Source: Mariprofundus sp. KV
Lineage (GTDB): Bacteria; Pseudomonadota; Zetaproteobacteria; Mariprofundales; Mariprofundaceae
DNA: 64,000 nt
Reading direction: 5' to 3'
Assembly: GCF_013387475.1 (NCBI RefSeq)
Contig: NZ_VWNB01000004.1
Location: forward strand, 62,001 to 126,000
Positions within the stretch are counted from its first letter, which is position 1; every line of letters starts with the position of its first letter. A program made the position numbers and the translations under genes. Positions 1 through 64,000 of the stretch are shown piece after piece. The notes below the pieces were generated by a model that was not told the DNA's origin, searched no databases, and saw nothing but the letters and a program-made list of their open reading frames with translations.

Positions 1-239
1 AGGTGAAAAGCAGATTGTTCGAACCGTTTGTCAGTGGCCGCTCCCGTGGCGTTGGTCTGGGGCTGGCGACGGTTCAGCAGGTGTGCCGGGCCAATAGCTG
101 GTTGATTGATGTAATGAGCAGCGACGGGATGACCTGTTTTAACGTCACCTGTTTAAGCAGTGATTTTATTGTGCCAGAGCGTGACTCCGGAGATGGTGAA
201 GGTCAGAAACAGATAAGCGTGGAGGAAACTGATGGCTGA
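1..239 (+). CDS. pilS: Sensor histidine kinase, C-terminal fragment (PilS-like)
   Basis: Only the last 78 or so residues are present; the gene starts before the window. They show the end of a HATPase_c domain: an EPF motif followed by a GLGLA glycine box, the ATP-lid region of histidine kinases. The usual TTK/G1 region is shortened (SGRSRGVGLGL). The stop overlaps the start of the pilR-like regulator by 8 bp, so the two are co-translated partners. The family role is autophosphorylation and phosphotransfer to the regulator. The name PilS rests on the PilR-type neighbour and on pilD downstream, not on this fragment itself. Confidence 0.7.
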   Translation, partial: VKSRLFEPFVSGRSRGVGLGLATVQQVCRANSWLIDVMSSDGMTCFNVTCLSSDFIVPERDSGDGEGQKQISVEETDG

Positions 240-1596
240 TATTTTGTTGGTTGAAGATGAAGCCAACGCCAGGCAGATCCTTACGCTGGGGTTGAGCCTT
301 CAGGGTCATCAGGTGAGCGGCTGTGGTTCTGTGGAAGAGGCGCAGAGGCTGATGCATAGTCAGGTGTTTGATGTGGTGTTGACTGACCTGCGCATGGATG
401 GGCGTGATGCTGGCCTTGAGGTAATTCGTATGGGGCGAGAGCTGCAGCCGGATGCCCGTATACTGCTGCTTACCGCTTATGCCAGTGCCGATACAGCTGT
501 AGCGGCTATGAAAGAGGGAGCCTTCGACTATCTGACCAAGCCGGTTTCGGCGGAGGAGCTGGCAGCGGCTGTAGAGAGGGCGCTGGCTGATAGTGCCGAA
601 GCAGCGCCTGTTGAACAGAAGAGTGAGGTTGCCAACGGCAAACATGAGATGCTTATCGGGGTCTCTGAGGCGATGAAGCGGGTGCGCTCCAGACTTGGAC
701 GGGCGGCACTATCGGATTTTACAGTGTTGATCAGTGGTGAGTCGGGAACCGGCAAGGAGCTTGCCGCAAGGTATGTGCATGCTTCATCAACACGAGCCCA
801 TGAAGCGTTTGTTCCTGTGCATTGCGGAGCTATTCCTGACGGACTGTTTGAGTCGGAGCTGTTCGGCCACCGCAAAGGTGCATTTACCGGTGCCGATTAT
901 GATCGCAATGGACTTATTGAGGCGGCCAATGGTGGCACGCTCTTTCTCGATGAGGTGGGTGAGATGCCATTGGCAGTGCAGGTGAAGCTGCTGCGTGTGC
1001 TGCAGGAGCGTTCTGTGCGCCGCGTTGGTGATGATCATGAGCACGCCGTTGATCTGCGCATTATTGCGGCTACCAATCGCGATCTTGAGGCTGAGGTGCG
1101 CAAGGGTGATTTTAGAGAGGATCTCTTTTTCCGGCTCAATGTGGTGCCGGTGCATATGCCGCCGCTGCGTCAGCGCAGCGAGGATATTCCCGAACTTGCA
1201 AAAGCGATTGTCCGGCAGTGGAGCGGGGGGCGCTCCAGACTGAGTGAAAGCTGCCTGAGCCGACTCTGTGAGCTCCCCTTTATGGGCAATGTGCGCGAGC
1301 TGGAGAACCTGTTGCAGCGCATGCTCGCACTCTCTGAAAGTGGTGATCTGGATGCTGCCCTGCTTAATGAACTCTATGCCGTTAAACAGCTTGAAGCCGA
1401 GGTTTCACTGTCGCGCCTACAGGAGCAGAAGATCGATCTCGATAGCTGGCTGGAGACGATGGAGCGGCAGCTGATAGAAGAGGCTGTGAGCAAAACCGGC
1501 GGTAATATTACCCGCGCAGCAGAGGAGCTTGGTATCAGCTTCCGCTCGATGCGCTACCGATTGAAAAAACTTGGTCTATCCGGAGCCGAAGAGTGA
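232..1596 (+). CDS. pilR: Sigma-54-dependent response regulator, PilR-type
   Basis: A 454-residue NtrC-family activator. A receiver domain spans about residues 1-120, with acidic pocket E8/D9 and phospho-acceptor D52 in TDLRM. A sigma-54 AAA+ domain (about 140-365) has Walker A GESGTGKE, the GAFTGA loop that contacts sigma-54 and a FLDEVGEM Walker B. A Fis-type helix-turn-helix lies at the C-terminus. The last helix reads [12 protein letters not shown], which I recall as characteristic of PilR, the activator of pilin genes. The gene overlaps the kinase upstream by 8 bp and pilD downstream by 4 bp (GTGA). A good sigma-54 promoter before pilM in this window is a possible target. Confidence 0.88.
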
Positions 1597-2363
1597 CGCT
1601 GTTTATTATCACTGCTTCTCTGTTAGGGCTGATCTTTGGCAGTTTTGCCAATGTCTGTGTGCACCGGATTCCGCGCCGCGAGTCGATTGCCTTTCCTGCC
1701 AGCCACTGCCCTGCCTGTGACCATCCGATAGCGCTAAGTGATAATGTGCCACTGCTCTCATGGCTGCTGCTTAAAGGTGCCTGCCGCCACTGCGCTTCAC
1801 CGATCTCATGGCGCTACCCGCTGCTGGAGTTGCTGATGGGGGTAAGCTGGGGAGGGCTGGCATGGCTTTATGGCCCCATACCCATACTGCTGGTTGCCAT
1901 TACGCTGTTTTTCCTGCTCTGGATTCTGACCCTGATTGATCTTGAGACAGGGCTATTGCCCAATGCACTCACCTTTCCCGGTATCGCACTGGGGCTTCTT
2001 TTTTCATGGTGGATCGGTGACTGGCAGGCGGCGCTGATCGGAGCTTTGGTCGGTTACTGGCTGTTCTGGCTGGTGGCTCGCCTGTTCCTGCTGATCACCG
2101 GACGCGAGGGAATGGGCTATGGCGATTTCAAGCTGTTGGCCATGCTAGGCGCTTTTATGGGCTGGCAGGCGCTGCCATTTATCATTCTCACATCATCCGT
2201 AACCGGGGTGGTGATCGGCTCGATCTTTCTACTGCTTTCCAGACGTGGCATGCGCGCAGAGATCCCTTTCGGCCCCTATCTGGCAGTGGCGGGCATGATC
2301 TGGTTTGTTGCCGGTGCTGACATTCTCAACTGGTATGCAGGCCTGATTGGTATGAAGCTGTGA
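1593..2363 (+). CDS. pilD: Type IV prepilin leader peptidase / N-methyltransferase
   Basis: A 256-residue polytopic inner-membrane protein. The N-terminal cytoplasmic loop has the two zinc-binding CxxC pairs of full-length PilD (C39/C42 and C64/C67). The two aspartates of this protease family lie in LIDLETGLLP and GYGDFK. It cleaves the leader before the conserved Phe of prepilins and methylates the new N-terminus. Substrates in this window would be the minor pseudopilins at 42-45 kb, which carry the RGFTLIE cleavage motif. GTG start inside the pilR stop (GTGA) and GTG start of coaE inside its own stop indicate translational coupling of pilR-pilD-coaE. Confidence 0.93.
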   Translation: MTLFIITASLLGLIFGSFANVCVHRIPRRESIAFPASHCPACDHPIALSDNVPLLSWLLLKGACRHCASPISWRYPLLELLMGVSWGGLAWLYGPIPILLVAITLFFLLWILTLIDLETGLLPNALTFPGIALGLLFSWWIGDWQAALIGALVGYWLFWLVARLFLLITGREGMGYGDFKLLAMLGAFMGWQALPFIILTSSVTGVVIGSIFLLLSRRGMRAEIPFGPYLAVAGMIWFVAGADILNWYAGLIGMKL

Positions 2364-2959
2364 CAAGGCCGATCGCTATTGGTCTTACCGGCGGTATCGG
2401 CAGCGGCAAAAGCAGTGCTGCAACGGTGTTCGAATCGCTTGGCGTGCCGGTATTGGATCTGGATCGGGTAGGGCATGAACTGGTTGCTCCCGGTTCGGAC
2501 GGGTTGCATCAACTCATCCAGGCTTTTGGCAAAAGCATGCTCAATCGCGATGGCTCTCTCAATCGCGCAGCCCTTGCCGCCCACTGTTTTGGCAGTGCTG
2601 AGGAGACAGCACGATTGAACGCCTTGATGCACCCGTTGATCTGGCAGGCGGAGGCGCTCTGGCTTGATCAGCAGCAGGCAGATTATGTGATTATCGAGGC
2701 TTCGGTGCTGCTTGAGTCCGGAGGGGCAGGGCGCATGCATGGTGTGATTGTTGTGCTTGCTGATGAGTCCCTGCGCCTGCAAAGGGTGCTGGCTCGGGGT
2801 GATCGTGATGAGAAGGCTTTTGTCACCATTGTGGCGCGCCAGTGCAGTGATGCGAGGCGCAGGGCAGAGGCGAACTGGCTGATTGAGAACAACGGCTCCC
2901 TTGCCGAGCTGCAGCAGCAGGTGGTCGCACTGCACCGGAAGATATCTGCTACACTGTAA
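2360..2959 (+). CDS. coaE: Dephospho-CoA kinase
   Basis: A 199-residue P-loop kinase, typical length for CoaE. It starts GTG within the pilD stop. The N-terminus carries the P-loop GGIGSGKS (about residues 11-18), then the DLDRVGHEL segment that binds dephospho-CoA. A lid region contains VLARGDRDE and the AEANWLIENNG motif lies near the end. It catalyses the last step of coenzyme A synthesis, phosphorylating the 3'-hydroxyl of dephospho-CoA with ATP, in the cytoplasm. The pilD-coaE pairing is common in gammaproteobacteria, so the context is ordinary. Confidence 0.93.
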   Translation: MTRPIAIGLTGGIGSGKSSAATVFESLGVPVLDLDRVGHELVAPGSDGLHQLIQAFGKSMLNRDGSLNRAALAAHCFGSAEETARLNALMHPLIWQAEALWLDQQQADYVIIEASVLLESGGAGRMHGVIVVLADESLRLQRVLARGDRDEKAFVTIVARQCSDARRRAEANWLIENNGSLAELQQQVVALHRKISATL

Positions 2960-2982
2960 ACAAAACAGCGCTGGAGATTGCC

Positions 2983-3348
2983 ATGTCACAGATCAGACCT
3001 ACACCCTTTCACTACCATGCCAGAGTCACCTCTGTTTATGATGGTGATACCTGCACCGTCGATATTGATCTCGGGCTTGGGATCTGGAAACATGGGGAGA
3101 AGCTGCGCCTGCATCGTATCAATGCCCCGGAGCTGCGTGGTGATGAACGGGCTGAAGGTTTGATCGCCAGGGATCGTTTACGAGAACTGATCGACGGCAA
3201 AGTGATTCTGGTTGAGACCCTGAAGGATAAAAAAGGCAAATATGGCCGCTACCTGGCTGAAATCTGGCTTGCCACTGAAGATGGTGCGTGGAGAAACATC
3301 AATGATCAACTGGTGCTGGAGAGAGTGGCTGAGTACAAAGCCTACTAG
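2983..3348 (+). CDS. Staphylococcal-nuclease-like (SNc) domain protein
   Basis: A 121-residue protein made of one thermonuclease (SNc) fold. Recognisable elements are VYDGDTCTVDIDLG (first calcium-ligand aspartates), the LHRINAPELRG strand-turn with the Arg/Glu active-site neighbourhood, and KGKYGRYLAEIW near the end. There is no signal peptide, unlike secreted thermonucleases, so a cytoplasmic location is likely and the substrate is unknown. It starts 23 bp after coaE and may be last in the pilS-pilR-pilD-coaE transcript. Confidence 0.8.
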   Translation: MSQIRPTPFHYHARVTSVYDGDTCTVDIDLGLGIWKHGEKLRLHRINAPELRGDERAEGLIARDRLRELIDGKVILVETLKDKKGKYGRYLAEIWLATEDGAWRNINDQLVLERVAEYKAY

Positions 3349-3611
3349 TGCTGTCAACGACAGGGCTGATTTGGAGCAGTAGCATCAACGGCGAAATTTG
3401 TCTTTCAGGCATTGGCTTAAAGGGGCTGTTGCAGTTGCTTGCTATAGGGTAGGCTCTCAGGGTTGACACAGGAAGCATGCGCATTTAGCAATGCATCCGT
3501 TGCCGGCCTTCTCCGGCGTTCCGGTTATCTGAAACGATTTGTCACCAATCAGCAATTCAATGAAGACGTCTCAGCCCTGTGTTTGACCCGTCTCTTCATC
3601 TGGAGTAACTC

Positions 3612-5387
3612 ATGTCTAATGAAATCGAAGCACCACAGGAAGTGGGAACTTCTGAGGTAAAATCCTCAGAGGAGAACCCTCGCCGTCGTGGCAGGCCACG
3701 CAAGGTTGCAGTTGAAGTGGTCGCTCCGGCCAATGCTCCTGAGCCTAAAGTGGCCAAGGCCAAATCAGCACCGTCTAAAGCGAAGACTGCAGCGGTAAAA
3801 GCTGAGGCCACACCTTCTGAATCTGCGCCTGTGAACGCTGAAACTACCAAGAGAGAGGCCGCACCTGCAAAGGCTGAGCCTGCAGCGGAAGTGAAATCCC
3901 AGCGACGTGGCAGACCACGTAAGGATGAGGCAAAACCTGCTGAGACTGAGTCCAGGGGTGAAGAGGCACCTGTTGGCAACAGAACGACTGAGTCCACCAG
4001 AGAAGAGCAGCATGAGCATGGCAAACGACCACGCTGGAAGAAGGGTGACCGCAATAACAATAACGGTAACAAACGCCCGCGTCGTGATGATGGTGAAGAG
4101 AAGATCTCCGATGAGATGGAAGGCGTTACAATTAACCTGAAAGAGATTTCAGCCAAAACACCTACCGAACTCCTCGAACTTGCCGATCAGTATGATATCG
4201 ATAATGCCGCAGGTATGCGTAAGCAGGAGCAGGTCTCAGCCATTCTGCGTGCGCATGGCCTGCGTTCAGGCACCATCTACAGCGAGGGTGTGCTGGAGAT
4301 TCTGCCCGATGGTTTCGGTTTCCTGCGCTCCCCTGATGCCAACTACCTCTCAGGTCCGGATGATGTCTATGTCTCCACGCATCAGATTCGTCGCTTCTTC
4401 CTGCGTAAGGGTGATACCGTTGCCGGTGAGATTCGTGCCCCGCGCCGTGGTGAGAAATATTTTGCACTGAAAACGGTTGATACCACCAACGGTCAGTCTC
4501 CTGAACAGGCCCGTACCAAGGTGCTGTTTGATAACCTGACACCGCTCTATCCGAATGAGCGTCTGCATATGGAGATTGAGGATCCGACCCGTAAAGATAT
4601 TACCGGTCGTATTATCGATATCGTATCTCCTATCGGTAAAGGACAGCGCGCCCTGCTGGTAGCACCACCACGTACCGGTAAAACAGTGATGATGCAGTCG
4701 ATTGCCCACTCTATCGCGGCCAACCATCCTGAAGTGGAGCTGATTGTTCTGCTGATTGATGAGCGTCCTGAAGAGGTGACCGATATGAAACGCTCGGTGA
4801 AGGGTGAGGTTGTCTCCTCCACCTTTGATGAGCCGGCACAGCGTCATGTTCAGGTCTCCGAGATGGTGATTGAGAAGGCCAAGCGACTGGTTGAGACAGG
4901 TAAGGATGTTGTGATCCTGCTCGATTCGATCACCCGTCTGGCACGCGCCTATAACACGGTTGTACCATCCTCAGGCAAGATTCTTACCGGTGGTGTGGAT
5001 GCCAATGCACTGCACAGGCCAAAACGTTTCTTCGGTGCTGCCCGAAATATCGAGGGTGGCGGCTCTCTGACCATTATTGCAACCGCACTGGTTGATACCG
5101 GCTCGAAGATGGATGAGGTGATCTTTGAGGAGTTCAAAGGCACCGGTAATATGGAGATCAAACTGGAGCGTAAGCTTACCGATAAGCGTGTGTTCCCATC
5201 GATTGATATCGCTCCATCCGGAACCCGTAAAGAGGAGCTGCTCACGCCGCGTGAAGATCTTCAGAAGGTATGGATTCTGCGCAAGATTCTCTCGCCAATG
5301 GGATCAATCGACGCGATGGAGTTCCTGCTCGATAAACTTGGCACGACTAAGAATAACGCTGAGTTCTTCGATCGCATGAATCAGTAG
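3612..5387 (+). CDS. rho: Transcription termination factor Rho with long basic N-terminal extension
   Basis: Residues from about 175 onward are canonical Rho. They show the [16 protein letters not shown]-terminal domain, the cold-shock-like RNA-binding domain with GFGFLRSPD, Walker A PPRTGKT at about 352-358, [12 protein letters not shown], and the Q/R-loop region. The protein is 591 residues, against about 420 in E. coli. The extra 170 residues are rich in Lys, Ala, Pro and Glu, and contain two AT-hook-like RRGRPRK motifs (about 25-31 and 98-104) plus an Asn-rich basic stretch (about 140-158). The start ATG follows GGAG. Rho is a hexameric RNA helicase ending transcription. The extension probably adds RNA/DNA binding or phase-separation properties, as reported for Rho insertions elsewhere. 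Confidence 0.95.
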
Positions 5388-5418
5388 AATAGATTGGTTG
5401 AGAGACAACCTCTGTAAT

Positions 5419-5454
5419 TAAAAAAGCCTCCGGTTCGCGCCGGGGGCTTTTTTA
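5419..5454. terminator. Bidirectional rho-independent terminator after rho
   Basis: A-run, then stem arms GCCTCCGG and CCGGGGGC around a short TTCG-containing loop, then a T-run. The A-run on one side and T-run on the other let it serve both rho and the convergent HAD gene, whose stop codon lies in the T-run. Confidence 0.88.
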
Positions 5455-6078
5455 TCTCTTAAGCGCTTCGGGAAGTTGATGGAAGTGGGGGATATGATAA
5501 TCCCAGTGGCCATCGGGTTCGTGGGTGATCCATACGGTTTTGCAGCCCAGTTCACGGGCGACCTTGAGATTGTCCGCCATGTCATCGACCACTAACGTCC
5601 GATCAGGTGAAGCCCCTTCCGCTTTGATCAGCATCGCCAATGTCTCTTTGTTGGGTTTGGGTATGTAGTTGTTAAAACGGATGTCGTAGATCGCCGCAAA
5701 GTGATGGGCGATACCAAGCACATCAAGAATACGCTCGGCATGTTCAAGGATACCGTTGGTGTGGATCACCTTGCGTCCGGGCAGTCGTGCCAGTGCATCA
5801 TCCAGCTCATAGTCAGCTTTAAGTATTTCATGGGCATCAATATCGTGCACATCGTGCAGAAAGGCCTCGGCCTCCATGCCGTGGTGCAGCATCATACCGC
5901 GCAGCGTGGTGCCGTACTCTTTCCAGTATTTCACCCGCAATCGATCCGCCTCTTGGGGATCAACCTCCAGCTCTTTGGCAACAAAGGCGGTCATGCGCTT
6001 GTCCATGCGTGCAAATACCCCGTTATCAGCGGCATAGAGTGTGTTGTCGAGATCAATAACTGCTAAATCAAATGGCAT
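5452..6078 (-). CDS. HAD-superfamily pyrimidine 5'-nucleotidase (SDT1/YjjG-like)
   Basis: 208 residues with the four HAD motifs in order: DLDNTLY (nucleophile Asp and the second Asp, about 9-15), HTNG (motif II), the Lys of PKPNK (motif III) and VVDDMADN (motif IV). The DLDNTLY form and the helical cap match the pyrimidine 5'-nucleotidase subgroup, which dephosphorylates UMP/CMP or related phosphates. Exact substrate cannot be read from sequence. It lies 5 bp after the DUF6172 gene on the same strand and ends in the terminator shared with rho. Confidence 0.8.
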   Translation of the reverse strand: MPFDLAVIDLDNTLYAADNGVFARMDKRMTAFVAKELEVDPQEADRLRVKYWKEYGTTLRGMMLHHGMEAEAFLHDVHDIDAHEILKADYELDDALARLPGRKVIHTNGILEHAERILDVLGIAHHFAAIYDIRFNNYIPKPNKETLAMLIKAEGASPDRTLVVDDMADNLKVARELGCKTVWITHEPDGHWDYHIPHFHQLPEALKR

Positions 6079-6083
6079 GGGTT

Positions 6084-6392
6084 TTAGTCGTCGGCAGCAG
6101 GTGAGTAGGGGGAGTCACTCCTGTGCGCAGGTTTGGCGAGGATTTCGATGTAGAGGGAGTCCAGCTGCCCGGCTTCGGCGGCATTGATCTGTTTGCCGAT
6201 ATCGGCCAGTTGAACGACCTCAGCCTCATCTGCTGTGGAGCCGAATTTGCAGTCGAAATCCCACTGATCATATCCCTCTGGCAGCTCTTTGAGGCGCTCA
6301 CGTTTGATATATTTTTTGATGTCACAGCGGACAGCATCGATGAGTCTGGCATATTTGATTTTCGGATGGATTAATTTAAATACTTTTTTCAT
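6084..6392 (-). CDS. DUF6172-family small protein
   Basis: A 102-residue cytoplasmic protein, starting ATG after GAGGAA. It begins with a basic segment (KLIHPKIKYARLIDAVRCDIKKYIKRERLK), followed by LPEGYDQWDFDCKFG and a final EILAKPAHR. I recall this layout as DUF6172, a small conserved proteobacterial family without assigned function. The conserved WDFDCKFG segment suggests a structural or binding core. It lies 5 bp upstream of the HAD nucleotidase and is probably co-transcribed with it. The family match is from memory, without a database search. Confidence 0.7.
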   Translation of the reverse strand: MKKVFKLIHPKIKYARLIDAVRCDIKKYIKRERLKELPEGYDQWDFDCKFGSTADEAEVVQLADIGKQINAAEAGQLDSLYIEILAKPAHRSDSPYSPAADD

Positions 6393-6591
6393 GGTTCCTC
6401 ACGATGGCTGCAAAACTTTCAAGTCTGCAATCCTGACTGTTCATGGCAGTGACTGGGAAGTTAATTCTTTTGCGGTTGTGAACCTGTCGGTTGTCCTGCT
6501 TTCAACTGCCTGCGCTGGGTTTACACTCTTTCCGGCAGGTTGTGATAGCCGCTCATGACGATGATCTTAACCTTTGATTAGCTGGTGAGGT

Positions 6592-7479
6592 CTAGTTTAG
6601 TTCGGGCCTGAGCCTGTCGGTCAGGGATATTGTCATCTCATCCACTGTTCTGCTTTTGAACAGGGCCGTGAGTAACCAGAGCATAGCTAGCGGCAGCAGC
6701 AGAATCTGTACGATAAAGATAGTTAGATACGCGGTCATCAGATTAAGCAGGGAAGAGACAATATTTTCAGCATTCTCAACCATGTTTAAAAAAGCCTGCC
6801 GAGTTTTCTCTACTTTGTCTGTGGCACCGGCAGTCATTGAGGAGAGAAACCCCTGATTCTGTTCAGGCGCCATGCTGCTCATCTCATCATAGTTTTGAGA
6901 GACGATAGAGAGTTTCTGCATCGACTCATCCATGCCCTGCTGCAGCCAGTTGCTATATAGTGAATCACTGATCATCGCTGAAGCGGGCAGCATAAAACGC
7001 AGCAGTAGCAGGATCAGACTGAACTTTATCGCCAGCTGTAGAAGCGGCGTCACGGTTGCGCCACCCATCCAGAGCAGAGGGATAGCCAGCAGCAACAGGA
7101 TGGCAATGGCTTTAAATGAGATGGCTTCACTGATCTCAAAGCCGAGCTTCTGGATGCCGAGTGAGGCGATGGCTGCAACCAGCACCGATGAGAGGCGCTC
7201 GGTCATATCATCAATCGGATCAAGAATCTGGCCGACAGCGATGGTGATGCCGACCCCGGCCGGAGCCAGTTCCAGATGTGACTCTTTGACCACAGAAACT
7301 ACAGCATTCACACCGCGTGTGGTGGCATAAGCGATAGTGGCAGCTTTGATCGATTCGCTGAAGTAATCATCAGCAAGCCGGTCAACGCCGGGAAGTTTCA
7401 CAAAGGATATGCCGTAGAACAGGGCGCTGGCCAGCAACAGCAACAGCGCGGTTCTCAGTTTAGGGCTGGAACCATTCAT
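6592..7479 (-). CDS. Uncharacterised integral membrane protein
   Basis: I do not recognise a family. Starting at the ATG at 7479 (a longer frame reaches 7536 but would overlap the yqaE-like gene's end region), the protein has about 295 residues. There is an N-terminal hydrophobic helix, a soluble stretch with a GVGITIAVGQILDPIDDMTER segment, a hydrophobic pair in the middle (AIAILLLLAIPLLWM and following), a helical soluble region of about 80 residues, and a strongly hydrophobic C-terminal helix. It sits on the minus strand after yqaE/Pmp3 and the PA2778/PA2779-type pair. Its function cannot be inferred. Confidence 0.7.
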   Translation of the reverse strand: MNGSSPKLRTALLLLLASALFYGISFVKLPGVDRLADDYFSESIKAATIAYATTRGVNAVVSVVKESHLELAPAGVGITIAVGQILDPIDDMTERLSSVLVAAIASLGIQKLGFEISEAISFKAIAILLLLAIPLLWMGGATVTPLLQLAIKFSLILLLLRFMLPASAMISDSLYSNWLQQGMDESMQKLSIVSQNYDEMSSMAPEQNQGFLSSMTAGATDKVEKTRQAFLNMVENAENIVSSLLNLMTAYLTIFIVQILLLPLAMLWLLTALFKSRTVDEMTISLTDRLRPELN

Positions 7480-7513
7480 GGCATGAGCCCCGAAGGGCGG
7501 AGTAGAGGGATAA

Positions 7514-7681
7514 TTATCCCTTCTGGTTGGTGGCAACCAGCCAGATAGCGTGGGCTACACCTGGCAGGAAGCCGAGCAGGGTCAGGATGATGTTAATGAA
7601 GAAATGTTTGGTTGCGCCAACCTGCAAAAACGCACCAACCGGTGGCAGGATAATTGAGAGGATGAGATTCAGGATGTTCAT
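7514..7681 (-). CDS. YqaE/Pmp3-family small membrane protein
   Basis: A 55-residue peptide of two hydrophobic helices, read directly from the minus strand: MNILNLILSIILPPVGAFLQ at the start, and LLGFLPGVAHAIWL near the end. The LPPVG turn and the LGFLPG-hAhW pattern are hallmarks of the UPF0057/Pmp3 family, linked to membrane-potential and salt-stress tolerance. It lies between the PA2778-type peptidase and the unknown membrane protein, all on the same strand. Confidence 0.88.
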   Translation of the reverse strand: MNILNLILSIILPPVGAFLQVGATKHFFINIILTLLGFLPGVAHAIWLVATNQKG

Positions 7682-7703
7682 GTGCTACTCCGGTTATTCA
7701 GAA

Positions 7704-8735
7704 TTATAGCAGCGCATTATCCTGATTCATCCGCTTATTGTCGACAGCGGCATTTGCAGAAGAGGGAAGTTTCCTTTTTAGCTCTGCTGCACGTATGCGA
7801 AGCACTTCTGATCGGGTCTGTTGGTAGAGTTGAGCGTCACCATCGAGTTGCACGGCCTGCTCAATGATTTGCATGGCCGCATCATACTGCCCCTGCTCAA
7901 GGCGCACCTGGGCAAGGTTATTCAGCTGTTCGGCAGCATTGGGGTGAATCTTTGCGGCGTGACTGAAAGCCGCCGCAGCCCCATCCAGATCCATCCTAGC
8001 ATAACGCATATTACCCAGTCCCATCCATGCTGCCAGAGAGTCCGGCCAGCGTTTTGCTGCCGCTTCATAGGCTTTGAGCGCAGCATCAGCCTTGCCCTCC
8101 TGTTCAAGGTTTACGGCAGAGCGCAGATAGGATTGCTCCCGGGCACCGGCAGGTACACTTCCGGCTGCTGACACGACGATGGCCCATGAGCCACCTCTAA
8201 CCCATGTGCGTTCAAAGGTGGAGAGTGGCATCCGGTAGTTCGGGGCATCACCTGAGTGCAGGGTGACCTGCTGCATATTAAGATCATAACCTGTTACCAC
8301 AGCGTAGTGCCACTGCGGTGCTATCTTCAGACCAAGATTCTGCAGTACAATGACAGGATGACCGGCTTTGATCTCTTTGAAGATATCGACCAGCCGTGGC
8401 GCAAGAGGGTAGGCGAGAAGCCCGAAATGACGCGGCAGAGCCTGCATCTCAACCTGTAGCGAGCCCTGCTTGCCGGGAATGAAAAGCTGACGCCTCAGCG
8501 CATCAGGTGCGACCTCTACACCGGCGAAATTCATCGCCATAGCCAGCGATGCCGGACCACACTGATAATCAAGTTGCGGGAAAAACGGTACACCCTCCAG
8601 CTGGGAGGCGGCCGTGATTTCAGCCGGTTTTGCCTCTAACAGTGCTGCGCTCTGTTTTGCTGTGCAACCCGCAAGCAGAGTGATCAGGCAGACACCCGCC
8701 ATCAGGCGGGTGAATGCTGCTCTGTTAATGGCCAT
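7704..8735 (-). CDS. C39-like cysteine peptidase/TPR lipoprotein (PA2778 family)
   Basis: From the ATG at 8735 the protein has about 343 residues. A lipoprotein signal ends in the lipobox LLAGC. A papain-fold C39-like domain follows: the Cys motif is in DYQCGPASLAM, the His in HYAVVTGYD, then a downstream Asp. After about residue 205 there are two to three TPR helices (KADAALKAYEAAAKRWP and similar). This is the layout I recall for Pseudomonas PA2778. The gene overlaps its PA2779-like partner by 11 bp. The role is unknown; C39-type folds cleave double-glycine leaders or act as lyases/binding domains. The protein would be anchored at the periplasmic face of a membrane. Confidence 0.82.
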   Translation of the reverse strand: MAINRAAFTRLMAGVCLITLLAGCTAKQSAALLEAKPAEITAASQLEGVPFFPQLDYQCGPASLAMAMNFAGVEVAPDALRRQLFIPGKQGSLQVEMQALPRHFGLLAYPLAPRLVDIFKEIKAGHPVIVLQNLGLKIAPQWHYAVVTGYDLNMQQVTLHSGDAPNYRMPLSTFERTWVRGGSWAIVVSAAGSVPAGAREQSYLRSAVNLEQEGKADAALKAYEAAAKRWPDSLAAWMGLGNMRYARMDLDGAAAAFSHAAKIHPNAAEQLNNLAQVRLEQGQYDAAMQIIEQAVQLDGDAQLYQQTRSEVLRIRAAELKRKLPSSANAAVDNKRMNQDNALL

Positions 8736-9132
8736 GGCTGTGCACGAACGGATAGACATCTGTAAATCCAAGAATATCGGTGATCAGTAGTACCACAAAG
8801 ATAAACAGGGCTGCACCGATGAGTGTGCCGACAATGCCTCCGGCAGGCAGCTGATCAATCTTTCCGGCCAGTAGCTCCACCTCCTGATCACTCAGGTGAG
8901 CCACACGGTTTACGGCATCATCAGCTGCAACGCCGTGAAGCTGTAGCTCCTGCTGCACCTCGGCACGATTGAGGAACGCAATTACCTTTTCACGCTGCTG
9001 ACTGCTCTGCTGCTGCGCGATGATCTGATCTGTACTAACCATGGCGGCATGAGCCAGAGGGATTTGCATATTTAGACTAATCATCACTACCACCATCAGT
9101 GAGGTCACGCCCTTTTGGATGAGTCTGTTCAT
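8725..9132 (-). CDS. PA2779-family secreted/membrane protein
   Basis: 135 residues. A Sec signal peptide ends at about AHAAM, followed by a soluble helical region with QREKVIAFLNRAEVQQEL and HLSDQEVELLAGKIDQLPAGG. One C-terminal transmembrane helix (GTLIGAALFIFVVLLI) precedes a His-containing tail (FVHSHGH). This matches the partner protein that regularly precedes the PA2778-type C39 peptidase. The overlap with that gene implies coupled translation and probably one complex. The Leu-rich segment before the LPAGG turn is the family's conserved core. Function is not established. Confidence 0.8.
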   Translation of the reverse strand: MNRLIQKGVTSLMVVVMISLNMQIPLAHAAMVSTDQIIAQQQSSQQREKVIAFLNRAEVQQELQLHGVAADDAVNRVAHLSDQEVELLAGKIDQLPAGGIVGTLIGAALFIFVVLLITDILGFTDVYPFVHSHGH

Positions 9133-9290
9133 GAGTCACTCCTTGTTGCCCTGATTCGCGATCTTCTGCGACAGGCAGAGGTGGATGCTGGGAGCTTTGT
9201 CTTCCTGTTTCTGTGATCTGGCAAACAGTTCTACGCCTGATTAAGTCGTGGCTGTGGCCTCTGGAAGTGGTGCGATGTAAGCTGGCTGCC

Positions 9291-10166
9291 ATGATGAAAC
9301 CGGTAAAAGAGCTGCTGATTCTGGGTTGCGGGTATGTGGGTGAGCGACTGGCTCAGCAGTGCCTGCAACAGGGTATCTCGGTAACCGCTACGACCCGTAA
9401 TGCTGAGCGTGCCACCCAACTTACCAGCTCAGGCGTGAAGGCTGTAGTGGCCGGATGCCCGTCTGATCTCTCCGACAGTTTGTTGGCATCGGTCGATGCT
9501 ATCGTCGACTCGATTCCGTTGACCCGCAGTGAGCAGGGCATGAGCGCATCCCAAGCTCGGTGGTTGCCGGTGATTGCCTTGAAGGCGGCTCGCCTGAAAT
9601 GGGCGGGTTACCTCTCTACAACAGGCGTTTATGGCGATGCCAATGGCAACTGGGTGGATGAGGCTTATGCATGTCATCCGACCAGTACGCGGGGCAGCCA
9701 GCGTTTGGTTGCCGAGCAGTGCTGGCTAACCTCCGGTCTGCCTGCCGAAGTGTTCAGAATTGCCGGTATCTACGGGCCTGAGCGCAATATCTTCGCTCGC
9801 CTGCAGGCAGGCGATTACAAAGCTGTGGCGTGGCAGCCACCACACTACTCCAGCCGCATTCATGTTGATGATATTGTGGCAGCAGTGATGGCGGCAATGC
9901 AGAAACCAAGGGCCGGGCGTATTGTTAATCTGGCCGATGATGAGCCGCTGCCGCATGCTGATTATGTTACTGCGTTGGCTCAGCTGATCGGCGCACCAGC
10001 ACCGCAGCTGTTAAGTGAAGATGAGGGAGAGGCGCAGCTCTCAGCGATGGCACTGGAGTTTTTCCGTGATAACAAGCGTGTATCCAACCAGCTGTTGCAT
10101 GCTGAGCTGTTGCCGCAATTGAAGTATCCATCATTCAGGGATGCAGTAGCTGATCTGCTTTGCTAA
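9291..10166 (+). CDS. NAD(P)-binding sugar-epimerase/SDR-like protein (YeeZ family)
   Basis: About 291 residues from the ATG at 9291. An upstream GTG at 9213 would add a non-conserved leader, so I reject it. An N-terminal Rossmann motif GCGYVGERLAQQ binds NAD(P). Later comes the STTGVYGDANGNWVDE segment typical of YeeZ-type extended SDRs, with a Ser/Tyr pair but no clear YxxxK. An RIAGIYGP motif and HVDDIV follow. E. coli YeeZ is of similar length and lacks a known reaction. It is divergent from the PA2779-like gene; the rhodanese follows after 54 bp with a GC-rich hairpin (10186-10201) between. Confidence 0.75.
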   Translation: MMKPVKELLILGCGYVGERLAQQCLQQGISVTATTRNAERATQLTSSGVKAVVAGCPSDLSDSLLASVDAIVDSIPLTRSEQGMSASQARWLPVIALKAARLKWAGYLSTTGVYGDANGNWVDEAYACHPTSTRGSQRLVAEQCWLTSGLPAEVFRIAGIYGPERNIFARLQAGDYKAVAWQPPHYSSRIHVDDIVAAVMAAMQKPRAGRIVNLADDEPLPHADYVTALAQLIGAPAPQLLSEDEGEAQLSAMALEFFRDNKRVSNQLLHAELLPQLKYPSFRDAVADLLC

Positions 10167-10220
10167 GCTGCTCTAAATTTTATTAGGCCTGTTCACAGGC
10201 CCCAACTCAGGAGATGAATC

Positions 10221-10610
10221 ATGGCCAAGGGATTAATGGATTTTGCCGCCGAAGCGAGGCTGACGGTTAAAGAGGTCAGTACGGCGGATACGCAGGACTC
10301 TATCGCTGCAGGCGGTGTGCTGCTGCTGGATGTGCGTGAACCGGGTGAAGTGCGTGAAGGACATCTGCCGGGAGCGATCAATGTGCCGCGTGGTCTGCTG
10401 GAGGCCAAAGCCGATTTGAACTTCCCGCATCGTGAAGCGCAGCTGCAGGATAGGGATCAGGCAGTGATCGTCTACTGCGCCAGTGGTGTGCGTAGTCTGC
10501 TGGCAGCAGCCACCATGCAGCAGATGGGGTTTAGTAATGTGCAGTCGATGAGCGGTGGTTTTGCCGCCTGGAAGGCTGAAGGCAGAGATATTGCCGGCGA
10601 ATCGTGGTAA
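10221..10610 (+). CDS. Rhodanese-like sulfurtransferase
   Basis: A 129-residue single rhodanese domain after AGGAG. The active-site loop is YCASGVRS, a six-residue loop starting with the catalytic Cys and ending in Arg/Ser, as in sulfur-accepting rhodaneses. DVREPGEVREGHLPGAINVP is the usual substrate-side motif, cut here into its recognisable parts DVREP and GHLPGAINVP. There is no signal peptide, so it is cytoplasmic. It probably carries persulfide sulfur; the donor and acceptor are unknown. A terminator follows 26 bp downstream. Confidence 0.85.
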   Translation: MAKGLMDFAAEARLTVKEVSTADTQDSIAAGGVLLLDVREPGEVREGHLPGAINVPRGLLEAKADLNFPHREAQLQDRDQAVIVYCASGVRSLLAAATMQQMGFSNVQSMSGGFAAWKAEGRDIAGESW

Positions 10611-10635
10611 ATCTGTAAGTTTTCCTGTCGAAAAC

Positions 10636-10670
10636 AAAAAAAGAGGCTGGGTTTCCGGCCTCTTTTTTTA
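10636..10670. terminator. Bidirectional rho-independent terminator
   Basis: A-run, arms AGAGGCTGG and CCGGCCTCT (one G-T wobble) around GTTT, then seven Ts. Serves the rhodanese gene and the convergent 42-residue gene. Confidence 0.85.
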
Positions 10671-10688
10671 TGGATGATGAACGGCGTG

Positions 10689-10817
10689 TTATTTCATGAA
10701 GATCAGGCCGATCAGCATCAGAAACAGTAGAATGCCAATGCCGGAGAGAAACCAGACCATAGCACCGGAGCGTGTTGCAAAGTGATCCTGTTTTTCAAAA
10801 AACGATGAATGTGACAT
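10689..10817 (-). CDS. 42-residue single-pass membrane peptide
   Basis: Read from the minus strand: a soluble 18-residue head with MSHSSFFEKQDHFATRSG, then one hydrophobic helix of about 22 residues ending in MK. An excellent Shine-Dalgarno (AAGGAGGAG) lies just upstream and a shared terminator follows, both supporting a real gene. I do not recognise the family. Confidence 0.65.
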   Translation of the reverse strand: MSHSSFFEKQDHFATRSGAMVWFLSGIGILLFLMLIGLIFMK

Positions 10818-10961
10818 ATCTCCTCCTTACCAGCTTGAGATAGGGTATAATCTGACGAAGCGCGGATGTTGAAGATGTGATCAGGCACACGAACAGGGTG
10901 GGAGGCAGGCGCTCCCTTGCAAGTGGCTCCTGTACAGGGACTTTTCTGCTACAGTTCCTGC

Positions 10962-11354
10962 ATGGATGAAGAGACATTTCGAGCCATCGCCGAGGATATA
11001 TTCAACGCCCTGCCTGCAGGTTTTCTCAAACTGATGCAGAACGTGGTGGTTGTGATCGAGGATTTTGCACCTGAGCAGCAACTTGTCGCGATGGATATTC
11101 GCTCCCCGTACCATCTGCTTGGCCTTTATGAGGGGCGTCCGATCACCGAGCGTGAGGCGGTTGATTCAGGGACGTTGCCCGATTTTATTCATCTCTACCG
11201 CATCCCTATTCTGGCTATGCAGCAGAGGAGTGGTGAAACGATTGAGGCCTGCATAAGTGATGTGCTGATTCATGAGATTGGTCACTATTTTGGCTTCAGT
11301 GATGCGCAGATGGAAGCCATTGAAGCTGAGCAGTGTGGCGGGAGGAAGATGTGA
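10962..11354 (+). CDS. Zincin-like metallopeptidase (minimal gluzincin, PF06262-type)
   Basis: About 130 residues from the ATG at 10962; the longer frame adds a non-conserved leader. The zinc motif is HEIGHYFGFSD, close to the C-terminus, with two His and the catalytic Glu. This HExxHxxGxxD layout near the end of a short acidic protein is typical of the possible-zinc-metallopeptidase family. There is no signal peptide. The physiological substrate is unknown. The stop overlaps the start of the MoxR gene (TGTGA), so it is translationally linked to the MoxR-DUF58-TgpA operon. Confidence 0.8.
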   Translation: MDEETFRAIAEDIFNALPAGFLKLMQNVVVVIEDFAPEQQLVAMDIRSPYHLLGLYEGRPITEREAVDSGTLPDFIHLYRIPILAMQQRSGETIEACISDVLIHEIGHYFGFSDAQMEAIEAEQCGGRKM

Positions 11355-12265
11355 AAACTGGAGATGAGAAGATTAGAGCCCTTCAGGATCAGCTGGCATC
11401 GGTACTGGCGGGTAAGGATGATGCCATCAGAGAGCTGTTGATCACGCTGCTGGCAGGTGGTCATCTGCTTATTGAAGATGTTCCCGGTGTGGGTAAAACA
11501 ACGCTGGCGCATGCTCTGGCCAATAGTCTGCAGAGTGATTTCGGACGTATCCAGTTTACTGCCGATCTGCTGCCTGCAGATATTGTTGGTGTGGAGATTT
11601 TCGATCCGCTCAAGCAGCAGTTTGTCTTTCATCCGGGAGCGGTTTTCAATCATATCGTGCTGGCTGATGAGATAAATCGCGCTACACCCAAGGCACAATC
11701 GGCACTGCTTGAGGCAATGGCTGAAGGGCAGGTGACTATTGAGCGGCAGACCCGTCAGCTACCGCAACCCTTCTTTGTTATCGCTACTCAGAATCCCCGC
11801 GAGCATATGGGCACCTTTCCGCTGCCTGAGTCACAGCTTGATCGCTTTTTTATGCGTATCTCTATCGGTTATCCCGATCGTGAAGCAGAGCGCAAGGTGC
11901 TGTTGGATGAGGCGGGACAGGGGCGTCTGTCCGGACTTAGGGCGGTTGCCGACTGGGATGATATCATGGCTGCACGTCAGGCCATTGCCGAACTTCATGT
12001 CTCCGAGCTGCTACTCGATTATCTGTTGAAACTGCTGCAGGAGAGTCGCAACGGCGAATGGCTGAAGCAGGGGATCAGCCCCCGTGCAGGGCACGATCTG
12101 ATCAATGCCGCACGTGTTCAGGCCTGGCTGGCTGGTCAGAGCTATGTCACTGCGGCAGATATCCAGCGTGTCTGGTTACCCTGCCTTGCGCATCGTGTTG
12201 TGGCTGTTGGTGATAGCCGCGAGGCCCTGATCGCGCTGTTGGAAAGTGTGGCTGTTCCGGCCTGA
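11351..12265 (+). CDS. MoxR-family AAA+ ATPase
   Basis: About 304 residues from the GTG at 11351, chosen because GGGAGGA lies the right distance upstream; a GTG at 11333 is possible. Walker A is GVGKTTLA, Walker B LADEINRA, and sensor 1 ATQNP. The LPESQLDRFFMR segment is the MoxR signature. MoxR ATPases act as chaperones with VWA or DUF58 proteins; here a DUF58 gene and a transglutaminase-like gene follow directly. The MoxR-DUF58-TgpA trio is a common conserved operon whose substrate is unknown. Confidence 0.9.
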   Translation: MKTGDEKIRALQDQLASVLAGKDDAIRELLITLLAGGHLLIEDVPGVGKTTLAHALANSLQSDFGRIQFTADLLPADIVGVEIFDPLKQQFVFHPGAVFNHIVLADEINRATPKAQSALLEAMAEGQVTIERQTRQLPQPFFVIATQNPREHMGTFPLPESQLDRFFMRISIGYPDREAERKVLLDEAGQGRLSGLRAVADWDDIMAARQAIAELHVSELLLDYLLKLLQESRNGEWLKQGISPRAGHDLINAARVQAWLAGQSYVTAADIQRVWLPCLAHRVVAVGDSREALIALLESVAVPA

Positions 12266-12286
12266 GCAATCTAAACAGGATATTCC

Positions 12287-13303
12287 GTGGCATACGATCC
12301 TGCTGATCTGAAACTTCCCGGCTGGCTCTTACGCGTTCTGGATCTGCTGATTGCCATCCGCATTCCGCTTGGCCGGGGCTGGAGGCTGGGGTTTACGCGA
12401 CCGGGTTTTGTCTTTTTCTCTGCACTGGTTGGACTCTGGGCGGCGGCACTCTATTCCGGTAACAATCTGCTCTATCTCAGTGGTGCGATGATCACGGCGA
12501 TAAGTGTGGCCGCTCTTTTGCAAACGCGACATATATTAAAATCTTTTCCCGATCCGGCGTCCATGCTGCCGCAGTTGCAGCAAGGTGATGTGACGATTGT
12601 GCGCAGAGAGGGAGAGCTTCTTTTTCCGGCTGCAGCAGTTGTCGCCATCCAGTGGTGCTATGATGACGGGGATTTTTCTCTGCTTGGCCGCTGTGAGGCC
12701 GGGCGGCTCTCTCTACAGGGGCGAATACAGGCGCAACGGCGGGGCCTCTACCGCTGCAATTCGCTTAGGCTGAGCAGTGCTGCACCGCTGGGGCTGTTTC
12801 TGCTTGAGTTACAGCGCGGTGATAGTGGAGAGATCGTGGTGATGCCTGAACCTGTCAGTTGGCAGGCTGAAGGCCTGAATGCCAGCGCCGCTTCAAATGA
12901 ACTGCGTTTTGGTGGTGATGAGTGGCACGATCTGCGTCTCTATACGCCGGGTGATGCTTTGTCGCAGGTGCACTGGCGTAAGGCATCGGGAGAGCTCTCT
13001 GACTGGCGGGTGAAGCGTTTTGCTTTTGATGCTGCGCAGAGGCCAGAATCAGTATTGCGCGTTGATCTGCGTATGCCGGCTCATGCAGAGGCTGCAGCCT
13101 TTGAACGTCTGCTCGGGCGGGTCTGGTTCTGGGTGTTGGAGCAGCGTGGAGATAGCACTTTGTTTCTGGGGCAGGAGCAGTTTGCAGTGACAGCGTCGAT
13201 GCAATCAGGCGCTCTGCAGCGGGCTATTGCCGCTGCTGTACCTGAAACATCTCCGGCAGCCGGTGATGGCGGATTGCTGCTGGCGGTCAGTGATGAGCGC
13301 TGA
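12287..13303 (+). CDS. DUF58-domain membrane protein
   Basis: 338 residues, GTG start after AGGA. Two N-terminal transmembrane helices (about 38-56 and 62-78) are followed by a cytoplasmic region. The DUF58 signature YTPGDALSQVHWRKAS lies at about 222-237, including the invariant HWRKxA/S. DUF58 proteins are the usual MoxR partner and resemble VWA folds. The last 11 bp overlap the transglutaminase-like gene. Membrane anchoring and the neighbours imply an envelope-linked quality-control or maturation role, which is inference. Confidence 0.88.
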   Translation: MAYDPADLKLPGWLLRVLDLLIAIRIPLGRGWRLGFTRPGFVFFSALVGLWAAALYSGNNLLYLSGAMITAISVAALLQTRHILKSFPDPASMLPQLQQGDVTIVRREGELLFPAAAVVAIQWCYDDGDFSLLGRCEAGRLSLQGRIQAQRRGLYRCNSLRLSSAAPLGLFLLELQRGDSGEIVVMPEPVSWQAEGLNASAASNELRFGGDEWHDLRLYTPGDALSQVHWRKASGELSDWRVKRFAFDAAQRPESVLRVDLRMPAHAEAAAFERLLGRVWFWVLEQRGDSTLFLGQEQFAVTASMQSGALQRAIAAAVPETSPAAGDGGLLLAVSDER

Positions 13304-15215
13304 TCTGCGCCACGATGCTGCGCTGCTGCGTGCCGAGCGACTGACGCTGGCTGTGCTGTTGTGTGGCGTTGCTGCCCTTGCACTCTCTGATTTCGTGTCC
13401 CCCTTCTACTGGCTGCTTTCTGCGGTGGCTGCAACCCTGCGCCTGTGGCGAGGGCCATCGCTGCATCTGAGCGAGATGCAGGCGAGTATCGTCGGCTGGT
13501 TGGGTTTCGGCTGGGTTATTCTTGAACTTGTTTTCGGTCGGGAGTTGATTGTCGCGTTTACCGACTTTCTGCTGATTCTCTCCTTTGCCATTGTTGTTGA
13601 AGCGGCCACGCCGCGTAATCATCTGCACCGCATGCTGGTGGGGCTGTTTCTGGTGCTGGCTGCGGCCGTACTGACCGACTCTGTTCTGTATGTGGTTCCG
13701 TTACTGTTGATGATGTGGTTCCTGTGGCGGGCAGCGGCCTGTCTCTACAGTATCAACTGGCCGGGAGGTGATCTGCCTGCAGTGCCGGTGCGCAAGGAGG
13801 GGGGATGGATGCTGCTGATGGTGGCAATCACAGCACTGCTGTTTGTAGCACTGCCGCGCTTTGAATTTCACTCGCTGCTCAAGGGTACCCAGCCGCGCCT
13901 GCAGACCAGTGGTTTCTCCGACCTGGTACAGCTGGGGGATTTTGCCCGCACACTCGATAGCAGGGTTGTCATGCGGGTGGAGCCGTTGGATGACTCAGCA
14001 GATGGCATCAAACAATTTCGCAGATGGGCGGTGGGTCGCTACTGGCGCGGTGCTGTGCTCTCCCGTTTTACCGGCCATGGCTGGCAGAAGGTCGCTGGTC
14101 GCCACCAGTTTCAAATTGCTGCAGGTAAAGATCTGGTGGTTGCGGATGGCAACAAGCTGTCACTGGCATTGTATCGCGAAGCCAGTGATCACGCCTATAT
14201 CCAGCTGCCCGAAGGTTTGTTGCGGATAAAAGATATTCCCGAGGCGATTCACTTTGACGGGGCGGCAGCGGCTCAGTTTGCCCGTGCGCCATCCCGGCGA
14301 CTGCGATTACTGATGGATGTGGCGATGGCTGCAGAGCTTAAGGGGACGGGGAGACCCCAGCACCGGGAGCGCGAGCGGGATAAAATCCCGGATGAGTTGC
14401 GTCGCTGGTTGCAGCCTTTTGTCGCCAGTGGGGAAGCCCCCGAGGTGCTGCTAGAGCGCATCGCCAGTGAGTTGCGAGGCTGGGAGTATGATCTCAATGC
14501 AGCCATCGATGCAGAGCGGCCTATAACCTCGTTTCTAAGGCTTAAGTCAGGACACTGTGAGCTCTATGCCACCACAATGGCACTGGCAGCACGGCAGCTC
14601 GGTTTTGCCTCTCGCGTGGTGAATGGATATCTGGGTGGCGACTGGAATGAGGTGGGGAACTTTTTACAGATCAGGGCATTGCATGCCCATAGCTGGAGTG
14701 AGGTGTGGTTGGCAGGTTCCTGGCAGCGGATTGATGCAACGCCATCACTGCGTGACGGTCTGCTGGATCTTCAGTTTCCAACCCTCGATCAGCTCTGGGA
14801 GTCAGCCAGGCTCGGCTGGTACCGTTATGTGCTTGAGTTTCAGAACTCCGATCGCTTAAATTTTCTTACATCGCTCTGGCAGAGTGTAAGGCTCTACAGC
14901 AACTGGCTGCTTGCAGCAGCACTGACCATCGGAGTGATGCTGTTATTGGGTCGCTCTGTAGCGCAGCTGCGCTTGCGACTGCGCAGGCCACAACGCGAAC
15001 AGTTGTGCTCTGAGCTTGATCGCTGGTTGCGCCGCCGTGGCGTGGTCCGTCAGCCATATCAGCCTCTGCGACATGCTGATTTGCCCGAAGGTGTTGCCCC
15101 TGAGCAGTGGAACGGTTTTGTGCAGCAGTGGGAAACCGCCTGTTATGGCAGTGGACGGTTATGGAAAAAACATGATCTGCAACGCCATTTGCGTGCGCTT
15201 TTGAAAAGCTACTGA
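13293..15215 (+). CDS. TgpA-type transglutaminase-like membrane protein (DUF3488)
   Basis: About 640 residues from the ATG at 13293, overlapping DUF58 by 11 bp. The N-terminal part has five or six transmembrane helices (DUF3488), then a periplasmic domain and a transglutaminase core with catalytic Cys in GHCELYATT, His in HAHSWSEVW and Asp in RIDATP. One more transmembrane helix lies at about 555-575 (LLAAALTIGVMLLLG), followed by a basic DUF4129-like C-terminal tail. This is the layout of Pseudomonas TgpA, reported as essential there. The reaction in vivo (cross-linking or proteolysis) is not known. Confidence 0.88.
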   Translation: MSADLRHDAALLRAERLTLAVLLCGVAALALSDFVSPFYWLLSAVAATLRLWRGPSLHLSEMQASIVGWLGFGWVILELVFGRELIVAFTDFLLILSFAIVVEAATPRNHLHRMLVGLFLVLAAAVLTDSVLYVVPLLLMMWFLWRAAACLYSINWPGGDLPAVPVRKEGGWMLLMVAITALLFVALPRFEFHSLLKGTQPRLQTSGFSDLVQLGDFARTLDSRVVMRVEPLDDSADGIKQFRRWAVGRYWRGAVLSRFTGHGWQKVAGRHQFQIAAGKDLVVADGNKLSLALYREASDHAYIQLPEGLLRIKDIPEAIHFDGAAAAQFARAPSRRLRLLMDVAMAAELKGTGRPQHRERERDKIPDELRRWLQPFVASGEAPEVLLERIASELRGWEYDLNAAIDAERPITSFLRLKSGHCELYATTMALAARQLGFASRVVNGYLGGDWNEVGNFLQIRALHAHSWSEVWLAGSWQRIDATPSLRDGLLDLQFPTLDQLWESARLGWYRYVLEFQNSDRLNFLTSLWQSVRLYSNWLLAAALTIGVMLLLGRSVAQLRLRLRRPQREQLCSELDRWLRRRGVVRQPYQPLRHADLPEGVAPEQWNGFVQQWETACYGSGRLWKKHDLQRHLRALLKSY

Positions 15216-15253
15216 TACTATTTCGGCCAAAGAACTGTGAGAGGTAGTTGTTC

Positions 15254-16036
15254 GTGGGAATTCTTGAAGGTAAAAAAGGTCTTATTCTTGGTGTGGCCAA
15301 TAACAAATCCATCGCATGGGGGGTTGCGCAGGCAGCCAAGCGCGAAGGTGCGACATTGGGCTTTAACTATCTTGGTGAACAGATGGAGAAACGGGTTCGT
15401 CCACTGGCGGAGAGCCTTGGTGCTGAGATTATCGCGCCAATGAACGTTTCTGAGGAAGAGAGCATCGACGCCTTTTTTGCGCAGGTGAAAGAGCAGTGGG
15501 GTGAAATCGATTTCATTGTTCATTCAATTGCATACGCCAACAAAGACGCTCTGCAGAATCGTTTTTCAACCACAACACGTGAAGATTTTCAGCTGGCGCT
15601 TGATGTCTCAGCCTACTCCTTTATTGCCTGTGCCCAGCGTGCAGCACCTTTGATGAAAGAGGGTGGCAGCATGGTGACGATGAGCTACCTGGGCGCTGAA
15701 CGTGCTGTGCCTGGATATGGAGTGATGGGTGTGGCCAAGGCTGCACTGGAGGCTTCAACACGTTATCTGGCTCAGGATCTCGGTGTTGATGGCATTCGTG
15801 TTAACGCTGTATCCGCAGGCCCTATCCGTACGCTGGCAGCATCAGCAGTTGGCGATTTCCGTAAACTGATGGAGAAGAGTGCGCGTGGTGCCATGCTCAA
15901 GCGTAATGTGACCCAGGATGAGGTGGGTAATACCACAGTCTACCTGCTCTCTGATCTGGCTTCCGGTGTCACCGGTGAGCTGCACTATGTTGACGCCGGT
16001 TTCCATATCGGCGCTGGTGATACGGGCGCGGAATAA
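15254..16036 (+). CDS. fabI: Enoyl-[acyl-carrier-protein] reductase [NADH]
   Basis: About 260 residues. I take the GTG at 15254, giving MGILEGKKGLILGVAN, because it matches the usual FabI N-terminus and has GAGAGG about 9 bp upstream; a TTG at 15248 is too close to it. NAD-binding motif GVANNKSIAWG; the active-site Tyr and Lys lie in GYGVMGVAKAAL (Y-x6-K), the FabI form of the SDR catalytic pair. It reduces trans-2-enoyl-ACP in the last step of each fatty-acid elongation cycle. aroC follows after 3 bp. Confidence 0.93.
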   Translation: MGILEGKKGLILGVANNKSIAWGVAQAAKREGATLGFNYLGEQMEKRVRPLAESLGAEIIAPMNVSEEESIDAFFAQVKEQWGEIDFIVHSIAYANKDALQNRFSTTTREDFQLALDVSAYSFIACAQRAAPLMKEGGSMVTMSYLGAERAVPGYGVMGVAKAALEASTRYLAQDLGVDGIRVNAVSAGPIRTLAASAVGDFRKLMEKSARGAMLKRNVTQDEVGNTTVYLLSDLASGVTGELHYVDAGFHIGAGDTGAE

Positions 16037-16039
16037 GCG

Positions 16040-17101
16040 GTGTCAGGCTCTTCTACCGGTCAGATCTTCCGGGTTACCACTGCAGGCGAATCACACGGGG
16101 CGGCACTGGTTGCCATCGTTGAGGGGTGCCCTGCAGGCATCAAGCTTTCAGAGGCTGATATCCAGCCTGATCTTGATCGCCGTAAACCCGGCCAGTCCAA
16201 ATATACCACCCAGCGCCGCGAGGCGGATGAGGTGGAGATTCTCTCCGGTGTTTTTGAAGGCATAACCACGGGTTGTCCGATCGGGCTGCTGATCCGTAAT
16301 ACCGATCAGCGCAGCAAGGATTACTCCGATATCATGGATAAGTTCCGTCCGGGCCATGCTGATTTCACCTACTTTGAGAAGTATGGTCGCCGTGACTATC
16401 GCGGCGGTGGTCGCTCATCTGCGCGTGAGACAGCTGTACGTGTGGCGGCAGGCGCGGTGGCCAAACAGCTCCTGAAACAGTCAGGGATTTCAGTGTTGGG
16501 CTGGGTTGATCAGATCGGCCCGGTGAGAGCCGATGCTGCCAATTTTGATGCTGAAGAGATCGGCAATAATCCATTCTTCTGTCCTGATGCCGTTGCGGCA
16601 GAGCAGATGGCCACATTTATGGACGCATTGCGCAAAACGGGCGACTCTATTGGCGCCGGTGTTAGCGTTGAAGCACGTGGCATGATTCCGGGGCTTGGTG
16701 AGCCTGTGTTTGACCGGCTCGACGCTGATATTGCCAAGGCGCTGATGAATATCCCGGCGGTGAAAGCGGTAGAGATTGGCGATGGTATGCGCTGTATTGA
16801 GGCCAGAGGTTCTGAGTTTGGTGATGCGATTCGTGCCAGCGGTTTCCAGAGTAATCATGCCGGTGGCATTCTCGGTGGCATCTCCAATGGAGATACGATC
16901 CGTGCCCGTATGGCACTGAAGCCGACCTCATCCATTCTCACATCCCGACCCACGATCGATATTCATGGCAATGAGACTGATATTGTTACCAAGGGTCGTC
17001 ATGATCCATGCGTGGGCATTCGCGCCGTACCGATTGCCGAAGCGATGCTGGCACTGGTGCTGGCTGATCATCTGCTGCGCCATCGCGCCAGCAGGATATA
17101 A
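16040..17101 (+). CDS. aroC: Chorismate synthase
   Basis: 353 residues, GTG start 3 bp after fabI. Signatures in order: [11 protein letters not shown] near the N-terminus, [11 protein letters not shown] (central signature), [13 protein letters not shown], and [16 protein letters not shown] near the end. It removes phosphate from 5-enolpyruvylshikimate 3-phosphate with reduced FMN to make chorismate, the last shared step of aromatic synthesis. Full length and with all conserved His/Arg motifs. Coupling with fabI is positional only. Confidence 0.95.
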
Positions 17102-17190
17102 ACGCAACCACTTTATTTAAGTTCACTGTAGATTAAAGGGAGCACGCTTTTTGACTGCCCCGCTGGCAGAGACTACTGCTGATTTCTTTT

Positions 17191-18387
17191 TTATTTAGAA
17201 GGGGCCGGTTCCAGCCAGGCACTTGCAAGGCCCGGATGCTGTTTGATCTCTTTAAGTTTTACTCTGGCATCATTGATGTTGAAATTCGCGCTGCTGACCA
17301 GCCGGAACCAGACTCTGCCATTGACATCCACACGGTTGATGCGGGACTCGATACCCTCTCGGGCCAGTCGTCCCTGCTCTGCTGCTGCTCCCACCTCAGA
17401 CTCAAATGAGATGAGGTTAATCATAAACATCTGATCCGCTGTTGCTGTTGCCGCCACTTTTTCAGCCCGGGCTGCTGCTTCAACTTCCACAGCCATCAGA
17501 TCAGAGGTCTCTGCTTTGGCGTGCATGGCAGATGCATCGGTAGAGGCACCCTGCATGCTGATGCGGGTTTTCGGTTCAGCAGCGACAGGGGCAGTGTCGA
17601 ACTCATCCTCTTGCCAGTCGCCATCACCGCCTTTTTGATCATTGCTGCCCCACTCATCCTCTTCCCAGTGCTCATCATCGCTCTGCTGAGGCTTGGGTGG
17701 ATTACCATCGTGGATGTTGTATTCACGATTCTGTCGCCACGCTTCACGTGTGAAGACATAGGGATCCAGCGCCAACTCATCGCGCATATCCGAGGCATCA
17801 AGCAGCTGTGCCCGTTTGTCCACATACTTAAGCACTGTCAATGGAATGGTCACCACAGGAGCTACCACGAGGGATGCCCAGAAGAGTGGATCGGTTGCTG
17901 TTGCGGTGATGAAGTCGGGCGCATCTCGGACAGAGTTCGGGCCGAGCAGTGGAATAACCAGATAGGCGCCCTTATCAACGCCCCAGACAGCAAGCGTCTG
18001 CCCGAAATCCTCTTCATGCCGCACCAGCCCCATCGGTGTGGCGACATCGACCAGGCCACCAATGCCAAGCGATGTGTTGATCAGGAATCGAAACAGATCC
18101 TGAAAACCCTGTCCGCCTTTACCCTGCAGGAAATCATTGAGCACGGTGTTGAGGTAGGTGGCATTGTCATAAAAATTGGATACAGCCGTACGCATCGGTT
18201 TTGGTACCACTGCGGTATATCCCTGAGCGACAGGTTTGAGTGTTACCCGGTCAATGCCATCATTGACCTTGTCGGTGACGCGGTTGACCGGCTGAATCGG
18301 ATCGTAGTTGTTCTGTGCCGTAGCACATGCAGAGAGCAGGGCTGCCAGCAACAGGGCCAGGATAAGGTTGATGGGACGACGATTCAT
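17191..18387 (-). CDS. mlaA: MlaA (VacJ) lipoprotein fused to a C-terminal SPOR-like domain
   Basis: About 398 residues from the ATG at 18387. A lipoprotein signal ends LLSAC. Residues about 30-220 are MlaA: YDPIQPVNRVTDKVN, FLINTSLGIGGLVDVA, RHEEDFGQTLAVWGV and the IPLLGPNSVRD motif. MlaA sits in the outer membrane and removes mislocalised phospholipids for the Mla pathway. After an acidic Trp/Asp/Glu-rich linker (about 230-270) and an Ala-rich helix, the last 75 or so residues (FMINLISFESEVGAAAEQ through the LASAWLEPAP tail) look like a SPOR peptidoglycan-binding fold. MlaA alone is about 250 residues, so this is a fusion. No other mla genes are in the window. Confidence 0.87.
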   Translation of the reverse strand: MNRRPINLILALLLAALLSACATAQNNYDPIQPVNRVTDKVNDGIDRVTLKPVAQGYTAVVPKPMRTAVSNFYDNATYLNTVLNDFLQGKGGQGFQDLFRFLINTSLGIGGLVDVATPMGLVRHEEDFGQTLAVWGVDKGAYLVIPLLGPNSVRDAPDFITATATDPLFWASLVVAPVVTIPLTVLKYVDKRAQLLDASDMRDELALDPYVFTREAWRQNREYNIHDGNPPKPQQSDDEHWEEDEWGSNDQKGGDGDWQEDEFDTAPVAAEPKTRISMQGASTDASAMHAKAETSDLMAVEVEAAARAEKVAATATADQMFMINLISFESEVGAAAEQGRLAREGIESRINRVDVNGRVWFRLVSSANFNINDARVKLKEIKQHPGLASAWLEPAPSK

Positions 18388-18460
18388 TGCCGCCAATTAT
18401 GCCCGCTGTTGTAGCAAATGCACGAAAATGGAGATGGCTTTGTGTCGCTCTGCCTGAGGA

Positions 18461-19498
18461 TCATGGGCAGGGGTTAGGGTATTGCCGGAATACCGATTCA
18501 ATATCGGCACAACACTCATCTGAAAGCGTAACCTCATGGCTGGCAATATTATCAATCAATTGCGCCATCGTGGTGGCTCCAATGATAGTAGAACTTACAA
18601 ACGGTTGTTGCCGGATAAATGCCAGAGCCATCTGAGCCGGATTCAGATCATGTTTGCGGGCAACCTCAACATAGGCTGCCGTAGCCAGTTTGCCGTAGAG
18701 ATTGGAGTAGCGGGTGTAGTGGCCGAACATGCTCAGTCGTCCCGTTGTCGGAGGATCGTTGTTCAGATATTTTCCGGAGAGCACGCCAAAGGCCAGCGGA
18801 GAGTAGGCCAGCAGCCCCACCTCTTCACGGCAGGCGATTTCGGCCAGACCGACCTCAAAGGAGCGATTGAGCAGGTTGTAGGGATTTTGAATCGAAACGA
18901 TACGTGATAACCCCATCAACTCAGCGCAGCGAAGGTATTGCATGGCTCCCCACGGTGTCTCGTTGGAAATACCGATGTGGCGCACCTTGCCAGCCTCTAC
19001 CAGCCCGGAGAGCGCCTCCAGTGTCTCTGCTATGGCAGTGAAGGACTCCTCCTCATGCTGGTAGTTGAGTTTGCCGAAGTAGTTGGTGCTGCGTTCCGGC
19101 CAGTGGGTCTGGTAGAGATCGATATAGTCTGTTTGCAGCCGTTGCAGAGAAGCGTCGCAGGCAGCGATAATGTTGCTTTTGTCGAGTCTGGCTTTGCCCT
19201 CCCGAATATGAGGACACCAGGCGGTCGGGCCACACACCTTGGAGGCAAGAACCACCTCGCTACGCCGCCCTGTTTTTTTGAACCATGCGCCGATGATTGC
19301 CTCTGTAGCGCCATAGGTCTCTGCTCTGGGGGGGATGGCATAGAGCTCGGCGGTATCGAAAAAATTGATATCGTGCTCACGGGCATAGTCCATCTGTGCG
19401 AAAGCTTCTTCCCGACTGTTCTGTTCACCCCAGGTCATGGTGCCCAGTGCGATCTGGCTGATATGGATATCGCTTTGGCCGAGTCGCTTCTTCTGCAT
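18461..19498 (-). CDS. tas: Aldo/keto reductase, Tas-type
   Basis: 345 residues, almost collinear with E. coli Tas (346). It has LGTMTWGEQNS at the N-terminus, the Asp/Tyr pair in FFDTAELYAIPPR (catalytic Tyr), the active-site Lys in ASKVCGP, DYIDLYQTHWPER, and the NADP-binding IQNPYNLLNRSFE and STIIGATTM motifs. Tas proteins reduce carbonyls with NADPH; E. coli Tas was found as a multicopy suppressor affecting tyrosine auxotrophy reversion. It starts 1 bp after the hybrid kinase and is probably last in that operon. Confidence 0.88.
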   Translation of the reverse strand: MQKKRLGQSDIHISQIALGTMTWGEQNSREEAFAQMDYAREHDINFFDTAELYAIPPRAETYGATEAIIGAWFKKTGRRSEVVLASKVCGPTAWCPHIREGKARLDKSNIIAACDASLQRLQTDYIDLYQTHWPERSTNYFGKLNYQHEEESFTAIAETLEALSGLVEAGKVRHIGISNETPWGAMQYLRCAELMGLSRIVSIQNPYNLLNRSFEVGLAEIACREEVGLLAYSPLAFGVLSGKYLNNDPPTTGRLSMFGHYTRYSNLYGKLATAAYVEVARKHDLNPAQMALAFIRQQPFVSSTIIGATTMAQLIDNIASHEVTLSDECCADIESVFRQYPNPCP

Positions 19499-19499
19499 C

Positions 19500-22400
19500 T
19501 TACTTTTTAATCTCCAGCATTCTGCTCAAGGTCTGTTCCAGCAGTTCAACGGAGAAGGGTTTGTTGAGAATCGCATAACCGTGCAGCCCGCTTTCAATTT
19601 CAATCTCCTGCTTCTTATCATAACCGGTGGCGAAGATGATGGGGGTCTCCGGATCGCTTTGACGGATCGCTTTGGCCAGTTCCAGACCACCCATTTTTGG
19701 CATCACGACATCCGTGAGAATAAGGTCGATAGCATCCGGGTTGCTTCGGTAGAGCTCCAGTGCCTGCTCACCATTTTCAGCTGTTAACACGTTGTAGCCA
19801 AGGCTCTCAATAACTTCACCGATAATGGTCAGTACATCGCTCTCATCATCAACAAGCAGGATCGTCTCTCCATCGGAGCCTTTCGAGACTGTTGTGGTTG
19901 TCAGGGCCGGTGTCTCATCAATGCTGATGAGCGGCAGATAGATATGGAATGTACAGCCTCTGCCAACCTCGCTGCTGACATCAATAATGCCGTCATGGGA
20001 CTGGATTGAACCGAAGACCATCGACAGCCCCAGACCGGTACCCTTGCCGACCGATTTGGTCGTGAAGAAGGGTTCAAAAATGGCATGGATACTCTCTTCG
20101 GGGATGCCGTGGCCGTTGTCCGATACAGAGATATGGGCATATGGGGTCTCTCTGGCCGATTCATGCCCGGCAAGGAAATCGGTGTCAGGCCGGTATTCGC
20201 TTAATTGAATGGCAATCGAGGGGTGACTTTCCCCCTCCACGGCATCACGCGCGTTGGTCATCAGATTCAGCAGCACCTGCTGAAGCTGGGTGATATCTGC
20301 TGATACCTTCATGTTTGTGTTTGTGTCGATATCCAGGGTCAGATCAACATCCTCAGGGATGGTGACTTTATGCAGGCTAAATGTCTCTTTCAGAAAGGGT
20401 GTGAGCAGTACCGTGCGTTTCTCAACAATACCTTTTTTCGCAAAGGTGAGCAGTTGTTTGATCATCTCTGCGGCTCTTCCGATCAACTTCTGGGTGTTAT
20501 CGAGTTTCTCGCTGACGTTGGGTTGATCCGCGACATATTTTTTGGCCAGATAGATGTTGCCGGTAATGCCTGCCAGCATGTTGTTGAAATCATGGGCAAT
20601 GCCACCGACGAGCGTGCCGATCGCCTCCATCTTCTGAGCCTGATAAAACTGCGCTTCCAGCTCCTGAATATGTGAAATATCTTCATGTACACCGACATAG
20701 TGGGTGATGGTTCCCTCTTCATCGCGAATCGGGGAGAGGGTAAGCATGGCCGGATAGGTGGTACCATCCTTCTTCTTCTCGGTGATTTTACCCTGCCAGG
20801 CATCGCCGCGCTGAATGATTTTGCGAATTTCAATGGCCAGGGCTTTATACTCATCAGAGCGGAACAGCTCCGGAGTCTGGCCCATCGCCTCTTCGCTGCT
20901 GAAGCCGGTGATGCGGGTAAAGGCTGGATTTACATACTCTATTTCACCCTTGTTGTTGGTGATGGTGACCACCTCACTGGCCTGTTCAATGGCGCTGGAG
21001 AGTTTTCTCATCTTCTCCATATAGAGGTTTCTCTCGATAGCGATGGCAGCCAGACGAGCGGCATTGGCGATATCGGATATCTCCTCCGCATCAGGCAGAC
21101 GCGGATGATCGTAGTACATGGCAAAGGTGCCGAGAACCTCACCATCTGAGCTGAATATCGGCTCAGACCAGCAGGCCCTTAGATTAAAGCCGATCGTGAA
21201 TTCGGCATAATCGGCCCAGAGCGGGTCGTGTTCAATATCTTCAACAATCACCCGTTTTTTATGGAAGGCTGCGGTGCCGCAAGAACCGACTGAAGGGCCG
21301 ATCTCAAGGCCATCAATGGCGGCATTGTAGGCATCGGGAAGGCTGGCAACGAAGCCGGCTCTGAGACGGTTCTCTTTGATCAGAAGGATTGAGGCGCGCA
21401 TACCCGGATAACGCTGCTCATAGATGCTGATGATGCGGGAGAATATCTCTTCCAGAGTCCGGTTGCCTGCCACCATCTCAAGAATGGCTGCAGTAGAGAG
21501 TTGCAGCTCTTCGGAGCGCTTGCGGTTTGAGATGTCAAAAATACAGCCGTCAATCCATGCCGCATGATCACCCTTATCATGGCCAGGTTGCCCTGATTCA
21601 ACGACCCATCGCTCCACGCCATCAGCATCGATGATGCGGTATTCTAGGGTATAGGGTGTTCCATTTTTCAGCGCTTTTCGGATGGTGGTGGTCACCAGCT
21701 CTTTCTCATCGCTATGGATAAGCGCGCGGTAAGAGCGGTTGTGGTTATGAATAAAGTCAGATGCCGGGTAACCGGTGATGGCTTGGACCTCTCCGCTGAT
21801 AAAATCCATGCTGCACGCATCTTCCGGCATGCAGCGGAACACGGCACCGGGAATATTTCCCACCAGTGATCTGAAGCGTGCTTCACTAGCCTCCAGCTTT
21901 TCGGTTCGGTTGTGCACCATGCGTCGCAGCAGTGTTGATTGCAGTGCGAAGATCAGCAGTAGAATGATCAGGCTGCCGACAAGTAGTTGCCACTGATACT
22001 GCTTGAGGAAGTCTGAGAATGTCGGCTCTCGGGTATAGACGAGTTCACTGGCGGAGCTGCGTTGAGAGATGAGCCCTAACATGGCATAGGTGTCGATAAT
22101 TCTCTGCCAGCGGGAAGGGCTCATATAACCGATCTGTACGACATCCTTGAGGACCATCTCACTGGTTTTTTCGGCTTCAAAATAGAGCTGGCCGGGAGAG
22201 AGGTTCTGCGTGTTGTATCTGGCCTGAATCAGTTCAATGGTCTCATCAATATGTTCCAGTGCATAACTCCAGCCTTTCAGGCTGGCCTGAACAAATGCAG
22301 CCGTTCGTTCCGGATGTTTCTTAATCTCCTCTTCCGAGGTGAAAAGAACATCACCGTAAAAATCGATGCCGTATTCAATCGGATGCAGGGTGCGAAAGGA

Positions 22401-22988
22401 TACGCCAAGCTCTTGCAGTTGATGGGGTTGATCGGTGATATAGATGCTGAACGCATCGGTATTGCCATCAATAAGGTCATGGATGTTAAAGCTGCTATCC
22501 TGTCTGGTGAAATCGTTCCCTGACAGTTTTGCCTTGTTCAGGGCAGCCAGAATCACGGCATCCATATGGCCTGACTGCATCATGATCCGTTTGCCGCGTA
22601 GCTCCTCAAAGGTCCTGATACCTGAATCTTCCCGCACAGCCAGAGCCAGTGGTGAGTGTTGAAAGATTGCAGCCAGAGCTTTCACCGGTTTTTGGTTGGA
22701 GCGGGCTAGCACAATGCCGGTATCGGTAAGCCCGTAATGACCGGGAGCAGTCAGTACATGGTCTATCGGATTCTTGCCGGGGCCACCTTCGATCAGTGTG
22801 ACATCCAGCCCTGCCTCACTGTAAAAACCTTTCTCTTTGGCGATGTAGAAACCGGCAAACTGGAATGCGTGTTTCCACTTCAGTTGCAGGCTGATGGCTT
22901 CCTCTGCATAGCTGGAGATCGGCAGCAGAAGGAGGCTGCACAGCAGGAGCAGGGTATGACGCATTGGCATGGTTGTTACCATACCCAT
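19500..22988 (-). CDS. Hybrid histidine kinase with periplasmic NMT1/Thi5-like ligand domain
   Basis: 1162 residues. Signal peptide to about 28; NMT1/Thi5-type substrate-binding domain about 30-300 (opening LQLKWKHAFQFAGFY); transmembrane helix about 335-356; PAS about 365-490; GAF about 500-655; PAS about 660-780; HisKA with H799 in GGIAHDFNN; HATPase with NAR, DNGHGIP and GTGLGLS; C-terminal receiver with D1093 in LTDVVMP. The periplasmic domain is related to proteins that bind pyrimidine precursors of thiamine. It overlaps the Tsx-like gene, so it probably senses a heterocyclic base or nucleoside. The start is uncertain: ATGs at 22988, 22982 (in ATGGTAA with the upstream stop), 22970 and 22964. 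No output regulator is nearby. Confidence 0.88.
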   Translation of the reverse strand: MGMVTTMPMRHTLLLLCSLLLLPISSYAEEAISLQLKWKHAFQFAGFYIAKEKGFYSEAGLDVTLIEGGPGKNPIDHVLTAPGHYGLTDTGIVLARSNQKPVKALAAIFQHSPLALAVREDSGIRTFEELRGKRIMMQSGHMDAVILAALNKAKLSGNDFTRQDSSFNIHDLIDGNTDAFSIYITDQPHQLQELGVSFRTLHPIEYGIDFYGDVLFTSEEEIKKHPERTAAFVQASLKGWSYALEHIDETIELIQARYNTQNLSPGQLYFEAEKTSEMVLKDVVQIGYMSPSRWQRIIDTYAMLGLISQRSSASELVYTREPTFSDFLKQYQWQLLVGSLIILLLIFALQSTLLRRMVHNRTEKLEASEARFRSLVGNIPGAVFRCMPEDACSMDFISGEVQAITGYPASDFIHNHNRSYRALIHSDEKELVTTTIRKALKNGTPYTLEYRIIDADGVERWVVESGQPGHDKGDHAAWIDGCIFDISNRKRSEELQLSTAAILEMVAGNRTLEEIFSRIISIYEQRYPGMRASILLIKENRLRAGFVASLPDAYNAAIDGLEIGPSVGSCGTAAFHKKRVIVEDIEHDPLWADYAEFTIGFNLRACWSEPIFSSDGEVLGTFAMYYDHPRLPDAEEISDIANAARLAAIAIERNLYMEKMRKLSSAIEQASEVVTITNNKGEIEYVNPAFTRITGFSSEEAMGQTPELFRSDEYKALAIEIRKIIQRGDAWQGKITEKKKDGTTYPAMLTLSPIRDEEGTITHYVGVHEDISHIQELEAQFYQAQKMEAIGTLVGGIAHDFNNMLAGITGNIYLAKKYVADQPNVSEKLDNTQKLIGRAAEMIKQLLTFAKKGIVEKRTVLLTPFLKETFSLHKVTIPEDVDLTLDIDTNTNMKVSADITQLQQVLLNLMTNARDAVEGESHPSIAIQLSEYRPDTDFLAGHESARETPYAHISVSDNGHGIPEESIHAIFEPFFTTKSVGKGTGLGLSMVFGSIQSHDGIIDVSSEVGRGCTFHIYLPLISIDETPALTTTTVSKGSDGETILLVDDESDVLTIIGEVIESLGYNVLTAENGEQALELYRSNPDAIDLILTDVVMPKMGGLELAKAIRQSDPETPIIFATGYDKKQEIEIESGLHGYAILNKPFSVELLEQTLSRMLEIKK

Positions 22989-23737
22989 TTAATCATGCCT
23001 TGTAACACACTGCTGTTGAGATAACGGTTGCGGTGGTAGTACCACTCCAGCCCAATGAGCAGGTTATCAAAGCCCAGATCAGCCGCTTTGCCCGGATTAA
23101 AGAGCAGTTGCGGCTGGCTGTGGATCTCCATGCCGTTGCTATCTGTGCCGTAGAGATCAATAAACCCTTCAAACGAGAGCCATGGGCCCAGTGGCACCAT
23201 CCAGACAGTGGTACTCTGCCAGGTCATTTTGTTGAGGTTATCCTTACGCAGGTAGCCGTTGATGCTGAGCAGGTTAAAACCGGGAATGGTCAGATCAATG
23301 CCGATACCACCCATGTCAGCCCGGAATCCTTCACCATCCCGGTTGATCTGTGCGGCAATGAAAACGTCTTTGAGTATACCGATGCCGAGATTGTTGCCGT
23401 TGAGTGCCGATAGACTGATGCGCGGTGCCCACTCACTGTAGATGCGTGAACGGTTTGCGGTCGGATTACCCGCGAAGTCGAGAAAGTCGCCTGATTTCAG
23501 ATCGATAAAGAAGTAGTGGTCGCCGTAGCTCCAGATGCCGAAATGTTCCAGCGTGAGGATGGTCATTTTACCATCGGCGGTATTGTTGCCGTAGTAGTTG
23601 TCGTGAAAGTTGCTGCCGTAGAGCAGTTGCAGGTTGGTGGTTGAGAAACTCTCGCAGTGTCCTGCGGCAGGTATGCAGATTGCTGCCGAAAAGCAGCATA
23701 TTAGCGCTCTGACTATCTGCTTAAGCCCGGCGGCCAT
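22976..23737 (-). CDS. Tsx-like outer-membrane channel protein
   Basis: About 253 residues from the ATG at 23737, which has GGAG 8 bp upstream; a GTG at 23752 is the longer option. A signal peptide ends near GHCES. The mature protein alternates polar and aromatic residues as a beta-barrel does and ends in a terminal aromatic (WVW). Central segments IYSEWAPRISLSAL and GILKDVFIAAQINRDGEG align by eye with E. coli Tsx, the nucleoside-specific channel. It overlaps the deaminase stop and the kinase start, so the three are co-translated. Substrate nucleoside or base transport is inference. Confidence 0.75.
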   Translation of the reverse strand: MAAGLKQIVRALICCFSAAICIPAAGHCESFSTTNLQLLYGSNFHDNYYGNNTADGKMTILTLEHFGIWSYGDHYFFIDLKSGDFLDFAGNPTANRSRIYSEWAPRISLSALNGNNLGIGILKDVFIAAQINRDGEGFRADMGGIGIDLTIPGFNLLSINGYLRKDNLNKMTWQSTTVWMVPLGPWLSFEGFIDLYGTDSNGMEIHSQPQLLFNPGKAADLGFDNLLIGLEWYYHRNRYLNSSVLQGMIKWVW

Positions 23738-24308
23738 TGTAGATCGCTCCACTATTTATGGCATACGCCTTTAGCACCGCCGCAGCCTCATCTCTGCAGA
23801 TGTCCGTCTCTACGCTAATGCCGCGCTCCTCCAGTGCCTCTTTCCAGTTCGCCATTTTCGGTCCCTCATCAAAACCGATGGCTCGGGCATCCTCATCACG
23901 TGCGCCACAGCTCAGGTGGCGGATGCCGGACCAGGGCAGGGCACCGAAACACATTGCACACGGTTCAGTGCTGGTGACCAGTTCGTAGCGGTGGGACTTT
24001 GTTGCGCCCAGATCGAAGGTTGCCAGTTTTTTCTGGGCAATGCTGATGGCGACCATCTCTGCATGGGCCATCGAACAGCTGGATGGAAAAACCAGATTTA
24101 CACCGGCTGAGAGCAGGGTGTGCTTCTCCATATCAAAGATGGCTGCGCCAAACGGGCCGCCTGTTTTGAGTTCAATATTTTGACGGGCGAGATCGATAGC
24201 CAGCTGCATACGACTCTCCGGCTCTACATATACTGCCCTGTTGTCGGCCATGAAATCGGAGAGCCAGGCGGGTAGCTCGATAGCGATCGTTGTCATGGGT
24301 GAACTCAT
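23721..24308 (-). CDS. Nucleobase/nucleoside deaminase (guanine deaminase-like)
   Basis: 195 residues. The CDA-fold zinc site is complete: HAEMVAI (His ligand and catalytic Glu) and TEPCAMCFGAL (two Cys ligands). GGPFGAAIFD precedes, and SGIRHLSCGARDEDARAIGFDEG follows, closest in my reading to the guanine deaminase (GuaD) branch rather than tRNA or riboflavin deaminases. An N-terminal extension of about 30 residues precedes the fold. It would act in the cytoplasm, deaminating a base brought in through the Tsx-like channel. It is the first gene of the deaminase-Tsx-kinase-tas run. Confidence 0.82.
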   Translation of the reverse strand: MSSPMTTIAIELPAWLSDFMADNRAVYVEPESRMQLAIDLARQNIELKTGGPFGAAIFDMEKHTLLSAGVNLVFPSSCSMAHAEMVAISIAQKKLATFDLGATKSHRYELVTSTEPCAMCFGALPWSGIRHLSCGARDEDARAIGFDEGPKMANWKEALEERGISVETDICRDEAAAVLKAYAINSGAIYNGRRA

Positions 24309-24399
24309 AACAGTGAAGCAGCAAGATCAGTACCAATAAGCTCAAAAGAGCAGCAGCCTGTGCAGCTGCGCTGATCTGTGTTTGATAGTGCTGCTTTAA

Positions 24400-24876
24400 T
24401 CAGTGCACCAGCAGTAGTTCGACTTCAAAGATGAGCGTCTCTTTCGGGCCGATAGCATCACCTGCGCCACGGGCGCCGTAAGCGATATTTTCAGGGATAA
24501 AGAGCTGCCATTTTGCCCCCTGTTTCATCAACTGTAGCGCCTCTGTCCAGCCCGGAATAACGCGGTTGGTCTGGAAGATCATCGGTTTGCCGCGAGCATA
24601 AGAGCTATCGAATTCGCGCCCCTCAATGGTGGTGCCGCGATAGTGTACGGTGACATGATCTTTCAGTGCAGGGGATTTCCCCGTTCCTGCCGTGAGTATT
24701 TTATACTGCAGGCCACTGGCCAGTGTGATGACGCCATCCTGTGTCGCATTGTGCTGTAAGAAAGCAGTGCCCTTTGCGGCATTCTCTGCAGCCAGCTGAT
24801 GATTGTACGGTTTGGGTGGCTCCGAAGAGCAGCCGATCAGAAGCAGGGTGAGTAACAGTGCGAACAGTTTTTTCAT
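24400..24876 (-). CDS. FKBP-type peptidyl-prolyl isomerase, lipoprotein
   Basis: About 158 residues from the ATG at 24876; the longer frame adds a leader overlapping fmdB. The lipoprotein signal ends LLLIGCSS. After a helical linker the FKBP domain shows DHVTVHYRGTTIEGREFDSS, VIPGWTEAL and FIPENIAYGARG, with the usual aromatic pocket residues. It would catalyse proline isomerisation and assist folding in the periplasm while anchored to a membrane. It follows fmdB by about 35 bp on the same strand. Confidence 0.88.
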   Translation of the reverse strand: MKKLFALLLTLLLIGCSSEPPKPYNHQLAAENAAKGTAFLQHNATQDGVITLASGLQYKILTAGTGKSPALKDHVTVHYRGTTIEGREFDSSYARGKPMIFQTNRVIPGWTEALQLMKQGAKWQLFIPENIAYGARGAGDAIGPKETLIFEVELLLVH

Positions 24877-24911
24877 GGTCAGAGCCTTTTCAAACGATTT
24901 TTGTTTAGTTC

Positions 24912-25139
24912 TCAGTTCAGTCCCGGGCAACAGCCGCCAGCGCCACAGGCTGGTGCCGGAGAGCAGGGGGCAGTGCCACAGGCTGTATCCGGTGAGCCGG
25001 AGGTGATGGCGTGGGCAGAGATCAGTTTTTTAATGTTGCTGCTATTGCAGAATTTACATTCAACTGTTTCAGAGCTGTTGCGCACCAGTGTCTCAAACTT
25101 CTGCTGGCAATCGCTGCATCGAAATTCATAAATGGGCAT
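24912..25139 (-). CDS. FmdB-family zinc-ribbon protein
   Basis: About 75 residues from the ATG at 25139, giving the family N-terminus MPIYEFRCSDC. Two CxxC pairs (CSDC near residue 8 and CKFC near 30) form a zinc ribbon. A Cys/Gly/Pro-rich tail (CGTAPCSPAPACGAGGCC) follows, common in this family and unsuited to a compact fold. FmdB proteins are putative regulators of unknown mechanism. It is divergent from the hybrid kinase at 25258. Confidence 0.85.
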   Translation of the reverse strand: MPIYEFRCSDCQQKFETLVRNSSETVECKFCNSSNIKKLISAHAITSGSPDTACGTAPCSPAPACGAGGCCPGLN

Positions 25140-25257
25140 AAGCTCTCCTTGCCTCAACCCTACATGTTTGAACAGGCCACTGAAAAGGATGTTTTTCTGT
25201 TCTGTGAGCAGGTCTCTTCACCTTGCCTAAGCCAAGAATCGGGTCTATAAAGCATGC

Positions 25258-27363
25258 ATGAGTTCTGTCACGGAGAGAGGGTTTGCGTCGATGTTCGATG
25301 ACAGACGTAACGTTTTGGCATGGGTGCATCTGGTTTCTGCACTGGTTCTGCTGCTTTTTATCGGCGTACACTATCTCGAACAGTGCTGTTTTGAAGTCTC
25401 TGCTATCGAGGCCTTCCTGGTATTCCTGGCGCTGTTTAACTGGTTCCAGATTCGTAGAGGTGTAGCGCTTTCTGTTATAGAATATATTCTGATGCTGGGA
25501 AATTTCCTGCTTTTCTCAGCGCTGTTTGTTTTTGAGAGTCTTGATGGTACCGGTATCTACTGGGTTGCCGGATATCCGTTTATTGCCTACTTTATCCATT
25601 CGGCCAACAGAGCCAAGTACTGGTGTTTTATATACATTCTGGGGCTGCTGCTCGGTGCGCTGTTGAGCACCTTAGCGATGTATACGCTGCCATATTCAGA
25701 GACTCAGATTTATTGTCTGGCTGCTGTGGTCTTCTCATTTTCGGTGTTGGCACATCTCTATAAATCGCAGATCGAATTTCAACAGCAGAAGCTGGCTGAG
25801 AGTAACAGGCTGCTGGAAGATCAGCAGAATCGGCTGCAGGTGATTCTCGATCACTCTCCGGTCGGTATCTGGATGGTGGATCATCACCGCCGCATTCAGT
25901 TTTTGAACAGAGTCTGGGCTCAGTGGTTCGGCGTTACAGAGCAGCAGGCCAGAGAGGCGGCAGATTACACCACGTTGTTAACGGCGGAACTTGGAGCGAA
26001 ATCACTGGAGAGCGACAGTGCCTGCCTTGCATCGGATGGGCCTTACCTGTTCAGGGAAGAGATAGCTTGTGTTGATGGCCAGATCAGGAGCTTTGATATC
26101 ATCAAGGTGAAAGTGGTTGACCGTGGTGGAGAGGTTCTGGGGCTTGTCGGTTTTGCTATTGATATCAGTGATAAGCTGAAATCTGAAGAGGAGCAGCGGG
26201 AGCTGGAGCGGCAGGTTCAACACTCACAGCGACTGGAGTCGCTCGGCATTATGGCCGGTGGTGTGGCCCACGATTTTAATAATCTCCTCACAGCCATTCA
26301 GGGCAGTATCGAGTTGGCGAAAATGGAGGGGGAACTTTCCGAATCGATGCAGGAGTCTCTCTCATGTATTGATACTGCAGCACATGCGGCAACAGAGCTG
26401 TGCCGGCAGATGTTGGCCTATTCCGGTAAAGGCTTGATGAAAATCGAACCATTTAATCTTCTTGATCTGGTCAATGGTATGCAATCCCTGCTTGATGTGT
26501 CGGTTGGTAAACATATTAAGCTGATCAGAAGCACAGATGATCACGCTTATATGATTCGCGGCGATAAGGGGCAGATCAGCCAGGTGCTGTTAAATCTGAT
26601 GATCAATGCGGCTGAATCAATCGATGATGATAAGCAGGGTGAGATTGCACTCTCGCTGACCTGTCATGATCTGAAAGCTGTAAAACAGGATCTGGTATCC
26701 GGGGTGGAGCTGCAGCCGGGCTGTTATGTGGTGGCGGCTGTGGAGGATAATGGCTGCGGTATGGAGCCGGAGGTGATTGAACATATGTTCGATCCGTTTT
26801 TTACAACCAAGTTTACAGGTCGAGGTCTGGGTTTGAGTGCCATTCTGGGTATTTTGCGTGCTCACTCTGCAGGTCTGAATGTGAATAGTATTCCGGGAAA
26901 AGGCACCTCGATTGCCGTCTGGCTGCCATGTGATTGTGGTCAGCGTGAGATGCTTGAATCTGATTCAGTGGCAGAGATTCAACCAGCAAAAGCGGGCAGG
27001 GTTCTGGTTGTCGATGATGAAAAGTCGGTAGCCACCGTAGCTAAAAGGATGCTTGAGAAGCTTGATCATAGCGTGGTGGTGGCCAGTAACGGTATGCAGG
27101 CGGTTGAAATTTTCTCCGTGGATAGAGGTTTTGACTGGGTGCTGCTGGATGTGACCATGCCGGAGATGGATGGGGTGGAGTGCCTGCATGCACTGCGCGA
27201 GATTGATCCTGCGATCTATGTCACGATGTCTTCCGGTTATGATGCCGATAGCGCATTAAAGCTCTCTGATGCATGCCAGCCGGATGACTTTCTAAGCAAA
27301 CCCTACACCTTTGCTGCACTGCGTAAGGTGGTAGAGAGAGCCTCACAGCGCACCTCTTCCTGA
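25258..27363 (+). CDS. Membrane-bound hybrid histidine kinase (MASE-like, PAS, receiver)
   Basis: 701 residues from 25258; the ATG at 25291 has a better Shine-Dalgarno (GGAGAGAGG) and may be the true start. Five or six transmembrane helices span residues about 20-170 with no sizable periplasmic loop. A coiled coil, then PAS (about 190-310) follow. HisKA has H338 in GGVAHDFNN, then HATPase with DNGCGME and GRGLGLS. The C-terminal receiver has D631 in LLDVTMPEMDG. The membrane part could sense a lipophilic or redox signal. It is convergent with the detoxification cluster, 13 bp away. Confidence 0.88.
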   Translation: MSSVTERGFASMFDDRRNVLAWVHLVSALVLLLFIGVHYLEQCCFEVSAIEAFLVFLALFNWFQIRRGVALSVIEYILMLGNFLLFSALFVFESLDGTGIYWVAGYPFIAYFIHSANRAKYWCFIYILGLLLGALLSTLAMYTLPYSETQIYCLAAVVFSFSVLAHLYKSQIEFQQQKLAESNRLLEDQQNRLQVILDHSPVGIWMVDHHRRIQFLNRVWAQWFGVTEQQAREAADYTTLLTAELGAKSLESDSACLASDGPYLFREEIACVDGQIRSFDIIKVKVVDRGGEVLGLVGFAIDISDKLKSEEEQRELERQVQHSQRLESLGIMAGGVAHDFNNLLTAIQGSIELAKMEGELSESMQESLSCIDTAAHAATELCRQMLAYSGKGLMKIEPFNLLDLVNGMQSLLDVSVGKHIKLIRSTDDHAYMIRGDKGQISQVLLNLMINAAESIDDDKQGEIALSLTCHDLKAVKQDLVSGVELQPGCYVVAAVEDNGCGMEPEVIEHMFDPFFTTKFTGRGLGLSAILGILRAHSAGLNVNSIPGKGTSIAVWLPCDCGQREMLESDSVAEIQPAKAGRVLVVDDEKSVATVAKRMLEKLDHSVVVASNGMQAVEIFSVDRGFDWVLLDVTMPEMDGVECLHALREIDPAIYVTMSSGYDADSALKLSDACQPDDFLSKPYTFAALRKVVERASQRTSS

Positions 27364-27376
27364 TCGCCCGAGGTTT

Positions 27377-28012
27377 CTATTCGCTGCTGAATCCGGCTGC
27401 GGCATGGCTGCCATCACAATAGGGTTTACTCTTTGATACGCCACATCTGCACAGCGCACTTTTGGCACATCTCCTCGCCGCTTTGCCATCAGCATCACAT
27501 ATGCTGTGCGGGCCAATCAGATAAAGCGGCCCATCTTTCAGGGTTTTGATATCCAGACTGCCAGATTGCGGTTTTTCATCCGGATTAAACGGCTGCACAG
27601 CACCGGCATCGGAAAATCCAGCCTCAGAATGGGAGCCATCACACCACGGTTTGTTTTTTGAAGCGCCGCATCTGCAGAGGGTGGCGCGTGGTGACGGCTG
27701 CGCCTGGCCATTGATGCTGAAATCACCATGCATGATGAGTGGCCCGTCTGTTTCAACGCGCACACTGGTTGCTGCAGGCGCTGTTTCACTCTCGCTATCT
27801 CTCCTTGCATAACTAAGCGCACCGGAAGGGCAGGTTTCAATCAGTTTTGCCAGGGTTTCGCTATCGGAGGCATCCGGGTTGATCCAGGGGCCTTCTACAT
27901 TTGCTCTGAAAACATCAGGCAGGCCATGTACGCATTTACCTGCATGGATGCAGCGCTCTGCATGGAAGAAAACGGTGATCTCTTTGCCTTCATAGGTTTG
28001 AACGTTGCTCAT
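27377..28012 (-). CDS. Iron-sulfur protein: ferredoxin-like domain plus two CDGSH domains
   Basis: 211 residues. The first 70 are a YjdI-type 4Fe-4S domain (ERCIHAGKCVHGLPDVF and TCPSGAL, four Cys). Two CDGSH zinc-finger-type motifs follow (CRCGASKNKPWCDGSH about 112-127, and CRCGVSKSKPYCDGSH about 187-202), each binding a 2Fe-2S cluster through three Cys and one His. One polypeptide therefore carries three clusters, suited to electron transfer. It is the last gene of the detoxification cluster, 9 bp after pirin, and may supply electrons or sense redox state. Confidence 0.87.
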   Translation of the reverse strand: MSNVQTYEGKEITVFFHAERCIHAGKCVHGLPDVFRANVEGPWINPDASDSETLAKLIETCPSGALSYARRDSESETAPAATSVRVETDGPLIMHGDFSINGQAQPSPRATLCRCGASKNKPWCDGSHSEAGFSDAGAVQPFNPDEKPQSGSLDIKTLKDGPLYLIGPHSICDADGKAARRCAKSALCRCGVSKSKPYCDGSHAAAGFSSE

Positions 28013-28021
28013 GGTTACCTC

Positions 28022-28741
28022 CTAATCTACAAACGGGCCGTGCTGGTAGATCGGCTCATGATGTGGCTTGCCAAAACACCACATCAACCTGGCGCCTGCT
28101 TCACTGGTGATTTCAATGTGCGATTCATCCTCGATAAATGCAGCTGCACCGTAGCCAAGTTGATTACCATTGATGCGTGTTTCACCCTGCACAGCATAGA
28201 TGAATCCACGAAAACCGGAAGGCAGGGCGCGCTGTAACTTCGTATCGCCAGCCATGCGAATCTCCAGATATTCAACATCTGTATGCAGAGATATGGCACC
28301 GGAATCACCCACGATGGTTCGGACGGTTACCCCGTTCTCAGTAAGCTCCGGAATTTCATCGCGCTGAACCTGCTGATAGGCGGGGGGCAGAGATTTAAGC
28401 TGCTGCGGCAGATTGATCCAGAGCTGGATGCCGTGGGCGCGGCCATCGGGGAATTCGGAGTGCACAATGCCGGAACCGGCCGTAAATCGTTGTGCACCAC
28501 CGCCATGAATGGTGCCAACATTGCCCAGATTGTCGGCGTGGTTCATGCCGCCATCAAAGAGATAGGTGATCGCCTCAAAACCACGATGCGGATGATCAGG
28601 GAATCCACCACCTGAGATATCGAAGTGATCCCAGAGCACAAAGGGATCGAAATTGCGCAGCCCGCCAACCGGCATCAGCCGTTTAACGGTAACGCCATCG
28701 CCTTCAGGTACGGTAATGGCTGAATGAATAGAGATACTCAT
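28022..28741 (-). CDS. Pirin-family protein (YhaK-like)
   Basis: 239 residues. A bicupin: the metal site motif DHPHRGFEAITY lies at about 48-59 and a later His/Glu set is in SGIVHSEFPDG. Pirins bind iron, and some oxidise quercetin-type flavonols or act as redox sensors. E. coli YhaK is of similar size. It overlaps the glutathionyl-hydroquinone reductase stop by 4 bp. In E. coli yhaK and yqjG lie close to the LysR gene yhaJ, a grouping echoed here. Confidence 0.87.
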   Translation of the reverse strand: MSISIHSAITVPEGDGVTVKRLMPVGGLRNFDPFVLWDHFDISGGGFPDHPHRGFEAITYLFDGGMNHADNLGNVGTIHGGGAQRFTAGSGIVHSEFPDGRAHGIQLWINLPQQLKSLPPAYQQVQRDEIPELTENGVTVRTIVGDSGAISLHTDVEYLEIRMAGDTKLQRALPSGFRGFIYAVQGETRINGNQLGYGAAAFIEDESHIEITSEAGARLMWCFGKPHHEPIYQHGPFVD

Positions 28742-29694
28742 GATTTGAATCGAGCTCTGTCGTGTGGTGCGGTAAAATCATCAGCAGGGCCTTTGGGTAC
28801 AATGCGGGTTGGATTGATCGATGCATGCGAGTAGTAGTAATGCGCTTTAATATGCTCAAAGTTCACCGTTTCCGCGATACCCGGCTGTTGATAGAGGTCA
28901 CGCAGGTAGCCCGAGAGGTTGGGCATATCAGCGATACGGTTACGGTTGCATTTGAAATGGCCGACATAGACCGCATCAAAGCGAATCAATGTGGTGAAGA
29001 GCCACCAGTCAGCCTCAGTGATCTGGTCGCCAACCAGATAACGTTGTCCTGACAGTCTCTCTTCAACCTTGTCGAGTGCAGCGAAGAGATTGTCGAAGGC
29101 CTCTTCATAGGGCTCTTGTTTGGTGGCAAAGCCGCATTTGTAGACGCCGTTGTTGATGCCGGGATAAACGAATGCATTGATCTCATCAATCTCTGAACGC
29201 AGTGCTTCAGGGTAGTAGTCATCGCTATTGCCGGTCAGTCCATTAAAGGCGGAGTTGAAGATGCGGATAATCTCTGCTGATTCATTGCAGACGATACGCT
29301 CCTCTTTTTTGTCCCAGAAGATCGGAACGGTGACCCGCCCGGTATAGTGAGGATCGGCTCTGCCGTAGAGTTGATGCGCGTGGGTGAAACCGTAGAGCGG
29401 TTCTGGTTCTGAAAACTGCCAGCCCTGATCGAGCATGTGCGGCTGTACGATGGTGACCGGAATGATCTCCTCTAAGCCTTTAAGTTTTCTGAAAATCAGG
29501 GCTCTGTGTGCCCACGGGCAGGCCAGTGATACATAGAGGTGATAGCGATCTCTCTCTGCCTTGAGATCATATTCTCCGGTCTCCTCCGAGGTGGAGGGGC
29601 AGTGGAATTTCGAAGGAGCACGATGAAACTTGCCATCCTTTGAGGCCCATTTGCCATCATCTTGTTCCCATCTGCCATCAATCATCATGCCCAT
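28738..29694 (-). CDS. Glutathionyl-hydroquinone reductase (Xi-class GST, YqjG-like)
   Basis: 318 residues, standard length. The catalytic Cys is in SLACPWAHR (about 56-64). Other Xi-class segments are HQLYGRADPHYTGRVTVP, VCNESAEIIR and NNGVYKCGFA. It removes glutathione from glutathionyl-hydroquinones, repairing quinone adducts. It overlaps pirin by 4 bp and abuts the OYE stop. The start could be 3 or 4 codons later (ATGs at 29688 and 29685). E. coli would call this yqjG. Confidence 0.9.
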   Translation of the reverse strand: MGMMIDGRWEQDDGKWASKDGKFHRAPSKFHCPSTSEETGEYDLKAERDRYHLYVSLACPWAHRALIFRKLKGLEEIIPVTIVQPHMLDQGWQFSEPEPLYGFTHAHQLYGRADPHYTGRVTVPIFWDKKEERIVCNESAEIIRIFNSAFNGLTGNSDDYYPEALRSEIDEINAFVYPGINNGVYKCGFATKQEPYEEAFDNLFAALDKVEERLSGQRYLVGDQITEADWWLFTTLIRFDAVYVGHFKCNRNRIADMPNLSGYLRDLYQQPGIAETVNFEHIKAHYYYSHASINPTRIVPKGPADDFTAPHDRARFKS

Positions 29695-30767
29695 TATTCA
29701 GCTTCCAGCGCCGGATAGTCGGTGTATCCGTGTTCATCACCACCGTAGAACGTGGCTTGATCCGGAGTGTTCAGTGCTGCATCGGTTCGGAAACGCTCAG
29801 GAAGATCAGGGTTGGCCAGAAATGGAACACCGAAAGCGATCATATCAGCCCGTTTCCCGGCAATGCTCTGGTTGCCCCGGTGTTTGTCATAACCGCCATT
29901 GGCGATATAGAGGCCATCAAAGCGATCACGCAGCTGCTGCATATCAAATTCAGGATCGGATTGTCCTGTCATATCCACCTCCACAACATGCAGATAGGCC
30001 AGTCCCAAGCCCGAGAGGCTGCTTGCCACATGATTAAATGTGCTCTGGGGATCGGAGTCGGAGATGTCGTTAAAGGCATTGATCGGAGAGAGGCGCACGC
30101 CAACCTTGTGGAAACCGATTTCATCACCAACTGCGGCAACGATTTGCAGCAGCAGGCGTGTTCGATTCTCCGGTGAACCTCCGTACTGATCCGTGCGCTT
30201 ATTACTGCCATCACGAATGAACTGGTCGATCAGATAGCCATTGGCGGCATGGATCTCTACGCCATCAAAACCAGCCTCTTTGGCACAGGCTGCCGCATGG
30301 CGGTACTGTTCGATAATGCCGGGAATCTCTTCGCTTGATAGTGCGCGCGGTTCAACAAAGGGCTGCATACCCTCATAGGTGACCGCTTCACCAGCCGGTT
30401 TGATCGCGGATGGAGCAACGGGAAGTTCACCATTGTGGAAGCTGGGGTGGGAGATGCGGCCACAGTGCCAGAGCTGGGCAAAGATAGTGCCGCCTTGTGC
30501 ATGCACGGCAGCGGTGACCTGCTTCCAGCCATCGATCTGCTGCACGGAGTAGATACCCGGTGTAGCCGGATATCCGACACCCTGCTCTGAGATCTGCGTG
30601 CCTTCAGTGATAATCAGTCCGGCGCTGCTCCGCTGTGAATAGTATTTTGCCATCATCGCATTGGCGAGAGATCCGGGAGCTCGGTTACGTGTCAGCGGTG
30701 CCATCACCATGCGGTTGTTCAGTGTATGACCTGCCAGTGCTATGGGTGATAAAAGATCCCTGTTCAT
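29694..30767 (-). CDS. Old yellow enzyme-family alkene reductase (NemA-like)
   Basis: About 357 residues from the ATG at 30767, preceded by GAGGAG and overlapping the nitroreductase stop (ATGA). FMN TIM-barrel motifs: LNNRMVMAPLTRNRA, IITEGTQIS, FAQLWHCGR and the substrate-binding His/Asn in EIHAANGYLIDQF, then GGSPENRTR. OYEs reduce activated alkenes, quinones and nitro-esters with NAD(P)H. This position between a nitroreductase and a GHQ reductase supports an electrophile-detoxification role. Confidence 0.9.
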   Translation of the reverse strand: MNRDLLSPIALAGHTLNNRMVMAPLTRNRAPGSLANAMMAKYYSQRSSAGLIITEGTQISEQGVGYPATPGIYSVQQIDGWKQVTAAVHAQGGTIFAQLWHCGRISHPSFHNGELPVAPSAIKPAGEAVTYEGMQPFVEPRALSSEEIPGIIEQYRHAAACAKEAGFDGVEIHAANGYLIDQFIRDGSNKRTDQYGGSPENRTRLLLQIVAAVGDEIGFHKVGVRLSPINAFNDISDSDPQSTFNHVASSLSGLGLAYLHVVEVDMTGQSDPEFDMQQLRDRFDGLYIANGGYDKHRGNQSIAGKRADMIAFGVPFLANPDLPERFRTDAALNTPDQATFYGGDEHGYTDYPALEAE

Positions 30768-31378
30768 ATCTGCTCCTCGCTGTTCCAGCTTCTGTTCCAT
30801 GTGGTGAATGCAATCTCACTGATCGGTTTTCGTTTGCGCGGAGTGGTTTCAGTGGTCCGAAACCCCTCATCCAGCGTTTCAATCGCTCCCGGATAACCGA
30901 CGGCCGTGACACTCATGGGCGTGAAATCATCAGTAATATTGAATGTGGCAACCGCTGCAGCCGGGTCAAAGCCACCCATAGAGTGGGTGATCAGGCCGGT
31001 GGAGGTGGCCTGCAGAGCCAGTGCCATCATCGCCTGGCCGGTATCGTACTGACCCCAGCGGTTGGGTTTACCATTTTGTGAGAAGTTGTTGGCAGCGCAG
31101 GCCAGAATCAGCACGGGTGCATGTTGTGCCCATAGCTGATTCTTCTCTGCCAGCGTGGCCAGCATCTGCTGCCAGCCATTCGGGTTGGATGCTTTCTCCG
31201 CCACAATAAAGCGCCACGGCTCATCACCGAAACAGGAGGAGGACCAGCGTGCTGCTTCTATGCAGGAGAGCAGCTTTTCAGTTTCAACGCACCTCTCCTG
31301 ATCAAAAGCGCGTGGACTCCAGCGGCTTGCAATGATCGGGTGGATATCACTTTCGATATCTGTCCTGTTTTGACTCAT
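30764..31378 (-). CDS. Nitroreductase-family flavoprotein
   Basis: 204 residues. N-terminal FMN motif SRWSPRAFD, then SCFGDEPWRFIV and the family's middle region GKPNRWGQYDTGQAMMALALQA, given here as its parts RWGQYDTGQ and MMALALQA. GFDPAAA and VGYPGAIE follow. Such proteins reduce nitro groups or quinones with NAD(P)H. A Shine-Dalgarno AAGGAG precedes the ATG. It is downstream of a terminator and so may have its own promoter or be read at reduced level. Confidence 0.85.
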   Translation of the reverse strand: MSQNRTDIESDIHPIIASRWSPRAFDQERCVETEKLLSCIEAARWSSSCFGDEPWRFIVAEKASNPNGWQQMLATLAEKNQLWAQHAPVLILACAANNFSQNGKPNRWGQYDTGQAMMALALQATSTGLITHSMGGFDPAAAVATFNITDDFTPMSVTAVGYPGAIETLDEGFRTTETTPRKRKPISEIAFTTWNRSWNSEEQI

Positions 31379-31403
31379 CGGCTGATCTCCTTGGGGTGTT
31401 GTT

Positions 31404-31443
31404 AAAAAAGGCCGGGGGCGAGGGGAGGGGAGAGTCCCCGGCC
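31404..31443 (-). terminator. Rho-independent terminator after yceI (inside the gene cluster)
   Basis: On the minus strand: GGCCGGGG arm, purine/pyrimidine loop, CCCCGGCC arm, then six Ts. It splits cytochrome b561-yceI from nitroreductase and the genes after it. Confidence 0.8.
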
Positions 31444-31453
31444 TGCAGAGAGC

Positions 31454-32038
31454 TTACTGACGGACGCCTTCAATAGAGAAGAATAGCTCTACATTTTCAG
31501 CTACCGGGCCGAGCATGCCGCCTTTGAGCATGTTGTAGTCGGAGAGGTGTAGTGTGGTTGAGCCTTCAAAGCCGCGACGGAAACCGCCCCATGGGTCAGA
31601 GCCTGCGCCGATCTGTTTGACATCAAATGCTATCGCTTTGGTGACCCCACGCAGGGTGAAGTTGCCTGTCAGAACTGCGGTGCCATCACCTTTGTCTTCA
31701 AAGCCGGTGCTGGTAAATGTGGCTTTCGGGAATTTGGCGACATCAAAAAAGTCAGCGCTGCGCAGATGTTTGTCACGCTCAGCGTGGTTGGAGTCGACAC
31801 TTGCCACATCGATATCAACAGTGACGCTGTTGTTTGCAGGATTGGCTTCATCATAGCTGTATGAGCCGTTAAATGTGTTGAAGTTACCGATCAGCCAGCT
31901 GTAACCCAGATGTTTAACCTTAAACTGGATAAAGGCGTGCTGGCCTTTGATATCAAAGGCGTAGTTTTCAGTGGCCTGTGCAGCGGTGGTAATACCAAGT
32001 GCCAGAATCAGTGATGTGAGCAGGTGTTTCATTTTCAT
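31454..32038 (-). CDS. YceI-family periplasmic lipid-binding protein
   Basis: 194 residues with a Sec signal ending AAQATE. The mature part is a single lipocalin-like YceI barrel: FDIKGQHAFIQFKVKHLGYSW at the start (parts FIQFKVKHLGYS), SVDSNHAERDKHLRSADFFD, and LTLRGVTK-like FTLRGVTKAI. YceI relatives bind isoprenoid quinones or polyisoprenoids. A membrane cytochrome b561 lies 15 bp upstream, a common pairing consistent with quinol handling. RBS AAAAGGAG. Confidence 0.9.
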   Translation of the reverse strand: MKMKHLLTSLILALGITTAAQATENYAFDIKGQHAFIQFKVKHLGYSWLIGNFNTFNGSYSYDEANPANNSVTVDIDVASVDSNHAERDKHLRSADFFDVAKFPKATFTSTGFEDKGDGTAVLTGNFTLRGVTKAIAFDVKQIGAGSDPWGGFRRGFEGSTTLHLSDYNMLKGGMLGPVAENVELFFSIEGVRQ

Positions 32039-32053
32039 ATGGTTGTTCTCCTT

Positions 32054-32602
32054 TTAGGTTTTTTTGTTGATGCCAAGCATGCGTAACAGGGTGTTATCTT
32101 TGTCAATAAAGTGGTGTTTCAGGGCAGCGCCTGCATGTGCAGCAGCAAGTCCAATCACAGCCCAGGCGACATACAGGTGAATCAGACCGATCAGATCCGC
32201 CTGCTCTTTGGTGAATGAGAAGCTGGCGGGCACAGTGAACCATCCGAATATGCTGATGCCTACACCTTCTGCAGTAGGGATCAGATAGCCTGTGATGGTG
32301 ATGGCAAACAGCAGTAGATAGTGGCTACGGTGTACCAGCAGTGCTACGAACCGCTCCCATGTTTCACCCATCAGATTCGGCCGTTTGTTGGTCAGGCGCC
32401 AGATGAATCGGAAGATGAGCAGGAAGAGTAGCAGCATGCCCACTGCTTTGTGGATATAGGGTGCATCGTGATACCAGCTGTCATAATAGTTCAGTTCCAC
32501 CATCCAGAGGCCGAGTGCGAACATGGCGAAGATGGCAATGGCCATCGACCAGTGCATAAGGATGGCAATCAGGCCGTATGATGTAGATGAGTTGCGTAAC
32601 AC
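32054..32602 (-). CDS. Cytochrome b561-type di-heme membrane protein
   Basis: 182 residues, GTG start. Four transmembrane helices with the expected heme-ligand His residues: LMHWSMAIAIF in helix 1, YIHKAVGMLLL in helix 2, and HLYVAWAVIGLAAAH plus ALKHHF in helix 4. It would pass electrons between quinol or superoxide and partners across the inner membrane. It is the first gene of the minus-strand cluster, divergent from the LysR gene with 124 bp between. Confidence 0.88.
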   Translation of the reverse strand: MLRNSSTSYGLIAILMHWSMAIAIFAMFALGLWMVELNYYDSWYHDAPYIHKAVGMLLLFLLIFRFIWRLTNKRPNLMGETWERFVALLVHRSHYLLLFAITITGYLIPTAEGVGISIFGWFTVPASFSFTKEQADLIGLIHLYVAWAVIGLAAAHAGAALKHHFIDKDNTLLRMLGINKKT

Positions 32603-32694
32603 GTCCTTCTGCCTCCTTTACACCTGTTTATTTAGCGTAGTGCAATTCTTGCGAGGTTGATGATTTAATAAAAGCATAAACAATTGATGGTCTT

Positions 32695-32706
32695 GATTAA
32701 TAAATC
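32695..32706. promoter_or_regulatory. Possible LysR-type operator between LysR and b561 genes
   Basis: A dyad GATT-N4-AATC in an AT-rich stretch just before the LysR start. LysR proteins usually bind T-N11-A dyads in such divergent intervals. The match is short and could be chance. Confidence 0.3.
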
Positions 32707-32726
32707 GAATCATTCATGCTTGGCTT

Positions 32727-33605
32727 ATGACACTGGATCAGTTGCGCGCCTTGTGTGCTGTTGTGGAGAAGGGCGGTTTTCATGCCGCCTCCCAATCTCT
32801 TTTTCGCAGCCAGTCGGCGATCAGTATTGCCATCAAGAATCTGGAACAGGAGCTCGGCATCTCCCTGTTTGATCGCAAAGATTATCGACCGGTTCTGACC
32901 CCGCAGGGGCAGGTGCTCTACGGCAAAGCCAAAAGTATTCTCTCCCGCAGTGAAGACTTCTCCAGTACAGCCCGTCATTTTGCTGAGGGGGAGGAGACAG
33001 AGGTCTCCATTGCCCTTGGTGCTATCGCGCCGGTTGAGGAGGTGTTGTCGGTGATCAGAGAGGTCTCTGAATCGGCACCCGCCACGCGCATGAGTCTGCA
33101 GATTGAGAATATGGGCGGCACGCTGGAGCGGTTGCTGGAGAAGGATGTCGATTTCGCTATAGCAGAGCGCTTCATGCCAATTGCCAATACCGAGGAGGTG
33201 CGCCTCACCTCAACCGAGATGGTCAGTGTCATCTCTGCCGATTTCCCTTTGGCGACCCGACACCCGGCCATTACGAAATCTGATCTGGAACACTGTGTGC
33301 AGGTGGTGGTGCGTGATACCAGTCGCAATCAACCCAAGCAGACAGCCGGTGTTCTGGAGGGTGTGCACCAGTGGCTGGTCAATGATTTCGATATGAAGAA
33401 ACGCATGATTCTCTCCGGTGCAGGCTGGGGTCGTATGCCGCTTCACCGTGTTGCCGAAGAGCTGGCTGATGGTCGCTTGTTGGCACTTTCGGGCAAAGAG
33501 CTTGATCCGCTGAAAATTGATATCTATCTGTTCAGACGAATCAATGAGCCGATAGGGCCGATCGGTGAACGGCTCTGGCAACTGCTGCAGAGGTGTAAAT
33601 ATTGA
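32727..33605 (+). CDS. LysR-family transcriptional regulator (YhaJ-like context)
   Basis: 292 residues. The N-terminal winged HTH includes LCAVVEKGGFHAASQSLF and SQSAISIAIKNLEQELGISLF (LysR signature). A periplasmic-binding-type effector domain follows from about 90. It is divergent from the seven-gene cluster and is the obvious candidate regulator. By analogy, E. coli YhaJ, which senses nitroaromatic/quinol-like compounds, sits beside yhaK (pirin) and yqjG. The analogy is contextual; I cannot compare effector residues. Confidence 0.88.
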   Translation: MTLDQLRALCAVVEKGGFHAASQSLFRSQSAISIAIKNLEQELGISLFDRKDYRPVLTPQGQVLYGKAKSILSRSEDFSSTARHFAEGEETEVSIALGAIAPVEEVLSVIREVSESAPATRMSLQIENMGGTLERLLEKDVDFAIAERFMPIANTEEVRLTSTEMVSVISADFPLATRHPAITKSDLEHCVQVVVRDTSRNQPKQTAGVLEGVHQWLVNDFDMKKRMILSGAGWGRMPLHRVAEELADGRLLALSGKELDPLKIDIYLFRRINEPIGPIGERLWQLLQRCKY

Positions 33606-33624
33606 TGAATCCGGATTAAACGGT

Positions 33625-34137
33625 TTAGCTCTTATTGCTCAGGCGCTTCGGCAATACCCAGTTTGCCCGTGGGTAGTGGCAGGTGTAACCGCCGGGATAG
33701 CGTTGCAGGTAATCCTGATGTTCCGCTTCCGCCTCCCAGAATTCACCTGCAGGTTCGACCTCTGTAACGACTTTACCGGGCCACAGGCCACTGGTATCGA
33801 CATCGGCAATGGTGTCGAGGGCGACCTCTTTCTGTATTTCATTCAGATAGTAGATGGCTGAGCGATAGGAGGAGCCTCTGTCGTTACCCTGACGATTCGG
33901 TGTGGTTGGATCATGAATCTGAAAGAAGAGTTCGAGTAGCTTGCGGTAGGAGATCAGCTCAGGATCGAAGATGATCTCAATAGCTTCGGCATGTGAACCA
34001 TGATTGCGATAGGTGGCATATTTAACGTCACCACCTGTATAACCCACACGTGTGGATGTCACTCCTTTAAGTTTACGGATCAGATCCTGCATGCCCCAGA
34101 AGCAGCCTCCGGCCAGAATTGCGCGTTCAAGTTGCAT
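33625..34137 (-). CDS. msrA: Peptide-methionine (S)-S-oxide reductase
   Basis: 170 residues. Active-site GGCFWG with C12, then GYTGG and [12 protein letters not shown], where the standard family has the substrate-binding Glu/Tyr. It reduces methionine S-sulfoxide in proteins with thioredoxin. RBS GGAGG 8 bp before the ATG. No MsrB is fused. It converges on the LysR gene, 19 bp away. Its placement next to the detoxification cluster fits oxidative-damage repair. Confidence 0.92.
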
Positions 34138-34314
34138 GACAATGCCTCCAAATGCTCTTCAATCGTTGTGATCTTGCTCTGTTGATCTCACTTATCCAGC
34201 AGCGGTTTAATGGGTTAGACGATGCTGCAGGTAACAGATTACAGATCGGTTGATATTTCTCTACCTCCACCTCTGATATGGGCACAAGAATTGCTCGCAA
34301 AACAGATGTGGTAC

Positions 34315-34344
34315 TTACCGTTTTGATTCGCTTTGTGTTACACT
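34315..34344 (+). promoter_or_regulatory. Possible sigma-70 promoter before atpI
   Basis: TTACCG, 18-bp spacer, TACACT, about 38 bp before the atpI ATG. The -35 is weak, so this is a suggestion. The rest of the 34138-34381 gap shows no other structure I can support. Confidence 0.35.
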
Positions 34345-34381
34345 AGCACTGTCGTACAGGGATATATGATGAGGAAAAAAT

Positions 34382-34624
34382 ATGCCCAAGCTGAAACAGG
34401 AAGAGCATCACCACGGCCATCAGTGGGGATTGAGAGTAGGGACCGAAATCGTTGCCTCAACGATGATCGGATTGGGTATCGGCTTTTTTCTTGATCGCTG
34501 GCTGGATACGCGTCCGATTTTTCTCATCGTGTTTGCTATCTTTGGACTGGCTGCGGGTTTTCTCAATCTCTATCAGTTGATGGTCGTCGACCTGCAGGAT
34601 AAGAACGACGCTGGAGAGCCCTGA
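34382..34624 (+). CDS. atpI: ATP synthase protein I (AtpI)
   Basis: 80 residues with a His-rich N-terminus (EEHHHGHQWG) and two transmembrane helices: ASTMIGLGIGFFLDRWLDT and a second up to YQLM. The GxGIGFFLDRWLDT pattern is typical of AtpI, which assists c-ring assembly and possibly Mg transport. RBS GAGGAA. It is first in an Fo operon; the atpB start is 1 bp after its stop. Confidence 0.87.
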   Translation: MPKLKQEEHHHGHQWGLRVGTEIVASTMIGLGIGFFLDRWLDTRPIFLIVFAIFGLAAGFLNLYQLMVVDLQDKNDAGEP

Positions 34625-34625
34625 T

Positions 34626-35357
34626 ATGGACATGAGCGGGCCACTGCAGCATTTCAGGGTGATCATCTATCACGATCTTCATCTTGGCCCCGTTGATCTC
34701 TCGATATCCAATACCGCAGTCTATATGTGGGTGGCCGTTATCGTGATTGTGCTTGGACTTCATCTGATGATGCGTAGGCCACAACTGGTGCCCGGCATGG
34801 GGCAGCTGATTGCTGAGTTGCTTTACGACTTTGTGGCGCGTCAGACACGCTTGAATATTCATGGTGAAGGGGAGAGGTATATTCCGCTGATGTTTACCCT
34901 CTTTACCTTTATCCTCGGCTGTAATCTGGTGGGCCTGATCCCCGGAGCCTTTACCCCGACCTCACAGCTGGCGGTTACCGGCACACTTGCCATCGGCATC
35001 TTTCTCTATGCTGCGGGATTACGCTTTTATCGCCATGGCTGGGGGTTCTTTCACGCTTTTGCTCCGCAAGGGGTGCCCAAAATCATGCTGCCGTTGATGG
35101 TACCCATTGAGCTTCTCTCATTTTTTGCCCGGCCGGTCACGTTGGCTTTGAGGTTGTTTGCCAATATGACTGCTGGGCATATGGCGCTCGGCGTGCTTGC
35201 GGTGCTAGGTTTGGCTGCTCCGTGGTTTTTGCAGTGGTTGCCACTTGGTTTTACCGTGATTCAGATTGGCCTAGAGGTGATTATCGCCTTTATTCAGGCC
35301 TATATATTTGTGGTGTTATCATGTGTCTATATTGATGATGCACTGGCGGAACATTAA
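34626..35357 (+). CDS. atpB: ATP synthase Fo subunit a
   Basis: 243 residues, five or six transmembrane helices. The essential Arg lies in FARPVTLALRLFANMTAGH, followed by the conserved Asn/His, and the Gln in the last helix is in AFIQAYIFVVL. It forms the proton half-channels against the c-ring. Part of atpI-atpB-atpE-atpF with no F1 genes following. Confidence 0.95.
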   Translation: MDMSGPLQHFRVIIYHDLHLGPVDLSISNTAVYMWVAVIVIVLGLHLMMRRPQLVPGMGQLIAELLYDFVARQTRLNIHGEGERYIPLMFTLFTFILGCNLVGLIPGAFTPTSQLAVTGTLAIGIFLYAAGLRFYRHGWGFFHAFAPQGVPKIMLPLMVPIELLSFFARPVTLALRLFANMTAGHMALGVLAVLGLAAPWFLQWLPLGFTVIQIGLEVIIAFIQAYIFVVLSCVYIDDALAEH

Positions 35358-35410
35358 TGGTTTATGCTTTAATTGAGTACAAAACGATCAGGTATAACTA
35401 GGAGGGCTTC

Positions 35411-35638
35411 ATGGAAGTTGCAGCAATGATTCCGATTGGTATGGGATTGGCCGCGTTGGGTATGGCAGGTGCTGCTATCGGTATCGGCATGATCTTCAGC
35501 AAGATGATCGAGGCGGTTGCCAGACAACCGGAAGCCGAGCCGACACTGGCCAAATATGCCTGGATCGGCTTTGCACTGGTTGAAACCATCGCACTCTATG
35601 CGCTGGTGATTGCCTTTATCATTATGGGGCAAGGTTAG
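35411..35638 (+). CDS. atpE: ATP synthase Fo subunit c
   Basis: 75 residues, two hydrophobic helices joined by the polar ARQPEAEP loop. The ion-carrying Glu is in FALVETIALY. The Gln that marks sodium-type rings (before the loop, GVGQ in Ilyobacter) is Ile here (AAIGIGM), so proton use is most likely even though a Thr follows the Glu. RBS GGAGG. Confidence 0.95.
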   Translation: MEVAAMIPIGMGLAALGMAGAAIGIGMIFSKMIEAVARQPEAEPTLAKYAWIGFALVETIALYALVIAFIIMGQG

Positions 35639-35721
35639 CGCTGGTTTTGACTCAGGAGAGTCACGGCCTCAGCATTGGGCAACAGACCATCTGCCGCACT
35701 ATTTTTTAAACAGGAAGCTTC

Positions 35722-36234
35722 ATGCCACAATTTGATACCACATTTTTCTCTTCACAGATTTTCTGGACGATCATCTCATTTGTTGTGCTCTACGTGGTGC
35801 TTGGTAAATGGATTTTGCCACGCATTGCCAACACATTGAATCAGCGTACCCAGTTGATTAAGGATGAGATTGACGCCGCCCGCCATCAGCGTGAAGAGGT
35901 GGAGGAGATTAAGCTCGATTATGCAGAGAAGCTTGCCCATATCGATGATGAGGCGAAAAAGCTGTTTGAGGAGTCAGAGCGACGGATTATTGAACGGCGT
36001 GGGAAGTTGATGGACGAGTGGAAAGTAGAGATGGAGCGTAAAACAAGAGACTTTCACGAAGAGGCCGAGGCGGCTCGCCTGAAGGCGATCAGTGATATTC
36101 GTGCCCAGTCAGCTGATCTGATTGTTGATGCTGCAGAGAAGGTGATTCATCAGCGCATCGATAAGCGGGAGGCGCAGATCGCTCTGGAAGAGGCTATTGA
36201 AGCGTTAGAAAAGAAGCCTGAAAAAAGAGGTTAA
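35722..36234 (+). CDS. atpF: ATP synthase Fo subunit b (b'-like)
   Basis: 170 residues: one N-terminal transmembrane helix (about 10-30), then a long charged helix. The opening MPQFDTTFFSSQIFW and LGKWILPRI resemble the b' subunit of alphaproteobacteria and phototrophs more than E. coli b. It dimerises with a b subunit to make the stator stalk. Only one b-type gene is here, and atpH-A-G-D-C do not follow: the next gene is on the other strand. Confidence 0.88.
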   Translation: MPQFDTTFFSSQIFWTIISFVVLYVVLGKWILPRIANTLNQRTQLIKDEIDAARHQREEVEEIKLDYAEKLAHIDDEAKKLFEESERRIIERRGKLMDEWKVEMERKTRDFHEEAEAARLKAISDIRAQSADLIVDAAEKVIHQRIDKREAQIALEEAIEALEKKPEKRG

Positions 36235-36590
36235 CTCTCCTCCAGATACATCGGTTTGTTATCCAGCAGAGCCAGCCAGCCTTTGGCGATACGATAGATC
36301 ACCCAGACAGCGGTACCCATCAGAATGAAGTAGCCGATGCCCATAATCAGGGTAATGCCACCTAGCAGAAGCCACAGAGATCCGAACCAGAAGGTTCTGA
36401 TCTGCCAGCGGAAATGAGATGCGATCCATGTATTTTCCACATCACCCTTTTTCACATAATTCACTACTGCGGCGGCGATGAAGGTGACAGCCAGCAGAAA
36501 GGCTGCGGCCTGCAGTGCATAGACAATCGTCGCACTGCGTTTGGCTGATGTGATGGATGGATCATCTACGATTTCCGTCTGTTTACGCAT
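36231..36590 (-). CDS. Small integral membrane protein (DUF4870-like)
   Basis: About 119 residues from the ATG at 36590, which overlaps the upstream quinone-oxidoreductase stop by 8 bp. A short charged N-terminus precedes three hydrophobic helices: IVYALQAAAFLLAVTFIA, TFWFGSLWLLLGGITL and IGYFILMGTAVWVIYR. The layout and final WVIYRIAKGWLAL match the DUF4870/YidH-type small membrane family from memory. The stop overlaps the atpF stop region, tail to tail by 4 bp. Function unknown. Confidence 0.65.
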   Translation of the reverse strand: MRKQTEIVDDPSITSAKRSATIVYALQAAAFLLAVTFIAAAVVNYVKKGDVENTWIASHFRWQIRTFWFGSLWLLLGGITLIMGIGYFILMGTAVWVIYRIAKGWLALLDNKPMYLEES

Positions 36591-37602
36591 CTTCTTCACC
36601 ATCCATATGCTGTACTTCCAGCACCACTTTGCCACTCATGCCGCCTGCTTCAATCAGGCGGTGTGCATCAGCCGCCTGCTCCAGAGGCAAGGTCTCGGAG
36701 ACAAATATTGAGAGCTGCTGCTGATCAAAGAACTGAGCGCACTGCTCAAGAATATCACTGTGATGTTCTGCCGCCTCATTCAGGCCGAGCAGCATCGGGG
36801 TGAGCATCAGCTCCTGAGAGATGCGGATATTGCGCAGGCGAATGGTTTTCCAGTCGGCATCTGCAGGAACCTGCAGGATGGTGACGATATCACCATAGAC
36901 TGCGGTGGCGGCAACAAGCTGATTGAAGGCATCACCACCGACGGTATCAAAGGCGACATCCACGCCGGCATTGTCAGTCCAGTCCAGCAGTGCCTGCGTG
37001 ATATTTTCATTGCGGTAGTTGATTGCCAGATCTGCACCGAGCTGTTTGACCAGAGCGGCTTTTTCATCAGAGCTGACTGTGGTTGCCACTTCACAGCCGG
37101 CCAGTTTGGCCAACTGGATGGCGACATGACCAACGCCACCTGCACCGGCATGGATGAACACCTTCTGGTCTGAGTTGATGCGGGCGCGATCAAAGAGTGC
37201 TTCCCAGGCTGTGATCAGCACCAGCGGTGCCGCTGCGGCATCGATAAAGTCGAGACAGTCAGGTTTCATCGCCACGTAGGCTTCGGGAACAGCAATATAT
37301 TCTGCGTAGTTGCCCGCCTTCTGACCAAGGCCTCCATAGCAGTAGTAGACCGGGTCGCCGGGTTCAAAGCGGGTTACATCGGCACCCACCGCCTCAACGA
37401 TGCCGGCACCGTCACAACCGAGAATGGCAGGTAGCTCGCCGGCCATGAAGAGGCCGTTGCTGCGCACTTTGGTATCGACCGGATTAATGCCGGCAGCGAT
37501 AACCTGAACCAGAATTTCATTGGCAGCACATGCCGGTTTTTCAGCTTCGCCTACCAGCAATTGATCCGCATTGCCCGCTTCCTGCATGAATACTGCCCGC
37601 AT
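36583..37602 (-). CDS. Zinc-free MDR-family quinone oxidoreductase (Qor-like)
   Basis: About 339 residues from the ATG at 37602, with AGAGGAGAG upstream; the longer frame reaches into the promoter region. GroES-like N-terminal part with GINPVDTKVRSNG and ILGCDGAGIVEAVG, then the Rossmann motif HAGAGGVGHVAIQLAK. Zinc-ligand Cys residues of alcohol dehydrogenases are absent. Such enzymes reduce quinones or enones with NADPH. The small membrane gene is coupled downstream. Confidence 0.85.
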   Translation of the reverse strand: MRAVFMQEAGNADQLLVGEAEKPACAANEILVQVIAAGINPVDTKVRSNGLFMAGELPAILGCDGAGIVEAVGADVTRFEPGDPVYYCYGGLGQKAGNYAEYIAVPEAYVAMKPDCLDFIDAAAAPLVLITAWEALFDRARINSDQKVFIHAGAGGVGHVAIQLAKLAGCEVATTVSSDEKAALVKQLGADLAINYRNENITQALLDWTDNAGVDVAFDTVGGDAFNQLVAATAVYGDIVTILQVPADADWKTIRLRNIRISQELMLTPMLLGLNEAAEHHSDILEQCAQFFDQQQLSIFVSETLPLEQAADAHRLIEAGGMSGKVVLEVQHMDGEEDA

Positions 37603-37737
37603 GATTTCTCTCCTCTTCAGTGGTGATCTGTGATGTACAAATTCCAGCATAGTTCGCTGAATATGGAAAGCCACTGACATTTGATCACGGCAGGTCTAAA
37701 ATTGCGCCTCCCTCCATTGCAGGTAAAGGCGCTATAC

Positions 37738-39351
37738 ATGAAAGCTTCTCAGCAGGTAGAACTCTTCGACACTACACTTCGCGACGGCGCCCAGACGGCA
37801 GGCATCGCTTTTTCCGTTGAGGATAAGATGCGCATTGCCAATCGCCTTGCCGACTTCGGCATCGACTGGATTGAGGGTGGCTGGCCGGGAGCCAGTCCCA
37901 AGGATGATCTCTTCTTTGAACAGATGCGGCAGCGCGACTGGCCCAACAGCGCTCTGGTGGCCTTCGGGTCAACCGGCAGGCCGGGCCATGCGGCAGAGAA
38001 AGATCACGGACTGAACAATCTTGTGGCATCAGGTGCAGACGCGGTCTGCATCTTCGGTAAAAGCTGGGATATCCACGCCACCAAAGCACTCGGCATTACG
38101 CTGCAGGAGAATCTGCAGCTGGTTTCAGGCTCTGTGGCCTATCTGAAACAGCATATTGATACAGTGATGTTCGACGCAGAGCACTTTTTCGACGGTTATA
38201 CCGCCAACCCTGAGTATGCGATGCAGGTGCTGCAGGCCGCGGCTGATGGCGGGGCGGATGCGCTGATTCTCTGTGATACCAATGGTGGCTCTGTCTCATC
38301 ACGGGTGTTTGATGTGGTGCGGGAGGTGGTCACGCGTTTTCCGGACAAGGTGATCGGAATTCATGCCCATAATGACTGTGAGCTGGCTGTATCCAACAGT
38401 GTGGCCGCCGTGCAGGCCGGAGCCCGGCAGGTGCAGGGGACTATCAACGGCATCGGTGAACGCTGTGGTAATGCCAATCTGATCTCGGTGATTCCCATTC
38501 TGAAACTTAAGCTGAATATCGATTGTGATGTCTCTGATGATGAGCTGAAACAGCTTTTTTCACTCTCCAGTTTTGTCAACGAGATGGCCAATCGTCTGCC
38601 CTGGAAGCATCAACCGTTTATTGGTCAGAATGCCTTTGCCCATAAGGGTGGCATTCATGTCTCTGCGATCCGCAAGCTGAGTAGCCTTTATGAACATATT
38701 GATCCGGGCTTGGTGGGTAACGAGCAGCGTATCATGGTTTCTGATCAGGCCGGACGCAGTAATATATTGAGTAAAATGCAGCTTCTTGAGCCGGAGGCGG
38801 GGCTGGCAGATGATGATCCGGTTGTGGCTGAGGCGGTAAAACGTATCAAGGAGCTGGAGGCGGCCGGTTACGCTTTTGAGGGGGCCGATGCCTCATTCCA
38901 GCTGCTGCTGCGCCGTGCGATGGGTCGTTTTAAACGCCACTTTGAGCTGGTGCGTTTTCGTGTTTATGATGAGAAGCGCGGGCATCATGACGCGCCTGAG
39001 GCGGAGGCTACGGTGCAGGTGCGAGTGGGGGGTAAACTGGTGCACGCTGCTGCCCTTGGTAACGGCCCGGTCAATGCGATGGATAAAGCGATCAGAGCCG
39101 CACTGGTTGATGCCTATCCGGGACTGAGTTCGATGCAGCTGAGTGATTTTAAGGTGCGTGTACTATCCACCAAACAGGCAACCGAGGCGATGGTGCGTGT
39201 ATTGATCGAATCGAGTGACGGTCATCGCAAGTGGAGTACAGTGGGAGTGTCCACCGATGTGCTGGAGGCGGCCTATCGGGCGCTCAATGATGCCATTGAG
39301 TACAAGCTGGTGATTGATCAGGTGCCGCCGCCTGATGAGCTGGGCGCTTGA
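37738..39351 (+). CDS. cimA: (R)-Citramalate synthase
   Basis: About 537 residues from the ATG at 37738 (AGGTAAAGG upstream). Catalytic domain of the DRE-TIM type: LFDTTLRDGAQ near the start, HAHNDCELAV metal ligands, INGIGERCGNANL, then HKGGIHVSA. A C-terminal LeuA dimerisation/regulatory domain lies after about 380. The length and the LRDGAQTAG form fit CimA rather than LeuA. It condenses pyruvate and acetyl-CoA for the threonine-independent isoleucine route. The PCD gene starts within its stop (TTGA). Confidence 0.9.
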   Translation: MKASQQVELFDTTLRDGAQTAGIAFSVEDKMRIANRLADFGIDWIEGGWPGASPKDDLFFEQMRQRDWPNSALVAFGSTGRPGHAAEKDHGLNNLVASGADAVCIFGKSWDIHATKALGITLQENLQLVSGSVAYLKQHIDTVMFDAEHFFDGYTANPEYAMQVLQAAADGGADALILCDTNGGSVSSRVFDVVREVVTRFPDKVIGIHAHNDCELAVSNSVAAVQAGARQVQGTINGIGERCGNANLISVIPILKLKLNIDCDVSDDELKQLFSLSSFVNEMANRLPWKHQPFIGQNAFAHKGGIHVSAIRKLSSLYEHIDPGLVGNEQRIMVSDQAGRSNILSKMQLLEPEAGLADDDPVVAEAVKRIKELEAAGYAFEGADASFQLLLRRAMGRFKRHFELVRFRVYDEKRGHHDAPEAEATVQVRVGGKLVHAAALGNGPVNAMDKAIRAALVDAYPGLSSMQLSDFKVRVLSTKQATEAMVRVLIESSDGHRKWSTVGVSTDVLEAAYRALNDAIEYKLVIDQVPPPDELGA

Positions 39352-39674
39352 AGCGACTGCAGGATAAACGCTGCCTGCCCTGTCAGGGTGGCGTCGCCCC
39401 TATGGGCAGAGAAGAGGCCGAGCTGTTGTTGATTGATATTCCCGGCTGGCAGCTCTCTGATGATGCCAGGCAGCTGCGCCGCTCCTTTACCTTTAAAACC
39501 TTTGTCGATGCGCAGCTGTTTGCAGCGACGGTGGGTGAACTCTCAGAGGAGGAGGGGCATCACCCCGACATCGCTTATGGCTGGGGTTACTGCACCATTA
39601 CCTTCTATACCCATAAAATCGGCGGCCTGCATGAGAATGATTTTATCATGGCCGCGAAGGTGAACAGCCTCTAG
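39348..39674 (+). CDS. 4a-hydroxytetrahydrobiopterin dehydratase (PCD/DCoH)
   Basis: 108 residues, TTG start overlapping the cimA stop. The family motif EGHHPDIAYGWG carries the catalytic His pair, with the TFYTHKIGGLHENDF end. It dehydrates 4a-carbinolamine to recycle pterin for aromatic amino-acid hydroxylases; in many bacteria lacking those it has a role in molybdopterin metabolism or is a moonlighting protein. No hydroxylase gene is nearby. Confidence 0.9.
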   Translation: MKRLQDKRCLPCQGGVAPMGREEAELLLIDIPGWQLSDDARQLRRSFTFKTFVDAQLFAATVGELSEEEGHHPDIAYGWGYCTITFYTHKIGGLHENDFIMAAKVNSL

Positions 39675-39883
39675 GGAAACTCTGAACAAGTCAGCGTATC
39701 CGAGCAGGCCCTGCCAACATCATGCACTCTCAGTGCTTGATGTTGTGTGCAAAGGAAAGTGAGCCTCCACCAAGGGATATTCTCTCGCGCAAGAAGGGCG
39801 ATTCACCTGATGCCCTGGGGGGCAAAAGTGAATCGGATTTCATTAAGAACTATCGCGCAATGGGATCCCATTGCTTGCTGGTG
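39675..39883. repeat. Intergenic region with three nested inverted repeats
   Basis: Between PCD and PBP1A (about 210 bp, no gene). Hairpin 1 at 39715-39745: CAACATCA/TGATGTTG outer stem with inner GCACT/AGTGC and loop CTC. Hairpin 2 at 39800-39834: GATTCAC/GTGAATC with inner TGCCC/GGGCA. A perfect 18-bp palindrome lies at 39857-39874, just after the mrcA stop. None has a T-run. Confidence 0.75.
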
Positions 39884-42292
39884 TTACAGGCCTAAGCCGA
39901 AGAAGCCGGTATCCTCTTTGGGAGCCTGATTCTGCTCAGTCGCACTTCCCTCTAAAGCAGGTGTCTCTTCAGTCGGTGCCGTTCCTCTGCGGAATGCTTC
40001 CAGAAATACCTCTTCACTATCCGGTCCGGGCAACAGTCCGGTTTTATCATCAATGACCACCCACTCGATGCCTTCAGGCGGGGTGAAGTCGACGACCGGG
40101 CGCCCTTTGTGGAAGGCCTGCATCGACTCTAACCATGTTGGCAGTGCAGCTCTGGCACCGGTTTCACGACGGCCCATCGGTGTGGGTGTGTCTCGACCAG
40201 ACCAGACGCCGGTGAGCACCTGTGGTGTATAACCCATAAACCAGGCATCAACCTGATTGTTGGTAGTGCCGGTTTTACCTGCGGCCGGACGATTCAGGGC
40301 ACGGGCGCGCTGGCCGGTGCCGCGTTCGATAACACCCTTCATGATATTGGTGATCAGAAAGCTGTCGACAGGATCGAGGGCGCGTTGAGCCGGGCGCATA
40401 CTGTCGCTGGCTGACATGACAGGATCAACATGGCAGACCTGACAGCGGTTACCCGAGACCGAACGGTGCAGGGTATTGCCTGTACGATCCTGCACCTGCT
40501 GAATAGAGACAGGTGTCCACTTCTGCCCCTGATCAGCCATGACGGCGTAGGAGTTGGTGAGCGCCTCAAGGGAGACTTCGGTTGCACCGAGTGCAAGCGC
40601 CAGCTGGGGCGGGAACTTTCGCTCCAGCGGGTAGAGTTCGAGATCATTGAGGAAACGTCTGATGCCGACATTCTGCAATACCTTGATGGAGGCGAGATTG
40701 CGTGAATGCTCCAGTGCGTTGCGCAGTGGGACGGGGCCGGCAAATTTGTCTTTATAGTTTTCAGGACGCCAGAACTCATCGCTGGTATCGCTGTCGAATA
40801 CCACCGGTGTATCCATGACAATCGTTGCCGGGGTTGAACCGCTGGTCAGCGCAGAGGTGTAGAGAAACGGTTTAAATGCACTGCCCGGCTGACGCATCGC
40901 CTGATGCACGCGATCAAAGCCTGCGGTCTGGTAATCATAGCCGCCGACACGTGCCAGCACGGTGCCACGTTCCATGTCGATGGCGTAGAGTGCGGATTCA
41001 ATCGATGGTTCCTGGGCCAGGCGAACGCCCTGCCTGGCTGTTCCCTGCAGGCGGATCTCATCACCCTTGATCCAGCTGCGCGGACGCTTTTTCAGCTCAG
41101 CGAGCTGTTCTTCAGTTGCACCCTCTTTTTCATATTCCGAAATCGGCTTCCAGTTCCAGTTTGGTTTGCTTAGCTGCCAGAGGTTTCTGCCATCATTAAC
41201 AGTCAAATCACCATTGCGCGCCATCTTGGTTACCAGCGCCGGGATAATTTCATCAGTGGCCGGAGCAACGGGTTTGCCCTCGCGAGCTTTATGCCAGGCT
41301 TCCAGTAGTGTTATCCATGTTTCAGATGGATGGTTGACCGGGTAACGGTAGTATTGGCGCTGTTCGATATCCAGTGCGCCGTGACGCACTGCGCGGATGG
41401 CAGCATTCTGCGCGTTGGGATCAAACGGTACGACGATGGTCAGCCCCTGCCTGCGCAGGGTTTTCAGGCCGAAACGTTCAGTCAGCTGGCGCAGTACCAG
41501 ATCGGCATAAGCGTCATTGAGCTTGGGGTCGTCCAGGTCGGCAACAAGCATCGGTTCGCGGCTAGCCAGCTCAACCTCATGTTCAGTGGCAAAACCGCTG
41601 TTCTGCATTAGCTGCAGTACGGTGTTACGCCGTTGCGTCGCTTTTTCAGGATTGATGTGCGGCGCATATTTTCCAGGAGATTTCGGCATGCCTGCAATAG
41701 TGGCGCACTCGGCCAGAGTCAGCTCATTCAGCGGCTTGTGAAAGTAGCGCCATGCAGCAGAGGCGACGCCATAAGAGCCGCGTCCGAGATAGATCTGATT
41801 CAGGTAGAGGTAGAGGATATCATCTTTGGAGAACGATTTTTCAATGCGATAGGCGAGGATCGCTTCACGGATTTTGCGGGTGTAAGAGCGTTCTGAGGTG
41901 AGCAGGAAGTTTTTTGCCACCTGCTGGGTAATGGTTGAGCCGCCCTGTACGGTGTGGCCAGCACGCAGGTTGGCCAGTGCAGCCGAGAGAATGCGGGCAG
42001 GATTGATGCCGGGGTGTTCGTAAAACTGCTGATCCTCAGCAGCAAGGAATGCTTTGGTGAGGGTGTCCGGAATCTCATCAAATGGCGTCAGGATGCGGTG
42101 CTCGTCGGCATACTCGGCAATCAGTTCACCGTCACTGTTATAGACGCGGGAGACCAGTGGCGGTTGATAGTCGGAAAGAGCGGATAGTTCAGGCAGGTTG
42201 CTGGAGAAGAGAAGATAACCTATCGTAATGCCCATCACAGCCAGCAGACTTAAGGAGACTAGTATTTTCGCGATAATGGATAGGATGCGCAT
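39884..42292 (-). CDS. mrcA: Penicillin-binding protein 1A (bifunctional)
   Basis: About 802 residues from the ATG at 42292. One N-terminal transmembrane helix, then glycosyltransferase family 51 with AFLAAEDQQFYEHPGI, GGSTITQQVAKN and the LNQIYLGRGSYGV motif; the transpeptidase has SxxK in QPGSAFKPF, SxN in EHSRNLAS and KTGTTNN. It polymerises and cross-links peptidoglycan. An OB-like insert lies between the two domains. Start inferred from MRILSIIAK; divergent from fimT with about 20 bp between starts. Confidence 0.95.
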   Translation of the reverse strand: MRILSIIAKILVSLSLLAVMGITIGYLLFSSNLPELSALSDYQPPLVSRVYNSDGELIAEYADEHRILTPFDEIPDTLTKAFLAAEDQQFYEHPGINPARILSAALANLRAGHTVQGGSTITQQVAKNFLLTSERSYTRKIREAILAYRIEKSFSKDDILYLYLNQIYLGRGSYGVASAAWRYFHKPLNELTLAECATIAGMPKSPGKYAPHINPEKATQRRNTVLQLMQNSGFATEHEVELASREPMLVADLDDPKLNDAYADLVLRQLTERFGLKTLRRQGLTIVVPFDPNAQNAAIRAVRHGALDIEQRQYYRYPVNHPSETWITLLEAWHKAREGKPVAPATDEIIPALVTKMARNGDLTVNDGRNLWQLSKPNWNWKPISEYEKEGATEEQLAELKKRPRSWIKGDEIRLQGTARQGVRLAQEPSIESALYAIDMERGTVLARVGGYDYQTAGFDRVHQAMRQPGSAFKPFLYTSALTSGSTPATIVMDTPVVFDSDTSDEFWRPENYKDKFAGPVPLRNALEHSRNLASIKVLQNVGIRRFLNDLELYPLERKFPPQLALALGATEVSLEALTNSYAVMADQGQKWTPVSIQQVQDRTGNTLHRSVSGNRCQVCHVDPVMSASDSMRPAQRALDPVDSFLITNIMKGVIERGTGQRARALNRPAAGKTGTTNNQVDAWFMGYTPQVLTGVWSGRDTPTPMGRRETGARAALPTWLESMQAFHKGRPVVDFTPPEGIEWVVIDDKTGLLPGPDSEEVFLEAFRRGTAPTEETPALEGSATEQNQAPKEDTGFFGLGL

Positions 42293-42314
42293 TAACCCGA
42301 ATTCAAGCGGAAGC

Positions 42315-42782
42315 ATGGGGCTCAGGCAAGCCGGAGTTTTTACACCGGCCTTATCCTTGTCAGAACAGCGCGGTTTCACGCTGATCGAAGTGATGATTGT
42401 GATTGTCATCATTGGTGTGATGACCACGATAGCGATTCCCGCTTTTTCAGATTGGCGAGACAGGCAGGCGGTTCGCAGTGCGACGCAAACGTTGATGTCT
42501 CACCTGAAACAGGCGCGGGTGACCGCCGTAGCAGAGAACAGGAGTGTGACCATTGATTTCACCTCAACCACAGCTTACACCTATGACACTGGCGCTTGTG
42601 GCACCTGTCGAAACCTGCAAATGGATTTAACCCAGTTTGGCGGCGTGGCTTTTTCTGCACTTCCGACTGATCGGACATTCAACAGTCGGGGAACAGTGAA
42701 TTTTGGTAACATGACTCTGCAGGCTGGTTCAGCCAGCACACAAATTACTGTAAATATTGTCGGCAGGGCATTCATCCAATGA
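42315..42782 (+). CDS. GspH/FimT-family minor pseudopilin
   Basis: About 155 residues from the ATG at 42315; ATGs at 42276 and 42285 and a TTG at about 42356 also exist. The leader ends before RGFTLIEVM, the prepilin cleavage motif for PilD, followed by a hydrophobic helix (IVIVIIGVMTTIAIPAF). The C-terminal part has a Cys pair (GACGTC) and a GspH-like beta region. Its stop overlaps the pilV-like start (ATGA). Confidence 0.85.
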   Translation: MGLRQAGVFTPALSLSEQRGFTLIEVMIVIVIIGVMTTIAIPAFSDWRDRQAVRSATQTLMSHLKQARVTAVAENRSVTIDFTSTTAYTYDTGACGTCRNLQMDLTQFGGVAFSALPTDRTFNSRGTVNFGNMTLQAGSASTQITVNIVGRAFIQ

Positions 42783-43303
42783 TATTGAATAATATATATT
42801 CTGAAAGGGGTTTTACGCTGATTGAGATTCTTGTGGCGCTGGTCATTGTCTCAGTTGGCGTACTGGCACTCGGGGGCTTTGGTGTATCCATTATGGGTAG
42901 CGGCCAGGTCTCACGGGAGCGGCTGACAGCAGTGCATCTGGCTGAGCAGGTCCTGGAGTTCTGGCAGAATGATGTAAATGATCGGCCGCCGAATATTAAT
43001 GTGGCCACATGTGGATTAACTGCTCTGGGAGCCGATCCGGCAGGGTATCCTGTTACCGTCACCTGTACGCCGGATGCAGGTATCGGCATAAGCTACACCA
43101 TTGCCGCAAACAGATCCGTTGCTCAGGCACCCTTGCCATCAGCGCCAAACAACAGTTTTGGCATTGCCAACACTAATGCGGGTTCGTCTGTGAGGAATAT
43201 GGTTGGTACCATTACCCCGTGGACTAAGGTGGTGACTGTAACCTGGTCAAATAAAGGGAACTCACGATCCGTGTTCCTCACCCATATGACGAAGATGCCA
43301 TGA
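42779..43303 (+). CDS. PilV-like minor pilin
   Basis: 174 residues. Short leader, then RGFTLIEILVALVIVSVG with the family's VLALGGF continuation, as in PilV/GspI. The soluble part has a Cys pair (ATCGL, VTCTP). Starts inside the fimT-like stop and ends 4 bp into the PilW-like start. It would be cleaved by PilD and help initiate pilus assembly. Confidence 0.85.
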   Translation: MILNNIYSERGFTLIEILVALVIVSVGVLALGGFGVSIMGSGQVSRERLTAVHLAEQVLEFWQNDVNDRPPNINVATCGLTALGADPAGYPVTVTCTPDAGIGISYTIAANRSVAQAPLPSAPNNSFGIANTNAGSSVRNMVGTITPWTKVVTVTWSNKGNSRSVFLTHMTKMP

Positions 43304-43857
43304 TGAATGATCGCGTTGATACGGCTTTGCCGGATGAAAGGGGTTTCACCCTGATTGAGATGTTGATCGGTATGGCGATGGGGCTGATTATCCTTGCCGG
43401 CCTAACCACGATGTTTGTCTCCATGAACGACGCTTCGCGAGCCGTAACAACAAGAGGGGAGCGCATGGCAGACCTCTATCTTGTCTCGCATCTGATGCAG
43501 GCGGAGTTAAGGGGGGGGAAGGATATCTGCTGGGATGGCACGAACAATCAAATTATCTATCAGCCCTTGGATAGTACGGTTGCTCTGGGGGTCTGTGATA
43601 CAGTGGACGCTTCCAACGGCGCTTTTCGCATGAATGCTGCCAATGTGGGAGGGGGCAAGCCAACCCCCTATATTTGCTGGGATCAGCCGAATGTCGGCGG
43701 AGGTTGTCAGGAGTTGATCCGGGATATGAATGCAACGGGGTTAACTGCCTCGAGTGCTACCGGCATATGGGTTGTGACGCTGGTTGCCGACTACCTTAAT
43801 GAGAACAAGCAGACCAGAGAATTGAGCCTGCAGTTTAATACATGGCCGAGGAACTAA
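43300..43857 (+). CDS. PilW-like minor pilin
   Basis: 185 residues. A 14-residue leader before RGFTLIEMLIGMAMGLIILAG (cut motif RGFTLIE), typical of PilW/GspJ. The soluble part contains several Cys residues (DICWDG, GVCDTV, YICWD, GGCQEL) that may form disulfides. Overlaps the PilV-like stop by 4 bp; the PilX-like gene starts 1 bp after its stop. Confidence 0.83.
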   Translation: MMNDRVDTALPDERGFTLIEMLIGMAMGLIILAGLTTMFVSMNDASRAVTTRGERMADLYLVSHLMQAELRGGKDICWDGTNNQIIYQPLDSTVALGVCDTVDASNGAFRMNAANVGGGKPTPYICWDQPNVGGGCQELIRDMNATGLTASSATGIWVVTLVADYLNENKQTRELSLQFNTWPRN

Positions 43858-43858
43858 T

Positions 43859-44842
43859 ATGATCTCCACAGTGAATCATCAGAAGGGTTTTGTTCTTATT
43901 ACTTCCCTGATCATGTTAAGTCTTCTGACGCTCATGTCTCTGGCCATGTTCTTTACCGGCCGCACGGCTACGCAGACCAGTGCCTCTGCACAGAGCTCAA
44001 CTGAAGCCTACTATTATGCCGAAACGGCGATCAACTATATCAACTGGGCATTTCACAATGATGCTGATTTTGATAACGCCACCTACGCTGCGGGTGGCTA
44101 CAGGCATTTGGCCTTTGGTGATCCAGTGCCACCTGCAGCCGATACTGCCGGTGATATGAGTGAGATGAACGCCTACCTTTCAGATCCAGGGCCAACTGCA
44201 ATCAGTGATACAGATGCAGCAGGATTGGCAGGCCAGATCATGTATTTTGACAATACACCTCTGGCTAACCGCGCTATATGTTTTAACTCTGAACCTGATC
44301 CCGGAGCGGGGGTGGCTCTAACCTATCCGAACTGTATCAATGTGCAGCTGGCCCCCACGGATTCTAGGCTCATTGCAGCACAGCCTACGATGTTTAATGT
44401 CAGTACGAGTCTGCCGCGTTATCTCAAGCTTGATATCGCTGCTGATGGTACAATCACAGCAACGATTCCACAGCTTCCACACCGGAGTCCGACTACTGCC
44501 ACTGTTGGCCCGATTGTTGGCGAAGATATCCCCGATAATGGAGCCATTGTCTGGCTTACAGCCGCGGATAAAAATGATATCGATTCCGATATAGAGATTT
44601 TTCCTCTCCAGCCTGGAGCAGGAGCATCGGCGGTTGATGCCTGTACATCACTTGGCGGAGGATGTCCTTGTAACGCAGCCGCTTCTACGGCTAATTCGAG
44701 GGCATGTGATGCCAATTCAGGGCTGTGGCTGGATGGGCAAGTTGTCGCTGGCGCATGGGACCCTCCATACAAGGTGGCAGCTTATGCTATCGGTTATGTG
44801 AATGGTGCGCCTACCCATCTGATTCGTGCTATTATCTATTAG
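43859..44842 (+). CDS. PilX-like minor pilin
   Basis: 327 residues. Leader ends QKGF, followed by VLITSLIMLSLLTLMSLAMFF, the variant without the Glu-5 (Thr/Ser-rich instead of TLIE), usual for PilX/GspK. It is long for a PilX (typically about 200), with a Cys-rich C-terminal segment (GGGCPCN, SRACDAN). Last of the fimT-V-W-X set. No pilY1 or pilE follows; the secreted repeat proteins start 112 bp later. Confidence 0.8.
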   Translation: MISTVNHQKGFVLITSLIMLSLLTLMSLAMFFTGRTATQTSASAQSSTEAYYYAETAINYINWAFHNDADFDNATYAAGGYRHLAFGDPVPPAADTAGDMSEMNAYLSDPGPTAISDTDAAGLAGQIMYFDNTPLANRAICFNSEPDPGAGVALTYPNCINVQLAPTDSRLIAAQPTMFNVSTSLPRYLKLDIAADGTITATIPQLPHRSPTTATVGPIVGEDIPDNGAIVWLTAADKNDIDSDIEIFPLQPGAGASAVDACTSLGGGCPCNAAASTANSRACDANSGLWLDGQVVAGAWDPPYKVAAYAIGYVNGAPTHLIRAIIY

Positions 44843-44901
44843 ATTTGATTCTTGATAGGGTTATTAATGCGTCATTCTGCCGCAATTTAATTCTAGTGAA
44901 T

Positions 44902-44929
44902 TTGACCACAGCGTAAAAACAGAGATACT
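44902..44929 (+). promoter_or_regulatory. Sigma-70-type promoter before the first repeat-protein gene
   Basis: TTGACC, 16-bp spacer, GATACT, 26 bp before the ATG. A weak CRP-like dyad (AGTGA-N6-CCACA, 44895-44910) overlaps the -35, without class II geometry. Confidence 0.5.
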
Positions 44930-44954
44930 CGCTTTTTTTTGAGGTGACAGGTTT

Positions 44955-45545
44955 ATGAAAAAGACAATTCTATTTAGCGCATTTGCTGCGATCTTTATGC
45001 TGGTTGCAGTTGGCCACCAAGGTGGCTCTGTGACGTTTGATGTTCCAGCTGCAGTTGCTGGCGATGATGACAGCAAGTCAAAGTCCAAGAGTGATGATGA
45101 CGATAAGTCAAAGTCCAAGAGTGATGATGACGATAAGTCAAAGTCCAAGAGCGATGATGACGATAAGTCAAAGTCCAAGAGTGATGATGACGATAAGTCA
45201 AAGTCCAAGAGTGATGATGACGATAAGTCAAAGTCAAAAAGTGACGAAGACGATTCTGATGGAACATACAGCGAATTGTCCGATGATGAAGATTCGGAGC
45301 ATGGGGACTCTACAAGTGGTGGTTCCAAGGTCTCTGTTTGCCACGATGGATCAACGTTGTCGGTAGGCGCTTCCTCTGAAAGTGCTCATCTTGCTCATGG
45401 GGACACTGCCGGCGCGTGTGTTGTAGCTTCTTCTTGTGACTGTCCTCCAGGCATTACAGCGTGTACCTGTGCGGATGGTAGTGATGGAAGCCCTTCAGCT
45501 GCTTTGCCTACTGCCGCAGGACCTGTTCAGCATCGCTCATATTAA
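44955..45545 (+). CDS. Secreted Asp/Ser/Lys repeat protein 1 with C-H/HGD module
   Basis: 196 residues; family not recognised. Sec signal peptide about 1-35 (ending near AAVA). Residues about 36-96 are six 10-residue units of DDDDKSKSKS encoded by 30-bp tandem repeats. An acidic stretch follows, then the module KVSVCHDGSTLSVG...AHLAHGDTAGAC (about 126-155), a CDCPPG...CTCADG cysteine cluster and a Pro/Ala tail ending HRSY. The module also occurs in the next two genes. It is extracytoplasmic and extremely hydrophilic; the Cys/His residues could bind metal or form disulfides. Position after the minor pilins suggests a surface or pilus-associated role, which is inference. A terminator follows. 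Confidence 0.8.
   Translation: MKKTILFSAFAAIFMLVAVGHQGGSVTFDVPAAVAGDDDSKSKSKSDDDDKSKSKSDDDDKSKSKSDDDDKSKSKSDDDDKSKSKSDDDDKSKSKSDEDDSDGTYSELSDDEDSEHGDSTSGGSKVSVCHDGSTLSVGASSESAHLAHGDTAGACVVASSCDCPPGITACTCADGSDGSPSAALPTAAGPVQHRSY
45061..45240 (+). repeat. Six 30-bp tandem repeats coding DDDDKSKSKS
   Basis: Six units in frame, nearly identical; the first and last have small variants (GACAGC for GACGAT; CAAAAA end). Confidence 0.93.
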
Positions 45546-45567
45546 TAAATAAGCGTCGCAGCTCTCG

Positions 45568-45603
45568 AAAGCCGGCATCTCTAAAGGATGTCGGCTTTTT
45601 TTA
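45568..45603 (+). terminator. Rho-independent terminator after repeat protein 1
   Basis: Arms AGCCGGCATC and GATGTCGGCT (one G-T pair), then seven Ts. Confidence 0.88.
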
Positions 45604-45684
45604 TTTAAGTTGCGCCAAATCTGACCGATATTTACCCTGATGGTTGTGAAAGTTGCACCTGTGATATTTTAGAGAAACAGAAGA

Positions 45685-45730
45685 AAATGTGATCTGCGTC
45701 GCATTATTGGGCGGTTTCCAGATGGATAGT
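45685..45730 (+). promoter_or_regulatory. CRP-like site and class II promoter before repeat protein 2
   Basis: TGTGA-N6-TCGCA centred at 45695.5 (one mismatch from TGTGA-N6-TCACA) in an AAA...ATTA context. GATAGT at 45725-45730 falls exactly where a -10 would lie for a site at -41.5, giving a start near 45737. A stem-loop (AATGGC/GCCATT, 45737-45754) would begin at that base. Confidence 0.5.
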
Positions 45731-45776
45731 GTGTTCAATGGCGGAGTAGCCATTTAGAGGTTAAGAGGAGAAGGAT

Positions 45777-46448
45777 ATGAAGAACAGTGTATTGGTTATT
45801 TTCTTTGCAGCGCTGCTGACGTTTGCGTTCAGTAGTGAGACGGGAACATTTAGTATAGGTGTTTCATCTGCAGATGCGAAGTCGGACAGCAGCTCCAAGT
45901 CAGACAGCAAGTCCAAGTCAGACAGCAAGTCCAAGTCAGACAGCAAGTCCAAGTCAGACAGCAAGTCCAAGTCAGACAGCAAGTCCAAGTCAGACAGCAA
46001 GTCCAAGTCGGACAGCAAGTCCAAGTCGGACAGCAAGTCCAAGTCGGACAGCAAGTCCAAGTCAGACAGCAAGTCCAAGTCGGACAGCAAGTCCAAGTCG
46101 GACAGCAAGTCCAAGTCGGACAGCAAGTCCAAGTCGGACAGCAAGTCCAAGTCGGACAGCAGCTCTAAAGATAAAGAGAAAAAAGTGACTATCTGTCATT
46201 TCCCTCCGGGAAATCCTGAAAACATGCAGACACTCTCTGTTGGAGAGTCTGCTGTTGCAGCTCATCTCTCTGAGCATGGTGATTACCTGGGTGAATGTGT
46301 TGATCCTGATGCCGGAGGTGCTCCGAGTTGTGATTGTCCTCCAGGCGTAGCTGCATGTGTCTGTGCTGATGGTACACCCGGAAACGTTGGTGGAGCAGCA
46401 GCTTCTCCATCATCCTCATCATCACATCGCGAGGTTATGGGCCAGTAA
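45777..46448 (+). CDS. Secreted Ser/Lys/Asp repeat protein 2 with C-H/HGD module
   Basis: 223 residues; family not recognised. Signal peptide about 1-34 (ending SADA). Residues about 35-130 are a run of SKSDSK units from 18-bp tandem repeats. Then KVTICHFPPGNPENMQTLSV and AHLSEHGDYLGEC (about 140-177), a CDCPPG...CVCADG cysteine cluster, a Ser-rich tail and a final HREVMGQ. Paralogue of the genes before and after but with a different repeat. RBS GAGGAGAAGG is very strong, implying high expression. It has its own terminator. Confidence 0.8.
   Translation: MKNSVLVIFFAALLTFAFSSETGTFSIGVSSADAKSDSSSKSDSKSKSDSKSKSDSKSKSDSKSKSDSKSKSDSKSKSDSKSKSDSKSKSDSKSKSDSKSKSDSKSKSDSKSKSDSKSKSDSKSKSDSSSKDKEKKVTICHFPPGNPENMQTLSVGESAVAAHLSEHGDYLGECVDPDAGGAPSCDCPPGVAACVCADGTPGNVGGAAASPSSSSSHREVMGQ
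45894..46163 (+). repeat. 18-bp tandem repeats coding SKSDSK (14 perfect units plus variant end)
   Basis: Unit TCCAAGTCRGACAGCAAG. The R position runs A in units 1-6, G in 7-9, A in 10, G in 11-14; a fifteenth unit diverges at its last codon (AGC for AAG). A degenerate unit precedes at 45876. Confidence 0.95.
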
Positions 46449-46471
46449 GGCTCTATCGGTAAGCAGTCCAG

Positions 46472-46509
46472 CGGCGTCTCTCCCTGAAAAGGGTTAGGCG
46501 CCGTTTTTA
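46472..46509 (+). terminator. Rho-independent terminator after repeat protein 2
   Basis: Stem CGGCG.../...CGCCG with inner CCCT/AGGG around GAAA, then five Ts. Lies 15 bp before the ATG of repeat protein 3. Confidence 0.8.
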
Positions 46510-46524
46510 TTTGTGGAGTGAGAT

Positions 46525-46860
46525 ATGAAACGTAATCTGTTGGTGGCTATTTTTTCAGGCATGTTGATGTTTGCTTTTGGTGCTCAGGCAGGTGTTTTTT
46601 CTGATGATGTGTCGGCTGCATATGCGAAGAAAGAGAAATCAGGAGATAAAGATAGTAAATCTTCTGAAGATAACAAAGTGACACTGTGCCATGCACCTCC
46701 GGGTAATCCGGAAAATCTGCAGACGCTCTCTGTTGCTGAGGGGGCTGTTGGGGCTCACCTTGCCCATGGAGATCTTCTGGGAGCTTGTCCTGTCGTGGAA
46801 CCGCCTGATAGTGTGAAACCTGCAAAGGTTAATTCGCAGCGAAGTGTTTATGGGCAGTAG
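46525..46860 (+). CDS. Secreted protein 3 with C-H/HGD module, no long repeat
   Basis: 111 residues; family not recognised. Signal peptide about 1-33 (ending AAYA). A short Lys/Asp/Ser linker (KEKSGDKDSKSSED) replaces the repeats. Then KVTLCHAPPGNPENLQTLSV and AHLAHGDLLGAC (about 51-89) and a tail ending RSVYGQ, like the REVMGQ of protein 2. The second cysteine cluster is absent. It appears to be the reduced form of the same protein. No promoter space: it would be transcribed by read-through of the terminator 15 bp upstream. Confidence 0.75.
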   Translation: MKRNLLVAIFSGMLMFAFGAQAGVFSDDVSAAYAKKEKSGDKDSKSSEDNKVTLCHAPPGNPENLQTLSVAEGAVGAHLAHGDLLGACPVVEPPDSVKPAKVNSQRSVYGQ

Positions 46861-46878
46861 TGTTTAAATCATGATGCG

Positions 46879-46908
46879 AATGGCGCCTGATGGATGGGCG
46901 CCATTTTT
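46879..46908 (+). terminator. Rho-independent terminator after secreted protein 3
   Basis: Perfect arms AATGGCGCC and GGCGCCATT, loop of 9, then a short T-run. Confidence 0.85.
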
Positions 46909-46960
46909 GTAAGATGACTTTTTACTGGTATGGTATTCTGAACTGATGAAGGAGATGTTG

Positions 46961-47791
46961 ATGGCAAGTGAATCAGGCCAACTGGTGTTGAATACAGATC
47001 GTTTAAGCTGGCATGTTCTGGTTTTTCTTGTTGCTATTGAATTGCTGCTAGTGTTGCTCGATATCGTAATTAATTACGCCGAAGTGATTGAATATACCTC
47101 GATTCACCGGATTTTTAACATTGCCCGTGAAGATGGTCTGGCTGGCTGGTTTATGGCCTCGCAAACGCTGGTGGCGGCACTGGTGTTGTGGTTTCTCTAC
47201 TGGCTTAGTCGCACTCATGATGGTGCTACGGCCCTTCAGCGCAGGGGCTGGCTGGTGTTGGCGCTGTTTTTTACCTATATGTCAGCAGATGATGGGGCAC
47301 TGATTCATGAGCGACTGGGCACCATGTTTGAAGAGATCGGTGCTGAAGCAGGTAAAAGCGGTGATGTTGGTCTGCTCTCACAGTGGCTGGATATGTTTCC
47401 CAGTTATGAGTGGCAGTTTTTACTACCGTTTTTTGCGGCTGTCGGGCTGTATATGCTCCACTTTCTCTGGAGAGTCCTTGGGGTGGGGCGGCCACTGTTG
47501 ATGGTGTTGGCTGCATTCTCCTGTCTTGCCCTGGCAGTTGTGCTCGATTTTATAGAGGGCGTGCCAAAAGAGCATGCGCTAAACCTCTATAGCTGGATCA
47601 AGCAGGTCTGGTTACTCGAGGATTATACGGTTGATCATTTTGCCAAATCTCTGGAGGAGTTTCTTGAGATGCTTGGTATCAGTCTGTTTCTATCGGTTTT
47701 TGTAGCTCAGGCCGGTCGTGCCCATAATGATTCACTTGTGTTGCAGTTGGCCTCTTCGGATCAATTGGATAGGGTTAAACGGGCGAATTGA
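46961..47791 (+). CDS. Uncharacterised polytopic membrane protein with conserved acidic/His motifs
   Basis: About 276 residues from the ATG at 46961, 6 bp after AAGGAG; ATGs at 46946 and 46955 are in frame. Six or so transmembrane helices. Charged residues sit inside or at helix ends: SADDGALIHERLG, VLDFIEG and SLEEFLEMLG. That spaced Asp/Asp/His/Glu set suggests metal binding or catalysis in the membrane, reminiscent of lipid hydrolases, but I cannot assign a family. Lies between the secreted repeat genes and pilM. Confidence 0.7.
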   Translation: MASESGQLVLNTDRLSWHVLVFLVAIELLLVLLDIVINYAEVIEYTSIHRIFNIAREDGLAGWFMASQTLVAALVLWFLYWLSRTHDGATALQRRGWLVLALFFTYMSADDGALIHERLGTMFEEIGAEAGKSGDVGLLSQWLDMFPSYEWQFLLPFFAAVGLYMLHFLWRVLGVGRPLLMVLAAFSCLALAVVLDFIEGVPKEHALNLYSWIKQVWLLEDYTVDHFAKSLEEFLEMLGISLFLSVFVAQAGRAHNDSLVLQLASSDQLDRVKRAN

Positions 47792-47838
47792 TGTATCTGG
47801 CATCCCAGGGGCTGAAAGTACCTTAAAAGCTGACGTGG

Positions 47839-47854
47839 TGGCGTGATACTTGCT
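47839..47854 (+). promoter_or_regulatory. Sigma-54 (-24/-12) promoter before pilMNOQ
   Basis: TGGCGTGATACTTGCT: GG and GC separated by 10 bp, 13 of the 16 consensus-length bases fit TGGCACGN4TTGCW with only AC replaced by GT. Predicted start near 47865, about 105 bp before pilM. Confidence 0.55.
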
Positions 47855-47871
47855 ATGATTTGAGAGTGTTG

Positions 47872-47918
47872 AGCCAGCTCACTTTGCCGTGAACTGGCTT
47901 GACTTTATTGCTTATAAT
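47872..47918 (+). promoter_or_regulatory. Stem-loop and possible sigma-70 -10 in pilM leader
   Basis: Stem AGCCAG-c-TCAC / GTGA-a-CTGGCT around TTTGCC (47872-47899), then TATAAT at 47913-47918 with a weak TGAACT -35 at 17 bp inside the stem. Confidence 0.4.
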
Positions 47919-47969
47919 AAGGTACTTTGCACGAGTATGTGCCAGTAAAGCATAAGCTATGGAGGGTAA

Positions 47970-49052
47970 GTGTCCTTTTTTTCGAGCAGATCTGAAGGGA
48001 TCATGGGTGTGGATATCAGCTCGACCGGAATCAAACTGGTTGAGTTGTCGCGTTCCCGCTCTGGTTATGAGTTGGTCTCCCTGGCAACGATTCCTCTGCC
48101 TCGCGATGCGATCGTTGAGAATACAATCATTGACTCATCTGCTGTTACGCAGGCGTTGATTGAGGCGGTCAATGCTGCCAAAACATCCACTAAAAATGTC
48201 GCTTTGGCGGTCTCTGGTAACGCTGTAATTATCAAAACCATTACTATTCCGACAGTTAGTGAGTTCGAGCTTGAGGCGCAGATTCAGTATGAAGCCGACC
48301 AACATGTCCCTTATGATATCGATGATGTGTTTCTCGACTTTTTCATTCAGGGCATGACGGCCGATGATCCGGAGCATATGGATGTGGTGCTGGCCGCCTG
48401 TAAACGCGAAGTTGTCGAAGATTACCAGATGGTGCTTGCTGAGGCAGGCTTAACAGCAAAGTGTGTTGATTGTGCTGTGTTTGCGCTGGAAAATGGTGCT
48501 GAAGTCACAGAGCAACATAACCTTCCCCATGGTGGAGAGCAGTTATTGGCTGATGAGGATGCAGATGTTCATGCGCTGATTAATATCGGTGCGAATATGA
48601 TGAATATCAATGTGTTGATTAATGGTCAGATGGCATTTGTGCGCGATCAGTTTTATGGTGGTCAAAACCTGACTGAAGAGATTCAGAAAGAGCATGACAT
48701 CAGTTATCAGGCAGCCGAACAGTTAAAAACAGATGATTTTGACAGCATCCATCCGGAGGCTCTGGAGCGTTTTTACATGGGTTTAACCTCTGAGTTGGTG
48801 CGTTCACTCGATTTCTATTCTGCAAGTCGGGCTGAATTCCCTGTGCGTAAGCTTCTGCTCTCCGGTGGCTGTGCTCTGATCCCCAATATTGCGACCGAAC
48901 TTGAGCAGCGACTGGGTATTGATACAGCTATTCTCAATCCATTTGAGAACATTAAAATTCCAGCGAAAAAGTTTGATGAACAGCATATCAGGCGAATTGG
49001 CCCTATGTTGATGATACCCATTGGGCTTGCGATGCGGAGTTTTGATTCATGA
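47970..49052 (+). CDS. pilM: Type IV pilus assembly ATPase-like protein PilM
   Basis: 360 residues, GTG start after GGAGGG. Actin-like fold: N-terminal GVDISSTGIKLVEL phosphate loop, then middle INIGANMMNI and C-terminal LLLSGGCALIPN motifs of PilM. It is a cytoplasmic ring component that binds the N-terminus of PilN. Overlaps pilN by 4 bp. First of pilM-N-O-Q; promoter elements of both sigma types lie upstream. Confidence 0.95.
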   Translation: MSFFSSRSEGIMGVDISSTGIKLVELSRSRSGYELVSLATIPLPRDAIVENTIIDSSAVTQALIEAVNAAKTSTKNVALAVSGNAVIIKTITIPTVSEFELEAQIQYEADQHVPYDIDDVFLDFFIQGMTADDPEHMDVVLAACKREVVEDYQMVLAEAGLTAKCVDCAVFALENGAEVTEQHNLPHGGEQLLADEDADVHALINIGANMMNINVLINGQMAFVRDQFYGGQNLTEEIQKEHDISYQAAEQLKTDDFDSIHPEALERFYMGLTSELVRSLDFYSASRAEFPVRKLLLSGGCALIPNIATELEQRLGIDTAILNPFENIKIPAKKFDEQHIRRIGPMLMIPIGLAMRSFDS

Positions 49053-49639
49053 TTCGCATTAATCTGATTCCCTACCGCGATGCCAGACGTCAGCAGCAGA
49101 TTGTGCAGCATCTTAGCATCTTCTTTGCTGTGGTTATTGTTGCTGTATTGCTTGCTATGGGCGCCCATACGACTGCTTCGATGCAGCTCTCCGACCTCAA
49201 AGAGGAGACGCTTCGTGTGCAGCAGCAGAATGCTGAACTGAAGAAGAAGATCGGTAAAATTGAAAATTTGGCTAACCTGCGCGGTGACGTGGAACGCAAG
49301 CTGGATATTGTCGACAGGCTGCAGGAGGGGCGTTTCCGCTCACTGAAAACACTGCATGAGATTGCTCAGGTGATTCCAGATAATGTCTGGATCAAGTCTG
49401 TAAAAGATAAAGGCGATACCATTGAGCTCTCGGGCCTTGGTGAAAGCAATAAGGCGGTTGCCAATTTCATGCGCAAACTGGATCACTCTCCGCTGTTTTC
49501 AAATATCCAGTTGCTGGTCATCAGTCGCATCACAGTTGATGGCTTGCCGGTTAGAAAGTTTAGTCTGAACATGGATCGCATTGATGCGTTGCCGGATCGC
49601 AAGAAAGATAGTGCTGCGGCTAAAGGGGGTAAGGGCTGA
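49049..49639 (+). CDS. pilN: Type IV pilus assembly protein PilN
   Basis: 196 residues. The N-terminal RINLIPYRDARR is the PilM-binding motif; one transmembrane helix at about 21-41, coiled coil about 48-75, and a ferredoxin-like periplasmic domain (WIKSVKDKGDTIELSGLG). Forms the inner-membrane alignment complex with PilO. TGATG junction with pilO. Confidence 0.93.
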   Translation: MIRINLIPYRDARRQQQIVQHLSIFFAVVIVAVLLAMGAHTTASMQLSDLKEETLRVQQQNAELKKKIGKIENLANLRGDVERKLDIVDRLQEGRFRSLKTLHEIAQVIPDNVWIKSVKDKGDTIELSGLGESNKAVANFMRKLDHSPLFSNIQLLVISRITVDGLPVRKFSLNMDRIDALPDRKKDSAAAKGGKG

Positions 49640-50253
49640 TGTTTGATTCCCTGAAAGAGTCCCTCTACGAAGGACTTCGCCCTATTCTGCCGTTGCCGGC
49701 ATGGCAGAAATTGTTGACGCTGGTTGTTACCTTTGTGGTGATCACCGGAGCGTATGTTTATCTGGGCTGGATGCCCCTGCAGGAGGAGATTACCCAGCAG
49801 GAGTCTCAGGTTGAGATGCAGAAAATGCGGCTGGTCAAAAACCAGCGTCTGGCGCATGACCTGCCACGCAAACAGAAAGAGTATGCCAAGCTTGAGAAGC
49901 AGTTGAAGGTAGCGCTGAATATGCTTCCCAAGAAATCACAGATTCCGGATCTCTTGGAAAACGTTTCGTGGGCAGGGAAGGACTCCGGCCTTGAATTCAA
50001 GCAGTTCAAGCCGGGTCGGGAAGTTGCCAGACAGATCTATGCCGAGGTGCCTGTTGATCTGGATGTGACAGGAAGTTTCCGTCAGTTGCTGACCTTTTTA
50101 AAAAGGGTGGGCGAGATGCCACGTATTGTGGATATCAAGGGACTTACCCTGTCAGAGGCGAAAGATAATGAACTGAATGTAAAAGGGCAGGCGGTCACCT
50201 ACAGGTTTGTGGAAGAGAAACCCGCCAGCGCGAGTAAGGGGCGGCGCAAATAA
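49639..50253 (+). CDS. pilO: Type IV pilus assembly protein PilO
   Basis: 204 residues. Transmembrane helix about 25-44, coiled coil about 50-95, and a periplasmic domain with SWAGKDSGLEFKQFKPG and a TYRF end strand. Partner of PilN. Ends on the TAATG where pilQ may begin. In most pil operons pilP comes next; here it does not. Confidence 0.92.
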   Translation: MFDSLKESLYEGLRPILPLPAWQKLLTLVVTFVVITGAYVYLGWMPLQEEITQQESQVEMQKMRLVKNQRLAHDLPRKQKEYAKLEKQLKVALNMLPKKSQIPDLLENVSWAGKDSGLEFKQFKPGREVARQIYAEVPVDLDVTGSFRQLLTFLKRVGEMPRIVDIKGLTLSEAKDNELNVKGQAVTYRFVEEKPASASKGRRK

Positions 50254-52733
50254 TGCGTATTTTGGCCGGGAGACAGGTTATGAGGTATATCATGAAGCAT
50301 TGGGCTGAAAGCAGGCTGTTACAGCAGCCAGGGAAAATAGTTGCTCTGGTGGCTTTTGCGTTGCTGCTCTGTGTGAATGGTTCTCAAATTGAAGCGGCGA
50401 CCATCAACGGTTTGCATCTGCTTTCAGATCGAGATGGACAGCGTCTGAATATCGCGATGGATGAAGCTGCAGAGTATCAGGTGTTTAATCTTGAAGGCCC
50501 AAGGCGTCTTGTCTTGAACTTCCCCAATGCCTCTATGGCAAAAGATGTCTCTGAAGTTGCAGGTGATGGTGCGATCACGACTGTTGTTCCTCAGCAAGAC
50601 AGCAGCGGTGTACGTGTTGAAATCGGGCTTGCCAAAGGTGCTAAATATGAGATTGCTGAGAAAGGCAATGATCTACTGGTTACTTTTACTTCGGAAGTGA
50701 AAGCTGCTGCCAGGAGTGAAGGGGCTCTGTTGCAGGATATCTCTGTTAATGACAGAGGCAGTGTGACCGAACTGGTGCTACGTGGTGAACGTATGGATTC
50801 CAATCACAATGCACTGGTGACCAACGATGGTAAAACGCTGGTTCTGGATTTCTGGGGCGGTAGTTCGAAGCTTCCTAAGGAGTATTACACCTATACAGCC
50901 CTTCGTCTGAATGATGTCACCATTGGCTCTGCAGAGGGGCGTTTGCGTCTGGTGCTCTCTTTAAGAACAGGGGCGGGTTCCAACCACCAGATTGATGCTG
51001 ATGCCAATAGTATGGTGATCCGTTTCGGTAATATCGAGCCGAAGAAGAGTGTTGTCGGCCTGACTGTTGATGCCGTTGATTTTCAACCTGATGACAGAAT
51101 TGCGCATCTGGTTGTTCGCACCAATGAAGCCAATCCCATTATTAATCTTCAGGAAGAGGATGGGAAAATCATTCTCGATCTTAAGAATGCAACACTGGCC
51201 TCAGGTCAAGAGCGTTCGCAGGATTTGAGCGCTTTCCCGGGGCCTGTGAAGCAGATCGACAGCTATGGCATGAACAAAGACGTTCGCATTGTAGCCCGCT
51301 TACGCCAGAAGGCAGTGGTATCCTCTTATCAGAGTGGCAATGTGCTTACTGTCACCCTGAAACCGCAGGATATGGTCGCTGTATCCGAGAGTGATGAGGC
51401 GGCCGTCAGGGATGAGAAGGTCTATTCCGGCCAGAAGGTAAGTTTCAGCTACAAGGATATCGATATCCGCAATGCGCTGCAGCTGATTGCCGAGATGAGC
51501 GATTTTAATATTATCATGTCTGATGATGTCTCTGGTGTACTCACCATGCGTCTGGTCGATGTTCCCTGGGATCAGGCACTGGATCTGATCCTGCAGGCTC
51601 GCGGCCTTGGAAAAGAGCAGAGCGGTAATGTCATTCGCATTGCACCACTGGATGTACTGAAGTCTGATTCCGATTCGAGAAAAGCTGCCAAGGCGAGTGC
51701 TGAAGAGGTAGCACCACTGGATACCGAGTTTATTACACTGGGCTACGCATCAGTCAATGATGTGAAGACTATTCTGCAGGGAGGCTCTGTTAAGACCGAG
51801 GTTACCGGTGGCGATGTAACCGATAAAGAGGCTACAACCAGCTCTTCCGGTAGTGGAGAGCTGAAGCTGCTCTCCAGTCGCGGCTCGATTCTGCTGGATG
51901 AGCGCAGCAACACGATGATCATCACTGATACACGCGAGCGGTTGAATAATATCAAGCGTCTGGTGGCTGTGATCGATAAGCCTACCCAACAGGTATTGAT
52001 CGAAGCGCGTATTGTTGAAGCAACCGATTCATTTGCTCGTGATCTCGGTATCAGGTGGGGCGGGCAATATAACACAACAGGTAAAGGAGCAACGCATACG
52101 GTAAACGGAACGGCTGTTGGCACTAACGTTGTGGATTTAGGTGCTCTTGTTCAGGCCGGTGCCGGTGGTGCAATCGGATACTCACTGGGCACATTGGGTG
52201 GGGCCTTGAATTTAAACCTTGAGCTCTCAGCTGCAGAGCAGGTAGGTGACATCAAGGTGGTCTCCAGTCCGCGTGTGTTTACCAGTAATCTACAGGAGGC
52301 GCTGATTGAACAGGATCGTCAGATCCCATTCCAGTCATCGACCTTTTCCGGTGGTGTCACGACCATTACCACAACATTGGTGAGTGCCAAGCTGGCTCTG
52401 AAGGTGACACCTCAGATCACCGCTGATAAACGCATTATCATGCAGCTGGTGGTGAATAAGGATACGCCTATCGATAATCCAATTACTGGTGGTGCACCAT
52501 CGATTGACAAGAAACAGGTGGTAACCAAGCTACTTGTAAAAAATGGAGAGACAGTGGTACTTGGTGGCATCTATTCACAGACTACCTCTGATACGGTGAA
52601 CGGTGTGCCAGGGTTGATGGATATTCCGCTCATTGGTCACTTCTTTAAACGCAAACAGAAAAGTGATAATCGTAATGAACTGCTGATCTTTATCACACCA
52701 ACGATCATTGGTGATGAAATATCGATTCAGTAA
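50253..52733 (+). CDS. pilQ: Type IV pilus secretin PilQ
   Basis: 826 residues from the TAATG ATG at 50253; an ATG at 50280 has a better Shine-Dalgarno (GGGAGACAGG). After the signal segment (to about AAT) come three AMIN-like beta domains (about 50-150, 165-265, 270-375), then STN/N0 (VSFSYKDIDIRNALQLIA), N1 (LGYASVNDVKTIL) and the secretin core with VLIEARIVEA, SSPRVFTSN, KDTPIDNP and the final IFITPTIIGDE. It is the outer-membrane gate for pili. E. coli-type PilQ has two AMIN domains, so three is unusual. A terminator follows. Confidence 0.94.
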   Translation: MRILAGRQVMRYIMKHWAESRLLQQPGKIVALVAFALLLCVNGSQIEAATINGLHLLSDRDGQRLNIAMDEAAEYQVFNLEGPRRLVLNFPNASMAKDVSEVAGDGAITTVVPQQDSSGVRVEIGLAKGAKYEIAEKGNDLLVTFTSEVKAAARSEGALLQDISVNDRGSVTELVLRGERMDSNHNALVTNDGKTLVLDFWGGSSKLPKEYYTYTALRLNDVTIGSAEGRLRLVLSLRTGAGSNHQIDADANSMVIRFGNIEPKKSVVGLTVDAVDFQPDDRIAHLVVRTNEANPIINLQEEDGKIILDLKNATLASGQERSQDLSAFPGPVKQIDSYGMNKDVRIVARLRQKAVVSSYQSGNVLTVTLKPQDMVAVSESDEAAVRDEKVYSGQKVSFSYKDIDIRNALQLIAEMSDFNIIMSDDVSGVLTMRLVDVPWDQALDLILQARGLGKEQSGNVIRIAPLDVLKSDSDSRKAAKASAEEVAPLDTEFITLGYASVNDVKTILQGGSVKTEVTGGDVTDKEATTSSSGSGELKLLSSRGSILLDERSNTMIITDTRERLNNIKRLVAVIDKPTQQVLIEARIVEATDSFARDLGIRWGGQYNTTGKGATHTVNGTAVGTNVVDLGALVQAGAGGAIGYSLGTLGGALNLNLELSAAEQVGDIKVVSSPRVFTSNLQEALIEQDRQIPFQSSTFSGGVTTITTTLVSAKLALKVTPQITADKRIIMQLVVNKDTPIDNPITGGAPSIDKKQVVTKLLVKNGETVVLGGIYSQTTSDTVNGVPGLMDIPLIGHFFKRKQKSDNRNELLIFITPTIIGDEISIQ

Positions 52734-52756
52734 CAGGGGTTCATACGCAGATATGA

Positions 52757-52788
52757 TAAACGGGTGGCTTTTTAGCCGCCCGTTTTTA
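52757..52788. terminator. Rho-independent terminator after pilQ
   Basis: Arms ACGGGTGGC and GCCGCCCGT around TTTTTA, then Ts; A-run at the 5' side suits the convergent hemW. Confidence 0.87.
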
Positions 52789-52789
52789 T

Positions 52790-53971
52790 TTACAGCACAG
52801 ATTCCGCGATGGCATCGGCGACTATGATTCCTGACTCAGTCAGTGAAATGGTAACCTCATCAACAGCCAGCAGGTTTTGTGATTGCCAGGGTTGAAGTTG
52901 CATGGCGAAAAATTCAGCGGCATCAAAGCCAAAGCGGTCGCAAAAGTCAGATCGGTTAATGCCGTCACGGCGGCGAAGGCCAAGCCAGACGGCCTCGCCG
53001 GCAGCCTGTGGGATCAGCAGTGACTCCTGCGTATTGATGGTGCTTTTGCCCGTTGTGGCGGCTTTGATGTAGGACTCAGGGGTGCGAATATTGCTGTAGC
53101 GGGTGATGCCGCCAAGCTTGCCGCTGTCAGAGTCATCCCATTTTCCTGCTGCGCCGGCACCGATGCCGATGTAGTCGTGATATCTCCAGTAGCCGTCGTT
53201 ATGGCGGCATTTTAGTCCCGGCCTGGCAAAGTTGGATATCTCATAAGCTTCCAGTCCAGCCGATTGCAATTGATTGCGTGTCTCTGTGAACATGGTGATG
53301 GCCAGATCATCATCGGGAAGATTGATGGGGCTGATGGCGTGAGTGGTTGCCAGCTTGGTGTGCGGCTCGATGGTCAGCTGGTAGCAGGAGAGGTGCTCTG
53401 TGCCAAGTGCGATGGCGGTCTGCAGGCTCTGCAGCCACTGATCCAGTGATTGGTTTGGCAGACCATAGATCAGATCGAGATTTATATTCTCGAAACCGGC
53501 ATCTCTGGCGATCTCAAAAGCATCAAGTGCCTCGCGGCTGTTATGGATGCGCTCCAGCCACTTCAGTTCGCCATCATTCAGGCTCTGTACACCCATCGAT
53601 AGCCGATTGACCCCGGCCTGACGATAGGCAGCGAAATGTCCGGCATCGACACTACCCGGATTGGCCTCAATGCTGATCTCAATATTTTTTTCAAATCCAC
53701 ACAGCTGATACGCATGCTCAATGACGGCATGGATCAGCTCAGGCGGTGCCAGCGACGGGGTGCCGCCACCGATAAATATGGATGCCACTTTCCGGTCTGC
53801 AAACATCGGAGTTTCAGCCCACTGTTGCAGTTCAGCAACCAATGCCTGTTGGTAGCCTTTCCAGTCGGGAGTAGAGCGCTGATGTGAATTGAAATCACAG
53901 TAGTGGCACTTATGGGCGCAAAAGGGGATGTGCACATAGAGCAGTAGTGGCGAGCGGAGGATTCCGGTCAT
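52790..53971 (-). CDS. hemW: Heme chaperone HemW (radical SAM, HemN-like)
   Basis: 393 residues. CxxxCxxC at C18/C22/C25 in PFCAHKCHYCDF binds the 4Fe-4S cluster; then GGGTPS, ANPGS and the Arg of NRLSMGVQS are radical-SAM motifs of this family. HemW lacks coproporphyrinogen oxidase activity and inserts heme. Last gene of the minus-strand maf-rng-hemW run, 16 bp after rng. Confidence 0.9.
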   Translation of the reverse strand: MTGILRSPLLLYVHIPFCAHKCHYCDFNSHQRSTPDWKGYQQALVAELQQWAETPMFADRKVASIFIGGGTPSLAPPELIHAVIEHAYQLCGFEKNIEISIEANPGSVDAGHFAAYRQAGVNRLSMGVQSLNDGELKWLERIHNSREALDAFEIARDAGFENINLDLIYGLPNQSLDQWLQSLQTAIALGTEHLSCYQLTIEPHTKLATTHAISPINLPDDDLAITMFTETRNQLQSAGLEAYEISNFARPGLKCRHNDGYWRYHDYIGIGAGAAGKWDDSDSGKLGGITRYSNIRTPESYIKAATTGKSTINTQESLLIPQAAGEAVWLGLRRRDGINRSDFCDRFGFDAAEFFAMQLQPWQSQNLLAVDEVTISLTESGIIVADAIAESVL

Positions 53972-53987
53972 GCTTGATGAGTCCCTG

Positions 53988-55514
53988 TTATTGTAGAACT
54001 ATTTCGTAGTGATCCGGCGCAAACTGTTCATTGCTCTCTAGTCTGATCTCCTTACGCAGAAACGCTTCAAGCTGCTCAACCGATTTACTCTCTTCACCAA
54101 GCATCAGGTCAATAATCTGGGGGTGAGCAATGACCATCAGTTTTTCACAAGGGTAGGCACGCGCCTCAGCCACCACTTCGCGAAAGAGCTGGTAACAGAT
54201 CGTGGTCGGACTTTTGGCACTGCCAACACCATGACAGTGGTCGCACTCATTGAGCAGGATACGGCCGAGGGATTCTCGTGTGCGTTTGCGGGTCATCTCG
54301 ACAAGGCCCAGGTCTGAAAGTTGCACAACATGGGTCTTGGCCTTGTCACGCTTGAGCGCCTCCTCCAGAACCTCCATAAGTCGCTGTTTGTTCTCATCTT
54401 CCTGCATATCAATAAAATCGACAACAACGATACCGCCAAGGTTACGTAACCTGAGTTGGTGTACAATTTCATGTACCGCCTCAAGGTTGGTTTTAAAACC
54501 TGTCTCCTCCATATTACGGGAGCCGACAAAGGAGCCTGAATTGACATCAATGGCAATTAACGCTTCGGTCTGGTCAATAACAAGGTAGCCACCGGATTTC
54601 AGCGAGACGCGCCGTTGCAGGGCGCGTTCAATCGCCTCTTCAACGCCGTAGACGTCGAAGATCGGACGATCGCCCGGATAGTAGTAGAGCTTTTTGGCGA
54701 CCTCAGGCATAAAACGACGGGCAAATTTTTTCATGCTCTCGTATGCCTCTTTCGAATCGATATGAATTTTCTCGACATCGCTATCAACATAATCGCGCAT
54801 GACCCGCAGATAGAGGTTGAGCTCCTTGTGGATGATGCTGCCCAATCCTGAGCATTTTGATCGTTTCTCGATATCAGCCCAGAGACGAAGCAGAAACTCC
54901 AGATCCTGACGCATCTCATCTTCATCGCGCCCTTCAGCCACAGTGCGAATAATCAGGCCACCCTGTTCAGGGCTGATGGCTTTGCCGATAGCAAGGAGGC
55001 GTTCGCGCTCCTTCTGGTCTTCAAGGCGGCGAGCGATGCCGATATGATCAAGATGCGGCAGATAGACCAGATAACGACCTGCCAGACCGATCTGGGTGGT
55101 TAGACGAGGCCCTTTGGATGCGATGGGTTCTCGGGAGACCTGCACCATCAACTCCTGCCCATCTTTTATCAGGTTGGCGATAGGCGGCGCAGAACGGCGT
55201 GAGTAATGTGTCGCTGGCGTTTCGCTATCACACTCTGACTCATCTCCGTTTTCCATCTCATCAGAAAACTCAACAGCATCCTGTTTTGCTGTGGCGATAT
55301 CTCCGGCGTAGAGGAAGCCAGCCTTCTCCATGCCGATATCCACAAATGCCGCCTGAATGCCTGGCAGAACCCGCTGCACGCGACCTTTGTAGATGTTGCC
55401 CTTCAGACCGCGCTCGCTTTCGCGTTCAATATAGATCTCTTCGGCCAGATTATTCTCAATGCGGGCGATCCGTGTTTCAAACGGGGCGACATTAACCAGT
55501 AGTTCAATACTCAT
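53988..55514 (-). CDS. rng: Ribonuclease G
   Basis: 508 residues. N-terminal S1 domain with VLPGIQAAFVDIG, interrupted by an acidic insert (about 80-105, FSDEMENGDESECDSE), then the RNase H-like catalytic core with IDVNSG and GGIVVVDFIDM (catalytic Asp pair) and the zinc-link CDHCHG. RNase G processes 16S rRNA 5' ends and some mRNAs. Overlaps maf by 4 bp. Confidence 0.94.
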   Translation of the reverse strand: MSIELLVNVAPFETRIARIENNLAEEIYIERESERGLKGNIYKGRVQRVLPGIQAAFVDIGMEKAGFLYAGDIATAKQDAVEFSDEMENGDESECDSETPATHYSRRSAPPIANLIKDGQELMVQVSREPIASKGPRLTTQIGLAGRYLVYLPHLDHIGIARRLEDQKERERLLAIGKAISPEQGGLIIRTVAEGRDEDEMRQDLEFLLRLWADIEKRSKCSGLGSIIHKELNLYLRVMRDYVDSDVEKIHIDSKEAYESMKKFARRFMPEVAKKLYYYPGDRPIFDVYGVEEAIERALQRRVSLKSGGYLVIDQTEALIAIDVNSGSFVGSRNMEETGFKTNLEAVHEIVHQLRLRNLGGIVVVDFIDMQEDENKQRLMEVLEEALKRDKAKTHVVQLSDLGLVEMTRKRTRESLGRILLNECDHCHGVGSAKSPTTICYQLFREVVAEARAYPCEKLMVIAHPQIIDLMLGEESKSVEQLEAFLRKEIRLESNEQFAPDHYEIVLQ

Positions 55515-56071
55515 AATTTGTCCTTCATCTGAGCAATCATATGCAGGGTTGTGGAGACCGGCAAACCGATGACATTATCCAGTGGTCCATCAATGGCCTG
55601 GATAAAGGAGGCTGCTCCACCCTGAATGGCATAACTGCCAGCCTTATCGAGAATATCATTGTGCGCCAGATAGGTATCAATCTCGTCACTACTGATGTTG
55701 CGAAAGGTTACGCTGGTCTGAATGCAATCACTCTGGATCTGATCACCCAGACGCACACATACGGCGGTTAGCACCTGATGGGTATGGCCGGAGAGTTGTG
55801 TAAGCATCTGTTTGGCGTGTTGAAGATCAGTTGGCTGCCCCAGCGCCTCACCGTGAATCGCCACCAGCGTATCAGCAGCAATGACAGGAGTTTTTCCGTC
55901 TGTCTGGCAGGCCAGAGCCTTCTCCCTGCAGAGGCGCTGCACGGTATCGGCAACAGTTTCATGAGCAAGTGGTGTTTCATCGATATGTGACGGTCGCACC
56001 TCAACAGCAAGGCCTGCAGCTTGCAGCAGGTAGAGACGACGTGGTGATCGGGATGCGAGAATAACTTCCAT
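55511..56071 (-). CDS. maf: Maf-family nucleotide pyrophosphatase (YhdE-like)
   Basis: About 186 residues from the ATG at 56071. Starts EVILASRSPRRL (active-site loop SxSPRR), with EKAL, VIAADTLVA (metal Asp) and KAGSYAIQGGAA near the end. Maf proteins hydrolyse dTTP/UTP or modified nucleotides and restrain septation. Overlaps rng by 4 bp; this maf-rng pairing is classical. Confidence 0.92.
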   Translation of the reverse strand: MEVILASRSPRRLYLLQAAGLAVEVRPSHIDETPLAHETVADTVQRLCREKALACQTDGKTPVIAADTLVAIHGEALGQPTDLQHAKQMLTQLSGHTHQVLTAVCVRLGDQIQSDCIQTSVTFRNISSDEIDTYLAHNDILDKAGSYAIQGGAASFIQAIDGPLDNVIGLPVSTTLHMIAQMKDKL

Positions 56072-56133
56072 CTGCCAAGCATAACCTGCCTTTCGCTTGA
56101 CGGCACGAACATCGCGCTTACGATGCACAACCC

Positions 56134-57123
56134 GTGACTACTGCAACGATCTCCCCGCTGGAGCGTGCAACGGAGCTGTGCAGAATGGATATGGAACGGG
56201 TGAATGCCTGTATCCATGAGAACCTGCAATCCGATATCATGATGATTCCAGCTATCGGCCACTATATCGTGAATAGTGGTGGCAAGCGCCTGCGCCCGCT
56301 GCTCTGCCTGCTGATTGCCCGTCTATTCGATTACAAAGGTGATAGCCATATCCCACTCTCGGTGGTGATTGAGTTTATCCATACTGCATCACTGCTGCAC
56401 GATGATGTCGTTGATTCATCCGATCAGCGCCGTGGCTCCCCCTCTGCCAATGGTGTATGGGGTAATCAGGCCAGCGTTCTGGTGGGTGATTACCTCTTCT
56501 CCAGAGCGTTTCAGATGATGGTGGCCGATGGTGATATGGCGATGCTCAAGCTGATGAGTGATGTCACCAACGCACTTGCTGAGGGTGAAGTGTTACAACT
56601 TTCGCGCACCTTTCATCTCGGCATGACAGAGGCAGAGTGCCTTGAGGTGATTGAGCGTAAAACTGCGGTACTGTTTAAGGCTGCCAGTGAAGTAGGAGCG
56701 CATGTTTCAGGTCAGCGTCCGGAGGTTGTGGCTGATCTGGCTGATTACGGTATGTGCCTTGGTGTTGCCTTTCAGTTGATGGATGATGCACTCGACTATC
56801 TGGCAGAGGCTGAAGAGGCGGGCAAACCAGTCGGGCACGATCTGGAAGAGGGTAAAATCACACTGCCGCTGATTCACGCCATGCAACGGGATAGCGAACT
56901 GGCCAAGCGGGTTGAAGAGATCTCCGAGCGCGGCAGCTATCAGGGTGATGATCGCCAGTGGGTACGTGAACGCGTGGCAGCTCAGGGTGGTGCAGAGTAT
57001 GCCATGCAACGTGCCAGAGATTATGCGCAGCGCGCCAAAGGGCGATTGCCCGAGGGCGAAAATTGTGAAATCAGAGCACTTCTTGCCGAGTTGGCCGATT
57101 TCTCCGCACACAGGCCTTATTAA
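56134..57123 (+). CDS. ispB: All-trans polyprenyl diphosphate synthase (IspB-like)
   Basis: 329 residues, GTG start without a clear RBS; an ATG at 56185 is an alternative. First aspartate-rich motif LLHDDVVDSSDQRRG, second LMDDALDY, and GGKRLRPLL binds IPP. It adds isoprene units to make the side chain of the respiratory quinone. Chain length cannot be read reliably. Divergent from maf. Confidence 0.92.
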   Translation: MTTATISPLERATELCRMDMERVNACIHENLQSDIMMIPAIGHYIVNSGGKRLRPLLCLLIARLFDYKGDSHIPLSVVIEFIHTASLLHDDVVDSSDQRRGSPSANGVWGNQASVLVGDYLFSRAFQMMVADGDMAMLKLMSDVTNALAEGEVLQLSRTFHLGMTEAECLEVIERKTAVLFKAASEVGAHVSGQRPEVVADLADYGMCLGVAFQLMDDALDYLAEAEEAGKPVGHDLEEGKITLPLIHAMQRDSELAKRVEEISERGSYQGDDRQWVRERVAAQGGAEYAMQRARDYAQRAKGRLPEGENCEIRALLAELADFSAHRPY

Positions 57124-57270
57124 ACAAACTCTTCCTTTTATAATCTATAGTTATGGATGTATCCAATCTCCTTGCAGGGCTCTTGCAGGGGCTTTTGAGA
57201 TTTAGGTCACAGATTCAAAAGGCTATCACCTCAAGCATTGCGACCAGCAAAGTTTTGCCGGAGGCTTGAT

Positions 57271-58134
57271 ATGAGTGCAGTGAGAAAACCACAGAAAAGC
57301 AGCAGTGAAGTGAAGGTTCTGACTATTCCGAAATCCAGCGCCAGCCGGGTGCCTGCAACCAATCGCAAACCTGCTGTCAGCCAGAAAAGTGCGGATAAGG
57401 CCAATGCGGTCGATCTGGTTGTCTCCTCCAGCGATCTGGCTGTTGTGCCAAGGCTTGCCGCATCCAAGCCCGCCAGTCGGGTCAATGCCAAACCTCTGGA
57501 TATGGATGAGATTATTGAAGAGGTGGCACACGCCATTGCGACCACTCAGGATCACTATAAATGCATCATGTTTACCGATCTGGAGAGCTCGACCGAATAC
57601 AAGCGCTCGATGGGTCACACCAAAGGTTATATGCGCAACCGTCTCTTCTGCGATATCTGTGAACGTGCAGTTGAGCGGTACAGTGGGCAGGTTGTAAAAA
57701 AGCTGGGTGATGGCGTTTTGATCGTGTTTGAGCGGGCTATTGATGCAGTGATGGCATCAATGCTGATCAAAAGCTCTCTCTCCAATGAGCGCAAGAAACT
57801 GAAGAAGATCGTTGGCCCGATGAATTTCCGTATCGGTATCACCTGTGGTTATGTCAAAGAGATTCCAGGCAAGGAGCAGGATTTCATTGGTCACGCAATG
57901 GATAAGGGGGCACGCATTGAATCGCAGGCCCTGCGTAACCAGATTCTTATTGATGAGATTGTTTATGGCCTGATTCACACCAAACTGCGTGACTACTCCG
58001 GTGATATTCTGATCGGAGCACCGAAAAACATGACGCTTAAAGGCGTTGGTGTAAGTACCCTGTATGAGGTTTCACCCAAGCAGATGGGACTTGAGTCCAG
58101 TCTTGGAAGCCGCATGAAAAAGATGTTTCAATAA
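57271..58134 (+). CDS. Class III nucleotidyl cyclase (adenylate-type), soluble
   Basis: About 287 residues from the ATG at 57271 (GGAGG upstream). Residues 1-80 are basic, Ser/Ala/Lys-rich and disordered. The cyclase domain shows MFTDLESS (metal Asp, D103), KKLGDGVLIVFE (second metal Asp D147 and adenine-selecting Lys K143), RIGITCG, and FIGHAMDKGARIES with adenine-type Asp D204 and transition-state Arg R215. The Asn that positions the ribose (VNxAAR) is Asp D211 here. This suggests adenylate rather than guanylate specificity but possibly altered activity. No membrane or sensor domain. A terminator follows. Confidence 0.8.
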   Translation: MSAVRKPQKSSSEVKVLTIPKSSASRVPATNRKPAVSQKSADKANAVDLVVSSSDLAVVPRLAASKPASRVNAKPLDMDEIIEEVAHAIATTQDHYKCIMFTDLESSTEYKRSMGHTKGYMRNRLFCDICERAVERYSGQVVKKLGDGVLIVFERAIDAVMASMLIKSSLSNERKKLKKIVGPMNFRIGITCGYVKEIPGKEQDFIGHAMDKGARIESQALRNQILIDEIVYGLIHTKLRDYSGDILIGAPKNMTLKGVGVSTLYEVSPKQMGLESSLGSRMKKMFQ

Positions 58135-58186
58135 GAACAGTCGCAGCGCCGTTTTCAGGGTACTTCAATAAACCTGTTTTATTATC

Positions 58187-58215
58187 AGCCCCGCAGCACT
58201 TCTGCGGGGCTTTTT
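58187..58215 (+). terminator. Rho-independent terminator after cyclase
   Basis: Perfect arms AGCCCCGCAG and CTGCGGGGCT, 5-base loop, then Ts. Confidence 0.92.
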
Positions 58216-58306
58216 CTGTTTTGATGACTGGAGTCACATTTACGCATTCCACGTTTCAGTAAGATATCCAGGCAATCTCAGTAAACGAGTGCGCAAGGAG
58301 GTCAAT

Positions 58307-58555
58307 ATGAAAGCTGTTACGCTACTGCTATCATCTCTACTACTACTGTCAGCGACTGCTACAGCCCAGGATTTCAAGGCGACAAACCCGGCAGGTGAAT
58401 CAACTTTTCTGGCCAGTTTCATGGATGGGGCTACTAAAGTCACCATGCTAAGCAGTAATCGCTCAACTTATAAGCAGAGGCATATCAAACCATATGTGCG
58501 CCAACAAAAGTTTGATGATGACGCATACCTGCGACGTATCTCTTACAACGACTGA
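58307..58555 (+). CDS. Small secreted hypothetical protein
   Basis: 82 residues from the ATG at 58307, 5 bp after AAGGAGG. A clear signal peptide (TLLLSSLLLLSATATAQ) then about 60 soluble residues with FLASFMDGATKV and a basic/aromatic tail ending SYND. No Cys. Family not recognised. The stop codon directly abuts the rsuA stop on the other strand (no gap). Confidence 0.7.
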   Translation: MKAVTLLLSSLLLLSATATAQDFKATNPAGESTFLASFMDGATKVTMLSSNRSTYKQRHIKPYVRQQKFDDDAYLRRISYND

Positions 58556-59287
58556 CTAGGCATCGCCTGAAACAAGCGCCATCAGCTCCTCAGCAGTGGT
58601 GACCTTGTAGTCGCCCTCGCTAAGATCGCACGCTTCCAGTGATAGTGCGCCGATATGGGTGCGGGTGAGTCCTGTGACGTGATTGCCAATAGCTGCAAAC
58701 ATGCGGCGCACCTGATGGTAGCGCCCCTCATGTAAAATAAGGGTTGCCTCTTTTTCACCCTGCACACGCATCTCTGCCGGCAGACATGGTCTCTCATCAC
58801 CCTCCAGAAGCAGTGTTCCGGCTGCAAACAACTCAACCTCATTGCCCTGCAGGGGGCGATCCAATGTTACAGCATAGGTTTTGCAGATATGTTTTTTCGG
58901 ACTGGTCAGCTGATGATTGAGAATGCCATCATCAGTTACAATCAATAGTCCCGAGGTCTCTTTATCCAGCCGGCCAACAGCTGAGAGTGGCGGCTTGCGA
59001 TCAATCCAGCGATCAGGGAAATCGGCATAGATCAGGCGGCCATTCTCCTTGCGGGAGCAGACTGTACCCAGCGGTTTATGATAGATAATGGTCAGCCCAT
59101 GCGGGTGATCCAGCGGTTTCTCATCGAGTAGCACCTGATCGGCTAATACCTTCTGGGCAGGGGAGGTGGCAGGCTCTCCATCGATCGTGATCCATCCCTC
59201 CTTAATCCAGTAGCGCACATCTTTTCTGGCACCATAGCCAAGATTGGAGAGTAGTTTGTCCAGCCGTTCGGCTTTTGCGTTATTCAT
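58556..59287 (-). CDS. rsuA: 16S rRNA pseudouridine(516) synthase
   Basis: 243 residues. N-terminal S4 RNA-binding domain (ERLDKLLSNLG), then the catalytic GRLDKETSGLL with the nucleophilic Asp, LTSPKKHICKTY, and HEGRYHQVRRMF. RsuA-type architecture rather than RluB/E/F by the ITSPKxH-KTY segment. Overlaps the rsmC stop by 4 bp, so two 16S modifiers are coupled. Confidence 0.85.
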   Translation of the reverse strand: MNNAKAERLDKLLSNLGYGARKDVRYWIKEGWITIDGEPATSPAQKVLADQVLLDEKPLDHPHGLTIIYHKPLGTVCSRKENGRLIYADFPDRWIDRKPPLSAVGRLDKETSGLLIVTDDGILNHQLTSPKKHICKTYAVTLDRPLQGNEVELFAAGTLLLEGDERPCLPAEMRVQGEKEATLILHEGRYHQVRRMFAAIGNHVTGLTRTHIGALSLEACDLSEGDYKVTTAEELMALVSGDA

Positions 59288-60288
59288 CGTACTCCTCGAA
59301 TGACTTTGAACCCTTCAGCTTCAATCAATGTTTGAACGCTTTTCAGGCCTGTTTGCAGCACAGACTCGTAGGGTAGCTTGCGATTGGCTACCAGATAGAT
59401 CTCTCCGCCCGGTTTCAGAGCGCGACAGCCGTTGAGAATGATCTTCTGCCCCAGTTCAATATCGCGATCCTGACCTGTATGAAAGGGAGGGTTGCATACA
59501 ATCCACTCCATATTGCCGGGCAAGGATTCAGCAGCGGCATCCAGCCAGTGAAGAGTAACCCTGGCAGACCACTGCGCACAGTTTTCAGCAGCGCAATCGA
59601 GCGCCAGCTGCTCTGCTTCAACCAGGTGCATACGTTTTACCTGCTCAGAGCTGCATAGAATCTTTTCGCTCAACAGGCCGTAGCCGCAGCAGAGATCCAT
59701 GCCGGTGCCGGAGAGTTCAGGCAGTTGCGAAAGTAGTAGTTGTGAGCCGGGATCGGCCCTGTCCCAGCTGAACAGGCCCGGTCGGGAGATCACTCCATGT
59801 GATGCGATGCGTTGCGCTTCTCCGTTACGCAACCACTGCGCTGCCAGTTCACTGTTCAACGCAGCTGATTTTACGGCAGAAAAGATGCGGCATTTCGATT
59901 TTGAGGACGAGGCTATATTGCCAGCCAGCTTGTTGAGGGCTGTTTCATAACCTTTGGCTCCGTGGTTGTTGGCACAGGCGATGACAATTTTCCCGCCTGG
60001 CACCAGTCGATTCATAGCATCAGCCATCCAGAACAGCGTCTGCTGCCTGTTTTTTGCAGGGTGAATCAGAATCAGGTCAAACCATTGATCTGTTGCCAAG
60101 GAGTGTGCCCACGCCAGGCCTGAATTACTCAGCGCAATGCATGATGGTTTAAAGCTCTGTTGCAGCTGGCAGCTGGCCGCTTGCCTGCAGATCTCATTGA
60201 GCAGCGGGTGCGCCTGGGCATTGAGAACCAGGACGTTTTTTGCTGAGGGATCCGGAATGTTTCTGTAAAGCAGTTCGATGGCCGACAT
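59284..60288 (-). CDS. rsmC: 16S rRNA (guanine(1207)-N2)-methyltransferase RsmC-like
   Basis: 334 residues. Two tandem methyltransferase-like domains, as in RsmC: the N-terminal one degenerate, the C-terminal one with MDLCCGYGLLSEK (SAM site) and VCNPPFHTG (catalytic NPPF). Methylates 16S rRNA in the 30S subunit. The next gene downstream, rsuA, also modifies 16S. Confidence 0.85.
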   Translation of the reverse strand: MSAIELLYRNIPDPSAKNVLVLNAQAHPLLNEICRQAASCQLQQSFKPSCIALSNSGLAWAHSLATDQWFDLILIHPAKNRQQTLFWMADAMNRLVPGGKIVIACANNHGAKGYETALNKLAGNIASSSKSKCRIFSAVKSAALNSELAAQWLRNGEAQRIASHGVISRPGLFSWDRADPGSQLLLSQLPELSGTGMDLCCGYGLLSEKILCSSEQVKRMHLVEAEQLALDCAAENCAQWSARVTLHWLDAAAESLPGNMEWIVCNPPFHTGQDRDIELGQKIILNGCRALKPGGEIYLVANRKLPYESVLQTGLKSVQTLIEAEGFKVIRGVR

Positions 60289-60351
60289 GGGGGCAATGTA
60301 GAAAGAGCATCAGGCGATGTCTATGCCGGTTGCGGTAACGCGCTAAAAAGT

Positions 60352-60423
60352 GTCGTGCATAGTCTGCTTTTGATAGGGTTTAGCTTGTCAATATTGGTCG
60401 TGCTAATTATAACTATGCACGAC
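60352..60423. promoter_or_regulatory. Strong sigma-70 promoter with 12-bp inverted-repeat operator
   Basis: Promoter TTGTCA (60385), 17-bp spacer, TATAAC (60408). GTCGTGCATAGT (60352-60363) and its exact complement ACTATGCACGAC (60412-60423) flank and overlap it, with a partial copy GTCGTGC at 60398. Confidence 0.6.
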
Positions 60424-60493
60424 TGTTGCCGTAGATTGGGGCAGTTTGTGGTTCCAGACACCGGGGAAGTGGATCGGAACAGGGGGGAATACA

Positions 60494-61090
60494 TTGAAAA
60501 AAGCGTGGTTTAGTTTTCTGGTTGTATGTTTTTTGGGCGGTGTGTCAGCGGCGGATGCAAATGATTTCAAACCCTACATCGGTCTTGGTGCCGGATTGTT
60601 TCATCTGAAGTATACTGAAGATAGAGCGGCGAGTAATATTGGCATGAATCAATCAACCTGGGGTACTTTCCTTAACGCTGGCGTTCAATATAAAAAATAT
60701 ATCGGATTAGAACTCCGTGGTGGTTTGACAGGAGGTGGGAGTGCAAGTTTTCCTGCCAATGTACCTCCAGAATTTTTAAAGGTTAGAGCAGATGCTTTCT
60801 TCTCATACCTGCTTAAACCACAGTTTCCGGTTAGCGATCAACTCAAGGTTTATGGTGTTTTTGGTGGTACTGCAGTCAAGTATGAGGCAATTAAAAGTAG
60901 TGGTGGTATTCAGCATGTACCTTGGAAAACGGGTGTGACGTATGGGCTTGGTCTGGAATATCAGTTTCGTCTTAAGGGATCATTGGCCATTGAGTGGGTT
61001 GAGTATTTGAGCGCAGTGCAGCATGCCAGTGGCCGTGGATCCGAGGCTTCAATGAGGGGAATAAGTTTCATCGTCAATAAGTCTTTTTAA
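60494..61090 (+). CDS. Outer-membrane beta-barrel protein (porin family)
   Basis: About 198 residues from the TTG at 60494 after AGGGGGGA; a GTG at 60446 would put the signal peptide inside. Signal peptide ends SAADAND; mature part starts FKPYIGLGAGLFHLKY, a barrel opening, with alternating strands (YIGLELRGGLTGGG, TYGLGLEYQF) and a terminal Phe (NKSF), the Bam recognition end. A small eight-strand barrel, like OprF/OmpA-type or opacity families. A promoter with an operator lies 70 bp upstream and a terminator follows. Confidence 0.8.
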   Translation: MKKAWFSFLVVCFLGGVSAADANDFKPYIGLGAGLFHLKYTEDRAASNIGMNQSTWGTFLNAGVQYKKYIGLELRGGLTGGGSASFPANVPPEFLKVRADAFFSYLLKPQFPVSDQLKVYGVFGGTAVKYEAIKSSGGIQHVPWKTGVTYGLGLEYQFRLKGSLAIEWVEYLSAVQHASGRGSEASMRGISFIVNKSF

Positions 61091-61182
61091 TGATAAGTAG
61101 TGCATGGCTGTTGTATTGATTCGGTGAAGAAATTAATCAACAGAATCGAACGGTTATAAATTCGGGTGTTGATGAGAGATAT

Positions 61183-61215
61183 AAAGGAGCCGAGAAATTC
61201 TTGGCTCCTTTTTTT
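61183..61215 (+). terminator. Rho-independent terminator after barrel gene
   Basis: Arms AAAGGAGCC and GGCTCCTTT, then more Ts. Confidence 0.9.
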
Positions 61216-61328
61216 ATGCCTGTAAATAACCCCGCCCTATTTAAGTGAAATATAACTGCTTATGGCATGTTTCTTTCTTTACTCATCTGCTAACTGTTAG
61301 GGATTATGGTTAGTAAAATCTTCATCAG

Positions 61329-63989
61329 ATGAGCAGGGGTGTGACAGTGAGCAGGTTAGACAAACCAGCGAGTAGTGAAGATCGGCGGCGGCCTTATTTA
61401 TTACCCGTGGCGTTTGCCGGTTTTATCGGTGTTGTCATTTCGTTGTTGCTCTATTTGATGGCAGTTGGGTGGGGTGAAGAGCGCTTGCAGAGGGCGTTTG
61501 TCACCGCTGCGGATGACAGGATTTCATCTCTAAATACGCGTATGGGCTTCAAGCTGCAGCAGCTGAATTCACTGGCTGTCTTCTTTGAGTCATCACAATA
61601 CGTCAGCCCTGAAGAGTTCAGCCATTTTGTATCTCATCTAAGCGAGGATAACGAAGCAGGTTTTGCATATGCCTGGATTCCGCATGTCAGGGACGATGAA
61701 CGCGAGAGTTTTGAAGGCTCACTCAACAGCTCGGGTAAAACAGCCCTTGAAATCAGAGATAAAAAAAATAAAACGATGGTCAGGGCAGCAAGTCGTTCGG
61801 ATTATTTTCCGATTCAATATCTGCAGCCAGAGCAGAAAAGTTGGATGACTATCGGTTATGATCTGGCTACCAATGTGGATATGCAGGAAGCTCTTAATAC
61901 AGCACGCATATCACTTTCTCCACGCGCGTCGTTAGCAGGCGCAATGCAGGATAGATCAGGTGAGACAGGTATCGTGATGTTTGTTCCTGTATTTCACGGT
62001 ATGGTGACACAAGCCAATCAGCACCAGAAATTGCAGGGGTTTGTTGCTGGAGTGTTTAGCCCCGATGCAGTGCTTGCCAAAAGTATCAGTGATTTTGAGC
62101 CTGCCGGGCTGGATCTGGATCTCTTTGATATCTCTACAGAAAGTGCACCGAAACATCTGGCAACCTATACCGCCATAACACGAAATGCTCAGAATAGCTC
62201 TATGCGCGACCATCAAACGCTGCTTAGTCAGGTATTGAGCTACTCCCGGAAAATTGAAGTGGCTGGTAAAACCTGGGAGGTGATTGCGTCGCCGGCCCCT
62301 GCTTTTTTTGAGGGTCAGAAAAACCTCCTGCCCATCTTCATTCTTGGCTTCGGGTTGCTGTTGACTGGTTCCCTCTGTTTGCTGCTCTATTCAACGGTGC
62401 AAAATGCGCATCGGCAGAGGCAGTTTGCAAATGCAGCCATCGCTGCAAAAGAGGCGCTTGAGTGTAGCGAAAAGATGCTAAGTGATGCGCAGGCCATGGC
62501 TAAACTGGGTAACTGGAACTGGGATATTCAGAGTAATGAGCTGCAATGGTCAGATGAGATCTATCGAATCTTCGGTCTACAGCCACAGCAGTTTGGTGCC
62601 TCCTATGAGGCATTTCTCAACAGTGTGCATCCGGATGATCGTGAGATGGTGAATCATGCTACTTCTGCCGCTGTTGAGCATGGTACCCATTACGCAATTG
62701 ATCACAGGATTGTGTTGGCCGATGGCAGTGAACGCTTTGTGCATGAAGAGGGGGGGGCGATTTTTGAGGATGGTAAAGCAGTTCGAATGATGGGTACGGT
62801 TCAGGATATTACTGAACAGAGAGGTCTCGAAGATCAATTGCGTCATGCCCAGAAGATGGAGGCGATCGGCACCCTGGTTGGCGGTATCGCGCATGACTTT
62901 AATAACACGCTGGCGGCCATTCAGGGCAATGTTTATCTGGCCAGAAGGGCTGCTCAGGGTAATGCGGTGGTACTCGATAAGCTTACGGCTGTTGAAAAGA
63001 TGGGTGGCAGAGCAGCGGACATGATCAAGAAGCTGTTGACCTTTGCCCGCAAGGATACGGTCAGTATCGCGACCTTCTCGATGAATGAGCTGGTTGAAGA
63101 GACGGTGATGCTGGCCAGAAGAGGTTTTGCTGAAGATGTTGAGATCAGATGTGAGGTAAGTGATCAGAATCTTCCTGTAGCCGGCGATATTTCACTGCTG
63201 GAACAGGTGATACTGAATCTTCTGAATAATGCCTACGATGCGGTCTCTCAGGTAGAGAGTCCTTTGATAAGCTGTTCGCTGCAGCCATCTCGGGCAGATG
63301 AATTTTTACGCATACGCCATCCCGAGCTTGAGGGTGATGTGTTTGCGCTGTTGGTGATCAGGGATAACGGCTACGGCATTCCGGAGAAGTATCTGAAAAA
63401 TATTTTTGAACCTTTCTTTACCACCAAAGAGGTGGGCAAAGGCACTGGTCTGGGCCTTTCGATGGCTTATGGTGCTATTCACAATCATGGTGGTGTAATT
63501 GAGGTGTCGAGTAAGCAGGGCGAGGGGTGCGAGTTTAAAATCTATCTACCCATCTGCAGTGAGGCCGGAGTGCCGCAAGGCGATGAGCTGATTGATGATG
63601 TGGCGAAAGGAGAGGGTGAGACCATTCTGCTGGTGGATGATCACCATGATATGAGGAGCTCATCGGCAGAGGTTCTGAGTGAACTGGGTTATCAGGTGAT
63701 TGAAGCGGTAGATGGGGAGCAGGCTGTTGAGCTGTTTAATGCCAATCGGGAGCGCCTTGATATTATCATTTCAGATGTTGTGATGCCGAAGATGAGTGGT
63801 ATTGACGCGGTGCGCCATATTCGGGCACTGGGCGGTGATCTTCCCGTTGTTTTTGTATCCGGTTACAGCGAAGAGAAGACCGGACTGGTTGATGGTTCTG
63901 TGGCAAACAGCAGGCTGTTGGCAAAGCCTTACGACGTAGGTGAGTTAAGCCAGTTGCTACGCCGCCTGATCGAGGCCGAAAAAACATGA
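61329..63989 (+). CDS. CHASE-domain hybrid histidine kinase
   Basis: 886 residues from the ATG at 61329; a GTG at 61347 has AGCAGGGG upstream and may be better. Transmembrane helix about 24-46, periplasmic CHASE domain about 70-300 ([18 protein letters not shown] and GIVMFVPVF), helix about 333-354, PAS about 390-495, HisKA with H522 in GGIAHDFNN, HATPase with DNGYGIP and GTGLGLS, receiver with D816 in ISDVVMP. Almost the same kinase-receiver core as the NMT1 kinase at 19500. CHASE domains sense small extracellular molecules. The partner is not nearby. Confidence 0.9.
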
Positions 63990-64000
63990 TGCAATAAAAA

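Follow-up and report, generated by a model that had tools for sequence, protein, structure and literature searches.

A conserved predicted sigma-54 promoter upstream of the type IV pilus assembly operon pilMNOQ in Mariprofundus

Background

For type IV pili, the pilin gene is an established target of sigma-54, and the closest described systems are sigma-54 promoters controlled by PilSR or a similar pair, at G. sulfurreducens pilA, X. fastidiosa pilA1 and commensal Neisseria pilE. In the available text of the RpoN-regulon papers on G. sulfurreducens and X. fastidiosa, the targets are pilA and pilA1, and the word pilM does not occur (PMC2725144, PMC3224663). For the assembly genes, the nearest comparison is the pilMNOPQ operon of commensal Neisseria. 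According to the accessible sections of the Neisseria study, an RpoD-type start was mapped in Neisseria loci, mutation of rpoN, nps or npa did not alter the pilM transcript, and RpoN dependence was limited to pilE (PMC6528607). The titles and abstract openings that we surveyed mention no sigma-54 promoter at pilM. Tandem sigma-70/sigma-54 promoters are known from glnAp1/glnAp2 of E. coli, in which a single operon has both a housekeeping and a sigma-54 promoter.

Here we analysed a window of 64,000 nucleotides (G000:C23:62001-126000) within the 2.53-Mb genome of Mariprofundus sp. KV, which carries a predicted sigma-54 promoter in front of pilM. The locus resembles the pilin systems in having a -24/-12 promoter for type IV pili and PilS/PilR-type proteins in the genome, but the element precedes the assembly operon, a putative second promoter lies behind it, and the box found at pilA is missing. 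Compared with commensal Neisseria, the operon is the same apart from pilP, whereas Mariprofundus adds a conserved sigma-54 element upstream. The arrangement is like that of glnAp1/glnAp2, but the genes are others and no activator box was found at pilM. With a conserved sigma-54 promoter before the assembly genes, iron oxidisers could regulate how much of the machine is made separately from how much pilin.

Results and discussion

The pilMNOQ operon and its sigma-54 element

The pilM gene (47970-49052, + strand) has a GTG start and matches TIGR01175 at 288.3 bits (cut-off 133). It is preceded by a probable ribosome-binding site GGAGGG (47961-47966, +), and GGAGGG-like sequences are found in an alignment of 19 upstreams. 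On the same strand follow pilN (49049-49639; PF05137, 7.9e-21), pilO (49639-50253; PF04350, 3.1e-39) and the secretin gene pilQ (50253-52733; TIGR02515 at 457.3 bits with a cut-off of 284.35, PF00263 and AMIN). Because these four genes overlap, they most likely form a single operon. The usual position of pilP is between pilO and pilQ; at this locus, base 50253 is common to pilO and pilQ and there is no gene in between. Elsewhere in the window, 45777-46448 encodes a protein of 223 aa that contains a long SDSK repeat, and a smaller relative encoded at 46525-46860 resembles it in the signal peptide and in a CH-PPGNPEN stretch.

The element TGGCGTGATACTTGCT lies at 47839-47854 (+), with 115 bp from its end to the pilM GTG start at 47970. 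A preliminary description of this DNA had read it as a sigma-54 (-24/-12) promoter facing pilM, and this reading is supported: the GG-N10-GC spacing and the TGGC-N7-TTGCT form are exact, rpoN is present in the genome (PF04552, 1.1e-57), and the element is conserved across the genus. Transcription from it would start near 47865. We also agree that sigma-54 control of the assembly operon, rather than of the pilin gene, would be a variation.

Judged by the number of matches in the window alone, the element is no more than chance. TGGC-N7-TTGC occurs three times, compared with 5.66 expected from shuffles; the more permissive TGGCAC-N5-TTGCW, allowing three mismatches at most, gives 353 matches where shuffles give 380. 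Genome-wide, TGGC-N7-TTGCW is found 100 times and its reversed control 28 times, and 28 of those 100 matches fall outside likely genes under a simple codon model, although the pattern is too loose to prove single sites. We also took 30 distinct sigma-54 sites of pilA and flgB, leaving the pilM sites out, and derived a matrix from them. By this matrix, the pilM element ranks second among all window positions on both strands, the sole position scoring above it is without the GC, and shuffled windows contain 0.12 positions per strand that score as high.

The sigma-54 consensus is TGGCAC-N5-TTGCW. At position 5, the element in the window has G where the consensus has A; G or T is found there in all 17 pilM sites of the genus, while A is found in all 27 pilA and all 20 flgB sites. 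The spacer of the pilM sites has a consensus of its own, with A at position 8 (15 of 17) and T at position 9 (14 of 17). In sequence, the sites at pilM form a separate sub-class. Such a spacer would also suit a sigma-70 promoter, or a site of some other protein, that resembles a -24/-12 element, and a sigma-70-type match CTGACG-N18-TATGAT, preceded by TG, does overlap the element (47830-47859 in the window). However, we regard this explanation as very unlikely: the sigma-70-type scan gives one match of this kind compared with 0.7 in shuffles, TATGAT after TTGC is found only in G000 and G001 among the upstreams inspected for it while TGGC-N7-TTGC is kept in 17, and the element agrees with a matrix derived from other genes (pilA and flgB).

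Conservation of the element in the genus

PilM matches were found in 49 genomes, and the pilM upstreams of 38 of them (22 Mariprofundus and 16 others) were compared. Left out were G004, which is cut at a contig end, and G029, G040, G041, G043, G046, G049, G052, G054, G055 and G060. In named genomes, the PilM relatives comprise 15 Mariprofundus/Zetaproteobacteria records and one Geobacteraceae. In the 330 bp before pilM, TGGC-N7-TTGC is found in 17 of the 22 genus genomes (it is absent in G005, G008, G017, G018 and G021) and in none of the 16 others, compared with a mean of 0.136 and a largest value of 2 in 500 shuffles. Among 21 spacings (N0-N20), each one other than N7 occurs in 0-2 genomes, and on the reverse strand at most one genome has an element-like match upstream of pilM. 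Among cultivated members of the genus, M. micogutta and M. ferrooxydans PV-1 carry the element, which in PV-1 ends in TTGCC.

When 14 sequences (three near-copies dropped) were aligned in register on the element, information was high in TGGC and TTGCT, with some in the spacer, and conservation dropped to background immediately beyond the 16 bp. The gene upstream of pilM varies, with at least five unrelated C-termini among the genomes, so that one long inherited stretch does not account for the kept element. Because the footprint in the genus is specific to one spacing, and flanks and neighbour genes vary while the element stays, the sigma-54 promoter is well supported; the element can be taken as real on the strength of its conservation, and its function is a prediction. 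A chance match without function, which the match count in the window would favour, is barely credible in the face of the 17 of 22 genomes against the shuffled mean. It was rejected on the N7-specific conservation and the register alignment, though the window alone would leave room for it.

On a PilM tree (35 rows), five changes of element presence are needed, and on a PilR tree (28 rows), in which G033 is placed inside the genus, six are needed; the deep forks of both trees are weak. The five changes on the PilM tree fit a single gain at the base of the genus with losses in G008, G005, G021 and G017/G018. The element probably arose at the root of Mariprofundus, with a few lineages losing it later.

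A putative proximal sigma-70-like promoter

The preliminary description was right about the sigma-54 element in the promoter layout but overlooked a second, sigma-70-like promoter closer to pilM, TTGACT-N18-TACTTT at 47899-47928 (+), with TTGACT at 47899-47904 and TACTTT at 47923-47928. The pattern TTGAC-N17/18-TANN(T/C)T is found about 70 bp before the pilM start in 20 of the 22 genus genomes and in 9 of the 16 outside, compared with a mean of 0.07 and a largest value of 1 in 300 shuffles. Its -10 sequence TACTTT is weak, sharing three of six positions with E. coli TATAAT, and was missed by a strict sigma-70 scan. The proximal promoter is kept in G005, G008, G021 and G033, where the sigma-54 element is absent, which suggests that it is the older of the two. 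The pilMNOQ operon appears to have tandem promoters, sigma-54 distal and sigma-70-like proximal, and we infer that both fire.

The spacer of the proximal promoter (47905-47922, TTATTGCTTATAATAAGG) shows unusual conservation, and CTTAT-N-ATAAG is found in it in several species, which makes it a possible operator. A stem-loop lies at 47868-47903, directly before the proximal -35, in what would be the leader of the sigma-54 transcript. In the window sequence, the leader fold has a z-score of -2.19, and 5 of 200 shuffles fold equally well. No known leader RNA was matched in an Rfam search of 46800-49100 at gathering scores, and a terminator scan between the sigma-54 element and pilM listed none.

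PilR and the palindrome at pilA

The window contains a gene for a PilR-type sigma-54 activator at 232-1596 (+), with receiver, AAA+ and HTH_8 domains (PF00072, PF00158, PF02954). A histidine kinase gene lies just upstream (L084:45-1088) and a prepilin peptidase gene just downstream. These domains and neighbours fit the earlier placing of pilR at 0.2-1.6 kb, although among the best 25 of 111 matches no NCBIfam model reached its cut-off. The promoter at pilM had further been said to match this PilR in the same window. The presence of pilR within the same 64 kb is no evidence for such a match, because sigma-54 activators act on promoters genome-wide.

For comparison, a pilA set of 30 loci (L103-L132) was taken, of 55 genomes with a match. 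One locus (L131) was dropped because it had no start, and of the 29 that were read, two (L129, L130) are without a strict TGGC-N7-TTGC at pilA, so that 27 loci with a strict sigma-54 site were kept. For example, pilA of G000 (C22:137103-137546, - strand) has its sigma-54 site TGGCATCATGCTTGCG at -75 and the palindrome TGACATTTTTTGTCA centred 46 bp upstream of that site. In 22 of the 27 loci, the centre of a TGACA-N5-TGTCA match (at least 9 of 10) lies 46-48 bp before the sigma-54 site; in the remaining five, the palindrome lies at 69-70 (L105, L106) or at 152 (L114), or matches at 8 of 10 only (L109, L110). TGTC is a core of P. aeruginosa PilR sites. From its position and conservation, the palindrome at pilA is a probable PilR box, and it provides a concrete prediction across the class. 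In the whole genome, only pilA and C11:134090 have a perfect copy.

At pilM, the picture is different. The best match to the pilA-type box in the pilM upstream of the window scores 1.3 by matrix, compared with a null median of 1.9. The matrix search covered 29 of the 38 pilM upstreams, and seven exceed the shuffled 95% level (G002, G016, G019, G020, G005, G017 and G018). In the first five, what matches is the -35 TTGACA, located downstream of the element; four of these (G002, G016, G019, G020) reach a score of 12.5, above their null. G017 and G018 have no sigma-54 element. Half-sites point the same way. In the 150 bp before the sigma-54 site, TGTCA/TGACA is found twice in 17 pilM upstreams (4.6 in shuffles; none in the window), compared with 61 times in 27 pilA upstreams (7.9 in shuffles). 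The shorter words TGTC/GACA, also over 150 bp, are found 8 times at pilM (18.7 in shuffles) and 75 times at pilA (29.0 in shuffles). The hallmarks of P. aeruginosa-type PilR sites given in the accessible part of PMC6058289 are TGT-N11-AGA and GTCT. The former occurs 0 times in the 17 pilM upstreams (1.2 in shuffles), but only twice in the 27 pilA upstreams (2.3 in shuffles).

Furthermore, no conserved word that might mark an enhancer was seen near the pilM element in the register alignment (14 sequences), and the best dyads upstream of it occur in 5 of 13 sequences, compared with 3-4 in shuffles, none of them palindromic. Regulated sigma-54 promoters normally have an enhancer. Since enhancers may be distant or unconserved, the missing conserved enhancer does not refute the pilM sigma-54 promoter. 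What was rejected is a PilR box of the pilA type at pilM, which neither the matrix (29 upstreams) nor dyads nor half-sites revealed. The search for PilR sites upstream of the element that the preliminary description had proposed gave no pilA-type box at the pilM of the window, and its match with PilR is not supported, with the pilA-type box absent and half-sites fewer than in shuffles.

That PilR drives the pilM sigma-54 promoter, bringing pilin and assembly machine under one regulator, seems unlikely to us. Close relatives of the PilR-type protein are indeed found in 16 of the 17 element-bearing genomes (the exception, G009, is 70% complete), and a G. sulfurreducens survey, as cited in the accessible text of PMC6058289, predicted PilR sites at 54 loci, many of them before pilus and flagellar genes, which may include assembly genes. 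However, PilR relatives are found equally in element-free genomes, for instance G005, G008, G017, G018 and G021, pilM has no counterpart of the pilA palindrome, which is perfect at only two places in the genome, and pilM of commensal Neisseria is independent of RpoN in the accessible sections of that study (PMC6528607). With the probable PilR mark of pilA missing at pilM, expression of pilin and of the pilus machine may be raised in response to different signals.

Candidate activators and the flagellar link

Considering the element with its conservation and spacing, the proximal promoter and the missing pilA-type box, all of which can be read from the DNA, we think it likely that pilMNOQ has tandem promoters, a sigma-70-like one for baseline and a sigma-54 one for extra expression, whose activator is probably not PilR acting via a pilA-type box. 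The proximal promoter would maintain a baseline supply of pilus alignment and secretin parts, and the sigma-54 promoter, about 60 bp farther upstream, would give extra expression when an enhancer-binding protein remodels sigma-54 RNA polymerase. The activator at pilM might be another of the six strong sigma-54 activators of this genome, or PilR binding at a site that is distant or not conserved.

The genome has eight PF00158 matches, including these six at E below 1e-60. By best NCBIfam match, none above cut-off, the five beside the PilR-type protein are NtrC-like, NtrX-like, PEP-CTERM-type and two in the flagellar cluster, P0001 (FlbD/FleQ-like) and P0002 (AtoC-like). Among 23 genomes searched, all 17 with the element have both P0001 and P0002; neither was found in G017, G018 or G033, all without the element. 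A third activator that we examined is present in 22 of the 23. In addition, flgB, which adjoins P0001, has a sigma-54 site of its own, TGGCATG-N4-TTGCT, in 20 of 20 loci (L232-L251); in G000, this site (C5:37166-37181, - strand) is made up of the final codons of the preceding flagellar activator gene. By co-occurrence, the flagellar enhancer-binding proteins are the best activator candidates for pilM, on thin evidence.

We consider it possible, though doubtful, that one of these two proteins drives the pilM sigma-54 promoter. Both are present without the element in G005, G008 and G021, and their absences within the genus amount to about one event, with G018 78% complete. Moreover, in most genomes no word is common to flgB and pilM. 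In 4 of 17 genomes, three being close relatives, shared words score above all 30 shuffles (one 11-of-12 word in G006, G009 and G011, another in G007), and in the other 13 genomes, 3 to 30 of the 30 shuffles reach the same score. The A at position 5 of the flgB sites, which is never found in pilM sites, is a further point against a flagellar activator. A broader proposal, which we hold to be rather improbable, is that Mariprofundus regulates pilin and pilus machine independently: PilR would drive pilA via the palindrome, and the sigma-54 promoter of pilMNOQ, acquired at the root of the genus, would respond to a different activator. This would most likely be a flagellar one, making construction of the secretin machine part of a swimming-to-surface programme.

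Outside the pilus and flagellar loci, TGGCCTTATACTTGCT at G000:C24:137288-137303 (+; L194:789) lies outside likely genes, and a GC-rich hairpin with a T run comes after it within about 110 bp. It is a candidate for a sigma-54 small RNA, or the hairpin may simply be the terminator of the convergent gene.
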